From Sanghuangporus weigelae (lineage: Eukaryota > Basidiomycota > Agaricomycetes > Hymenochaetales > Hymenochaetaceae): a DNA stretch of 64,000 bases. A program made the translations under genes and the position numbers. Of this stretch, positions 1-64,000 are shown piece by piece; within the stretch, counting starts at the first letter, position 1, and each line of letters starts with the position of its first letter. Location: contig CP137318.1 in the NCBI GenBank assembly GCA_033182465.1, forward strand, positions 682,001 to 746,000. The letters run 5' to 3'. The notes under the pieces were generated by a model that was not told the origin of the DNA, did no database searches, and worked only from the letters and a program-made list of their open reading frames with translations.

Positions 1-1580
1 AAAGACACCGTTTGATATCGCCATCCTCGGTATGCCGTTTGATACTGGTGTTACTTATCGTCCCGGTGCACGGTTCGGCCCATTTGCAATCCGCTCGGGC
101 GCGCGACGACAGCGTGAAACTCGCGGATACACAATGTCCTGGGGTACTGATCCATACTCTCTCGGTTCAAAAGTCGTTGATTGCGGTGATGTATGTCAAT
201 TCGTCTCAGCCAAACGCAATGTATTAAATATCAACTTAAAAATCGATTGATTGTACATCTAGGTTCCTGTCTCTCCATTCGACAATGCGTTAGCGGTTGA
301 TCAAATGGAAGTCGCATACTCGACTTTACTCGCTCGTCCAGTCGCAAATGCGACAGCTTCTGGAAGTAACGGAACACAGACTCTCGCTCTTGATGACCAG
401 GCGCATCCTCGTATCATCAGGTAAACAACAATTCATTATCCTATCATCAAATCTCTGGACTCGTTGCATTCATAGTCTAGGAGGGGACCATACCATCGTC
501 CTCCCGATCCTCCGCGCACTGCACAAAGTATACGGACCAGTCTCCGTAATCCACTTCGACGCACACCTCGATACTTGGGCGGCATACCCAGGCCAGGCCA
601 CCGAACAATCCCGCGTCACCCATGGCACGTTCTTCTTCCTCGCAGCGGAAGAAGGGCTCATGAGCTCCCGCTGTATACATGCGGGCATTCGGTGCAAGAT
701 GAATGTGCGTTTGCGCGTTTGACATTTATGTGGTTATTGACAGAGATGACTGATTCTCTTCTTTGTGATCCTCAGGGACCTGCGGATTTGCAAAACGACG
801 ATACAGTCGGCTTTCAGGTCATCTCTACCGACGATATTGACGACCTCGGTATTCCCGAGATTATCAAGCGTATCCGAGCGAGAGTTGGTGATACACCGGT
901 CTACCTGAGGTACGTTGTTCCCCAATCCAGACCATAACGTTTCATCTGATGATTTTCTTTCAGTCTAGACATCGACGTCCTTGGTGAGAACATAGCGGCC
1001 ATCAGCGTATTGACCACCTAATGCTCACTTCATAAAAATAGATCCGGGCATTGCACCTGCCAGTAAGTCGTTTCCCTTACGACTAACGCAGTTTGGTGCT
1101 TACCATCTCTATCTGGTACAGCGGGTACCCCAGAAGCCGGAGGCTGGACTTCCCGAGAAGTAAAGCGCATCCTTCGAGGTCTAGCAGGCCTCAACTTCGT
1201 GTAAGTCGATAAAAAGAAACGCTAGCATATTCTATCTGGTGTGACCGATTTTGTTTTGTTAGGGGCGCAGACGTCGTAGAAGTCGCCCCGAGCTACGACC
1301 ACGGTACGTTCATGCCACTCTATCTTCCCAGCCCCTCTCAAACTGACTGACTAAACTCCTTACTTACTCGTAAACCACTTCACACAACTCTACTCACACA
1401 AAATAACTGCAATGGGTACCGATGTTCGTAGCTGAGATAACGGGCATCGCAGCAGCCGACATCGTGCACGACTTCCTCACCATGATGCTCACCGACGCTC
1501 CTCCCGGCGGCACCGGGACCGGGAGTCTCCCCGTCCGAGAGGTCGATTCCCAGGTCTCTCCTGCAAAAGACGAGTTGTAA
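1..1580 (+). CDS. agmatinase-type ureohydrolase, 5' end missing
   Basis: Mn-dependent ureohydrolase (arginase/agmatinase fold) that releases urea from agmatine or a related guanidino compound. The visible metal-binding motifs, in order, are GGDHT (from 482), DAHLDTW (from 559) and SLDIDVLDPGIAPA, followed by the agmatinase-style segment GTPEAGGW. Exons: <1..190, 263..420, 476..704, 776..909, 964..983, 1042..1062, 1122..1200, 1263..1303, 1432..1580; phases agree at all eight junctions. The 20- and 21-nt exons encode the second aspartate cluster. The start and any signal peptide lie left of the window. Stop is TAA at 1578. Agmatinase rather than arginase is inferred from the PEAGGW segment; the exact guanidino substrate cannot be told from sequence. 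Family assignment is secure. Confidence 0.93.
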
Positions 1581-2312
1581 CTATTCATTATTCAGTTAGT
1601 TGTACCCCCACCAGGGGGGGGGGGGGGAACCGCGTAGATTTGAAGGAAAGCAGGACGAGCGAAGATAGGACTTATGAGGTACGATAGAAGTCGTAGAGTT
1701 ACTACTCTTTGGATTTCCGGATGTGCAAAAGATCAAATCAAATCAATGTTTCAAATCTGGAGTGTTCACTCTCTTCTCTTCTCTTCTCTTCTCTCCTCTT
1801 TTGATTTCAGATATTTCAAGGCCTAAATGACATCAAGAAATAGAACAGAAACGAAGAAGTGCGAAGAAGAATAAAGTCCGTATGAAGCTGAATAATTTAT
1901 GACGAGCAAGTCGAAGAAAGAAAGCAAAAAAAAAAAACAGGTACAATGACGAATATCGAAGTCTCGATGTTGGACGTTGGACGAGGGACAATGTCAGGCA
2001 AAGCGAACGGGACAAAGCAAGCGAACGAACGAACAAGCGAGTGAGCGGAAGGAAGGAACTGCACGAAAGAGAGCGGGGGACGTTATGTACTTGATGTGCT
2101 ATGTAGGGTATCCGGTCGTACAATATCTACGTATATCGTCATGCAAACATAGAACAAAAAGGAAAGGCAAGAAGTGTTCATCGTCCTTGGGTGCCCCCGC
2201 CTCTCAAGCTGAGTATCCCATCTTTTCGTCCCTTCTCAGTCCGCGAAGACTATTTTCGTCATGTTATACCCGCACGTTCCCATCGTTTAACTCGTCCGTC
2301 CGAAATCCCCTC
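1581..2312. other. intergenic, convergent gene ends
   Basis: 3' flanks of the ureohydrolase (+) and the SUR7-type gene (-). It holds a run of 14 G (1614-1627), a CTTCT-type pyrimidine repeat (1771-1800) and an A-rich tract near 1926. No coding exon, tRNA or other element is supported. Confidence 0.6.
1771..1800 (+). repeat. (CTTCT)n pyrimidine microsatellite
   Basis: About five near-perfect copies of a 5-bp CTTCT-like unit between two convergent genes. A simple repeat with no sign of function. Confidence 0.8.
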
Positions 2313-4315
2313 CTACGAGAAGCCGCTCTTACTCCCCCACGCAGGGACGTGCACCCCCGCCCCCGGGCCCCCACTAACCTCATACCCAGGCGGGGCATCC
2401 TCGTACGACGAGCCCTGCGAATTCTGTCCTCCGCCACCAGCTCCGACATTCGTATTATACCCGTGCACGGTCGCAGTCGGCATCGGAGGCGGGCTCGTCG
2501 ACAGCGCAGGCGCGCCGTACCCCGAGTTCAACGCCCCCCTAGCGGCAGCAGCGGGGGAGGGGGAGGAGGAAGGCACGAGGTTCGAGCCGTACCCGCCCCC
2601 GCCGAGTGTGTAGCTCCTCTCGGGTTGGTGAGCGCCAACACCCGTGGCGGTAGGAGATTGGTACGCGCTCCCGCCGCTCGTCGCGTAGCCAACTGCGCCT
2701 GTAGTAGCAGCAGCTGCACCTGAAGTGATAGCGGTAGGGTACCCACTCGCGCTGTACGGGTCATACGACTGCGCTCCGTAGGAATAATCGCCTCCACCGT
2801 ACGCGGCAGCAGTAGCTCCCGGCGCAGCACTCGATCCGTAAGCGGCGTGACTGGAGCTGGGGTAGTAAGTATCTGCGTAGGGCTGCGAAGGTTGACGAGG
2901 AGGCGGACTCGTGCTGGTGGTAGCGAACGCTCCTGGCATGCCAGAGGAGGAATAGGGGCTGGGTTCGTTGTTGTTATTGTTGTTGTTATTGTTGTATGTT
3001 GAGTAGGCGGAGGGGTATTGCTGGTGCTGCGAGGGCGTTGATGCAGCTGTGTGGTCTGTTCGAAACGAAAAATAAATGTTAGCAGTGAATCAAGAAAATA
3101 TGGGTTGTGAAGAAATGGATACGCACAGGAAGTATCACTAGTCCGATGTCCGTACGCCGCTCCACTAGTAGCAGCGAGGTATCCCGCACCCGCGCCTGCG
3201 CCTATGCCCGCAGCGCCAGCGCCAGCAGCCGCCATCGCACCAGGGGACGTCGAATACTGCCTATTCGGCGGGTAACTCATCCCCGGCGCCCCCGCGTTCG
3301 ATCGCGCAGGGGACGAGGGCGAGGACGAATAATACTCGTCCACCGCACGCGTACCAGGCGGAGCCTGGGCGTACCCGCCCCGGAACGACGGCTGCTGCGC
3401 ATGCGTGCCCATCGTGCTCCCGCTTCCTTGCCTTCTCGGCGCACCGACGCCAGCGCCGTAACCAAGAGCCTTATGATCGCGGTACGGCTCGTCTCCATCT
3501 GACACGTCGTCGTCCATATGTCGAAGGGGCTTGACGACGTCCGCGTGCTCCGGGAACGCCGGGAGGCCTACCTCGTTCTTCTGCCTCGCCTTCCGCTCCG
3601 CCTCCGCCCTTATCGCATCAAGCCGCATCTGCTCTGCATGACTCGTAGGCGGGACGCCCCCCTTCCCGTACTCGTCGTCGCCGCCGCGGGCCCTTGGGCG
3701 GCGCGAGATCATACACCGCCCACAGGCATACACGCACCCGCTGAAGAACAGCAATATCGCAGCCGCAAGGGTCATCCACACCGCACCTCCAAACTCCGCG
3801 CTGCTCTCGCCGCCCTCAAGGTCCTGCACGCGCTTCTTCACGACGAAGAACAGCACGATATCAAACACGAACGCGACGAGCGCGAGGACGGCCGCGAGCC
3901 CGCTCACACACGTCGAGCAGCACGCCATGCTCATCTCCCGCACATGCGCCAGCAGGCCGAACAGCGCCGACACACCCGCCGCGCACAGGGCTATGACATG
4001 CACGAACAGCGCGTACGTTATCCACTTCACCACCACGTTCGGGATGTCGACGTCCAGCGGCAGGTCGCCCACGAGCGCCCCCGGATCGAAGGTGTACCCC
4101 ACCGTGGGCGAGGAGCACGTCGTGCCGTTCGTCGACAGCTCGAGACAGTACCCGAGCGTGCCGATCGTCATCGTGCCGTTCACGCCGCTGACGCTGAGGT
4201 TCGCTCTGAGGAAGTAGATCGATTTGATGAGGGGGACGTTGAATGAGACGAGGGCGAGGAGGATGGTCGCTGTGAGCGTGATGAGGAAGCCCGGCGTCGC
4301 TGGGCGGAATATCAT
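2313..4315 (-). CDS. SUR7/PalI (Rim9)-type four-helix membrane protein
   Basis: Predicted plasma-membrane protein of 643 residues. Exons on the minus strand are 4315..3127 and 3055..2313, joined by a 71-bp intron in phase 1. The N-terminal 200 residues carry four hydrophobic helices (about 8-28, 98-125, 133-160 and 176-200) with a cysteine-containing extracellular loop after helix 1, the SUR7/PalI plan. The long tail is low in complexity and rich in Pro, Ser, Gly, Tyr and Ala, with a poly-Asn run just after the intron. In ascomycetes PalI/Rim9 assists the ambient-pH sensor and SUR7 marks eisosomes; which role applies here cannot be told. The start is the first ATG before helix 1. The reading frame is very GC-rich. 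Family call good, specific role uncertain. Confidence 0.8.
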
Positions 4316-5243
4316 CGTGGTGGAGGTCAGATGGAAAGTAATTCGCTACTGGCGTTGCTGTGCTCCCTGAGAAAAGGCTATCCCTACTGCGCTTTTTAAA
4401 ATCATTCATTTCATTTCTACGTAGTACATAGTCCGTCAGTAAATAAAACATTAGAATGCGATGCGAGTCCATGTCAACAAATAAGTCTGGGAAAAAGGGG
4501 CGACATCATCGTCCTCAGAGGAGGCAAAATGCTCCGTTAGCTGTAAAAATTCAGAATTTAGAAAATCAACAATGCTGTGAGTGAGCATAGCACAGGAATG
4601 CAAGAAGATGAATGAAAAGAAGACCAAGAAACCGAGCGTCGCATCGACGACTTGATGAGTTGACGAGGGACCGTGTGCACGCTCATAAAAACATATAAAC
4701 CGACGAGCATCACCCTCCTCTCGAAATACGGATCCGAACTGCTCCTGGAGGCGCGCGCAGCATAAAATACCACCAGAAAAAGCTTTCCGTATTTGCTGCT
4801 GACGCCGAAAACGATCTGCGCGTCGGGCGATCATCGTGCGATGTTGATGATCTCTCTCTTTCTCTCTCGATGCCGACGGACGACGCGTCCAGGTGCCACG
4901 CGTCGACGTTTTGGATATTCCGTTTCATTCTCTCAACGTCCCTCCCACGTCGTCCGTCCGAGTGAACTCTCTCTCTCTACCACACCACGACCATGACCGA
5001 GACGAATGCTCCGCAGTACAGCCAAGAGCAGTCCAAGACCAAGAGCTAAGAAACTTGAGCATGACGGCACACCTCCACTCGTCTCGTCTCGGCAGCACCG
5101 CCGTGCTTACGCACGCCGCTGCCAACAGCAGACCAAGACCAGAAGACCAGAAGAACGACGATAAGAACGAACGAACGAATAGAAAAGAGAAGAGCACGAA
5201 GAAGAAGACGGGAGGGGGGAGCAGAGCGGAGGATTAATTCTCA
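4316..5243. other. intergenic, promoter side of the SUR7-type gene
   Basis: Between the start of one minus-strand gene and the 3' end of the next. Contains CT-rich stretches (about 4848-4872 and 4970-4980). The open frames here have no recognisable motif. Nothing else supported. Confidence 0.5.
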
Positions 5244-7018
5244 TTATTTCTTCCTTGCGTCCGCACCCCACTTCACCTCCCGCGTCGCCCCGCCCGTCCA
5301 GTCGTCCACGCGCCGCTGCGCGACGAGGGACATTGTGCTCCTGTCCGTGCCTACGAACCCAGCGCCGAGGGACTGCACCACCGCGTCGATGAATACGGTG
5401 TACCTTCACATCAAACAACGTTAGCGTCTATCAGGGAAAGGAAAGAGAAAAAACCCACCACTTCCCGAACCTCTCCTCCGTCCCCAACGCCTCGTGATCA
5501 ACCCACTCCCAACCCATCTCTCGAACCGCATCCCACCACTTCGGGTCGCTCTCGTCGCTCGTAACGAGCACCCTCTCAACTTCAATCCCCTTCTTCTCGC
5601 GTAGTTCCTGTCGCACCTCGTCCACGTGCCGCGCGAACGTGCTGAGCGGGGCGAAGCACCCGCTTTCATCCTCGCCGTCGGTATCAGTACCATCACAGTA
5701 CCGACCAAAGTCACCATGCCGGACGTGCATAGAGATGAACGGCGGGACCTCTCCTCCCTCTTCCACGCCAAACGTCTTCCGAACCGCATCGAGCGCGACG
5801 TTCGTGAGCCACGGCGACCAGTGCGCGTGCGCGCCGACGAAGCGCCACGCAGGGCTCCAATCATAGTTGAACTCGAAGATCGCCTCCGATGCGACGTAGT
5901 AGGGAAAGTCGAAGCACGCCATCTGCTCGTCCGGAGGGGACGTAACCCCGCTTTGCGGTGCGGGGAACGGCGCCGCTGCGGGTATGCGCGCGCGGTTGCG
6001 CCCGTCTGGGAACGTCAGCGCGGCGAGGGAGGAGAAGCGCACGTGCGGGTCGTTCGTGTATTGCGGTCGGGGAAGCATGATCGCGCTGTTCGGAATGGGC
6101 GTGTAGGACACGTCGAGCGCGAGGTGCGGCTCGATGATGTTGAAGCGCGGTTTCCACTCTTCCTGCTTCATCGCCGCTGTTGCCCAGATGCTCCAGCATC
6201 CCAGTTCGTCGACGTGTTCTGAACTGGGGATCTTGAGGTCCGACCATTGGATGATGGGCACGCCTATGGCTTTGGAGAGACGCGGGAGGTCGAACACGTC
6301 GCCGACATCGACGAAGCCTGCCGAAGAGCCAATATGTGAAGGTGCGAAGGGAGGGAGGACGGCGGTCCGGTTAGTGAGGTGGGCGAGATAGAGGAGATTG
6401 ACGTAGGTCATGAAATCGTTGGCTACAACGTGAAGCGAGTAGGTAAGCACGCACACTGCATACGCCGAAAAGAAATGAGAAACGTACTCCATCCTGCAGC
6501 GATCCAGGCGGTGATGTATTGGACGTCGTCACGCAGGTTGTCTGGGAGGCGCAGTGTCAGGATGCATACACGAACAATGAGAATAATGCGCTCTCACCTC
6601 TGAAGCTCTCGGTCGGCGGCCCTCGCACCTGGGGCGGATACAGACCCGACTGGCCGTCTTTCTCTGTATCCACCTCCGGTACAGTGCGCACGGCATCATC
6701 GGCGTTCGACACACGCAGGACGCTAAACACCGCGAATATAGCTAAGAAAGCTAGTACTCCGGCTATAGCGAGCACGCGCGGTCGATGCGGTAATGAGCGT
6801 AACGGCGATGCATACGAGTGTCTTCGAGAGTGTTTTTCGTGAAAGGGAGGCGAGGAGCTGTAAGTGCTGAGAGTTGGACTTGAGGCTTCGAGGTCATCGA
6901 TGTCTAGGTCTTCCTCGTGTTTACTGTTGTCGAGGCGAGTACGGGGCGGGGACGGGGAGAGGGAGCGTGTGAGGAAGGGAGCTGAGCTGGAGCTGGAGCT
7001 CGCAGGTGAGTGTGTCAT
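5244..7018 (-). CDS. O-fucosyltransferase-like type II membrane glycosyltransferase
   Basis: Predicted Golgi GDP-fucose-dependent glycosyltransferase of 532 residues. Exons: 7018..6598, 6541..6488, 6422..5459, 5403..5244; phases 1, 1 and 2 are all consistent. Layout: Ser-rich cytosolic tail, one membrane anchor at about residues 82-101, then a lumenal catalytic region. Key sites are a segment ISMHVRHGDFGRYC, with the His-x-Arg of the GDP-fucose protein O-fucosyltransferase superfamily, and a C-terminal block VFIDAVVQSLGAGFVGT followed by DRSTMSLVA, the usual nucleotide-sugar end motif. It starts 271 bp from a divergent GDP-fucose transporter, which supports fucose as the donor sugar. The acceptor is unknown. 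The last exon is needed for the end motif; without it the frame runs into intron. Confidence 0.82.
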
Positions 7019-7289
7019 GACGAGAACGAGGTGCGAGTCTGAGCTGAATACATAGGTTCAGAGCGTCGGCTTCATTTCATTTCGACTTTATTTTATTTTA
7101 TTTCTCCTCCTTGGGGTCGTCCTTCCTCTCTTGGACTACCCGGCCGGTGTGCACGGCTCACGGCCCGTTGGATCTCGATTCTGTGATCCTCGCTGATTCT
7201 GCGGACTTGATTCTGGTTCCCACATCTAGTATAATTATGCATTCATTCAGACCGAGTAGTTCTCTTCGTCCTCATCCTTGACACTAGCC
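7019..7289. promoter_or_regulatory. bidirectional promoter of the fucosylation pair
   Basis: The only spacer between the ATG of the fucosyltransferase-like gene (7018, -) and the ATG of the GDP-fucose transporter (7290, +), so both core promoters must lie in 271 bp. Visible elements are a T-rich stretch with ATTTC/ATTTT repeats (about 7074-7102), GC-rich CCGGCCG boxes (about 7140-7170) and a TATAATTA element at 7230-7237, about 55 bp before the transporter ATG. Individual factor sites are not assigned. Confidence 0.65.
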
Positions 7290-10200
7290 ATGGCCGTCCA
7301 GACGCAGTCCTCGCCTGCTCAAGTCGCAGGCGTCGTCTCCTTCTACATGACTGCTGCTCTCGTCGTATGTCCTCTTCCTTACATTCCGATCCTAGCTAAC
7401 CAATGTTCCACCACAGATGGTCTTCGTGTACGTCTACTAATCCTCTCACAACTCACATCCCATCTCCATCTTACACCGAACCAGAAACAAAGCAGTCCTA
7501 AACAGCTCGCCCGAGCTCCCGCTGCTCTTCCTCCTCATCCAGCTCCTCATCGCCGTCGCGCTTCTCCACCTCTCCTCCGCGCTCTTCCCGCACAAGATCG
7601 ACCTGCCGAGGTTAGAGGTGCAGACGGCGAAGAAGCTCGCGCCCGTCGTGCTCGTGAACATCATCGGTCTCGTGTTCAATACACTCTGCTTGAGAGACGT
7701 GGAGGCGAGTTTCTTCCAGGTGCGTTTCGTTCGGTCCGTTCATAAATAACGAAATTAACTCCTGTATTAATGTATTGTCGCGCGCCTAGATCGCGCGAGG
7801 CATGCAACTCCCGCTCACGATCCTCGTCTCCTCCATCAGCACACGACAACAGCCCACAGGACGCGTGCTCATTGCAGCCGGGTCAGTCACCATCGGCTTC
7901 CTCCTCGGCGTCTCCCCCTCCTCCTTCTCCTCGCTCTCCTTCTCGCTCACCCCGGCGGCACCGAGCGTCGCGCAGGCCTCAGAGCACAAGGCGCCCGGAC
8001 TGGTATCGCTGCTATACGGCGTGCTGAGTGCGCTGTTCATCGCGTTCCACAGCGTGCTCATCAAGTCGTCCCTCCCGCACTGCAACGGCTCGACGATCCA
8101 CCTCGCGTACTGGACCAACCTCGGCTCCGCGCTCTTCCTCTCCCCCTTCGTCCTCCTCACAGGCGAGGTCTTCAAAGTCCTCAACCTCGCGTTGAATAAT
8201 GTGGATGCGAGCGTGGGAGGGGAGTGGAATGCGAGCGTGTTCGTGTGGGGCAGCCTCGTGACGGGCGTGTTTGGCTTCCTGCTCTGCGTTGCGGGGCTGT
8301 TGAGCATCAAGGTGACGAGTCCGGTGACGCACATGTTCTCGAGTGTGAGTGCTTTCTCTCTATTTTGGGTTTTTCCCTTGGGTTTCGTGCACCTTTTGCG
8401 GGTATGCCACTCGAGCCGCCTACTCCGAAGCTGGATTTGCTCTCCTCCGGGTCGGAGTTGACAATTCCATACACAATAAATCCGAGAGCGGGGGAATGCC
8501 GTGTGGCTGTGCAGACCAGCGACCCCGGAGTCGGACCGCCCGCCCAAACGGCATGTCCGTAAGTAACCCTTTGTGAGAGTACAGTCACCCCATAAGTCCA
8601 CATATCTTCGTTGAGGACGGGTACCTGCGAATATGCCGAAAGTGTCATTTCTTCCAACGAGGCATATCGCACTTTGCGTGCTATGCATGAGGTGATACTT
8701 GATCTTTGCATCGAGGTTTATCCTGCCTGGGTGATTGGGAGGCCCCGTCGTTATCCGCTCACCAGCGCTCGCAGTTGATGATTGTCTCTTCCTTTTTTCT
8801 TGATTTTGATTTGTTTCTATTTTTGTGTGTTCTTGATTTGATTCGGCGGTGTTGTAATGGGTTTTCGGCCCGTCGGAAGCCGAGTGGGGTAAGACCAAGT
8901 GCGTGTGTAGGCGTTGGGAGAGCGGATGGGTGCGCGCGTCGAAACGAAATGAAATGACGAGCGACGATCGACAGCAGATACTCTTCTCGAAGCGAAGCGC
9001 GTGGTGAGCGCATCGGAGCTCGGCATGCGTTCAAAGGTGATGCACCCTGTGCGGGGTCTTACGCCATTTTTGATGTGCATTTCTCACCTTCTTGCCTCTT
9101 CTCGTCTCGGCATGGATTCATGGCCTCTTCATTTCATCAGTCTAGAGTCTCGACTTTTGATTACTCTTCTGTCTCTCTTTCGGCGCATCACGGTCGAGAC
9201 GTACGGCGAATCTAATTCAGACTGTGGCGTGCCTCTTCCGTTTCGAGTTGTGGCGTAGCGCTGTACTCTCGGACCGCGCATTGGAGCACCTATCTCCTTT
9301 TCCTCTTTCGTGCCTGCCGGTACTCTTTTTTCTTTCTCTGTTTCTGATCTTTGAATTCTTTGGATTCTTCGTGGAGCATGTCCTGACTATATTCTTATAC
9401 CTTTTTATTTTGACAGGCTGCACGTTCGGTGCTCCAGACTCTGCTCGGTGTCTGGTTGTTCGGCGATTTGCTCAACGTGTACGTCCTCCTCTTTCCTCCT
9501 CTATTCTGTATCTTGCTTCGACTCTGTTTCTGCACGTGGAGATGTGCGCCCGTCCTTTCTTTTCACTTATATTTGATTTTCGAACTGAGCACGAGTGTAC
9601 GAGCTCCTTGGTGTGTGTGGGAGAGCGCGGCGGTTAGTCACTCAGGCTTCTCGTTCTTTCTTGCTGCGCTTCCCGTTCATGACACATGCCATGGTATCAT
9701 AGAGAACGTGTGCTTATGGCCATGCGGGATCCTCGGTGGTCTTCTATGTCAAGACCTTTGATGGCACATGCCTCTGATCGCACTAGATTGGCGCTGTTCG
9801 TGCTGTTCGTGCCTTTGTGTCGCTGTCGCTGTCATGGATCATGGATCGTGGATCGTGCGGGGCGGTCCGGTCTCCCCACATGTATAGCTGTATTTCAATT
9901 TTTATTCCGGACAGGTGTCGGTTGTCGAAAAGACTATCTATTTGTTCCTGTTCCTGTTCTTATTTGACATGGCATGTCAATCAATCGACCAACTAACTAA
10001 CGCCTTCATTCGACATCAACAGAAACCGCGCGACGTCCATCATAGTCATCCTCCTCGGCACGATGTACTACACCTGGGCGAAGCACGTCGAGGGTCTTCA
10101 GCGTTCTCCGACTTCCTCATCCTCTTCAGCTCCGGGAGGCAGCAGCAGTCTAAGCGAGTCAATCGGGATGAAAGACCGCGAACGGGACTTGGAGGGGCAG

Positions 10201-10332
10201 ACCAAGTGGGGGAAGCACGGAAGGAGGACGCTGGAGACTGTTACGGAGGACGAGAGCGAGAGCGATGAGGATGTGGTGCTGTTTGATGCCGAGAAGGGTA
10301 CCACCACGCAGTTTGGGAGGGGAAGGGACTAA
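7290..10332 (+). CDS. GDP-fucose transporter (SLC35C1-like)
   Basis: Golgi/ER nucleotide-sugar antiporter, 415 residues. Exons: 7290..7364, 7417..7427 (11 nt), 7485..7719, 7790..8344, 9417..9478, 10023..10332; all phases agree. Peptide landmarks match SLC35C1 along its length: MVFVNKAVL (compare MVFLNK), an NTLCLRDVEASFFQIARGM block, IKVTSPVTHM in the eighth helix region, RSVLQTLLGV, and YYTWAKH at the end of helix ten. About ten hydrophobic segments are visible; the tail is acidic and cytosolic. Introns 4 and 5 are 1072 and 544 bp, far above the 50-70 bp norm of the window. Divergent partner is the fucosyltransferase-like gene. GDP-fucose specificity is inferred from family resemblance and from the neighbour. 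Confidence 0.85.
8345..9416 (+). other. unusually long intron 4 of the transporter
   Basis: GTGAGT donor at 8345 and a pyrimidine-rich TTTTGACAG acceptor at 9416 flank 1072 bp. Joining them restores the conserved segment between THMFSS and AARSVLQT, so the intron is real. On the minus strand, roughly 8700 down to 8560, one frame reads like a decayed protein-kinase subdomain (VRYASLEE, then NEDMWTYGVTVL), with stops just upstream. This suggests an inserted relic, but the match is weak. Confidence 0.6.
9479..10022 (+). other. long intron 5 of the transporter
   Basis: 544 bp between donor GTACGT at 9479 and acceptor ending at 10022. The join gives GT|A AAC, restoring LLNVNRATSI. T-rich; no open frame with a recognisable motif and no RNA gene seen. 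Confidence 0.6.
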
Positions 10333-13300
10333 AAAAAATGGGTAACGCAAGGAAGGAAGAACTTGTGTCTTTCTTTCTTGCTTGCTTGCTTGCGTGCTTG
10401 AGACGATTGAGTTACGATGAACGGACTTGAAATCCATTACAGTAACATTGTTTTCGTTTTCGTTTTCGTTTTTGTTTTTTTCGTCCTTCTATCTACTTAC
10501 TTGCAAGCGGTTCATGGTGTTTCGCTCTCACGGACTCGGCACTTTTCTCTGGCTCTGACTCGTTTCTTGACCTGAATCAACGACGGACACTGGTACTATG
10601 TAGTGCAGTACAGTATTGTGTATAACGCTTTCCTTTTAGTCTTAGACGCTCCCTATTTATTCGACGTCCCTTGATCCCATCACGAAAATCACCGTTGTAA
10701 TCGCTTGAATCTTGGATATGTTCCTCTTTCTCGTCTTGACAATCAACAACGTGTTTTTTCCCCCCCCCCCCCTTCTACAGCACAGATAAATAACTATGCA
10801 AATCGCCACTGAGGCATGATTTGATTTGATTATTGTTCCTGACTGAGTTTAGTCTTACTTGAATCCGTGCCTTGCTGAGGTACCTACATGGTTTTCTTCA
10901 GTCTTTGTTCTGGTTCTGGGTATAACAGTAGGGTAGGGTAGGGTTTTGCTATGTGTCTGTTCTGCCTTTAAGCGCAACGCACATCCGTGCTGATTATTGC
11001 GCGTATCTTACCATGAGTTATTATGCGTGTTCTCTGGCGCAGCGTATAGGATAATCTCGGTATGTTTATCTCTTCGGCCAGCGAAGCAGCGGAGAGAAGG
11101 GATGAATAAGGAACGAGAAGTCGCGGTAGAATGTAGGTTAGGCGGCCAACGCTGCGATGCAGCACTCTGATTGCGGCGGCGAAGGCGGCGGCGAAGGCGG
11201 CGAAGGAAGGCACAGGGGAACGTTGAGTGGACAAGCTGGAACCCCCGTGTTCCCCTGGTAAAGCATCATAGCCAATTGGAGAGGTATCCATCCGCGTCCA
11301 CTGAATAAACAAATAGCTCTTCTTCGTCCCGCAGCGGGCTAGATAGGAGCACGGATACATACATAGTTATTTTATGAAAGGAAGTTCGAGCGGCTCCGAG
11401 TCAGCGTAGCGTAGCACTTAACTTGTATTAGGACGAAGCCTTTTGGTAATCCTGAGAAGTACAGTAGCGGTAACGAGCGGGAAGGGACAGAAGTCCAGGT
11501 AGAGATAACCAAACATATACTGTGTGTAAGTAAGTACTTTCGATCTTACTTGACGTAAAAGAACTGAAGGTAGGTAGTTTCCGTCTGTGGATAGTCACGG
11601 TCTTACTATGGAGGTTCTCCGCGCTCAGGACGTCAGTGGCTTGATGAGTGTGCAGTGTGCGTGTGTATTTCCTGGATGGATTACAATTTACACCAATCGT
11701 CATGGGTAGATTGACGAGGGAGAGATTGGCCTGTCAGAATCGAGCATCATTTCAATATGCATTCTATGCTCCCCCCCCACCCTCCCTTGAAAGACGGCAA
11801 CCCCCTCAGCATAGAAGTCCTTTGGCCACCTTGAAAAGCGTGGCTGGCAGGACGATACAGAGCTCCCACCACTTACAGTCTCGCTCGTAACAACTCCTCC
11901 GCCATACCTACGCATCTTACTCAAGAGCACGCAACTCACCGGAAGGTCTTGCCAAAAAAAAGAAAGAAAAGAACCTTGTAGTTATGTTTGTCAATCGTGC
12001 TTCTCTTCCACGAACGATTCACGAAGAATCGCGGGAGGGAGGAGAGGACAGTAATCAACAAGTATCAAACAGAACTTTAGCAAGCAAGCGCAAATCTCCG
12101 GCTGGTAACTTGAAGGTTCAGGTTCACCGGAAGAGAGAAACCTATATCAGGAGGGAATACCGCCACCAACCGACTCACGCACGGAAGATGGCGCATTAGT
12201 ACTGAATGGAGGTGGTAAGTTTACTTACGGGGGGTGCGGGCGGGGCGTTTTCTTCAGTCCGAAAAAATGAACAAATATTAATGGCAACATTTGATCGAAG
12301 TCTGGAAGACGAGAGTAAGTAATTCAAATATGTTAATTTTGCTTTTGCGGGGAAGCAAAGGCGCGAGGCACACAACACACCACACGCGGTAACACGCGGT
12401 TTCGCGGGACAGGTCTGGTCTGTATTCAGCGATGGCCCGGCGGGTCCTGAGCGGCCGTGTCGGTCTCTTCTTTCTCTGAAGATGCATGCATTGAGATAGA
12501 TTGACCTATTGTTAGCTACGATATGTCCTACCTCCTATCAGTGAATCATTCGTACGTACTTACGATGAGACCGGAGAAATCGAAAGCACGAACGGAAGGG
12601 AAAGGCTCTCTGAAGGAATTTGTTCCGGTTTGCCGAGGATATACATCCGGATTATTGAAGCGTCTTCGCGGCTGCATGGAAGGTCGGAAGCCGAAAGACG
12701 AAAGACATGATGAGGACCAATTCTGTCGCTCTCTGTCCTTGCACTGGCACATACCGAGGCTTCTTCGTCAGACGGAGAATAAGAATCCAGGGTTCGCATG
12801 GGTTCGCAGTGATGATCAAAGAAAAGCCTTCTCCCATCTCGCCTCTTTCCGCGCACCGAGTCGGAGTGAAAGGAAAATCAAGACCCAGCCGCTTCTCATC
12901 CCTTCCAAGGATTTATTAAAAAAATCAGAAACGAAAAGGCGAAATCATCCCCGGAAAACAGAACAAAAACAAACCAAGAATAGAACGGATTTATCTCCCG
13001 ATTGGGAGTAAGTAAGTAAATAAAGTTTCGGATACCCGAAGAACCAAATAAACGATGATTTCCCTCGAGGAGGGAAGTTATTTGATCGACGAGTGATTTG
13101 CGACTCGGAGGCCCGCCCGAAGAGGTTTGATACCGCGCGAACGAAGGCGCTGCAGGATCGGCTGTTCAGACTGAAAACAAACTAGACTGGCGCACGTCGG
13201 TAAAAGGCGCACTGTGAATGAACACAGAAAACAGAGTTGGTCGGCCCGACCTGAAGGAGTTATCGATTGCTACGACGACAGAGGACGTCGGATGCCAGTT

Positions 13301-15841
13301 CAAAGCGCTTCCGTTTCCAGTTTTTTTTTTTTTTTTCACCTTGCGTCCGGATGGGAGTGCGGTTCGGGATTTGACTGATCGTCGGGCTGTATGATCTGAA
13401 GTGAATCCGGAAAGGTAGACGTGATTCATCGCTTCATCCTCTTGATTCTGTTCGTTGCCCGACCGTACGGGTGCGTACCGGAATAACCGAAAAGTGAGCC
13501 AAAGTCTCGAATATTGCTCCCTCACCCCCTGTGCGCGTGTGTGTTTCCGATTAGGATTACATTGTTAGAAAGAAGAGTCGGAAAGAACGGCACGTCACTG
13601 ATACGGAAGGATGTTGTGATGAGAAACGTGCGAACTGACAGACGCCCGTTCGCACAGCGGCGCCTTCTGTGCCTGCATCTATTCAGCGAAGCTGGTGGAA
13701 CATGTACAGCATGCAATGCGGAGGAAAATCGCTTAAAAATGGAATTATTAATGAGATAAAAACACGCACGCATTGATCGTAAAGGAAAGGTGTTCTATCA
13801 GGAGGCATTACTCCCGCCTTTGGTTTTATTCAAACCATCATGCTGATACGACTTGAGAGAAGTGATTGATCTAGGATGGCTTATTGTGTGAAACTACCAT
13901 CGTTCGTCTCCCAACTTCGACCTTATCTGGGTTGAGATCCTGCTGTAACGCACCCACGCATCAGCATTGTTCCGCGACACGATGCGTAAGACGGAAATAA
14001 TTATCACGACAATGTCGGGAACGCCTGGGTTCCAACTTCTAGACCTAGCCAGAGAATTTTTGAGCAGATTAGCGAGTAGTGGCACCGCATTGGCAAGATC
14101 CATGGAACAGAAAAAAAGGGAAACCAGGAAAACCTCGCTGGTAAAGATGCAGATTGTCTTCCAGCAGGTATCAGAAACTCCGTTCTTTTCGCGAAGAGAA
14201 TTCCTGCGAGGGAATACAGCCGATACATGCCAGAGGTCACAACGACCGGGCTGCAAACAAGGTTCAATCGGTATCCCGTCCGTTGAGTAAATTAATATTC
14301 AGTATTTCATCCAGCCCGCAGATAATGGAAGCGCGATAATTAATTACGGGCCGACGGCCAGCTGTGCCTGGTGGATTGAGAGTGCGCGCGTACTGACGGC
14401 GATAGACAGGATTACGCCGCAGGGCCTGGATCAAAAACGTTTAAGATGAGCATACGGACTAGAAGAACGAGGAACCATCTGTCTGTCTCTCGTGTCTCAG
14501 CGCGACGCGACGACACGACAGGTTCAATTCATCAGTGCAGCATTTCGACACGGTGGTGGGAAGGACGACCGTGACGGTGATTGATATGATATGAATTACA
14601 CGTGCCCGGAGGTCGCCGTTGCAGATCAGGGATCAGATGCCCACTAATTACCCGCACCAATTCCTACCAGTCAATCATGCAGAGGTGAGAGGAATCGGCA
14701 AGGGCGATGGTGACGTTAGGGGGACGTCACGGGCTCACCAGAGCTCAGGCAATGGAGAGTCAGTGAAATGCGTATCGTATCCTTATCTTACACGGCTTCA
14801 CGGCGCAATTGAGCGTCAAAAACATGTATGTATGTACGTCGGCGATAACTCGCCATTGGGTATTCTTAGACTTAGAGCGGAGAGCCGCAAGATGCGTATG
14901 TATGCGCATGAATCCACGAGTCTGAAAACCATATTTGTTTTTGTGACGCGCCCTGCCAGCGGAACTCGGTGAGTATTGGGAAGCTCCGAAAGGCACCAGC
15001 GCTCCATAAAAGCGGTCTACGGCCACGGCCAGGGCAATCGATGGGTTAACGTTTTTGAAATGTACTAGTAGGCACATATGTATGCAGGTATGCATGACCG
15101 GCACGAATGGACGATTTGAAGCATGTAAACGGAGAGAGGAGGCCGACGGGGACCGTATGACGCCCTTCTTTACCTATACCTGGCATAACTCCATCTCGGC
15201 GCGCATCTAATTTTGGATTGGGTCCCATTGCGTTCCCAGCTTGCCTGCCCTTTTGCCTCCCCCATCTCAAAGATCTCTCCGGACGGAAACCTTGACGGTC
15301 GGTCGGCAGGGAAGAGAGGAAAACATGAGGGAGTTGAGATGATTCTGCCTGATTCTCTCCTGCCTGAGACCGAGAAGAATTGAATGCCGTGCCGATAAAA
15401 TGAATGCTGTTTTTATCTTCCCGAACGTTATGTATTGTAAAACAAGGATGTTCCGAGTGGAGCGGGGTGTAGCAACGACAACGATAGCTTGGAAGAGAAG
15501 TAAAAAAAAAAATAGAAAGCATGGAAGACAACAGCAGGCAGTGTTGAGAGCAACAAGAGAGAAAAAGGAAAGAACGGCTGTTTAATTTTGTGTTTCGGCT
15601 CGCATCCGGCCGGCCGAGGAGAGTCGGTAGTAGGGTCCATTTCTTCCGGAAGTGGCTTCTCCGACCGGCTAAGGAGATTCAGCATCTGTGACGAAAGGAT
15701 TTGTGTCTGCTCGTTCCTTCTTTCTACTAAAGGTCACCATTTGCCCGATGAACATGAATACCCTCTCGCCACCTCAATTCTCCATACCTCCCTCTTCCGC
15801 CCTCTCTCTAGCCAGGTTTCCACTCTCCTCACTGGCCCAAA
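10333..15841. other. 5.5 kb gene-poor region
   Basis: No frame here carries a recognised domain, and no set of open frames joins through good splice sites into a convincing protein. Visible features: TTGC/CTTG repeats (10377-10400), GTTTTC repeats (10447-10480), a run of 13 C (10760-10772), three TAGGG units (about 10929-10943), a GGCGAA/GGCGGC repeat (about 11176-11213), a run of 16 T (13321-13336) and AGTA repeats (13007-13022). The longest open frames (162 aa at 12523-13011 +, 161 aa at 15046-15531 -, 130 aa at 10968-11360 -) are basic or low in complexity. No LTR, terminal inverted repeat or tRNA was found by eye. It could hold an ncRNA or an old transposon relic. Confidence 0.5.
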
Positions 15842-17817
15842 ATGACTTCCGTTGTTGCCGCCCCTGTTAACCCGCTTAGCATCGGTGCAGAGCTTGCGGC
15901 CATGGACAAAAGGCTGAGCTCGAGCAAGGGATACGTGCTTCCCCCAACGCCACCTCTGTCCGATGACGAGCGCGACGAAATCGAGCTTGCGTCTTACAGG
16001 TACCGCGTATCCTCTCCGAGTCGATCCTCGCTCGTCTTTGAGCGGAGTATGGGGGACACGGAGGCGTCCTACTACCTACCTTCACGTGCCGATGGTGTCA
16101 ATGACATGTCCGTTGCTTGTTCCTTGAATTGGGCCTTTCTGACGTCTGGCTAACCAAATATATCGTTCCCCCAGGTACCTACACCTCGGCTTTCGCGCCC
16201 CAGTCGTGCTTCTAGCTCCATCACGCGTGCGCGCCGCATGGGCGTATATTCGCCTCGTCCATCCACCACTCGCCGCTCACGTGCGCATGGAGCCGTGGGA
16301 GTACACCTCGGCGCGTTTCGCGTATGTGCCTCCACGCTCTGTCGAAGAGGCGCTTTTACAAGCTAATGGCTCACTCGAGTTCAAACAAGAGACAAAGGAC
16401 GCGCTTATTGATGCGTATCTCAACGGCCCTCGGACTCTCGGTAATGAGCGATTGGCATACCTTGTTCTGGGGAACGTACCTGCAGAGGAGAGGAATATCC
16501 TGCCGTCTCCTGCTGCAACACCCAGTCCATCCGATGATCGCACTGAGGCGTTCATGACTTCCTCAACCGATGATGTCCAAGAGTTCGATCTCCTCATATG
16601 TGCAACGCATTTCCTTGGAGATGGCATGGCGCTGCATACTTTTGCTAACGAGTTCTTCCGGCTGATCGCTGGGAAGGGAGAAGACGGTGTGGCGCGATCG
16701 ACGGAACAGATTGAGGAGATGCTTGAGCGGGAGTGGGAGACACGCTGGGGTCTGGGCAAGTCGGCTTCTAGGACTGGCGCTGACGTCCTCCCGCCTTCTC
16801 TCGAAGAAGCGATGCCAGACGTCACTGGCCGCTTCCGGAACGCCGCTGCGAAGATCGACTTCAAGAACAGCGAGGCAAAGAGCATCGTACGTCACCCAAA
16901 TTCAGTTTAAGGTTATGGGACCTTAATTGATGTTTACTGTTGTTTGTCAGGGAGGACATGCATTTGCTCGAAAGAGGAGTCAGATCAGGCACACGATCGT
17001 CCCGACTGTCGCGCTTGACACGAAGAAGACGAAAGCTGTCCTAAAAAGGTGCAAGGAGAACGGCGTGTCGATCGCAAATGCCGTTTTCTCGCTTAGCGCT
17101 ATTGCCTGGAGCCGAATAAGAGCGCAAGAAGAAGCGGAACGGAGGAACGGCGAACTTCCCCTGATGATGTACACCGCACTCAACATCCGACCTTACCTCC
17201 GACCCGAAGTGACCGCGAACCGCTCGTACTGGTTCACCGCGATTGGATATCTCAATGTCGTTCTGCCCTCTTTCTTACCTTCATCAGGTGATTGTGAAGC
17301 TCTACGAAAGACGTTCTGGCATCGGGCTCGGTCAGCGAAGAAACAGATTTCTCAGGCAGCGAAGCATCCACTTCTCGTGAGTCGAACGCGTCAAATGGCG
17401 CTTGTGCGAGGTGAACGTGCTCGCAAATGGGCAAGAGAGGACGATGAGAAGGACGCCGGGATTTGGACACCGCCTACACCCGCTGCTTCACCCAAAATCT
17501 CACCTCAGCCTTCTGGAGCCGAAGCTCCGAAGAAACCCTGGACACTTCCTCCTGCTCCTTCAACCGCGCTGATCGGTCTCTCTATGCTGGGTAATCTGGA
17601 CGGCATGTATGCCCATGCTGACTACCCAGCATTGGTCTTGCATACCCTTACGACGGGGTCACGACAACGTAACGGTGCAGCATTGTTGTTTGGGTACACC
17701 TTTGCTGGAAAATTATGGTTGAGCCTTGGGTTCGACGAGGAAGGCTTCGCAGACGGTATGATGCAGCGCTGGTGGGGTGAAGTCTTGCGAGGTGTTGATG
17801 AATTCTTGATTGACTGA
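15842..17817 (+). CDS. HxxxD acyltransferase / condensation-domain-like protein
   Basis: Predicted 614-residue CoA-dependent acyltransferase of the condensation-domain superfamily. Exons: 15842..16107, 16175..16886, 16951..17817 (phases 2 and 0). The catalytic motif HFLGDG (His234, Asp238, HxxxDG) sits in the middle after ICAT, as in BAHD, condensation and trichothecene acetyltransferase folds. The C-terminal half has NIRPYLRPEV, resembling the second conserved block of the fold. A Pro/Ser-rich insert lies near residues 505-530. The N-terminus (SKGYVLPPTPPLSDDE) looks disordered, and no signal peptide is seen. It does not look like a polyketide or NRPS module, and no biosynthetic gene lies beside it, so acyl donor and acceptor are unknown. 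Confidence 0.7.
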
Positions 17818-18674
17818 TAAAATGAACTTCATCTTGACTTGAAAAGACGTTCCGTTCATTCTTTCGATTCTCATAATCAAGAACACTAACAGTAATTCGT
17901 TCGACACCACTTCATTTCATTGATTCATTTCGTTTTCGCTTTTGCTTTGAAGAGTATCTTGCAGTACTCACGGACTTTATCATCGAAAAATTCTCTTGTG
18001 GACATTATGTTTCGTCATTCCGTGTATCGTACTCGACTAGGACTGTATTGCATAGACTGAACGATTGATTCTCTTGTCGAATTAGAATTTAATCTCTTTA
18101 CCGAGCATCGAGTCTGTCCAGGTGCCCTTTTGGAGAGTCTATGTATCGTAGCTGCCTGCCTCGGTATCGAACATAAGCTCACGTAGATAAACTCAGATGG
18201 TCTACGGGTACCTCTGGAATTATGAGTTTAGATAGTCTGGGAGATGGCTTGTGTAAGTAAAGCTAGATGAACTACACATACCGTTGAGGGGTTTTCTCGT
18301 AGTAGTAGTCGGTTCCTACCGCTGACTAGCTAAGCCAGTCACTAGTCCATAGGCTCAACATTCTTGGCATGTTTATGGTTGATGTAATAATTTACGAGCT
18401 GCTCGCTACTTATGTTTTCCATGAATCATCATCTTAGCTTCTCGAAGTGGCTTTTTCCATATCTTTTTATCGACAACACCGCTTCCCCAAGTCCACAAGT
18501 GTTTGTTGTCTAAATTTAGCTTCATCCAGCCTTTCTCACGATTCACGTGCTCCTACACGGTCGTATCAACAACAAGTACAAATAAAACCGACGCGTCAAC
18601 TCTTAAGTTGGAACTCGACCAAAATTACCGTGCTATCCCTCACTAGCACAGACTGCAGTTGAAGTACGAACGCG
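17818..18674 (+). other. intergenic, promoter of the Rsc9-like gene
   Basis: 857 bp between two plus-strand genes. AT-rich; short open frames only. No RNA gene or repeat recognised. Confidence 0.5.
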
Positions 18675-20886
18675 ATGAGTGGATATACGAGAGGAGGTGT
18701 ACAGATGGCCTACAGGGCGACGCCAACGCCTATGCCGGCGACTGGCATGTCTGGCTACGCTGCGGCGTCTCAGTACGGCTCTGGATATACTCAGCAGACG
18801 GCGGCGTACGCTCAGCGGATGCCGCAGACTCTGAGGGATGATTATGAAAGTGAGTTATCTCTCCTAATTGCTCTGTGTACTTGACGTATTTCAATACTTC
18901 ATTTTGGTAGGGTGGTACACGGAGCCTACGCCGACAAACCGCATGCTTCTTTCGCTGCGGTCCGGCCTCGACTCGGAAGTCTCGTGGGCGCTTGAACGTC
19001 TTTGTCGACTCAGCTGCAATGATCAGTTCACCTTATCGTCCATCCCGGGTCTTGTTGATGCGCTCTTTGAATGGCCGGAGTGGTATTTAAGCGAATATGG
19101 ACGTGGTTCTTCATCGGAGCAGAAGGGGAAGAGCAAAATGCTGTCGGAAGCCGCTGCTACACCGCTCTTTGCACCTTCTTTCGTTGAGGAGCGTCATCGC
19201 CGATATGCGCTTGAGTCGTTGTTCATCCTACGAAATGCGGCGGTTGGGAATCAGAACGCTTCAGAGCTATCTGCGCATGCAAAGACTCGGCCTCTTATTG
19301 TCAGAGCCTTGGATTCCCTCGACCTGACTACGGACGAGAACACTCAATTCATATTATACTGCCTTGAGTTGCTGCACTGTCTAGCCGGGACCTTTGTCCT
19401 ACCGTCTGCAAATGGTGGCGCCAATGCTCTAAACTTAGTGCCGACGCTGGAACGAATCGCTGGAGACTCGACGAATAGATCTATGATCATGGCATCCTTA
19501 TCTGCTCTCACTCTGCTCTTCAACATCCCGCAAAATATGTCCCACATCAATGAATCTTCTCCGGCCCTGGCAGCGTGCGTTCGCTATCTGCCCCTATACC
19601 AGGATAAGGCACTCGTAGACGCGTGCCTCAACTTTATTTATGCGCATCTTTCCTCTCCACCCATGACGAAGGCCTTTCTTCTGCATCCAGATTTGCCACA
19701 CGTATTGAAGGTGCTTGTCGGATATATACTTTCTCAGCAGGAGAAAGAACTGGCGACACTGGATATTACTGCGCCCGGCCATCAGGTCCCAATCGTAAAA
19801 ACTCAATCTGTGGTAGAAGAGCTAACAGAAGAAGAGCTCGAAAAGCTCGGTGTTCTTTCTGAGCCTGAGCGCTGTTATCAATGGTAGGTACTTCCTTTTA
19901 CTCTCGTCGCGCTTCAATTATCTTATTACGTCTGAAGGCTACACACAGCAATCAAGCCCAGTCCGGAAGAAGAGCTCACACAGGTCGAGTATTGGAATGC
20001 ATACAAGGATGCTTTTACACGGTTCAGCGACCGAGCCCCGCTCTTACCGGCATCGGATGTCATCAAAAATGCTAGCATCGTGTATCCACACGCCCAAGCT
20101 ATGGTTTTGCAGGCCCCTGTTCAGAGGTTCATCATTCGAGGAATCACGAAGCGCACAAAGCTTGTCGTTGTAGAACGTAATGTCTGTCGCTGGGATCGAT
20201 CCCAGTGCCAGGCCGGATCATTGGAGACGCCAGACGAACTTAGGCAGCACGTACGCTCACATCTGGAATCATTACAATCGGAAAACAGCTCGGAGGGCGC
20301 TGACTTTTCGTGCAAATGGGCAACATGCCAGCACTCTGCACCTTCTCTTGCTGCGCTCGTACCGCACGTATGGACACACGTGCCGCTCAAAACAAGTGCT
20401 ACGCCAACTTCAAGCGACCCGGACAAGTTCCCAAAGATCACATTGGCTTCTGCTAACGAACAATATCCTCTTTCTGATGCAACTCAGCGCCTTCCACCGC
20501 CGGATCCCAAGACAGTGGTGCTCTATCCTTTACCATCGCGTGATCCACCCTCAGGCTCACTTACCGCTTTACTCATTTTACGTACATTATTTCGTGCTTC
20601 CTTCGCATCGTCTGATGCTGCTCCGCGGGTTGACTCAGAACACTTTGGGTTTCCCGGCGTGGTCGAAGAGGCAGATGAACAAGAAATTGCGGCTGCGGCT
20701 ACTGCTGCTGCTGCCAATGCTGCTGCCAACGATGACCAGTTCGAATCGGACAAAGAGAGGGAGCGGAGAGGCCGACGAGCTTTTCTTGAAGTACGACATC
20801 TTATGGAAAGTGTGCAGATAAAGGATCCAGCGCTGATGTCGTGGATATATGAGATGGTCGATCCTGGAGTTAACGGCGCCCAGTGA
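18675..20886 (+). CDS. RSC9: RSC chromatin-remodelling subunit, Rsc9-like
   Basis: 698-residue nuclear protein. Exons: 18675..18849, 18911..19883, 19938..20886 (phases 1 and 2). After a Tyr/Gln/Ala-rich N-terminus of 58 residues comes RWYTEPTPTNRMLLSLRSGL then DSEVSWALERLCRL, the opening of the Rsc9/ARID2 armadillo-like region, followed by long helical repeats. Near the C-terminus are two C2H2-type fingers (starting CRWDRSQC and CKWATCQH, each ending in an HxxxH), as in Rsc9 and ARID2. An ARID domain is not visible. The acceptor of exon 3 must be the AAG at 19937; the later CACAG would shift the frame. Rsc9 acts in the RSC nucleosome remodeller; an Rsc4-like gene lies 27 kb away in this window. 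Confidence 0.8.
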
Positions 20887-21047
20887 AGCTGCTTCCATTT
20901 TGCTGGACCAAACAGAATTCTTAGGTAGCCATTCATGTAGCATTATTGCCCTGTCCCTTCCCCCCCTTTGAGTGCATTGGCTAACAATGCTTTTTTATAT
21001 ACCTCACGAATCCAAATCTACACCGCCGATACGAGATAGCCTTTGTA

Positions 21048-23035
21048 TTACTGTACTCCTAATCCTCGCACCCAATGAGCTCCTCGTACATCGTCAGAAG
21101 GGTACAGATTCATCAGATGCTTATTCATAATGAAGCGACCTCTGCCCGAGCCGCTTCCGACAGCCGCCTCCTGAAATTCCGCATCCTCGAAAAATTGTCC
21201 GAGAAGTGGCTGCTGAAGGAAGCTCTTTATTTCTTCGATTGTACACGTTGTCGGCTCCAGGTTTGTCAGCGAGGTGGTTTCTAGCGTTGTTTTGAATCGA
21301 CGATAGGGAATTTTTAGTAATACTGGTGTACTCACCAGTGACATGGAGAGTTTTGTGATCCATAAGCATGAACTGAATACCAGAGGAGACCTTCTGAAGT
21401 TAGCACATTCTCGTATTAGTTTCTGGAGTCGCGAGGCTGATTTTGCGAAGTACCTTCCATCCGATAACGCATTGCGTACCCTGAACAATCTGCCCAACGA
21501 ATATGTCGTTCAACTGATCCGGGATTGGAGCGCTCTCCGCGACTTCTTTAGCACACGTATCGTCCTTCTTCTCCACCAAAGCTTGAAGATGGAAAGTGCA
21601 ACGTGGAAGCAGTTTATCCTGAATGATAAGTTTCATATCTAGAGGAAAGAGCCTTCGATGAGCCGCCGGAATTATCGATTTGATCCTATCTTCAATTGGT
21701 TCTCCCGGGAAAACCGCCAATAGCACTTCCGACAGGTACTTCGTCTGGAGCCACAAGAAAACATCCTGTCCTAGGCGGTCTGTATAATTCGGTTCATCCA
21801 AGTCCTTGCCAAACTCCACGGCGCCTGCTATAGTAATATTGCGTGCCACTCTATCCAGAAGCTGAGCTGTGAGCGATGCTTGGTAAGGCGCACCGAACAC
21901 GCGTTTTAATTCCGCGTAGTCCTCTACGACGCCTAGAGTTGCGTCCTGCTCCCAAGGCATTCGCGTGACATTCACGAGGGTATCACGGACGAGAGCCGTC
22001 ACGCAGTTCGGGGTGTTCAAAGGGGAAACCTCTAACCCAAACCGTTTCAAGATGCCAACGAAAATGAAAACCAGCGAGATTGGCAAGGATCGGGTAGATG
22101 TCGTCAAAAAGAGGTGAGGTATGCTATTGCGAAAGTCATAGAATGACATTTCTGAGGATAACATCGTCTCTGTGAAAACATATCATTAAGATGAATGAGA
22201 TTACCCACGTCCCGCTCTGCTAAAGCTCCGCGAGCGCATGAACGAGCACACTGCGTTACAAAGTTTCTTGATGTTGAATTCCTCCTTGTCTGGAACATAG
22301 CATATTCCCCTTTCATCTAGATATTCCTTACAAAATTCACTCAATCCGTCGATACGAGCCATAATCTATTATGTATGAGTAGAGAACAAGGGAACAGGCC
22401 CTTCTCTGACATACCTCGCCAGGAAGGATACCGTGGAAAGAGGACAAGGCTGCATACGCCTCCTCGAATGAGACGCGTCCATTCTCTTCGCCTCGGACGG
22501 ATTCCTTCAGACTGATCCATTTGTCTATGGCATTGCTTCTAGCGATGATCTTTAGCAGCTCGGATGCCCAATACTTCCTACTGAGGTTCGTGAGTGGAGA
22601 ACCGTCCTTCACCTTCTCGACATCTTCATCCGTCTGGAAAAGAGTAGGAAGCGGGCGACGTTCTTCCTCAGATAGGACGTCCCAAATGTCCAAGCCGTGA
22701 ATTACCACACGTCTCGCATGCTCGGCGCGGTCTTCAGAGGAGCAAGCTTCGAGCGCTTTCAAGGCCACCAATGCTTCATGATCTATTCTCCGACGCTCCT
22801 GATATAACTGCCTCCAGTTTTCCTTGAATATGACACATCGCTCAGCTTCCTTTGCATGGTCTGAGTGAACATATCGATGCTTGTAGTGAGGCTTCCAAAG
22901 AGCAGGTTCCAAAGACGCCGCGTGCAGCGTGCTACTTCCGATCAGGCTGCAGCGAATGAGTGCACAGACGCCTGCCTCGGATATTGGGAGTTCATTGAGT
23001 ATTCTAACGCAAAGTTCTGTAGGCAGAATATCCAT
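21048..23035 (-). CDS. FBXO21-like protein: F-box, SirB1-type and YccV-type domains
   Basis: 594 residues. Exons: 23035..22415, 22365..22209, 22169..21454, 21393..21336, 21280..21048; all phases agree. Residues 1-45 form an F-box (MDILPTELCVRILNELP). A transglutaminase-like SirB1 region spans about 215-430: IMARIDGLSEF, then MSFYDFRNS, LPISLVFIFV and LEVSPLNTPN. The YccV/hemimethylated-DNA-binding-like domain follows from DIFVGQIVQG to GRFIMNKHLMNLYPSD, across the last two introns. The same three-domain order is known in human FBXO21, an SCF-type E3 substrate receptor. Its 3' end faces the Rsc9-like gene 161 bp away. The substrate cannot be guessed. Confidence 0.85.
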
Positions 23036-23292
23036 GGTAGTGGTCAGTCAATAGAATAGACCTGCGTAGGATTAGGGTCTACCTAATATGGAAGGATGAT
23101 CGAAAGTCTATTACCATCATTGTTCACAACCACGTGTCGAATTGCCTAAGTATCGCATAAATCTAGCACTCTGGAAAAAACAAGAATGCCGGTAAAAGGG
23201 AATATATTAGAAGAAGGACTACATGGGTATCGGAGACTCGGTTCGAAAACGTCTAATGAACGTTATAATTTGTTATTCATAGCCGAGTTCGA

Positions 23293-25181
23293 CTAACCTT
23301 TCGTGCCCTCCCTTGCATCTTCCTGACTTACCGCTCCAGTGGACTTTGAAGCCTCTCCTCTTTGCTCCCACTTCCATACCGGATGAAGCCTAGGTGAATC
23401 TGTTTTCGCAACCCTCAGATTCTCTCGTCCGTCTGAAAATAGCCGTCAGCCTTGAAAAGCAGATCACAAATGAGCTGAAAGCTCACACTGAGAATGGTTT
23501 CCCACAAAAGTTGAATCTCCGCCAATATTCATATCTTCGCCGGACGAGACGTCTGCATGTTTGAATTCTAACGACAAATCATCCGCTCTCGGCGTTGAAG
23601 ATGGGTGTGATCGCTCGAAGGGCAAGACGAGAACCTTGGGCGGAGACGGTCTATCTTCGTCCATGGAGTTATCATCATCCTCGTCATCTTCTCTCTGCCT
23701 TCGTCTGATGCTTGCTGGACTTCCTCGTGGACGTCCTGACGCTCTTTGAATGGGCGGCAAAACCACGGACTCCGGGGAGTCGCGGTCAATCACTAAGCTT
23801 GTCGCCCCCGTTTGTACCCATGCTTTTGTTCGTTCTCGCCACGAGTAACCGTCTTCAGGGGCACCCGCGACTCGGGAGCTATCGTAGTGTACCATGCTCC
23901 TGTAGCCGCTTGAACGATCTGTTCTTGACAATGGTCCAGAGACAGCTGGTTTTGCGAGGGATAGAGAGCTCAATGGAGGAAGAACACGCTCATCAACAGG
24001 GTCCTGAAGAAGAGGCTTAGGTGAGAAAGAAGCGGGAATATTTTGTGACCTTCCCACTTGTCTTGCACCAAATCCGGGAGGAGAAGCAGTTGAGTTGCTG
24101 TCGATATCAGAAATGACATGGCTTTCTCTCCAGTCCCGTGCTTTGTTTGATGAGCTGCTGGCATCGGAAGCTTCCGTCCTACTGGGGTACGAACCCAGAT
24201 CACTAACTCTATCGTACGTCCGCAAGTCCGCACCGAGATGTGCATACTTGCGCAATGGAGAGTAATGAAGTGAATTGGAATGGCCGGATTCAACATAGCG
24301 CCGCTTTCCCTTATCGAGCAGGTGCTTAGATTCCGGAAAAGCATCTCGTGAACGCAGATAGGCGAGACGTTGGGTATCCTCCGAATGATGCGATGGAGTT
24401 GAGTTTGCTCTACCACGCTGAACTCCGGAAGTAGATACGCCATATGAACTCCGATCGTTCTGTTCCTCCGCCCTAAAAGGAGCTTCAATAGGTCCGTACG
24501 ATCCCTGTTCCTCAAGGCGGAGAGACGGGACATTCGGACTCCTGGATGGTTTGTGTGATGCAAGCAGAGGAGATTGGGTCAAGCCACCGTATAACGCTCC
24601 GGAGCTGTTAGACCGCACACTAGGGTAGGGTATCGCTCGTGGACGATCATGAGAGACCATACTGTTTCCGAGAATGTGCTGCTCATGCCGGAAGATTGGT
24701 GGTCTAGTAAATCTGCTTGAGGTAGATTGATCCCTATCATGAGGATGAGATTGCTTGGCAACATCGGCGTGAATCTGATCGAGTTCGTGAGGCGCTGGAT
24801 TGCTAGATGACGCTGAAAGAACCAATGGTTCGGTGTTTTCTGAGGGCTTAGCGACACGAAAGGCGGCAACACGTCCAGTGAACTTTGATTCCTAATAAAA
24901 GAGAATGAGCGAATGATTCAAACAAATACCCGCGTATATGAGCTACCACATACCGCGGACATGGCATTTGCGCCATTTACAGCGTTAGTATTCTTGCAGC
25001 CCATTTTGTGTTTATTCCAGTTCGCCGCATAATATCTTCCGGTTGCATTGAGTCGAATAGGCCGATGGCATCCCGCACAGGTGACGCTATGAGGACTGAC
25101 ATCGTATGCATCCGGATCTTCTTCCAGGCGTCTCCGACGCTCATCTTCAGCAGACCACGTGCGCTTGGGTTGAAGCGCCAT
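23293..25181 (-). CDS. uncharacterised fungal protein with CxxC...HxxxC knuckle
   Basis: 590 residues with the start chosen at 25181 (MALQPKRTW). Exons: 25181..24954, 24891..23487, 23432..23293. A compact motif near the N-terminus has Cys35, Cys38, His58 and Cys62 (CAGC then WNKHKMGC), a plausible zinc site. The rest is Ser/Arg/Pro-rich and probably disordered, with an acidic DDEDDDN patch. The final 140-nt exon (GRENLRVAKTDSPRLHPVW) is joined in phase 1 and ends at TAG 23293-23295. An open frame on the same strand upstream (about 25730-25298) could be an extra 5' exon, but its linking intron would be only 36 bp and it lacks a clear ATG, so I treat it as leader. Function unknown; DNA or RNA binding is a guess. 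Confidence 0.7.
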
Positions 25182-26506
25182 GCAAAGTTTTGAGAGTGGA
25201 GGAAATGTCTGAGGAACAAGCAGAGGTCCGGAGAAATTATCTTGAAGACTAAAAGTTTCCACGAGCGGAGTCTCGTTAAATTTCGCACTCTATAACGGAA
25301 GACCGTCTAAGAAGAGATCACTTACATTGATGATTGCATGAATTTCGCCAGATGTGTCTGGAGTAATCGGCGGATATTGTGAATCTTCTGGTTGGGAGAC
25401 GAGGTCACAATGATGATGCCACAGAGGCTGTATATATCTTTGCATACAGCATTTAACCAAATTATCGCATCGCCAAATAGGGTTGAAATAGCACCGACCA
25501 TGAGTTGATGTCAAGACGGGCGCATAAAATGCATGCCGCAATGACTCTGGTGGAGAGAAGAGAGAGAATGTCTTCTTGTTCCCGAGATCGTGGCTTTGTA
25601 ATTTATCCCGGCGAAAGAGCGATTTGCGTCTGAGCACTGATATATGGTCCGTCTTATCCCCTGTATTCTTCGGAACCCGACCAGCCCACTGCGTTTGAGA
25701 AGGGACGTAGCTGACCTTTAAATTCTCGCGGCGATCGCCTTACCGAAATACAAAAAACTTGACCCATCAAGGAAGGTCTGAGTGGAATTTCATCTTCCGA
25801 TTGGCCGCAGAGAAAAGCACAAAACCAGCTAATTGAGGATTACAGTGATAGCGCCCGAAGTTTAAAACAGCGCTCGGTTCTGGCCAACGGAAACATTGTC
25901 AAAACTGTTCAAAAGAACTTTTCAGTGTGAACCTATCTACTCACTATCTCCTTTGTGATCGGAAAGGGTATCTTCTCGGCCTCTCGCTATCTCACACCGA
26001 ATATGGATAGAAGATGATGATATCGGCAGGGACGCGATTCTGTTATTCCAAAACTGTCAGGTAACTTTCCGTCCGCTTTAGACCGAAAAATCGACCGGTC
26101 ACAGACGGTCCTATGTAAATATGTCTATAGACTAGAGCTAGATAGAATGCACAAGAATTAGACAGGCCGAAGCAAGTGTTCAAAATCTGTAGGCTATGAG
26201 CCGAGGTTAAGCTTGTCTAATTGTATTCTTTTCCTTTTCCCTTTCTTTCGAAGTATCAGCCATATTACTAAACACCAAGCTTCGAAAGAGCACAAGATGT
26301 TTTCTGGGTGAACGTAGCGACAGCTATGCAGAGTTCAGCAGCTGAGCAAGTCAGCAAGAACAGAAAGTATAGGAAACGACGAATTTTCGTTTTTTTTTTC
26401 TGCGGTTTCTTATTTCACGTGACCGAAATAGAAGAGTCGATTTTTAATTGACCCGTCATTTGTCAGTGACTTACACGGTGACGCTCACTCGCAACCAGCA
26501 TCCAGG
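25182..26506. other. divergent intergenic region
   Basis: 1.3 kb between the minus-strand knuckle protein and MPP alpha. The part at 25298-25730 is open on the minus strand and may be a 5' leader exon. The remainder is AT-rich, with a T run at 26390-26399. No RNA gene seen. Confidence 0.45.
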
Positions 26507-28246
26507 ATGCGCAGAGTTGTCTCCTCGGCTGCGCGAAGAGTGCACCAAGCTCGTTCACTACATTCTGGTTCTGGTTTTGGTTCTAGGGCTCCGCTCGTTC
26601 AGATAACGACTCTTCCGAATAAAGTACGAGTAACGACAGAAGGAGTACCTGGACATTTTGCAGGCGTGGGCTTGTTTGTGGATGCAGGTTCTCGGTATGA
26701 AACGCCAGAGAATTCGGGCGTTAGCCATTTTCTTGACAGGCTAGCATTCAAGGTAAGTCCAGTGAAAACTTCAACGAGACGTTCGGCTCACTCGTTCATA
26801 GAGCACCCGAGCGCGTTCCGATCTTGAAATGGCTTCTGCCATCCATACTCTAGGCGGCCAAATACAATGCTCTTCGTCACGCGAGGCAATGATGTATCAA
26901 TCCGTTCACTTCCAAAGTGCGACTCCACTAGCGCTTTCGGTCCTTGCCGACACTGTGCTCAATCCTGCTTTCCTTCCGGAGGAGATTGAGAGTCAGCGGG
27001 ATGCAACTCGCTACGAAATCCGCGAAATCCACGCTAAGCCAGAGCTGATCCTCCCTGAGATCTTGCATGAGGTGGCGTATGGCGGGAAAGGTCTAGGAAA
27101 TCCGATATTGTGCCCAGAAGATCGGATTAATTTAATTAACGGGGATACTTTGCGAGACTTTATGGCAAACTGGTATAGACCAGACCGAATAGTTATCGCT
27201 GGAGCAGGGATGCCTCATGAAGAACTCGTCGAGCTAGTAGACAAGTACTTCTCTTCTCTGAAGAGTGAGAGTGCTCCTCTTCTGCAATCCCAACCTTCAC
27301 TGCAGCAAATTGCGCCTTCCCGCCAGAACCTTCCTTCACATCTGCTCCAAAACACCTCTTCCCCTTCACTACTGAAATCATTTACGCGAGCGGCTTCGTA
27401 TCTTTATCCTCAGTCCGTTTCTTCAGCCCCAGGTCCAGTTGATCCTCTACCTGCATCGGACTACACAGGAGGTCATTACTTTATTCACGAACCAGAGAGT
27501 GAATTCAACCATGTCTACCTAGCGTGGGAGGGACCAGGTATCTCGTCTCCTGACATCTACGCTCTGGCTACAATGCAAATGCTCCTCGGAGGAGGCGGAT
27601 CTTTCTCTGCCGGCGGGCCTGGAAAGGGCATGTATTCGCGGCTGTATACCCACATCTTAAACAATCATCCACAAATCGATCACTGCGAGGCGTACCACCA
27701 CATTTACACGGATTCGTCTCTGATTGGGTTATTCGCAAGCTTCCTTCCCGCATCTGCGTCGCGGCATCTTCGTACTCCCGCTCAAATCATTCCTTACTTG
27801 GTGCACCAGATCAGTTTGCTCTTACATGTGCCGGTGGGACATGCGGAGCTGAGTAAGGCGAAGAATCAATTGAAAAGCAGTCTCGTTATGGCTTTAGAGA
27901 GCCGTGCGGTAGAAGTGGAAGATCTGGGAAGACAGGTGACGATATTCCCCTTTACATGATGAGAAGGATCTTCTTTTGCTAACTCTTTTTCGTACTTCTA
28001 CTCCCGCTTCTGTCCGTCTATGGCCGATCATCCTTCCGCAACTAGGTCTTGGTCCACAATCGCAAAATTCCTGTATCCGAAATGTGTGATCGCATCGATG
28101 AAATTACTTCGGAGGATATACGACGGGTCGCGCACCGCGTTTTTGGACCAGATATCGCGAAGTCCGCCACCATTGTTGCCATGGGGAGAGAGGATGTAGG
28201 TGATTGGCGAAGTGTGTTGAGGAAATACAGTGTTGGGGGTGCGTGA
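26507..28246 (+). CDS. MAS2: mitochondrial processing peptidase alpha subunit
   Basis: 526 residues. Exons: 26507..26752, 26802..27935, 28046..28246 (all phase 0). The first 25 residues are Arg/Ser/His-rich without acids, a typical mitochondrial presequence. Peptidase-M16 landmarks follow: GVGLFVDAGSRYE, SGVSHFLDRLAFK (the beta-type zinc box HxxEH is degenerate, as expected for alpha), and the glycine-rich substrate loop GGGGSFSAGGPGKGMYSRLY. Alpha and beta together cleave presequences of imported proteins in the matrix. Residues about 265-305 form a Ser/Pro-rich insert before the second half (HYFIHEPESEFNHVYLAWEG). Size and order match the family. Confidence 0.95.
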
Positions 28247-28687
28247 AGTGCCGAGACGTAAAGTTGCTTCATGAGGTCTCGTGCCCTATTCCGAGGATTT
28301 CTGGGTGTGAACCGGTAGCTAGGACTTTTTCTTTATTTTATGAGCAATGTAATTTACTGGCATTGACTACCATTCAAATTTTTGTCTGGTGGTTTACTCA
28401 AGATGTGATGAGATAAGTTCTATGAATAGAAGGGGTTTTCATTTTACAAGCTGAGAATGACGTTGATCGCCGGAACCGGGTACACTTTCTCTGTTATTCA
28501 ATTTTTTCTCTAACTTCTTCCTCTCTTTTGCATTCCCTTTCACCACGAGAGCTGTGGAGGGTTGCAGATTATCCTGGAAGCGCAGATAAACATCTTCACA
28601 GCGCCGTTATCCTGGACTATTCTACAACACAACTGTTATCGCTCAAGCCACGACTGAGGGAAGCGAACCGTTCATCAAACTTTGGTC
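28247..28687 (+). other. intergenic
   Basis: 441 bp between two plus-strand genes, T-rich. Nothing recognised. Confidence 0.5.
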
Positions 28688-29750
28688 ATGAGTTTTCCCG
28701 TCAGTGATGCGTACAACTTCAGTCGCACGGGCGCTTACGGTGCCGTGACTTCGACGTTAGACTTCTGCGAGGTAAATTTTCTGGCTTTGGGAAAACTTTG
28801 AATGTTTACATTTATCTCTTTTCTGACTAGGCCAATTATCAATTCTCTGATTACATTGCTGAGATGGCGAACACCCTCTCCAATCTAGTGACAATTGGAC
28901 TCGCAGTCCACGGTGCTCGTATTTCAAGAGAAGAAAAACTTCCTGACCGTTACTACTTCGGTTTTCTGGTTTGTAATTTTTTTCGATTGTCCTTTGGTGT
29001 CCGGCATCATTTACTCATTTTGGCTTACGGAAAGACTCTCGCCCTCATCGGCATTGGAAGTTTCGCATTTCATGCAACTTTGCTTCACACCGCGCAATTA
29101 TCCGATGAACTTCCAATGATATATACGGTCTCCCATTCATTATACATTCTCTTCGATACTTGTCGTGGCTACAAAATTATTGCAAACAAGAAGTCGATGA
29201 TTCTACTTATCGCGGTCGTGCTTTTTAACGCATTGTTCAGTTATTCTTAGTAGGCCCCGAGCTTATTGCGCTCTATGTCCGATCTAATCATTTCCTTCAG
29301 TTGGCTATACCGGAATCCAATCTATCATCAAGTCGTCTTCGCGGCACTTATGATAACTAATACAGCTCGCGGCACCTGGTTACTTCGATCCTCTAAGACA
29401 TCGAGTAAACTTGGCCCGATCGAGAAAAAGACAACTTCGCATCTCTTTACGTATGGTGCTGTGATATTTATCCTCGGCTTTGCCATTTGGAACGTCGATA
29501 ATGTGTTCTGTGATGCGCTGTCAAGGATAAAGGCTTCCATTGGGTGGCCTGGAGCATTTTTGCTTGAAGGTGAACTTCCTTACCATTGCTAGAGTGCCTA
29601 ACCACTGACGGAAGTCAACCTGAGGTCACTCCTGGTGGCATCTTTTGACGGTAAGTGAGACTGATTTATCATTTTGCCGCGCGATTATAACGAGCATAAC
29701 ACAAGATTATCGGAGCGTATTATATGGGGATTGGTACAACATGTAATTAA
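28688..29750 (+). CDS. alkaline ceramidase (YPC1/YDC1/ACER family)
   Basis: Multi-pass ER/Golgi hydrolase that splits ceramide into sphingoid base and fatty acid; 258 residues, close to ACER3 length. Exons: 28688..28771, 28831..28968, 29035..29249, 29301..29569, 29625..29650, 29706..29750, with consistent phases. Diagnostic motifs in order: VTSTLDFCEANY, EMANTLSNL, IGIGSFAFHATL (metal-binding His), LSDELPMIY, RNPIYHQ, AIWNVDN and GHSWWHLLT (two more His positions of the zinc site), then a short helix IIGAYYMGIG. Each of the five introns must be removed for these motifs to join; the last exon is only 45 nt including the stop. Confidence 0.94.
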
Positions 29751-30090
29751 CTTCTCGCCTTGAAGAGAATTGACGCTAAACTTGCCATCTACAGACGTGT
29801 AATCATTTACATTCCCAAACTGTTTCAAATTATCTTCTGACTGTGTACTCAGATCGCTTTGTATCAAGGATGATCCCAGAAAGTACACGGTTATTTACGA
29901 GCGAGGGTGGTTACCTGCCGTAAAAAGGGTTTCGAAAGTGAAAGGCTAAAGATTTCGATGCTTGTCTCTTAGATTGTCTCCTGTTCTGGTACATAAAGAT
30001 GAACAACAACATTAAACTACTATGTGTCCATAAATAGTGATCGCTTACTATGAAAGGAAGACTATCCGAGTATAGAAATTTATGTAATCA
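29751..30090 (+). other. intergenic
   Basis: 340 bp, AT-rich spacer between plus-strand genes. No element recognised. Confidence 0.5.
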
Positions 30091-31308
30091 ATGAATTTTC
30101 TCTTCGACACGAAGCTTGCTTGCCAGTGGTCGCGTCCAACACTCATGCGTTGCCAACCTGTACGGGTCTTGAAGGCCATAACTAGCAGAAAATATGGACA
30201 GACGCTAGCCAGTGCTGCTTCGAAAAGAACACTTTGGACTTCGCCTGTATGTTTGGAAGAGGCGGAGCCAGCACCTAAAGCCGAGCCAGAGCGACCAAAG
30301 AAGGGTGTACCTCTTGCCCACGAATACGGTGGTGTAAGCATAGAAAATACAAGTTCGCATCTTTTTGAGAATTCGTGTAGGCTTCTGACTTATGTATTCA
30401 TGCATTTGCAAGGAAAACGCCCTTCGTTGGGCCAGAGACTCGTGGCACGTTCGGGAACAGCGGCTGACGCTCCTTCCAGCGCAGGCAAAACATCTGAACG
30501 TCGTACTCCTAGGGATGCTCGTGTAGGCTCACGAATGCCACAGGACGGTCACGGAAAACGTGGGCGATCAAGGTCACCATCGCGGGATCAGCAAAGACCT
30601 CGGTCTCAAGGTGAGTCTGCGCAGATGCGCGAGAGGTCCGGACAACCTCGGAGTGGACAACAACCGCGTCCTACCCAACAAGCCCGTCCTGGTAGCCAAC
30701 AATCGCGTCCTGGCCGGCAAGCCCGTCCTGGCCAACAAGCTCGTCCTGGCCAACAATACGGTTCCGGCCAACCTCGCACTGCAGACAGAGGTCCAAGAGA
30801 TCAGCAACGTGACGGCGGCGGCGGCGCCAAGCGTCAGGCCTCGGGTTCGAAGAGGAAACGTGTTCGGTCGAATAAAGGAGAGAAGGCATCTGCTGAAGGG
30901 AGGAACCGTACCAAGGATCCGGAGCTTAACGACTACCCGAACGAAGAAAGGAATCTCCCGCCCGCTAGAAAATACGACGAGAATGGCATCTTGCAGCTCA
31001 AGGGACCTCATGAACAAATCAGTCCTGTCGTCACACCGATTCTTCCTAACCTGCCGACGCCTTCCATGACCACATCCGACGCGACATCCTCGAGGTCACC
31101 GCAACTTCTGTCATATCTCAACCGCGTTCCGCCCATGCCTATTGCTCATAAAAATCATGACTTTGCGGGCATTGTCGACGACGCAAGTCGCGCGCTGACT
31201 CGCATGAGGGAAGTGAACATGCATCGGCGTCGTGATGCCTTGAGTATTGTCGAGAAAATGGCGAAAACAGCCGGAGAGCTTGAAAAAGGAGCTGCTACTA
31301 ATGCTTAA
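30091..31308 (+). CDS. unknown basic protein with RPGQQ repeats, possibly mitochondrial
   Basis: I do not recognise this gene. With an 81-bp intron removed (30332..30412; GTGTAA donor, CAAG acceptor) it gives 378 residues. The intron is a multiple of three without stops, so an unspliced transcript would add 27 residues in frame. The N-terminus (from MNFLFDTKLACQ or the in-frame Met at 30145) is rich in Arg, Ser and Ala and poor in acids, like a matrix presequence. The middle is very basic and disordered, with six-residue repeats related to QARPGQ and an RNA-binding-protein flavour (GKRGRSRSPSRDQ). The last 110 residues look more ordered (PILPNLPTPSM, then helical SRALTRMREVNMHRRRDAL). Mitochondrial targeting and RNA binding are inference. 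Confidence 0.65.
   Translation: MNFLFDTKLACQWSRPTLMRCQPVRVLKAITSRKYGQTLASAASKRTLWTSPVCLEEAEPAPKAEPERPKKGVPLAHEYGGVSIENTSSHLFENSCRLLTYVFMHLQGKRPSLGQRLVARSGTAADAPSSAGKTSERRTPRDARVGSRMPQDGHGKRGRSRSPSRDQQRPRSQGESAQMRERSGQPRSGQQPRPTQQARPGSQQSRPGRQARPGQQARPGQQYGSGQPRTADRGPRDQQRDGGGGAKRQASGSKRKRVRSNKGEKASAEGRNRTKDPELNDYPNEERNLPPARKYDENGILQLKGPHEQISPVVTPILPNLPTPSMTTSDATSSRSPQLLSYLNRVPPMPIAHKNHDFAGIVDDASRALTRMREVNMHRRRDALSIVEKMAKTAGELEKGAATNA
30658..30775 (+). repeat. 18-bp coding minisatellite
   Basis: About five diverged copies of a unit reading CAAGCCCGTCCTGGCCAA or close variants, inside the unknown basic protein. It encodes QARPGQ-like hexapeptides. One copy carries a one-codon insertion (SQQSRPG). 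Confidence 0.7.
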
Positions 31309-31590
31309 ATACATAATGACATTGTTACTATCTAATTGGCAATCTGTCTATCCTTAAGCTGCAAATGTTTGAAATATGTACTTGGTTTGGATGTCTCGTT
31401 CGAAACGACATCCAGACACGACATCGTTTCGTACTGAAAATTTCCAAGGAAATGTTAGCAATAAATATTGCACTATCCTGGACATGAAGTGGGTGTAGGG
31501 AAGTGGAATCCTGAATCTGTTACAACTGGTAGATAAAAGTGAAAGATCAAGTACAGCAAACAGCTGACGGCCGCTAGCAGAGCGCAGTGG

Positions 31591-34153
31591 CTATCTTCCC
31601 GTACTGATACTCCCCGCGAACATATCGTCGGTCACTTCACCATAGGCCATTCCATCGGCAAACGACGGTGGATCACCATCACTCTCCGCGTCCGACATAC
31701 CATCAGCCACCCTTCTACTAGCCACTTCACGAACTAATGAACCCGGCAACTCGAAGTCTACTTCTTTTCCGATGTCAAAGGGCGGTACTTCTAGTCCGAA
31801 CGCTTTGACAGAACGCCCTGTTTTACGACCGGGTTCTACGTTGTGTTTTGACGTTGCCAACAGAGAGCCCAGCGGCTTCGCTTTCCTACCCTTGCCACTA
31901 GACGTGGGAATCTCATAACTGCGCATTGAGATGACTGATAGAAACTCTGGCTCGAATAACGACTCGGGTGGTAGAGAACTCGACGGCTCGCGACGAACGA
32001 GCGGCGTGGACTGGCGTCTTCGTCTCTTGCTCATTGGCTCTAAAGAAGCTGAACCGAGGGACATCTCGCGATTCTCAGCAATAATAGAATCCGCTACAGT
32101 TTCAGGAGCCGCTGGCGGTGTGACGGGCTCATCAGCGGTCGGTGTCTCGTTCACCTCGCGTTGTTCTACGACGTCGATATCCCCCTCGTGATCCGGCTGG
32201 GCCAGCTGGCGTAAATGTGCGTATATGTCAGATTGATCGTCCAATAAAGGCAACATAGGCATTTTCTCCCATCCGGCGGGACTCCAAGCTGGCGGAGCAA
32301 TTTCGTCCATTTCTACGTCTTCAACTTCGGTCGAAGGATGATCCGGCAGTGATAGCTCGAGGGTTGCAGGCCGTTCCGTCCGAGTAGCCCCCCCGCCGTT
32401 CAAGGCGTCGTATCGGGTATCTGATGGTTGCTCGGGAGCCTCCATAGCTTGATTAACGTCATGTTCAGGTAAGTCAGGATTATACGTTATATACTGCAGG
32501 AGTTTCTTTTTGCGCGTAGGCTTACGTTCTGCTGAAACTCCATAATGGTTCGCATTTGCATACTGTTCTGCCTGTGGCATAGTGGATTGACGTCTTCTTT
32601 CCATAACACTCGCCAAGGAAGGGCTCGCTGAGCTGGCAGCACTTGAAGGTATTTCTTCGTAAGCAGTATGTGATATCCTGTCGTGTCTCGGCAAGTGACC
32701 CGCTAGGATATATTGATTTTGATCACTCGGAGGGCTGGTGTTGGTGTGATCTGTGAATGTAGAGACAGTCGAAGCGGTGTCAGGAGGGATTGGCGCAGCA
32801 GTGACCGCCCGAGTCGATCTCTGTCCAGATCTTGACTTCTTCTGGCGAGAGGAAATGGACTGGGAAGCAGTTATCGTGATGGACTCTTCCTCCGGTATTC
32901 CCTCTGGAGGCGAGAGTGGAGTTGCGGTTCGCATGGATGTACCCCTTCTTCTCCGCGATGACTCTGGTGGCACCGATGGGGATGGGGTCACCTGTGCCGA
33001 ACGCCTTGACGAGAGCTTGAGCTTTCTGGGCTTCAACCTAGCATCAAAGCCTACAATGTCCTGGTTTAGGATGTCAGAGGGACCGACAATGTCTTCATCG
33101 GGAATACTGGGCTCAGCAGACGCGCTGGCTCGCGAGATCGCATGTCTTGGTTCCGCAAGCTTCCTCTCAGCGGGAGGTAAAAGCGTCCGGTATCGTTCTT
33201 CAAGTGACAGTGCGACATCTAACATAAGCCTGCGCCTGCGCTCAGCTTCGTGAAGGGAAGGGCCATCCACCAGATCGGTACTCGGAATGCCTTCGGGTGT
33301 CCCAAATACATCATCCGGAAGCGTGAGGAAGGCAGTAGCATCGACGTTCCGCAATTGTTCTATCCGTTCTTTCAGCTTGTAGTGCTCATGTTGTAGTTTC
33401 TCCTTTTCCCGTAAACGTTGACGTTTCTCGATCATCTCATGTTTTCGGTGTCGTCTTTCGTAAGCCTCGTCCGACAACTCGTAGGCTTCCTGTGTGAAAT
33501 GAGTCAAGAGGACCCTTCGAGAAAGGAATCCACTTACAATTTCACCAGTCCTAGCGCGAAGTCTCCCGCCGACCATTTCCTCATCCAGCTGAACAAAGTC
33601 CGGTACCTGGATATCTTGTTGAAGCTTGTACGCCCTGATAACCTCAGGCCGTTCAAAGTACCGCTCATTCGCGATCTTATTTAGACCGATCTCACTCGTA
33701 GACGCGGATGGAACTTTACTTGAGTCCGTTGTAAGGATGAATACGGTTCGAGCTGGGATAAGTGGTTCATTTTCGCCTGAAAACGTACAAGCAACACAGT
33801 ACGTGAAATGGGATAAATGGGCGCTTAGCTACCTTAACAGTCAAAGAAGCCAATCAATACACACCTTTCCGCTTGAGCGTGTCCAGAATGTTCACATCTA
33901 TCTCGCTCGTTCCAACGGTCGTCCCGACCAGGCCTCTGCGCATGCGCGACGGGAGAACGCGTTTATTGTTAAGGCGCGTCTGTACGCTCCCAGCTGATTG
34001 CGCCAAACTACTCTCATCTGTCTCTTCGTCTGCTACGGCCGAATCGGCGCTAGATGTCAGTGCTTTGAGTGTGTTGGGTGTCGCTCCAACACCGTTCCGA
34101 ATAGGCCGTTTGCCTAAAGCCTTGGTTGAGGGCTTTCTCGTTTGATGTACCAT
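31591..34153 (-). CDS. PEHE-like nuclear protein, uncharacterised
   Basis: 808 residues. Exons: 34153..33865, 33776..33538, 33489..31591 (phases 1 and 0). Residues about 100-230 are the conserved part: a segment LPDFVQLDEE-like (written here VPDFVQLDEEMVGGRLRARTG) leads into SDEAYERRHRKHEMIEKRQR and a charged helix LREKEKLQHEHYKLKERIEQLR. This resembles the PEHE region of MSL1/KANSL1-type acetyltransferase scaffolds, from memory only. The remaining 570 residues are Ser/Pro/Glu-rich with basic patches (SKRRRRQS, KPTRKKK) that could be nuclear signals. An earlier in-frame start at 34258 exists but adds no conserved sequence; the chosen ATG begins MVHQTRKPSTK. A chromatin role is inference. Confidence 0.6.
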
Positions 34154-34577
34154 AGCCAGACTACTCAAAACACGTTTATTGAGATGAATAGAATAGGAAT
34201 GCAGGAAAAATGCTATGTACGGACCGTGTATCTGCCTGCTTTTGCTTTTGGTTAACAAGGACGACGCGGGGAGTTCCTTTGAACGTTAAATATTGTCTCA
34301 GGCCACCTCGTTCTTTTTCACACTCCTCTTGCTGACGGGAACGAGTAGACCGAAGACAAAGACACCAAAAATAGAAGCAAGTGTTTAGAGAAAGAGAATG
34401 GGAGGCGTAGACTGTCGTCGAGGTCGACTAACAGGTGCCTCCGAACGCGTTTCGCGACGTGCCGGATCTTTACAAGGGCCAACTTCAGCGTCAACCAAAA
34501 AATCTCAGATACTCTTCTATTGAAATATCTACGATGCAAATGCTGCTATGCACAAACACAAATCCAGATAACAGGAG
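34154..34577 (-). other. intergenic
   Basis: 424 bp between two minus-strand genes: promoter side of the PEHE-like gene and 3' flank of NAF1. Nothing specific recognised. Confidence 0.5.
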
Positions 34578-36603
34578 CTATGGCTTATACTCGTCATTTT
34601 CTGTTTTTGTCTGAACAACGTACTCCGATTCTGGGAACCGTGGCTCAGTGCCTTCTGAGGTATTCGACATCCAAGTACTATCTCTCCGTGAAGAATTAGG
34701 ACTGTAAGGGGTATAAGGGCTGGTTGGAGAAGAGGAGGTTACTCCAAGCGAGTTATATTGTTGACCCTGCATGTAATTCACGTCGATACCGAAAAGCGAA
34801 GCGAAACGTGGATTAATGTGCGGTTGAGCGTAAGGCTGTTGGGGATTAAACTGCGTTTGGCGATTACTAAATGTCTGGTACGATGTATCGCCAAACTGCT
34901 CGTGTGAGAAGTTTTGCTGTTGCCAGAAACCGCCTGGGGAGTATGAAGATGGAGGAACTTCTTGACTAGCAAATGCCGAACCATCGGAGTATTGACCAGT
35001 CGCTCGAGCGATAGCCAACGACGCGGGTGAGAGTGAGCGAGGTGCACTTGTCCGTGAACGACCACCTCTGCTGAAACTCGGCCGACGGTCTCGATGTTCG
35101 AAGGATGCTCCACCGGAAGTTCCTTGCTCATTCAGGCCTCTATGATCAAATCCGCCTCGACCACCTCCTTCACGTCCTCGCCCTCGGCCCCTACCTCGCC
35201 CACGTCCGCGTCCACGTCCATGACCTTGGTCTCTCGAGTTGCCATGGAAGAAATTCCGTGGACCTTTTGGTGAACTAGGTCCTTCTTCTAAGGACATCGC
35301 CGAGGCATCGTAGGAACTCGACGATGGTATTTCATCTTGGTACGGATCGTCGTATGGAAGAGGAGCTGGACGAGAAGGGCCTGACGCAACGCCTACGTCG
35401 TATGGCCCATATTCATCATACGGGGATGCGCCGTAAAATGCACCGTCATTGACCTCTTGGTCGCGCATTTGAGATGGTGTAGGAGTCGAGAATCGTGAAG
35501 ATGCTAAAGAAGATTCTCGATATCCGGCACGTCTGCATAGATAACCAGTCAATGATAATTATCGAATAGTGCGCATGTCGCACACTTACTTTCGTTTTCG
35601 TCGTTGCCTGTAGGCAGTTTCTGCTTCGTCGTCAGAGAACTCTATCTCGTCCTCACTGACTTCTTCGTCATGAACATTGGAAGCATCGCTTCCTTTCATC
35701 TTTGCGAGTTGGCTTGGGAAGACAAAGTGGCTCCGAGGTGGTACGTGAAAGACCTCACGAGAAACTCTGACCATGCCACGGTCAATTGACCCAGCAGAAG
35801 GAAATTTGACTTGATAGAGAGGTTGATGAGTAGGACCGAATGTTTCGTAGACCTTCGAAACGCTATGAGTAAGCAGCACATGGACCAAAAGTAATACATA
35901 CGAAGCCGAGAACTTTCCTGTCCTCAAAGACAAGCAAGCTCTCAGAATCTAGGGTGTCCATAGACGCCCTATTCTCATTTCCAGATGCCACGCCCTTAAC
36001 CACGACAGTATTTTCAATAATACTCATTATTTCTCCGATCCTCTCTAGGGGTTCCTGGGCATCGATTTCTGCGATGTCGGGGACAACGACAGATGGATCG
36101 GATATCTCGTTCTTCGTTCGTGGTAACGCACCAGAGCCTATGCGACCACCTCCTTCATCTTCGTCCTCTTCAAAATCATCGAGAGCTTGCTTCTCAATGC
36201 TTTTGATCACGTCATCTTCATCTGTGTCAGACTCAGAGCTTGTATCCGATTCAGATTCGGAGGAGGATTGTGATGGAGAACGTGGTCTGGGCATTTTGTG
36301 AGAATTGAACTACTTTGGAGCAGAATTCGAATTCACGTACTTTACATCGCCATCTTGCCTGGGGGTGTCAGCATCTGTAAGCAAACTTTCAACAACATTC
36401 GCTTCATCGCTATCACTCTCGCTATCCGAAGACTCTGAATTGCTGCTCGAAGCGATGGAATCCGAGTCAGAACTTGACTCCTCAGACTCATCGGGACGTC
36501 CTCTTGGTCGCGCTTTCAGACTAGATGGACCAGGAACGGGTTCAGATACTAAATCATGGATCAAAAGGAGGTCTTGAGGGATATTGCTCGGAACTTTGAA
36601 CAT
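34578..36603 (-). CDS. NAF1: H/ACA snoRNP assembly factor Naf1
   Basis: 621 residues. Exons: 36603..36341, 36286..35902, 35852..35590, 35532..34578; phases 2, 0 and 2 all agree. Order: a Ser/Asp/Glu-rich acidic N-terminus, then the Gar1/Naf1 RNP fold at about 150-265 with IGEIMSIIENTVVVKG and VYETFGPTHQPLYQVKF, the hallmark of the family. Next come a basic stretch (RQRRKRKRAGYRE), an RG-rich tract of alternating Arg-Gly (about 35160-35225) and a Pro/Gln/Tyr-rich tail. Naf1 brings H/ACA core proteins to nascent snoRNA genes and is replaced by Gar1. Divergent from mitochondrial EF-Ts across 164 bp. Confidence 0.93.
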
Positions 36604-36767
36604 AGTGAATGGGAGAAAAGAACGAAGGAAGATTCACGAAAAATAAGTAGTCCCGTGCACGTGATCAGAACGCGTAGATCTGCGTCGATCATCCAACCAA
36701 ACGCGTCGTTGAAAAAGCTGCCAAGCAGCTGGCTCTCTTTCCTTCAACGTGACATTCATTGTTCAAC
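36604..36767. promoter_or_regulatory. bidirectional promoter NAF1 / mitochondrial EF-Ts
   Basis: 164 bp separate the two divergent ATGs, so both core promoters share this stretch. It contains a CACGTGATCA sequence (36658-36667) with a palindromic E-box CACGTG core, of the kind bound by bHLH factors such as Cbf1. No TATA box is clear. Confidence 0.55.
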
Positions 36768-37973
36768 ATGCTCAGAACGCAGCTCAGATGCTTTGCCGTC
36801 CCTCGTAGAAGATATTCTCAGCTTCTATACTCGCAACGTCGATTTTATGCCACCTCGGAGCCCGTCAAGCCGTCCTTACAACTCGTTGGCGAGCTCAGAA
36901 AACGTACTGAGGTCTCGATTTCAAAAGCTAGAGAGGCTCTCGTAGCAACGAACAATGACCTAGAAGCGGCCTTTGAATGGGTGCAAAAAGATCTGGCTAT
37001 ATCGGGCGCAAAGAAGGCCGCAAAAGTCGGCGGAAGAGAGACCAAGGAGGGTCTGATTGCTGTTTCGTTGCTCTCGCCCGGGTACGGAGAAGGAATCGGC
37101 GGTATTCGAGCAGCAATGATTGAGCTCAATTGCGAAACAGACTTTGTAGGGCGCAACGAGCTGTTCGTGAATCTCTCATCGGACATTGCTCATTCAACTG
37201 CTTTCCTTGCTGAGGAATCCTCCGACTTCCAGCAAAATCTAGCACTGCTGAGACCTTTCCCCGTGGATGCTCTTCTTGATGCCCCACTGCTTCGTAAGGA
37301 CCCTTCCTCGTTATCTCCTGCGATCCCGACATCCTCTTCCGTCGGCTCTGCCATCCGCGATACCATCGCAAAAGTCGGCGAGAATATCACCTTGCGCCGG
37401 GCAGTGAGCGTCGTGCTTTCTCCACCCCCTCCCACTGTAAATGCGGGCCTGCGAGTATCATCCTACGTTCATGGTTCTACATCGAACCCTTTATGTGGAC
37501 GAATGGGAGGGCTAGTTGCTTCATTTCTCGAGTCTCCCAGACTCAAAGAACTCTTCGCTCAGGAATCGTTCCGCAGTGAACTCGGGAAGCTCGAGCGCGC
37601 CCTTGCGCGTCAAGTCGTTGGTTTCGAAACTCGTTCAATCCGCTCAATCAAAAAGGGAGCAGATACGACATTGTATGAACAGCCATTCCTTCTCTTCCCT
37701 GGGGAGTTCGCTGGGCAGTCTGTCAAGTCCGTCCTCGAAGCATTTGCTGAGCAAAAGGGACTGATCGACCAATCGGTAAAGGATCAGTATCAAGGCGTTG
37801 CTGTAGTTGAATTCGCCAAGTGGTCTGTAGGTGAGGACGAATCCTCTGAGGGTTTGGGTTCTTGTAAGTGCTATTTGATTCTACCTCCATCTTCGTGTTC
37901 TGATTACGATCGTGATATAGGCCTGGCAAGTGAAATGGAGCCCGGTGAAACTGAGTCCGACGAATCGAGTTGA
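36768..37973 (+). CDS. TSF1: mitochondrial elongation factor Ts
   Basis: Guanine-nucleotide exchange factor for mitochondrial EF-Tu; 382 residues. Exons 36768..37863 and 37921..37973 around a 57-bp intron that has no in-frame stop, so retention would add 19 residues. Residues 1-30 form an Arg/Tyr-rich presequence. Then LVGELRKRTEVSISKAREAL gives the N-terminal UBA-like domain, and the core has RETKEGLIAV, AMIELNCETDFVGRNELF (the invariant NCETDFV) and FLLFPGEFAGQSVKSVL near the C-terminus. The start is the ATG at 36768, next to the Arg-rich sequence. Confidence 0.94.
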   Translation: MLRTQLRCFAVPRRRYSQLLYSQRRFYATSEPVKPSLQLVGELRKRTEVSISKAREALVATNNDLEAAFEWVQKDLAISGAKKAAKVGGRETKEGLIAVSLLSPGYGEGIGGIRAAMIELNCETDFVGRNELFVNLSSDIAHSTAFLAEESSDFQQNLALLRPFPVDALLDAPLLRKDPSSLSPAIPTSSSVGSAIRDTIAKVGENITLRRAVSVVLSPPPPTVNAGLRVSSYVHGSTSNPLCGRMGGLVASFLESPRLKELFAQESFRSELGKLERALARQVVGFETRSIRSIKKGADTTLYEQPFLLFPGEFAGQSVKSVLEAFAEQKGLIDQSVKDQYQGVAVVEFAKWSVGEDESSEGLGSCKCYLILPPSSCSDYDRDIGLASEMEPGETESDESS

Positions 37974-38776
37974 GCAGGGGTGTATGCTACGTACCCAATC
38001 CTCTTCAATTGCCGGACATCTGCTTTAGTACAGGTGCTGTGTGCACATGCAATATAATTGCTATTAATGTGAACCCCATTAATGCTACTACACATTACTA
38101 TACATTGGACCCTCTAACTCTTCCTTCTTCACGTCTTTCATTTACTCGAGAACACTGAAAAAAATTCGGGCAAGACTTCTTGTAGCTTGGGAGTGACTCT
38201 CTGCCATAGACTCTGCGTCAGCGATCAACGGACAGATAATACACGATGCACATTCAGTTTGGTCTCTCTCTCTACGCACTTCGAAGAGATTGAATGCTGC
38301 AGCGAGTCGGACAAGCCATCCCCCCGAAAGACTCGGAGTGACGGATAAATAGCAGAATCCGAGCCGAAAAGGAGATATCAAACAAAGCACATATAGTACC
38401 TCCCATCCCAGCCCATCCCTCCGGCTGGATGCATACAAATGCAAGATTTGGATTGCTCAACACATTGGACCTTCATGACGAATTAGAACCGGATACCACC
38501 TGATGGTGCTCCTCTCGGAAGCGTTGCAGGTTGCAAGGATCCGGGAAGAGCACCACCAACATATCAGGTTGCTCTCTGCAAATGACCGATACTTCAGATC
38601 TAGTGGGATGATGTGGCGACGACTGTGTGAGTGAAGAGAGTCAGAAATTGATGGGTGCTTGTCCCAAAGTCACATGAGATCGGCGCAATCTTGAAGTTGA
38701 AGTAATCTACTGGAACGCCTATTCAACAAACGATCACTTCCTTATACCTCGTTCTTACCCATTGGTTTATCTGACT
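37974..38776 (+). other. intergenic
   Basis: 803 bp between plus-strand genes. No domain-bearing frame, RNA gene or repeat was recognised. Confidence 0.5.
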
Positions 38777-39936
38777 ATGGCGCCGAAAGGAGGAAATACA
38801 AAGAAAGAAGCAGGCCGAGCGAAAAAGGCAGAAAACGAAACTAAGAAGCAACAACTAGCCGAGCAGGAAAAGGTATGCTAGACTCCATACATAAATGTCC
38901 ATCCATCTACGCGCATCCATCCATATAATTAACTCTGTTCTCACACAATTAATGCTATAGGAAAGAAAAGAAGCAGCGAAATGGGATCAAGGTGCGAAAG
39001 GGAAGGCCGGTAAAGAAGATAAGGAGGCGAAACGCAAGGAGGCGCTCGCAGCGAAGGCCGAACGCGAGAGGTTACTCGCCGAAGAGGAAGCTTCGCTCCC
39101 TTCCAAGCCCAAGCCCTCCCCGAAAACTGGTGCGGGCAAGAAAAAAGCCAGTGCATCTACGACGCCGCGCGCGGCGGGTCCTGGTGCGCTTGCGGCTGGT
39201 GGAGGATTGGGCGATGTGGCGGAGAAAGGAGAATCCAGAGAGATTGAATCGTTCGCGGCTTCGAATGTTGATGATGCGATTGCGATGCTTGAAGTTGTGA
39301 ATGCGAAGCAGGATAAGGCGAGTGTGGGTCAAGCGGCGGCTGGGCTTGAGAAACACCCTGAGGTACGTATTGGCTCCATGATCGGAGTGAATGGATACTA
39401 ACTTGATTGCAATCAGCGTCGGTTCAAGGTATGCTCTTGTGATATATGGTATACCATGCTTGATTGATCATTGCGATATCTACTTTCAGGCTGCTTTTGA
39501 AGCGTACCAAGAACGAGAGCTGCCCAATCTTAGGAAAGATGTATGTCTTTATCTTCACGCTTTAAACATGATCTTTCAAAAGTTGACGCTGAACCATTCC
39601 AGCATCCTGGGCTGCGTCTGAACCAATACAAGGTCGGTATTTGTTGAAAGATGTCAGAATCACAATGGGCGTAAACTGACACGAAATTCAACAGGAACTA
39701 TTATTCAAGCAATTCCAAAAGTCTCCCGAGAATCCGTAAGTCTAATCGACTCCGATCCGCGTTCATTCATACTCAATATCGGGATGCACTGACTTTGATT
39801 TCTGAACAGATTCAATCAGACCGTGGTGTCGTATGATGCGACGAAGGACGAGCGGCTTGAGGCACTGGAGAAGCGAAACAAGGAGGTTGAGGAGAGACTG
39901 AAGGAACGGACGAGGAATCTCACTTTGGATGACTGA
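38777..39936 (+). CDS. CCDC124/Lso2-like ribosome-associated protein
   Basis: 252 residues, highly charged. Seven exons: 38777..38872, 38961..39362, 39417..39428 (12 nt), 39490..39540, 39603..39632, 39695..39735, 39810..39936; phases agree. The first 75 residues form a Lys/Glu/Ala-rich helix, as in Lso2/CCDC124, which occupies the mRNA channel of idle ribosomes. The C-terminal domain carries HPERRFKAAFEAYQERELPN and HPGLRLNQYKELLFKQFQKSPENPFNQ-type sequence, matching CCDC124. The 12-nt exon RRFK joins HPE to AAFEAY and is needed for this match. A link to ribosome hibernation or recovery is known for the family and inferred here. Confidence 0.85.
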
Positions 39937-40353
39937 ACTCGATGGCGTGTATTTTGTATGTATGAGATGATTTTGTGAGTTCTGACCTACAGGAAATATT
40001 TTCTGCGGGTATAAGAGAGCTGACTCCTTTTGTACAGCTTTCGCTTGTATAGCATGTAAAAGAATGCTTCTGTACTTTCAGAATGACAACGCATAACAAA
40101 CATACATGCCGTATTCCTATCATTTCTCTCGGCATGGTCCAACGGTGATGCCATGATGCAGACACGAGCCATCAAATTTCGACCAAGAATAGTAGGTCGA
40201 CTCTATCGGCTCGCGTGCTTGATCAGGATATCGATCAGATCTCCCTTGAGCGTTCACAGCCCTTGTTGAACGAGGTCCCGCTTTGACTGCGCGTTCTTCC
40301 TCTTCTTCTTCTTCTTCCTTCTCTTCCGTCTTTTCGAGTTTGTGGGACGCGAA
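39937..40353 (+). other. intergenic, promoter of first DUF6699 gene
   Basis: 417 bp; includes a CTTCTT-rich pyrimidine tract at about 40298-40330 just before the next ATG, a common fungal promoter feature. Confidence 0.5.
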
Positions 40354-41223
40354 ATGGATTCGCTGCGTTGGAAGCCAGGAAAGAGCTGTGTGTAATCAAC
40401 GGATTTTTTGTGATTGAGAGCGAATGTTTCTGACGAGTTTTGTTACAGTTGGTCCAGTTCTGAAGCCGCTGGACATCTATCTCCTAGAGTCTAAGCTCGA
40501 GCTGCACCCTGTTCTCGCACAGAAATGTGATGACTTTCGGTTAGAATTTAACCTCGCGACCGGTACGGTGTATCATCACGCTTGGCTCAGTCATGTTGAT
40601 GTCGGATTGTAGGTCAGACGATAGGGTTCAAGGGCAAGGAGGAAAGAGTGTTCACGATGAAAGACGAGACTGCGACGTTACCGCGGATAACGGAGCTGTA
40701 TATCATCACGAAGTCGAGTCCTTGGTGCACGATCGTGCGAAATCCTGAGGGTGTGACGTTGGCGGATGTGTGCAGAACACTATGGAAAGAGTGCGTCTCG
40801 CCTTTCGCATTTCACGTATGACGATGCAGCACTTTATATAGGACTGATGGTGGACTGCTTCTTTCCTGTGCACAGTTACACGGACCTTGCGCTGACAGAG
40901 CCGGAGTTCAAGGATCTATCACCACGCGAGCAGGATCGAATACAACGGATGGCTTTACGACGGGAGGCGGGCGGATTCGCGAGTGCGTTTTCGGGAATGT
41001 GGGGTGCATCGAGTACGGTGTCGTTCAGTCGGTGTAAACGAATAGGTAAGTCGCACCTGGCTGTCGTCCGATGAGAATGGACTGAGACGTAAGGCTGTGT
41101 GAATTTGTAGACTGGCTGTACGGGAAGACCTACTTCGACGGTCTTGAACGGGACGATGATCTTGCGAAGAAGAAATTGGGTTTCGCCGCGCCGAATGTGT
41201 TCAAGTTGAGGCTCGGGGAGTGA
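40354..41223 (+). CDS. DUF6699-type protein, copy 1 (short)
   Basis: 202 residues, five exons: 40354..40387, 40449..40562, 40613..40790, 40876..41045, 41111..41223, all phases consistent. It begins MDSLRWKPGKSCFGPVLKPL, then a domain with ELHPVLAQK, LPRITELYIITKSSPWC, VTLADVCRTLWKDYT, a helix DLSPREQDRIQRMA and an ending DWLYGKTYFDGLERDDDLA then VFKLRLG. This order is the basidiomycete DUF6699 plan as I remember it. No signal peptide or membrane segment. Function unknown. The next gene (41633) is a paralogue with a long Pro-rich N-terminus; both have a phase-1 intron directly before the GPVL motif, which points to tandem duplication. Confidence 0.75.
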
Positions 41224-41632
41224 TCTTTGGTCATTATCAATTGTTGCTGTTCTTCGTCGTTACATTTGCTTGTAAAACCACTCTGAATGTATAATTGTAA
41301 TGCACTGCTTGAAAAAAGTATGAGCGTCTATCAGAAGCAGTGCGCATATAGTCGGTGTTTCCTCCGCACGTGTTGTTGACCAGACCATCATCACCGATAT
41401 ACCGTCAAGTTCCTAACCTGGGGCCTGCAGGCTCAACAAGCGCTCGTCCAAATCATGATTCCCTCTTTCCCTCTGTCCACGCTTTGCCTACAACCATCAT
41501 GTCGTTCTAGCTGCTTTTCGGTGTTTCTTGGATTTATGACCTTTTGACGAGCCTGTTATCGAAAACGGAATCTGATCTGAACTGCAACATCTGATTTGTA
41601 TTGAACATCCTCAAAAATCTTCTGCGTTTACA
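41224..41632 (+). other. spacer between the DUF6699 paralogues
   Basis: 409 bp, AT-rich before the ATG of copy 2. Nothing recognised. Confidence 0.5.
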
Positions 41633-43188
41633 ATGTTCGCCTCGCCGCGTCCAACGACGCCCTTCATCCCCCCTTATCCTGGAGCCTCACCAGCAGGAAA
41701 CGCACCTGTGATTCCACCTACGCCTCCCTATGCTGCAGGTGGAGGCTCGCCAGCAACAGCTCCTCCTCCACTGGCACCAGGTGCTGCATGGTCATGGGGA
41801 GCAGCCTATCCAGGACGAGGGAGGAGGAATTCGTATTCTGGAATGCCTGTTGGCGCGGGTGGACCGCCGTTCGATCCTTCAGCTTACTTTCCGTATCCTG
41901 CAGCTGGCTACCCGACGCCCGCTTCTGTGCCTCATGGGCTAGGGATGGACCCGTGGACGGGATTGGAGCAGCAGTTCCTCGCTCCGGGTGCGTATACGCC
42001 CGCCGCAGCAGCTGCAGCACCCGTCATCCCTCCCCGTCCCGTCTCGCGGTCACATTCACATTCTCGCCCCCGCTCGCGTGGGCACAATGATGGATTCACT
42101 CCAGACTGGGTGGGCCCGAGGCCTGGTGAACCAGTCGTTATGCCGCAGAGTATGGCTGTCCCGCCCGAGTTCGCCGCGCACGTCGCTCCTGGAACACCCT
42201 GGTATCCCGCCCCGATGGTGCATACACCCTACACTCCTTACGGAGCATATCCTCTTCCACATCCTGGATACCCTTCACGACATCAACGGAATCGGTCGAC
42301 TCATACGACACCCTGGCATGGCGGAGGGTTCTTACCTGAGGAGATGGCGGAGCACCACTATGATAGGGCCGCTAGACCCGAGCTTCGTACCGGGATAGTC
42401 GATACGAGATGGTTCACTGGAAAAGACTGTGCGTTATATTTCCTTATTATTCATTACTTATTTGCGTGTCTGAACGTAATAAATTAATTCTAGACGGTCC
42501 CGTCCTCGACCCGCTCCTCGCAGGCGTAGTTGGGTGTGCATTCAAAATCAACCCTCTCCTCGCACCGCCGCCCGAAGATCCTCAAAAGCGTTCATACCTC
42601 ACATGGAACATGCTCTTCTCTTCCGCGTACGTACACCGCTCCGACGAGCGCACCTCGCAATCCTGGATGAAAGGCCGCGAAGCACCCGCAACCTTCCCGC
42701 GCCTCTCGCTGCTCCGCATCATCTCGAAGTCCTTCCCCTGGTTCATCGAAGTGAAGGCACACTCGCGTTCGAGAGGGGTTACGTGCGGAGACGTGATCGA
42801 GGCTATCTCCGCGTTCCTCCTCGAGCGCACAGGCGCAAGCGAGTATAACTCCCTCCCTCAGTCTGAGCAAACTAAAGTCGCAGCATCGTACCACCACAAC
42901 CGATCCATGGCTGACGACGTTCCAGGCGGACGACTCGGCGCCGGTATGCTCCGCTGCGATTTCCTGTGCGAAGACACCATGTGGGGTGGCCTCAATGTCG
43001 ATCCAAAATACGTCGCTGAGCGCTTGCAAATCAGCGGACGCTCGAAGAGAGAGGCAAATAACGTGTTTGTGCTGATTTGTGAGAAGAGGTTGCCTATGAC
43101 GAGTGAAGAAAGGAGAGAGCAGGCTGCAAGAGGTGCGAATGCCTCGACAGCTGCTAGCGCCTCGAGGGCGGCCAGTGCGAGTGAATGA
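41633..43188 (+). CDS. DUF6699-type protein, copy 2 (Pro-rich N-terminus)
   Basis: 496 residues, exons 41633..42428 and 42494..43188. The first 265 residues are rich in Pro, Ala, Tyr and Gly and probably disordered. After the intron comes YGPVLDPLLAGVVGCAFKIN, then the DUF6699 domain: FPRLSLLRIISKSFPWFIEV, VTCGDVIEAISAFLLERTGA, and MLRCDFLCEDTMWGGLNVDP, finishing with NNVFVLIC and a Glu/Ala-rich tail. The phase-1 intron falls just before GPVL, exactly as in copy 1. Cytosolic or nuclear; function unknown. The family is known mainly from basidiomycetes (recalled, not searched). Confidence 0.78.
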
Positions 43189-43518
43189 GATTATGATGTT
43201 CTGTATTGTCGCATTTCATTTTTCTCCTCTGTTTACTCTATTTTTTGACTTTGTTTCTTGCTAAGGTACCGAAATGCTGTAACGGTTTGAGTAATTACAT
43301 CCCCTTGACCGTATCGCTTGATTCGGACCTGTGTGTTCCGATATGAAGAGGAAAACACGAAAACGGGAAAGCATTTGGATTGGTCTGCCTACTGATCGGT
43401 ATATACATGTTGGTTACCACAAAGCAAATAGATAGTTTGGCATTTTGAAAGAGAGAGCCAGTCACCCTGAGGTATCAGTACAGAACACAGATCTTTAATT
43501 TATGTGAATATCTTAAGC
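43189..43518. other. convergent intergenic
   Basis: 330 bp of 3' flank between DUF6699 copy 2 (+) and the GH6 gene (-). T-rich on the plus strand; nothing else seen. Confidence 0.5.
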
Positions 43519-45025
43519 TTAAGAAAGAGGCGGGTTGGCGTTCTGCACGAGCGTCTCGAAGTAGCTCTGGAACCATGTCCCGGCTTCGGGAGCGGGCTGG
43601 GTAGCGTCGCTCTGGGCGCAGTCTAATTGAGAAAATATCGCATCAGCCTTGGGACCATAAAGATAAGAGTAGGAGAGGAATAAGACATACGCGGGTCGAA
43701 CCGTTCAGCGGATGAGTCAGACGTCCCATCGCTCTCACCAGGAGGCTTGACTGAACGCGAGAAAATAGCAGCGATCAGTATTTTGGTTATAACAGCCAAT
43801 GTGAGAAGGGGAAACATACCCCAGACAATAGCATCGATCAAGTCATTCCCAGTATCCGTCGACGGACGGGGCCCAAGTCCAGCACCAAGGACGTTGCACC
43901 AGTCACCTTCAGCAGTACGAATACCCGACACGCCCGACCGGCTCTGGTCGACGATGAATTGCGATGGGAAGCCACTCTGCTGCAGGAGAGGAGCGAGCGC
44001 GTTGACGTAAAGCTCCTCGTCGTAGTTCGGGTTGGGCGATTGTGCAGGATCTTCCTCCCCGCGCAGGAGGTTGTAGTTCGAGACATCTGTAGCGAGTCCA
44101 CGGACAGTCTAGCAGATAATATTTATCCGAGTTGGATAGGGAAAATTATAAGCGAATATCGAGTACGTACCGCATTGCCGCCTGCACCCTGGAGCACAGA
44201 AGCAAACATGTCAGCGGCTGGCTGGAGATTAGCAGGCCAGCCGAGCCACCCGGAGTGACCGGCATCGAGATAAAGCCAGACATTGTCCTGTTGTAGCTGA
44301 GCAATGGCGTACGATACGAGTTCCTAATTGCAGTGTATCAATACGTGACTATTGCCTCTTCTCTTATAGAAGGAGAATCAGACCTTATATGTGCTCTCGG
44401 CGTTAGCGCATTTAGCGACGCTGAGATTCGTTACGAGGTTTGCAAGCCCATCAGGCTCGATAACAAACACCACTCGGACATTCGGGAATTCTATATATTC
44501 ATGAGACAAATTAGGTACATTAGTACCGGAGCGTTTGAAGTGTACGTACTCTCGACTTGCTCGACAATGGAGTCAATATATGCTTGGTACTTCTCCGCAC
44601 CGCCTTCAGCGATGGTGTATTCTCCAGCGGATGCCTCAGCGGCGCAGTCACGGTCAGGAAGGTCGTAGATGACAGCTTGTACGACTTGCGTGCCGCCTGC
44701 TGCGTCCGCCTGGGAGAGAATGTCGCCCAGGTCCGAGACTTTCGCGGCAACATCCATCCAGAAGAAGACCGGGATTTGCTCCACCAGAGCTGCTTGCGAG
44801 GCAAGCGTCGCATCCGAGATGCTGAGACCGGGATCAAAATTTTAGTAAAATTAGTTTGTCCTGCCAGTACACCAGTAAATCTCACTTTGCGACTGCAGCT
44901 GTCACCTCTTCGACATACGATGGGGTTAAGAAGACGGTGGCTCCTTCAAATGGGTTACCAGAGCTAGCAGCCTTGACGAAGGCTGGGACACAAGCGACTA
45001 GTGCAGCGAGAGCAGAGAACTTCAT
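43519..45025 (-). CDS. secreted GH6 cellobiohydrolase/endoglucanase, no CBM1
   Basis: 374 residues. Exons: 45025..44886, 44821..44550, 44490..44384, 44323..44171, 44108..43820, 43750..43691, 43622..43519; every phase agrees. A signal peptide (MKFSALAALVACVPAFVKA) is followed almost directly by the catalytic domain, so there is no cellulose-binding module or linker. GH6 hallmarks: VIYDLPDRDCAAEAS (Asp103 or Asp105 in the acid region), FVIEPDGLANLVTN, YLDAGHSGWLGWPANL, VSNYN and WVKPPGESDGTSD. It attacks cellulose or related beta-1,4-glucans by inversion. Cel6A enzymes usually carry CBM1; bare GH6 catalytic proteins exist in fungi. Divergent from a DHHC gene 1.1 kb away. Confidence 0.95.
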
Positions 45026-46117
45026 TGTTCAAACAAGCGAACTCCTGTCGATGGTATAGCCTTCCAGTTTAGAACAAGGCCAATTTATATACTCGTGAAG
45101 GTGAGGTCCTCTCATTTCACCGAGACCAGGAACAATGTCGGAAAGTGCGCTCTGCGACGAGAAATATCAAGAGACAGCTCAACATGACAGCCGTATGACT
45201 TCGTCCAGAGCCGGCCGCCAGTGCTTAGCTTCGGTTCCAGAAAAACATTCGAATAGGGCCCGATGTTCTAGCGCGCACCAGATCAGGAGTCATAAGTTGC
45301 TGGTCTATTCGAGGAGCGTCCTCGTAGAGCTTTGTTTTCCAAGAAAGAATTCAAGAATGCAGAACAAGGAGATCAAACATTCCGAAAACTTGAAGTGGAA
45401 CAGAATCTTCCGTTGTTATTTTCCGTGTCGGCAGCGAAGAATGTCCCCGGAAAGCAGAGAGGCTATATGTCCTCAGACAAAGGGAAATGTAGCCGACCAT
45501 GGTCGCCATAGCTATCAATAAACCAACATCTGGTAGCAGATCGCCAGTCTACTGTGCACAGAAATATCGAGGCACGCAGACTGGCCAGGTGACGACGCTA
45601 CAGTCAAAGCGCGAGAACCTGGCCTTTCTATGTCGTGAGTTTGCCTGTCAAATCAAGTGAAAAAATCGGCTATTGCGGACATAGGAGTAGAACAAAAATA
45701 CGACCGTGTGCCATCTTCCAGAGACCGATACGTGGACGACATAGAGCCATCAGTTCATTATTTGCTAAAAAAGAGTCCGAGATTGCGTAGCCGGTCAAAG
45801 GACCTCTATGTTATTGTTATTGATTTGTCAAGAACATGATTTGAGAGAACCGAGAATTGACCGTCGACCGAAACTCTTCTCATCAGATGCTTTGATTTGA
45901 CGAATTGAGGTCTCCCGCTACTTCCACGATGATTTTGATCGCACAGAAAGATGCCAGTCGACTTTGAGGTTTCTGCCACTATTAATGATTGAGAAGAGTG
46001 ATCAAGCTAAAAATAAGAAAAAAAAAGAAAACTGCGTCATGAAAAAAAGTAGATCACGTGCACCAATGCATCTACCAGCGCACGCGCAGTAACAACCAAA
46101 ACGTTGCGTCAAAAACC
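45026..46117. other. divergent intergenic, GH6 and DHHC promoters
   Basis: 1.09 kb. Holds an imperfect inverted repeat (45543-45550 GCCAGTCT pairing with 45578-45585 AGACTGGC) and, nearer the DHHC gene, a CACGTG palindrome (46056-46061). No coding exon or RNA gene recognised; short frames have no motif. Carbon-catabolite control of a cellulase would be usual, but I do not assign CreA sites. Confidence 0.45.
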
Positions 46118-48157
46118 ATGGGTCGACTATTGGGTCGAATATGGGTCGGGTTCACAACATGTCTTATTGCTTTCATCGCCTATTCTTCTCAAATATTCAT
46201 TATCTGGCCCTGGTATGGCCGTGAAGTCTCGGTAGACCTCCTCACGCTTCTCCTGCCCTTCAAGTAAGAATCTGCGATCACCTACGCGAATGAACATCTC
46301 AACTGACGAAGCATATGCAAGCTTTCTTGTAGGAATGATATACTGGAATTATTACCTTTCGGTGACGACGGATCCAGGACGCGTACCTAGAGGATGGGTT
46401 CGTATCTGATTCCGTTCGCATTCTAAGGCGACTGATTCTCGTTGATTTCTGTGCTGTTAAGTCACCGGATACTCGCTCAGAAGAAGGATATGAAGTGAAG
46501 CCTCTCACAGGCAATCCTCGGTATTGCAGAATGTGTGATGGTTACAAGCCGCCACGGACACATCACTGTCGGCAATGTCGCAGGTACGCGTCCTTGTATG
46601 TAGTAGACTGTATTTATCTCTCATTCCAACATAGATGCGTACTTCGAATGGATCATCATTGTCCCTGGGTGAATAACTGTATTGGACACTACAATCATGG
46701 GCATTTCATTCGCTTTCTCTTCTTCGTTGACGTCGCCTGCTCGTACCACCTTGCAATGGTTATTAAGAGAACCATAGATACTATGAATGCACGATATTGG
46801 GTACATATTCCGTTTCCCATTTTCTGCACTTTTAGATTGACTTTGACTATTAGGAGGGTCCAGATACGGTAGAATTCATATTTATGATCCTTAATTATGT
46901 GACTTGCGGCCCAGTCCTCCTTGCAGTGGGCGGATTCAGGTACGTTAGAGGACGATATTAGCGCTCTTTGAGCCGGAAGCTAATTTCATGTCTTTGTCAT
47001 TATCAGCTTGTACCACTTCTATTGCCTCAGTAAAAACACCACGACGATTGAGAGCTGGGAGAAGGACAAGGTTGCGACTTTGGTGAAGAGAGGCAAAATC
47101 CACGAAGTATGGCTACATATACTATTTTGTTGTCAAATAATCACTGACACTTTGGCACACTTGATTACTTCAGGTTAAATTTCCTTATGTATGTATCAAA
47201 AATTTTTAATAAAAAACAAACAAACAAAACCACGCGAGCCGCTAACGAGAGGAACTTCCACAGAACATCGGAAAACGGGCGAACCTCGAGTCTGTTCTAG
47301 GCAAGAACCCTCTTCTCTGGTGTTGCCCTTCAACTCCCCCAGGAGACGGTCTGAAGTTCCGTGTAATTGAGACTGAGGGTAGGTGGATTGCGCTCAATGA
47401 TCGTCGACGCGAGGAAGGCGAGGATGCGGGACACCAAGCGTAATTTGAGTGCATGTCGTCTCCGCATTGTGTGAGCCAGCCGTATCATCTACTTTAAATG
47501 TGAGAACTCATGCGTGCTATTACGCTACGTTCATCAGTGTTTGCTCGCCCTCCTATTGTTTGATACTTTAGATGGAGTCTCATACTGACGCAAGCACCTT
47601 CTTTAGATGGTGAAGCTCGTCCTTGGCCTCCCGAGGACCCCAATAATCGGGCCTACGACTTCAATCACGATTCCGATGACGACGACCATGAGTTAGAGCT
47701 CCCTGCTTCGCCGTGGACGTACGAAAACGGGTCAGTCAACCCTTCGCTGGAGCCGTCCAATGCTTTCCGGAGGCGAGCGGCAAAAGCCAATCAGCGCGCC
47801 CGTCAGACAGAAGGCGTCTCGAATGTCCCGCCGTATCATCCTGACTACGGCAAAACATCCGCAACATCATATGGCCGTTACCCGAAGGAAGAGGACGAAG
47901 GGAGCGACAGTGATGAGTGTCGTTATTACGAGGGGAGACGAAGAGTACGCCGGGGCTCGGAGGGATACGAGGTTCAGATGAGTCCTACTGACCGTGAGAC
48001 GATTTTGAGGCGGTACATGTTGACGAGAGGAGGGGAAGCGGGACGATATAAGACGTACAAACCTGAGACCCCTTCGGCATCGTCCTCGTCTTCACCTGGT
48101 CCTCAGGAACAGTACGAAGATGACCTACCACTCGGAGCGGAAGCGAATGTAATGTGA
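46118..48157 (+). CDS. PFA4: DHHC palmitoyltransferase, PFA4-like
   Basis: 458 residues, nine exons: 46118..46263, 46322..46397, 46462..46583, 46635..46800, 46854..46939, 47007..47106, 47174..47188 (15 nt), 47264..47378, 47607..48157; phases agree throughout. Four membrane segments are expected: two before and two after the cysteine-rich domain. That domain reads [19 protein letters not shown] and [20 protein letters not shown], with catalytic Cys124 in [12 protein letters not shown] precedes it. After the last helix, [18 protein letters not shown] is the PFA4-type block; its first five residues come from the 15-nt exon. The last intron is 228 bp; if retained, translation would stop after about 22 extra residues and lose the acidic, disordered tail. 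S-acylates proteins at the ER or Golgi. Confidence 0.9.
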
Positions 48158-48411
48158 TCATAGTTCTGAGGCACTCTGTGTTATAATTCCTTTTCGCCGC
48201 ATGGACATATCTTCATCATAACTCCATACAGGAGACATTAATCAGACGTACATTAAGATGAGAAGCGCGTGGTGTGTAGAGAGTTCACCATATACATGAA
48301 TGATACAGTTTGGGAAGGTGAATACGCGAACGTTAGAATAGATAGTCTCCAACAAAAAGCTCAGAAAAGGATAGTGTTAAGAGACGCGGGGTGTCTAATT
48401 AACACCAACAA

Positions 48412-50950
48412 TTACGATGCGGAAAGGTATACTTTCCAAGGCACACTGTTCCCTTTCTTATTTATCTCAAGAATATGCTGTCCGACTGTAAGATCAACCG
48501 ACCATTCATCTTCGGGTTTCGCAGGGCTCTCAGAAGCCACCGAACCTGGCGACGATTCCGCATTACCGTTCACAAGTACGTTTGCCACCTTCAGCACATC
48601 TTTTGCGCCTGGCGTTACGGTCCGCCCATCAAGCTTGATCTCTACTTCTGACGAGGTCGCAAACCGCCATTCCTGACCTCCTTTGTCTCTCTTTGCTTCG
48701 GAAGTAATGATTGCAGAATCAGGTGTAATTTCTTGCTGCACGTCGGGGGGTTTGACCTCCTGATCGATCGGTACGACTTTCTTCGGTCGTCCCCGCCCAC
48801 GTTTCTTCGAAGGCGTCCGAATAATTTTCGACTCTTCTCCATCACTTCCTTCATCACCATCGGCCTCATGAAGCGCAAATTTGACCGATCGGATCATGAG
48901 TTTGGCCTCTACAATGGGTACACGCAACGCAAAATTCCGGACACCAGCATGCGTATCAAGAGTTGCGAGACGTCGGCGCATCTCGCTTTTCCCTGGTGGA
49001 CAACACTCGAGTCGCACACTGTATAATCCGGCCGCGCTGGCTGGTGGTACCGGTGATGGGGCATCGGTTCGGCCGGTTGTAACGGTTGGCTGAGATGCGG
49101 ATGGCGCAGGTGTTGCTGAAGCGCGAGCAGGAGTAGCCGTAGTCGGAGCTGGAGGTGCATAGAAGTTCTGCGCAGGAACTTGATTCGGGGTCGTATATTG
49201 TTGGAAAGGAGCGTATGCCGAAGTCTGTTGCTGATGTGAAGGCGTTTGCGCAACAGAAGTCAGCTTCGCTTGTGCAGTAGCTGCTGCTGCTCTCGCTAGT
49301 TTGGGGGTTGGCATTGCGATTCCTGGAGTAGTGGTGGTTGCGGTTGGAGGTGAGGTCGAGGTATGGGTCGAATATGGAATGGATGAAGCTGATGGAAGAG
49401 TCGTTGCGGGAACAGCAGGTGAAGCTGCCTTTGCTTTCTTTTCGGGGGTGACGCTTTTGTCTTTACTAGTCGAAGAGACACCACTTACGCCTGGTCCTGA
49501 GCCTCCAGGCACACGAAGTCGGGCTGTCGGCGCACTTGACTCTCCACCATCAGGAGGTTCTGCGTTGGTGCTATGGACTGCCGGGTGATGACCAGGTAGC
49601 TTTAATTTTATCCGTGTATGCGAGCCTTCCGCAGAAGCTGAATAACTGGCACTAGTTCCATTCATATTGTACTTGGCGGGAAGGTCTGTCATGATTTGAT
49701 GGAAATATGTCTACAGATTCAAACCGCCATTAGAGATCAGCTCACATATTTCGGTACAGCAGGTCATACCTTCAGTGCGAGAGCATCCTCCCATATCAGA
49801 GAATGATCTTCGTTGAAGCTCATAGCATTCGAAAAAACAAGGTCCACGTCATTGATGAAGTCGGGAATTGTGTGGTACTCTTTGCGCTTTATTCGTTTCT
49901 AGAAAAGCAGGTGATAAACGTTAACTGTGAGGTTATTTGGGTAAATAGGCTCACAAAGATATCCTCTAAACAGATGGGCCGTGAAGTAAGCTTGTAATAA
50001 ATCGCCCATTTCTTCTTTGAGGGAAGCTCCATGAAGGGGTCTGAGAGCTTACGCTCACTGAATACAGAGATAAGGAATATGTTTCAGGTCAGGGAGCCTC
50101 AAACGCACCTCTCATCTGTCTTTGCCACCAACTTCAACAACCTATTCTTCATGAGTCGATGGATGTTTACCCCTTTCTCCTTCTTTTTTCCACCTTCTTT
50201 ATCGGACCCCTCATCGTCTTCTTTGCCTTTCCGGGCGATCTTATCTATTTCTTTGTTCGCCAGTTTCTGTGGTCAGACAGGTTAATGAACCTCACCGACA
50301 AGGAAGAGATCGGATTGTTATCCTACCTGCAGCGTCTTCGCATCCTTCCAGATAACGCTCTCTCGTTGGTTATATCTTTTGGCATTCCTGAAGCATGTGT
50401 CAAGCTCCTCGCGCAGAGCCTCGAGAGAAGCGTATGCATGATTCTCGAGCTGAGACTTGATGTCGTCGAGAGCAAGCGGGTGTTTGATGATCTCGTAGTA
50501 ATCTGGAAACTGTCTCTTCGACGGAAGCCGTAGGAAATCGTAGGAAATTTGTCGGCCTCTGTGTATCGTCACCGGCGAACAATGCAGATGCAGAAAGGGA
50601 CAATGGTCAGTGTCTCGTGAAATGAAATAAAGGATTGGATGACCGGTGCCGTGACTGACTCGCTTGAGCGAGGCGCGACTTCAGATGGTCACTCACTCTT
50701 TGTTAACCGCATCCTTCAGGACTTGTAACACCTTCAACCCTTCCTCTCGTACTTCCTCCGGACTCATTGAAGTCGCCGCCCCCGCTACATTGCCACTATT
50801 TCCTTCTTCGCGATCGCTGCTTTCCTCTCTTTCTGGGGGGATGCTACCGCCGTCTTTCGAAGAAGGTCCTGCCTCGCCGTCCTTATGACGTTTCGAGCGC
50901 GGTACATTCAAGTCGATCTGCGAGTCCGCCACGAGCTCTCGTTTAACCAT
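48412..50950 (-). CDS. RSC4: RSC subunit with tandem bromodomains, Rsc4-like
   Basis: 724 residues. Exons: 50950..50697, 50558..50327, 50266..50109, 50057..49955, 49898..49770, 49710..48412 (phases 2, 0, 2, 0, 0). Bromodomain 1 at about 70-162 contains ISYDFLRLPSKRQFPDYYEI with IKHPLALDDI and CFRNAKRYN. Bromodomain 2 at about 205-295 has FMELPSKKKWAIYYKL, TSRPICLEDI and VFSNAMSFNEDHS. The Pro/Thr/Ser/Ala-rich linker carries an AT-hook-like KKRGRGRPKK (about 48790-48820), and the C-terminus (WSVDLTVGQHILEINKKG) matches the Rsc4 tail fold. Rsc4 reads acetyl-lysine for the RSC remodeller. Exon 1 codes an acidic leader ending in VLKDAVNKE. Confidence 0.9.
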
Positions 50951-51601
50951 CTTGTCCTAGAATGAATATAAAGACAAATTTCAGGATGGCATTTGTCTGC
51001 TCATCCAATTGCTGACGCCTCACACTAACATCGTCACGTGCGCCATTTGTTTACGTGTTGTTTGGTACATCGTTTATTCGTGTTTGTCTCGACACCTTTT
51101 TACTTTACATTTTTTATTTTGCCACTTACTCAAGATCCAGTCCAGAAAGTAATGTAAGTCATGTTTCTCTCTAAATTCGTCACAGATCCTGCATTCATGT
51201 AGATACGATTGGCGGGACAAAACTTAACGCGACCACTCTAACTCTTGCACAAACATTATTATTCCGTACTTCAGCCGCACGGCGCTCCGTAGTCGTGATT
51301 ATGCATGGTTCATGAAGACTCAGGCTTGCGATATCGCTTGAAGTATTAAGCTTGCGAGCGTTCATCACGAGGTCTAATGTGTACTCCACTTCAAACCCAC
51401 TGGCCTTCCAATTCAGGCGAAGAAGCGAACTATTTTCATATACCCCACATTCTTCTTGTCCCACACTTTCAAAAGGCGAGCCGGTGGACCGACATCAACG
51501 GAATCAAAATTTTAGTAACTCCTCTATAAAACAGTAAAGATCCACCCCGAACGTCTCTTGTGCTTCCTAGCTTCTATCTCTATCCCTGATATCGTTTCAA
51601 G
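50951..51601. other. divergent intergenic, RSC4 and sugar transporter promoters
   Basis: 651 bp. T-rich around 51090-51125. No gene, repeat or RNA recognised. Confidence 0.5.
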
Positions 51602-53892
51602 ATGACGATTAATGAGGGCAATCCGTACGAGGAAAAAAGCCTTCTAAGCCAAATTGAGGATGCGACTGGTCTGCAGAATGGCGAACTGGAGCAGGCGACC
51701 AATGATAACCGACCAAGGCTCCGCGGAAGAACTTTGACGTATACCCTTGCCTTTGTCGCTGGAACAGGATTCACTCTATTTGGGTTCGTAGTGTCCCTAC
51801 TATGGGTATTTCACGTCATCTGAACCGGCTTGGTGTTAATTCTCTAAGCTATGACCAAGGGGTTATGTCTGCACTCTTAACTGCAAACCAGGTAAGCGCT
51901 ATCACTACATCTACGTCCAATGCATTGTAAATGCTCACCAAGGCACGCAGTTTGAAAAGGTGTTTCCTCAAGTAAACACCGACTCGCACCCAAATCACGC
52001 AACGCTTCAAAGCTTTGTTGTTGCGATCTATGTATGCGCGAATATAAGCTCGCGCTTGGGTATCCACTTACAGATAATCGATTTTTTAGGAAATTGGATG
52101 CCTGATTGGAGCATTATCGAATTTGTGGGTCGGCGATAAGCTCGGACGAAGGAAAACCATCGTCCTCGGTGGCTGCATCATGATCATTGGTGCCATTCTG
52201 CAGACGGCATCGATTAGCTATGCAATGCTCGTAGTAGCTCGTATTATCACAGGTCTTGGCAATGGTATTAACGTAAGTGTTAAGGCTTGGAACATGTCAT
52301 CGCCTATTTTCTTCTTTGCATAGACTTCAACTGTTCCATCGTACCATTGTGAATGCAGCCCGGCCACAAAGCGTGGTAGTAACATTATGATAGAAGGAAG
52401 TTTAATTACTCTGGGTATCATGATCTCGTACGTCTCGATCCCATCTGTCCTGTTAAGGTCTTGTCCAGCTGACCACTTCGCTAGCTATGTACGTATACAT
52501 AATGATTTTGGAGGAAACATAAAAGCCATTGCTAATGTCATCGCTGTAGTGGATAGATTTCGCATTGTGAGAAATCGACGCTTCATTCCATGTTTCCCTA
52601 CTTACATAGCATCCAGCTTCTTTGTGTCCGGGAGCACAGCGCAATGGAGGGTTCCTATTGCGTTTCAAATCATCCTAGCGCTGATAATGATTGTTGGAAT
52701 TGGTTTCGTGAGTTCATTACTGTTTCCGTTGGTCCTAAAAGTTCAAAGATAAATTAGTTGCCGGAGTCTCCTCGGTGGCTCGTCAAGCATGGTCGACATG
52801 CGGAGGCTCTCTCTGTTATTTGCGCACTAGACGATAAGGACATTTCAGACCCGGAGGTCCAGCACACTTATATTGCCATCCACGAGACCGTTGTTGCAGA
52901 AGGAGGTTTTGGATCGGAGTCAACCAACCTCAGCGAACTCTTCACGCACGGCCGTAGTCAGAACTTCCGTAGAGCTGCTCTTGCAGTTACGTCTCAATGC
53001 TTTCAACAGATTACGGGTATCAATATCATCACGTACTACGCGGTATGTTCTTGCTACTGTGCATCGTTGACATGAGCTCATCGAAGTACCATAGACAATC
53101 TTATTCCAGCGACTTGGTCTTTCGGATATCAATTCACGAATTGTAGCCGCCTGTAATGGGACCGAATACTTCCTCGCCAGTCTCATCGCTATCTTTATTA
53201 TCGAGCGCGTCGGTCGGCGGAGACTAATGCTGTACAGCGCGGTCGGTCAGACTATCACTATGATCTTACTGGCGATCCTAGGGAGCATCAATAACTCGGT
53301 CGCTCAGGTCATCTCCTGTGTACTTCTCTTTGTCTTCAACTCGATCTTCGCACTCGGTTGGTTGGGCATGACTTGGCTTTACGTATGTTCTTTCCGGGTA
53401 CTTTGTTAATCACTTCTGAATTTTGTTACTATATAGCCTGCTGAAATAGTCGGACTGCGTATCAGAGCACCTGCTAATGCCCTAAGTACAGCGTCCAACT
53501 GGATTTTCAATTTCATGGTCGTTATGGTCACCAGTCCTTCTTTCGAGAACATATCCTGGGGTACCTACATCGGTAAGCTATATCTTTATCATGAACATAT
53601 TCCTGTTCCTGAGTAAACAAATCCAGTCTTCGCCTCCCTGAACGCTTTCATATTTCCGATTGTATACTTTTTCTTCCCGGAGACTGCTGGGCGTTCTCTA
53701 GAGGACATGGATGTCGTCTTCGCGCTTGCACATAATGAAGGCGTGTCTCCGGTGAAAGTTTCGCTCCGGAAGGACGTCCCACCTGCTGGATCACGCGAGG
53801 CGGACGTTATACTCGGAATATCAGATGGTTCGGCACGTAAGAAAGATGAATCATCTGTCATTATTCAGGACGAGAAACGACGGGAAGATTAG
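51602..53892 (+). CDS. MFS sugar/H+ symporter
   Basis: 559-residue plasma-membrane hexose-type transporter with twelve helices. Twelve exons: 51602..51783, 51849..51891, 51951..52031, 52090..52272, 52324..52427, 52485..52488 (4 nt), 52550..52566, 52617..52707, 52758..53042, 53095..53382, 53437..53572, 53627..53892; all phases fit. Signatures: GYDQGVMSALL, LWVGDKLGRRKTIVLGG, PESPRWLVKHGR, QQITGINIITYY, IERVGRRRLML, PAEIVGLRIRAPANALSTASNW and FPETAGRSLEDMD. The 4-nt exon supplies part of SYWIDF in helix five. The family is typical of sugar uptake next to cell-wall degradation, but it is not adjacent to the GH6 gene. Substrate unknown. Confidence 0.92.
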
Positions 53893-54658
53893 ATGAGTTC
53901 ATAGCAAAGTACAAAGGAGAAATAAACGTATCGAACTTACGTGAATGCCCGCCATAGCATGGAGCAGTTTTTTTTTTCGAGTTTCGGAAGTCGCGGTGAG
54001 GAAATTAAACGGTGATTCTCCCGAAAATTACGTTCTTGTCGAACCTTCTCGAGAAGACAATTAAGCTATCGTTCCTCCAGGCTTGGATTTCGAGGTGTGC
54101 TGTGAAGCTAAATGAATGCGAGACAGACGAGACATTTTTACCTCTTGATGGAATGGATCTGGACATGTAAGTATGAAAAGTCAGTATGGCAATTGCGTAA
54201 TGCGTTCCTCGGGTATCAGACAAGGAAACAAAGACCTGCACCGCGGGAGAGCGCACGGATACCGGATATGAACATTTGTTTGAAGGCCGTGGAAGGTGTT
54301 GACGACAATCATCGATCGCATTTCATGCTTTTGTACCTTCGTTATTAATTCATTTCAGTTCATTTCGTAGTCCTCGCTCGAGTACGAAGAATGTATAGAC
54401 GACCGACTCCAAGATTGGAGCAGGAAGGCTTTTGTCGATTACCTGATTAGGTAAGGACTGTTCGATCGTTGAAGTTTTAGCGACGATCTCGGAGGACGTG
54501 TTCTTGTCTTGTGTCAGCATCAATCATAAAGACAAAATCCCGATGCCTAGATTAGGACGCTCTCAGCGTAATCGAAATACATATAATATGTCTCAACAGT
54601 CCGATCCCCTTGCTCCATATCTTTCCTTCTTACCACCGTCTCCAGCTCTTCTGTGAAA
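53893..54658 (+). other. intergenic, promoter of the desaturase
   Basis: 766 bp; T run at 53969-53978. Short frames on both strands without motifs. Nothing else supported. Confidence 0.5.
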
Positions 54659-56792
54659 ATGGGTTCAAGTATGGCAACCAGCGACGAAAGCAGGCCATCC
54701 CCTCGAAGTGTTCCGCAAAAGGGCGAATTCTGGTGGGCGAACGCCATTTTCTTCGTGGGCGTGCACATCGCGGCTTGCATCGGAGTATACTATAGGCCTG
54801 CATGGACCGTTCCTCGCGCGACTTTGCTATTGGGGATTCTTACTTGGCAGCTTGCGTGCTTTGCGTGCGCGTTGTTTCTATCAGTTTATTGCTAAGGGAA
54901 CGCTTCTCATGTACTGGCGCAGAGTAACGATCGGATACCACCGTTTGTATTCTCATAGAGCTTTCCGTGCTGCCTTCGGTGTCAGGCTCGTCCTATCGTT
55001 GCTCGGATGCATGGCTTTTCAAGGATCAATTAAGGTGAGGCGATCAGGATGTCGTATGCTTTCAAGTATTGACCGTCCAAAATAACTAGTGGTGGTATGC
55101 TTCCATGCGTTTAACAATAAGATTGCTTCATTGACGTGCCGTCAGGTGCCTTAGACACAGGTTGCACCATGTACGTGGCCTTGTTTTCACCATTTTCGGG
55201 TCTCTAATCACTGCACAGAGGTTTACCGATGATCCGGTCCACGATCCGTGAGTTCTGTCGATCACCTCTCGGCACTTTCCTGTCTGTGGAAGCTTATCCT
55301 GCTTCGCATAGGTACTGCGCGACTCGAGGACTTTTCTTCGCGCACGTGGGTTGGATTTTTTACAAGCCCAAGTACGAGAAGATGGGTACTATTGACCGAG
55401 ACGATCTGGAGAATGACCCTGGTATAGGCTACCGTGTGTTCTTCGCATGACTGACATCTAACGAACTCCCCAATAGTTGTGCGCTTCCAGCACAAACACT
55501 ACGGTGAGAGTTTTAATTCATTTATCTAAACGATGGAGAAATAAATGACTGACAGTTACTTTTCAGTTCCACTTGCACTTTTTGCCGGCTTTGTTCTGCC
55601 AACGCTATTGGGACTATTATGGAATGATCCTATTGGTGCCTACATCTATGCTGGTCTCGTTTCAAGAATTGCAAGTGAGTCCCGACTTTACTCAAGCACT
55701 CAAACTGTAAACTTACTCATCTTTTCGTCAAGTCTGGCATTGTACCTTCCTTGTGAACTCGTGAGCAATAACCCCTGCAACGTTGTCGTCTGCGAACTGA
55801 CAAATTACGCTCAGTTTAGCGCATTGGGAAGGTTTGCAGCCATACACGGATGAGAACACTTCTCGAGGAAACTTGGTGAGCTCTACTCACGAGCCTTTTT
55901 TACCGGATTGAAATAACGTCGAAAAGATTCTGGCTTTGCTAACTTGTGGAGAAGGTGCTCATAACTTCGTGAGTGTCGAAAGTTTTTTCTTGCAGTTCCA
56001 TTGGTCATTTACGACTTTTGCTACAGCATGTAAGCGAGTTCTTACGCATTCGCTGCTTTCTTTCTTAATATCACGCTTTCATCAATTCCAGCATGCATTC
56101 CCGCATGACTTCCGAGCGGGGCCGGCTAGGACGAACTGGGATCCGTCCAAATGGATCATCGTCCTCCTTCACCGACTTGGCCTTGCAACCGGGCTGCGTC
56201 GCGCTCGGAATGAAGATGTTAAAGCCGCAGAAGCATGGATGCGATTACACGGTCATCATGTCCCACATATTTCGTTTTGGGATTATACTAGCCTTCAAGC
56301 AAGTAGCGACGAATCGTCTACGGCGGCATCTCAGTCCTCGATGTCCTCCTCTTCTGAAGACGAATCTGAGTGGGACGGACCCGCTTGGGATGAGAGTGCT
56401 TTGCGAAGCTACGTCGCAGAGAAACCTGGACGGTGTGTTGTACTCCTGGATGGGTATGCGATTGACGTTACACGATATCTTGGAGAACATGTACGTTTCC
56501 TTCCTTTTGGTTCGCGACTTGACATTCCTCTGACCAATTCTTCGTTTCGTCTTTGTTAATCTAGCCGGGAGGGGCGGTTTTCCTCCGTAAATACTCCGTC
56601 CGAGAACGCGAAACCGATGACTCCTCGAATAAACCTAGTTCAAAGAAGAAAAATGACGAACCATCGGCGAAGAACTTGCACGACCTGGCACGAGAAACGT
56701 CAGCTGCATTTCATGGCGGGATGAACAAGCATTCCCGCGCTGCGAGGAGGCGGTCACGACAACTCAGAGTCGCGAGAGTTGTCTTGGGATGA
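54659..56792 (+). CDS. OLE1: acyl-CoA delta-9 desaturase with C-terminal cytochrome b5
   Basis: 460 residues from fourteen exons: 54659..54864, 54923..55034, 55090..55094 (5 nt), 55146..55170, 55219..55247, 55312..55421, 55477..55503, 55567..55674, 55733..55760, 55815..55875, 55927..55968, 56027..56029 (3 nt), 56092..56490, 56565..56792. All phases close. Di-iron histidine boxes: GYHRLYSH, RHRLHHRF and EGAHNFHHAFP. Also QGSIKWW, FFAHVGWIF and the b5 haem segment GEHPGGAVFL near the C-terminus (the second haem His is in AFHGGMNKHS). Inserts oleate-type double bonds in the ER membrane. A Ser/Glu-rich linker joins desaturase and b5 parts. Box 3 is complete only if the 3-nt exon is used. Confidence 0.9.
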
Positions 56793-57102
56793 AGGGATGG
56801 AAAGGATGATGGACAGGTGTCCGAATCTGAATCGAATGTATGATAGTTTAAAGAAGGAACTTCTCGTTAAAGAAAGGGATATATGCTTATGAATTCACTT
56901 ATGGTTACTTGTCAGCGTAAAGTGATGTGCGCCAGAAGACGAGCGATGACTTGGGACGTTGGGCAGTTGTAGTGTAGTAGCTAACTCCGTAGACGTATCC
57001 TGTATGAACTCTACTTTACTACGTAAAAGAACGAACTTATTTTCCCACCTTGCCTAGCCTAAGCCTGATTCAACTTACATACCATATCCACGTATGCTTG
57101 CT
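56793..57102. other. convergent intergenic
   Basis: 310 bp of 3' flanks of the desaturase (+) and CutC (-). Nothing recognised. Confidence 0.5.
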
Positions 57103-58302
57103 TTATTCCATTTCACTATCCACAATCACCCTTACTCCGCGCACTGCATCCGTGCTTGTACGCCAAATACCCCACTCGCCCGCACCGCCGACTCCCATAC
57201 CCATACCTTCCGGTCTGTACTGCATCGTAGACTCGACGAATCCACCACCGCTCATATGTATTGATCTTACGCATCTAAACGGCATGAGGGCGCGCAAGAT
57301 TGGACTTATGGTGCTGGAGTGAATACCAGAGCCGGGCATTATCTCTATTTCTGCTCTCTGGTTTCTGAGTACTTGCGATGCTCCAGGATCGGGTTCAAGG
57401 GATGTGCAAAGTGATGCGAGTGACGGAAGGCCTAGGGATACAGACGGTTCTCCGCCGCTAGGAGAAGATAAAGTTGCAAGTAATGGTAAATGCTAAGTAC
57501 AGTATATATTTAGAAATAAAGGGCATACCTGGTGAGGATTCGGTTTATAACTGAAATCTTACAGAGCTCGGATAAAGCTATTGTTCCTGATTAGTACTAG
57601 CTGTGTAGTTCTGAGAAGATAAAGAAACGCAAGGATTGAGTCAACAGTAGTTAGGCATATGCACCTTCTTTCTGGTCGACGACCATATCGAAAGCGCGAT
57701 GAAAACAGACTACATCGAATAAATTTGAGTTCTGTCAAGCTATTTCTCCTTTTTTAAAAGAAAAAGATCAAACCTTGCAGTCCGCACTTCACAGCTTCGC
57801 TACTAAGCAGGGTCGTTTTCCCGACATCGATACGTCCATCAGGAGTGAGGGCCCCGAACGCTACTCCTGTGATTCCTATTTCTGCGAAGGCTCTTATATC
57901 TTCGAGCATGACAGAGGCTTCGTCAGAGGAATATACAAAGTCTCCCGTACGAGGACGGATCATTGCCTATAGGAATAACATTGACGAAGCTCGACTGGGA
58001 ATGATTCTTATTCGAGGATTATCGGGGACGAACCATCAACTCAATATTTTCAGGACAAGCTTGCTTGATACGGCGTACATGTCCTATACTTGGGGTCGTC
58101 CCACCACCTAGAGTGAGGTTCCCACATATCTCGAGACGGTCTGCTCCACCTTCTACCGCGCTTATTATTTATTTATTCGAAAGAAGGTACATAGAGCCCG
58201 TTAATCGCGGATGTTATTGAAATATAAAGAGATCGTACTGAATACTGACGCGAGAGCAGATTCGACGGAGTCGACGCAGACTTCTATTCTTAATTTCTTC
58301 AT
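57103..58302 (-). CDS. cutC: CutC-family protein
   Basis: 273 residues, TIM-barrel family linked to copper homeostasis, though its biochemical role is unclear. Exons: 58302..58250, 58160..58034, 57966..57774, 57709..57665, 57577..57529, 57457..57103; phases agree. Motifs in order: LRIEVCVDSVESALA, GGADRLEICGNLTLGG, GTTPS, MIRPRTGDFVYS, GVAFGALTPDGRIDV, VCFHRAFDMV, NRILTSGGE, IEIMPGSGI and the C-terminal RPEGMGMG with WRTS. The 57577..57529 exon is easily missed but supplies ALSELCKISVINRILTS. The gene appears intact. Divergent from an F-box gene 288 bp away. Confidence 0.92.
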
Positions 58303-58590
58303 GAAAACTGTGATTTCATGAAGAGTTGAGCGGTGAGTGCAATTGGACGTCCGAGTCAACGTGAAAGTGACAAGTAGCATTTCATTCGGAGTCTCAATCT
58401 TCTTGCCATTTAGACTTTAGACGTGACGTAAGAATCTCTATATTGGGTTCACGTCGGAGTCATAGCGCCTTCGCAACCATAATACTCACTCATACTTTGC
58501 CCGCAGTGCTACATAGATATCCCTCTTCCGTTTCTTGCCGTTGATGCATACTACATATATGTGACTCTCGCTCTGCTGTATACCTTGGGG
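58303..58590. promoter_or_regulatory. bidirectional promoter CutC / F-box gene
   Basis: 288 bp between divergent ATGs. AT-rich with ACTACATATATGTGAC about 35 bp before the F-box ATG, a possible TATA-like site. No specific factor site claimed. Confidence 0.45.
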
Positions 58591-59459
58591 ATGATGATGC
58601 CTTTACATTCTATACCTACGGAAGAGGAGAGTAGACTGGAGACGTTACCACCAGAGGTCATCCTACACATCCGTACGTCCTACGCTCTCTGTACGAATGT
58701 AAACAGACACTGAGAGTTCTTTCCATGCGCAGTATCATACCTCGACCTCCCCGAGCTCGACGCGCTGGGCCGGATCTCACCCGTGCTCAAAGACCTCGCG
58801 CAAGACCCTATACTGCACAGACGCCGCATACTAATTGTGGCCCCCTCGCGCGTGCAGCACGCGCTGTTCGCGTATGGGGGCGCGCTGCGGCCCACGGTCC
58901 CTGACCTAGTCGTACGGAACGTGCTTCGCGGCCTGGGGATAGAGAGGCGCTATCGCATGGGGCTGTATTTCAATTCACGTGAGGTACGCACGCGCTAATA
59001 AAAGTTCTTTTCCGTTATTTTTTCGCACTTAACGCTGATTGAATTGGTATCCCCTCCCGATCTTGACGTGTTCTTTCATTCTTGTTTTTGTTTTCCTTTT
59101 TGTTACGGCAGTCGGTGAAGCAGTACGAGATTTCGAGGGGGCTGCAGCTCTTGCATGTGCGCCACGTCCTCGCAGCGCACCTCCAGCGCAAATCGCGTCA
59201 GGCGTTTACCCGCATGATCCCCGACGCGGATGTATGCTCGCCTCGTCTCTTACCCGCCGTGCGCAGCCTGAAATGGAGTATCCGGAAAGACGCTCTTGCG
59301 CGTATGGTTAGAGATCGTGAGAATAACGGTGGGAGCAAGCCAACGACTTGGTTTGAAGGACGCGGACATGGACTGTGGAAGGAGAACGAGAGGATCCGGC
59401 TGGCGATTTGTCCTGGTGTTAGTAAGATCGTGAGGTTCTTTGAGGGTATTGGAAAGTAA
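58591..59459 (+). CDS. small F-box protein
   Basis: About 226 residues. Exons: 58591..58672, 58733..58983, 59112..59459 (phase 1, then 0). The N-terminus reads ETLPPEVILHILSYLDLPEL then DALGRISPVLKDLAQDP, an F-box, so the protein probably docks substrates on an SCF ubiquitin ligase. The rest is basic and helical without recognised repeats (RRYRMGLYFNSRE, VKQYEISRGLQLLHVRHVL). The second intron (128 bp) is longer than usual. Splicing a last intron at 59456 to 59518 would replace the final stop by KSSG and a stop; the two ends differ by only a few residues. Two earlier Met codons follow the chosen ATG immediately. Confidence 0.75.
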
Positions 59460-60867
59460 GTGTGGAGGTATATCGAATGAATGGATATATCGGAACTAAC
59501 GGGATTAATATCTTCAGGTCATCGGGATGAGAGTGGTGGTGTATGAATATTTTTAGGGCGATACAGAGAAGCCGTGTGCAATGTATCGAGCACTCTTTTT
59601 TTTATTGATGTGAACTAGCGATGCGGGAGAAGTTCCGAAGAGTAAAGAGTGCCGGACCTGAATGCCCGCGCAGGGGATTGAGAGGGGGAGGACCTGGGAG
59701 GACGCGAAAGCTTAGCGGCAGGGCAAGCTTAAGGTTCCCGTCGTCGCAAGTCTATCCGCTGGCTAGCTGATTGGTTGGACTGGCGACGTGGCAGGATTAT
59801 CTGTAGCTGTAGAGATCCGGCTCAGATTCAAGCTGAGAAAAATGCTTCCGATCCATCTTGACATTTCATCATTTGCTCAGAGAAAGGTATCCGCCGGCGC
59901 TATAGATTCGCAGATTCAACACTGGTGCTGGTGCTAGTGACGCGAGGAAGCCGAGGGTGAAAGCCTTCCCTAAATGCTGGCCTCTCACATGCCTCCTATG
60001 CATATGCTTCGCCGAGATCCTTTCTGGCAATCGACTGGACTGTGCTCATTAATATTGGCCTCATTCGGGTATTTGCTCCCGTTTTCTCGCGGTATTCCCT
60101 CTATTTTGAAGTCTGCCTGCCTGATCCGATATCCGCCCTGCCCACAGGCTTCTCTCGCCGGATGCGCTTCTGAGTACTCTGGTGCTTCCAAGACTCTTAA
60201 ATTTGTTTTTATTTTACTTGCCTCCTTTGTCTTGTCTCGATATGACGAAGCAATTGTCGTTGCTGTGCGCGGCGCGTGTACACCAACTGTATCACTAGTA
60301 CACACTCTCTCCCTCTTCAATATGCCGTCTCTCTTTCAAGTGGTGGAAACGTTCTGTGTCGCACAGCAAAGCAAACAGATCGACATGCCGAACGCGTGGC
60401 GTATCGAGCCAGGCAGAGGGCAGGCCTGGCTCAGTGGCTGACTAGCTGACTGGACTGACTCAGTGACTGACCTCCCGGCTTCGAACTCGAGAAGCGCTTT
60501 CGAGTGATGGGGGATCAGATCGACTTCGAGGATCTGGAAACGAATCATTCCAGCCAAATCGGGACGTCATGGTCCAACAAACGCCGCCATACATGTAATT
60601 CTACCTACCTAGACCCTGTTCATGTTCTTCCCAGCCAGTCGCGCCAGAAATATCTTTATTCTTTCATATTAAATATTAGTGCGGGGGGTTTTCCTCGTGT
60701 TTTGTGCTCTGTGACGTCCGTCCTCTTGAGCTTGCCCCTTCTCTCTCTTTAGATACTTAAGGGCGTGCTTCCTCTCTCTCGGTGTATTCCTGCCGCTGCC
60801 ACTGTGTTTGTCTGCACCTTGTTCTTTCCTTGCTGCTCTCGCGTCAAATATTAGGAACGAGGAGGAT
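59460..60867 (+). other. intergenic, promoter of the DUF6533 gene
   Basis: 1.4 kb. Contains clustered CTGACT/GACTGACT units at about 60438-60471. An open frame of 155 codons at 59974-60441 is partly hydrophobic, but its codon use and lack of motifs give no reason to call a gene. No tRNA: the sequence at 60428-60480 has box-A and box-B-like strings but does not fold into a cloverleaf. Confidence 0.5.
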
Positions 60868-63055
60868 ATGGCTGACGCTACCGACCCTGCTGTGGCTGCC
60901 GCCCTCGCTGAAGCCCAGCACTTCATCTTTGTGTAAGTCGACTTCAAGTTGTGGAAACTCCTCTTCCTGGAACCATGACTTAACCCCGCTCACTCGCCTT
61001 GTAGAACTCAGATTTATTTCTGCTGTAAGTATCTTCGCACTTTGCCGATCTTTCTTTCGAATGGACATTGATCGTTGTCATCTCCAGGCATGTGTAAGTG
61101 GCACGGACGATAAGCACTATACCAGCCACCTTCCAACCGACCTAATCCCTCTCCTATGTAGATGCCGTCTTCGCGTGGGACTGGCTCGTTAGTCTCCCGA
61201 GGGAATACAAATTCGTACGTCCTTCCGAGTACCTTGGCGTATCGTCAATCCATTGAATGGGATCCGTTTCTCAGATCTGGAAGGTATGAGATCTAAGGCG
61301 CCAAAATGTCCTTTAGTCTCGCAGCGGACTAATTATAGTTCTTATTCAGTCGGGCTGGACGGCGGCTAAGATATCATATTTGTTTTGCAGGTAATAAGCG
61401 CTTTGCCTAGATGTCTGAGCTTGACTTTGAGGTATCTGATGGTTGTTCTGGAACAGATACTGGGTGCTCTTCGTCATGCCTTACATTCTAGTTATCTACG
61501 TGACGAATCACTCCTGGGAGGATTGTCAAAAGCTGTACCGCGTATGTTCTTCTCCCACTTATTTTGACCTTATACTGACGCATATATTCTCAGTCGCCCG
61601 TAGCATTGGCGATGTGGAATCAAGCCGGAGCAGAAGGCGAGTCTTGGAATCCATCGCACTACTGTCTTTCACAGTTATTGACAAGGATTTCTTACAGTCG
61701 TCCTTCTGATCCGTACATATGCGTTCTTCAATCGGAACAAATACCTTCTGGTTGCCCTCTGCGCAAGTCTCGCTGGAGTCCTTGCTTATCAGCTTTTCGT
61801 CGATATAAACGAGATGCTTCGTAGGTGTCCTTTCAGTGTCCATTTGACGTGTATCTGAAGCTTCGCTTTAGCATTAGAGTTTGTTACGCCACCGTTCGTG
61901 AGTGCTTTTTCATTTCGATACGTAGGATTGAGTCCTAACGTCTCGACAGGACAAAGGTCCTTGCTTGCCAAAATCAAAACCACATTCTGCACATCTCCTT
62001 GGTAAGCCCTCACGTTACGCTGAGTCTCATTGAAATGTCGCTTAACCTCGTTTTACAGGCTTCTTCGTAAGTATGTTCCGAATAACGCATCTACCATTAT
62101 TTGAACTTCGATTCTGCAGATGGCTTCTCTGGCCTTTGACGCCACTGTCACGTCCATGACTCTTTGGAAAGCTTTCAGATTGCGTCGGACGTGCGGAGCG
62201 GCGGCCAGCCCTCTTATCCAGACGTTCCTACGAGAGGGTACGTCAAGCTTTTGCAAACAATAAGGATGATTGAGTGATGTGTACCATACCACGCAGGAAT
62301 TTTCTACTTTGTTTTCATCTCTATCGCGAATTTGGTAGGTTCAGACACTGATTATTTGCGAAGTCAGACGCTTATTGTTTTAATAGATCAACGGGATATT
62401 CTACTTGCAGTACGCTACGATGTTCTTTCCATGACGGGATACCATTCTGATAATTTTCAACTATTATAGGCCGAAGGCAGTGATGTCTGCCATTAACATC
62501 CCGCTGAGCATTATGTTCTCGGACCTACTCGCGTGCCGGATGATCTTGGACCTGCGACAACGTGGGTATGAAATATCCCAACCGACAGTCTTCACACATA
62601 CCCTGCCACTTCATACCCAAACGACAGACGGGACGGAAGTAACGTCCACTGTCCGCAGTGATCCTTCGCCTTCGTCTCTGCACAAGGGACCGTTCAGTGC
62701 CACTCAGAATTCACTGCCGTACCTTCCCGCGCCTGATAACCAACGAGGATGGGGAGTGAAGGGCTTAGTCGGGAATGGAAGGAGCGCGACGGGCACTGCG
62801 TTCACAACGACGATCGACTCGGCTGTGTTCTCCCAGACTCAGACGAATAGCGGAGGGGAGGTTCGGAGCCAGGATGGGTCGAGTTGCCTGGAGTTGCGGA
62901 GCTTCACGCCGCATTATGATGCTGAGAGCGAGCCTGAGGAGAAGCCGGAAGAGGGAAGACTGGCGAAGTTCTCGATGGTGGGCACTTTCCAGGCGCGAGA
63001 CAATCGCGATGAGACGCCCGGAGGAAGGGATGGCGAAAAGGCGGCTGGAGTATGA
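60868..63055 (+). CDS. DUF6533 multi-pass membrane protein
   Basis: About 431 residues, basidiomycete-type membrane protein with roughly seven helices and a Ser/Thr-rich cytosolic tail. Modelled exons: 60868..60932, 61005..61024, 61088..61093, 61162..61214, 61275..61283, 61350..61390, 61457..61541, 61604..61640 (uncertain), 61698..61820, 61878..61897, 61950..62001, 62059..62066, 62120..62237, 62297..62334, 62387..62421, 62470..63055. The DUF6533 signature is VFAWDWLVSLPREYKFIWKS then GWTAAKISYLFCRYW. LLIRTYAFFNRNKY, TPPFDKGPC and the last helix MPKAVMSAINIPLSIMFSDLL follow. Exons of 6, 9 and 8 nt are needed. The exon at 61604 is chosen only to keep phase; its peptide is not obviously membrane-like. 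Function unknown. Confidence 0.75.
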
Positions 63056-64000
63056 TTAAGACTACTACCTTATCTGGTGAAGAGTCGATCAATGTCTTGA
63101 TGATTTTTTTTACCTTCTTGCCCGCCCTATCCTAGAGGGCAAGAAGGTTTTCTCAGTTCCAGGAAGGGATCAAGTAATGGACTCGCATCGTTTTTCCTTC
63201 CGAGTATTCCCTTCAAATTATCTCCCCGGTACCTTCAAATACCAGTCAAAAGAATTCCTCTTCTCCCTTTCTTTGTAGAGTGTAGATACGGTAGAGTATT
63301 ACATTAGTAAGTATACCAAGCTAAGGGGACGTCTTGTTACTTTGTTGTTTCGTGGCTAGCAGTTACGGTGAATCACAGAGTACTACATAGTCAGCAATGT
63401 TAGAGTTTTATCTCCCTTGCAAGAAATCAGCCTGAAAATTGGCGCTTCAAGTCTGCGCTTATTCTCTTTGAGTCTTCTCCGAGTTTCATGTAATATTAGC
63501 CTTACATTAGCGCTCGAACTCGGCGAAGATGCTTTCGTTTGTATTGTCGATATTGACCGATAACTCTTCTTTCGGTCTTCCAAAGCTCCGTTTGTCAGTG
63601 GTCAACGCTAGACAATATAAATGATGTGTTTGGCTGATGGACTTATGTCTGTGGGAACGTGGAACGGATGTACATAAATGTAATGGAGATGAGAACGCTG
63701 TTCGATCACTTTTTTCTTCCCTTTCTCTTTCGTACGGTGGATAGACTTTTCTTTCGCTGCACTGCACGAAGGAACTTGAAGATGCCATTTATTTTGATCG
63801 CATGCACTGCCCTCCGAGTCGATAATACAAGGAGTTGCATTACAGGGCGCTTACAAGAAATTTTACGAAGGGCCTATCCGAGTCGGAGATTTGAGAAGGT
63901 GAGACGAGAAGTCAATAGCAAAGCGCCTAGCAGGAAAAGAATCCTGTTTGTACTCAGAAGTCTAGAATTACATAGACTCGCATGCACAGCGTTGAATTTG
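63056..64000. other. non-coding right end
   Basis: 3' flank of the DUF6533 gene and beyond. One strong hairpin (63112-63148). A minus-strand frame of 93 codons at 63507-63788 is Ser- and charge-rich, with no motif. No gene supported. Confidence 0.5.
63112..63148 (+). repeat. perfect 12-bp hairpin 57 bp after a stop codon
   Basis: ACCTTCTTGCCC (63112-63123) is the exact reverse complement of GGGCAAGAAGGT (63137-63148), with a 13-nt loop. It lies in the likely 3' UTR of the DUF6533 gene, preceded by a T run. It could shape mRNA 3' processing or be the footprint of a small inverted-repeat element. Confidence 0.75.

Follow-up and report, generated by a model that had tools for sequence, protein, structure and literature searches.

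In a desaturase gene of Sanghuangporus weigelae, two exons meet at the third histidine box, and joined directly they leave it one histidine short. Where is the missing residue encoded? A first-pass annotation of the window, i.e., the whole stretch of 64,000 nucleotides analysed here, had assigned it to an exon of just three nucleotides, CAT. Judging from sequence comparison, we consider it highly likely that CAT is a 3-nt coding exon, constitutive and conserved from ancient times, which this desaturase paralogue shares across the Agaricomycetes.

A desaturase gene with a divided third histidine box

The gene model was read by hand from the window and checked by translation. It comprises 14 exons and 13 introns of 48–74 nt and yields a protein of 460 aa when both of its microexons are used. 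The features that matter here are the following:

54659-56794, + strand: acyl-CoA (stearoyl-CoA-type) desaturase gene with a C-terminal cytochrome b5-like part, predicted from homology and profile scores
54923-55034, + strand: exon 2, with box 1, HRLYSH (gene model)
55090-55094, + strand: 5-nt exon TGGTG, coding for WW(C) immediately ahead of box 2 (HRLHH)
55146-55170, + strand: exon 4, with box 2, HRLHH (gene model)
55927-55968, + strand: exon 11, ending in ...GEGAHNF, with the first His of box 3 (gene model)
55969-56026, + strand: intron upstream of CAT, 58 nt, GTGAGT...CTACAG
56027-56029, + strand: very probable 3-nt exon, CAT, for the second His of HxxHH (layout, splice scores, relatives)
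56030-56091, + strand: intron downstream of CAT, 62 nt, GTAAGC...TTCCAG
56092-56490, + strand: exon 13, its first codon being the third box-3 His (CAT GCA TTC CCG)
56565-56794, + strand: last exon, opening with PGG of the HPGG motif (gene model, PF00173)

By homology and by its histidine boxes, the predicted product is an SCD/Ole1-type acyl-CoA desaturase. The model matches the solved SCD1 structure 4ymk_A (E 1.1e-49, residues 16-292) and, with the CAT exon included, the FA_desaturase profile PF00487 (E 2.5e-16, 60.7 bits, cut-off 29.7); all three boxes, HRLYSH, HRLHH and HNFHH, are present when the 3-nt exon is used. The cytochrome b5 profile PF00173 reaches 20.8 bits, which is under its cut-off of 23.7; the cytochrome b5 motif HPGG is found in the sequence, and the same profile scores above cut-off in the relatives P0003 and P0060. 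Two introns of the gene end in AAG (55730-55732 and 55924-55926) instead of CAG or TAG.

Exon 11 ends in GCT CAT AAC TTC, followed by GTGAGT; on the acceptor side of the exon at 56092, TTCCAG is directly followed by CATGCATTC. Re-reading the interval between these sites, we found the triplet exactly as first described, with the AG of CTACAG before it and GTAAGC behind it, and with flanking introns whose lengths are ordinary for this gene. The predicted reading frames hold as well: use of CAT gives HNFHHAFP, and skipping it stays in frame and gives HNFHAFP, with box 3 lacking one histidine.

The splice sites were scored with matrices built from the remaining 11 introns of the gene. Donors of the two CAT-flanking introns reach 8.5 and 8.2 bits (4.2–9.3 in the other 11), and their acceptors 4.7 and 3.5 bits (3.0–6.5 in the other 11). 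No YTRAY branch site was found near the end of the intron 55969-56026, only ACGAC; YTRAY is also missing from four of the other 11 introns.

A splice-flanked CAT might be a chance match, with the histidine coming from elsewhere, e.g., from another acceptor or from RNA editing. The short pattern AG/CAY/GT, flanked by 45 nt or more in both directions, does arise in 0.7% (140 of 20,000) of the dinucleotide shuffles of the 123-nt interval, but the strong form YAG/CAY/GTRNG, which the gene displays exactly where one residue is missing, arises in only 4 of 20,000. In the whole window, both strands included, the strong form has two matches, the CAT exon and one at 20245. Once the outer sites are fixed and neither intron may be shorter than 30 nt, the interval offers three AG..GT inner exons not exceeding 60 nt, and only CAT yields HNxHH; no other enumerated inner exon puts an in-frame second histidine beside the third. 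A coincidence of this kind strikes us as exceedingly improbable.

The other candidates were set aside one by one. An 11-nt inner exon breaks the frame, and the inner exon CGA (Arg, donor GTTCTT) gives no HNxHH. Allowing 25-nt introns brings in three extra inner exons, of which one, 42 nt long and preceded by a 27-nt intron, is in frame; none of the three gives HNxHH. Retention of the full 123 nt keeps the frame open, but 41 added residues would then replace a single histidine. Retention of either intron alone leads to a stop, that of both to an open frame.

As for the role of the residue, HNFHH of the model aligns to HNYHH of the solved SCD1 4ymk_A. A passage in PMC8533217 on a human SCD1 model derived from 4ZYO names His298, His301 and His302 among the restrained active-site residues. 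By alignment and spacing, the histidine encoded by CAT is the putative equivalent of human His301, and skipping of the exon would be expected to entail loss of activity. Shanklin et al. 1994, listed among its references, reportedly speak of eight essential histidines in their title, which would fit such a loss.

Box 3 in relatives and in other desaturases

The orthologue set consists of 136 listed entries, 120 of 802 relatives plus 16 new ones among 120 of 1242 obtained with P0060 as query. It divides into 125 annotated and 11 environmental entries (10 lgn, 1 jgi). The latter are intron-free full-length frames on contigs of 1.4–4.9 kb, and it is for this reason that we treat them as transcript-like. 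All entries are clusters at 90% identity, inside which a skipped member could be hidden. Kept in the counts were the short P0242 and P0249, the partial P0086, repeated genera, and P0087 and P0241, which are identical across the tree columns.

Among the 136 listed orthologues, all 11 transcript-like entries carry HNxHH, versus 22 of the 125 annotated ones (Fisher p 4e-8). The other 103 annotated orthologues show HNxH (80), HNxQH (10), odd inserts (12) or no box at all (1). Not one of the 11 transcript-like relatives, as clusters at 90% identity, has the skipped form. Thus, the claim that CAT is an exon for the box-3 histidine very probably holds, and the relatives appear to share it.

Among the annotated relatives are Sebacinales, Cantharellales, Auriculariales, Gomphales, Geastrales and Hymenochaetales, together with entries which we take to belong to Polyporales, Agaricales, Boletales, Russulales, Gloeophyllales and Jaapiales. 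Each of these orders contains broken box-3 readings, which suggests that the exon is about as old as crown Agaricomycetes. Named Dacrymycete or Tremellomycete rows were absent among the orthologue matches listed. DNA-level relatives were sought by pattern; the scan of viral_contigs gave no match, and that of genome_contigs gave nine, none of them a relative. Since the relatives' genomic DNA was not found in these scans, it is from the protein forms that we infer a 3-nt exon carrying the missing residue in their DNA, too.

The genome of the window contains two further desaturases, on C13 and C4, each with HNFHH inside one exon; in the C4 gene (L014, G000:C4:2479027-2479877) the box reads HNFHHQFP. 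The C13 gene is the canonical fungal Ole1, with P0121 as its kin, in which cytochrome b5 scores above cut-off. It belongs to the same desaturase family as the CAT-exon gene and has the same HNFHH box, but encodes this box in one open frame and falls into a separate group of the tree. As a control, we inspected canonical Ole1 paralogues, taking the best 120 of 6848 (96 annotated and 24 environmental entries): HNxHH is found in 120 of 120.

A quick FastTree tree was calculated from 157 rows, 137 of the CAT-exon gene including the window and 20 of the 120 canonical ones, with the box-3 column included. It sets the two paralogue groups apart with full support. Labelling the rows as HH or broken requires 30 changes on this tree, against a mean of 30.5 for shuffled labels, and 93 of 200 shuffles were as low. 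Clade-specific loss of the histidine was accordingly discarded, as the label carries no phylogenetic signal.

Gene-finder error or splice switch

The deposited forms disagree even between congeners: four Lentinula species have four readings, HH, H, QH and VREHH. Together with the lack of a pattern on the tree, this matches what one expects of gene-finder error. The readings themselves resemble misread splice sites. Of the 12 annotated forms with inserts after HNF, 10 have V (GTN) first (binomial p 5e-11), and in 8 of these 10 the next residue is C, R, S or G (binomial p 2e-4, a loose test, as Ser has further codons besides the donor-derived ones). V-inserts of this kind would be expected if the donor GTRNGY were read as codons, and the QH form of 10 annotated relatives would result from translating the CAG of an acceptor. 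We assume that gene finders usually miss a 3-nt exon because its omission keeps the frame.

The deposited protein nearest to our model is a case in point. S. weigelae ACEPAI_213 (P0001), 459 aa, has the skipped form HNFHAFP. It differs from the model only by the missing histidine and by W300R (numbering without that histidine), and it agrees at all other splice junctions, the 5-nt exon included. The public model, being the protein of the window minus one histidine (bar one Trp/Arg), therefore skips the 3-nt exon. FA_desaturase scores the deposited form at 50.9 bits, compared to 60.7 with the CAT codon. Judged from the relatives, an annotation error is the explanation that the skipped S. weigelae model suggests.

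One could instead take HNFHAFP at face value, as a real and sole product of a paralogue whose metal site was lost or changed. The deposited annotation P0001 says as much, and 80 of the 125 annotated relatives agree with it. Transcript-like relatives, however, read HNxHH in 11 of 11 cases, the broken forms conflict even within one genus, and 130 of the 136 listed orthologues retain box 1 (HR[LM][YW][SA]H), the same number box 2 (HR[LM]HH), so that we find it hardly credible that the skipped form is all this gene makes.

More deserving of discussion is a regulated cassette microexon, whose conditional skipping would leave a stable protein of full length but with a defective metal box and hence turn the enzyme on and off. 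A switch is possible in that skipping stays in frame and retention of both introns is open as well; the rest of the protein would be whole. The number of skipped forms among annotated relatives may be read in its favour, as may reports of alternatively spliced 3-bp microexons in Tuber NLR genes and Drosophila TnT. A counter-case to the error explanation is the model P0086 of Rhizoctonia solani AG-8, which reads HNYHAFP, one histidine short. According to the methods passage of PMC4014442, RNA-seq in this genome project was mapped by TopHat with the microexon search switched on.

Other observations speak against conditional skipping. In strength, the CAT splice sites match those of the other introns, and the deposited forms lack a phylogenetic pattern and include such unlikely readings as QH and VREHH. 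Frame-neutral skipping would leave an intact frame to see, yet no such case turned up among the 11 transcript-like relatives. In addition, any switch of oleate synthesis could be masked by the other desaturases of the genome; with the Ole1 on C13 and the desaturase on C4 present, oleate synthesis need not depend on the CAT-exon gene. The initial suggestion of a splice switch for oleate synthesis thus finds no support here, given the 0 of 11 skipped and the contiguous HNFHH codons of the two other desaturases, and a regulated cassette exon seems to us quite unlikely. A related idea, that the exon has been kept split so that slow or conditional splicing tunes the amount of active desaturase, e.g., with temperature, and full-length inactive protein is still made, we likewise regard as improbable.

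Under the preferred reading, a constitutive 3-nt exon, each short intron (58 and 62 nt) would be recognised as an intron-sized unit. We infer that the two introns are probably removed in succession, as an exon of three bases would hardly have room for splicing factors on both sides simultaneously. The spliced message would then read H-N-F-H-H, with the CAT histidine as the second of the di-iron-binding HxxHH box. The same arrangement would be kept in the CAT-exon paralogue throughout the Agaricomycetes and usually be missed by gene finders.

If this is correct, 103 of the 125 annotated desaturase models examined, i.e., about four in five, lack or garble an active-site histidine which the fungi themselves possess, and whoever clones, models or classifies the enzyme from such faulty models may wrongly judge it dead or odd. 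The CAT exon would also provide a natural test of how the spliceosome of short-intron organisms deals with an exon of three nucleotides. Finally, it points out a way to more such exons, namely to look for conserved residues which are missing from predicted proteins and present in transcripts.

Known microexons and the surroundings of the gene

In the open-licence PubMed Central literature on fungal or 3-nt microexons and on basidiomycete desaturases, we found nothing on the CAT exon. The passages from PMC3990503, PMC4462047 and PMC4014442 mention microexons only as a TopHat setting, and that from PMC11197194 only in a reference. Published examples of codon-sized microexons exist for Tuber and for animals, and hence the kind is already known.

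The closest fungal case are the 3-bp microexons in NLR (NACHT-ANK) genes of Tuber melanosporum (Iotti et al. 2012, as cited in passages of PMC4986451 and PMC10197012). They, too, are codon-sized and reside in a fungal gene. As far as these passages go, however, the NLR genes contain multiple microexons, alternatively spliced and associated with sensor-domain diversity, whereas CAT is a single exon, apparently conserved and always included, that would encode a metal ligand. The 3-nt microexon of Drosophila TnT, described in an excerpt of PMC8042270, is likewise a single codon whose skipping is frame-neutral. In one larval tissue it is left out, which costs the protein a Lys, unlike the CAT exon with its 0 of 11 among transcript-like relatives.

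Plant microexons, according to passages of PMC8831610, are at most 15 nt long, old, usually missed by reference annotation and needed for intact proteins; the wording for the smallest ones is '<3-nt', and APC11 and VPS55 have conserved 1-nt microexons. These passages describe exons which, as CAT appears to be, are tiny, old, coding and missed by annotation. PMC8831610 covers plants only (the words fungi and fungal occur 0 times in its main text), in contrast to the CAT exon, with its metal-ligand codon, in Agaricomycetes. Among basidiomycetes, the P450 genes of Phanerochaete chrysosporium have a shortest exon of 6 bp, according to a section of PMC1184071, and resemble the desaturase gene in their short introns and microexons; unlike for CAT, that section does not describe class-wide conservation of one exon.

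The 5-nt exon of the desaturase gene may be conserved in relatives as well. Of the 136 listed relatives, all 11 transcript-like ones have WW at its place, and so do 98 of the 125 annotated ones; the remaining 27 annotated ones have other residues or a gap there. That this place is annotated correctly more often than the CAT exon (98 versus 22 of 125) is explained by the frame, which omission of the 5-nt exon would break and omission of the 3-nt exon leaves intact.

Downstream, a CutC-family gene (57754-58168, - strand) adjoins the desaturase gene in convergent orientation. In the Mycena kentingensis model P0102, CutC is fused to the same desaturase, which suggests that both are neighbours in M. 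kentingensis too, if differently oriented. Upstream of the desaturase gene lies a sugar transporter gene (52758-53892, + strand), with PF00083 at 52758-53075 and a 3' limit that was set by eye.
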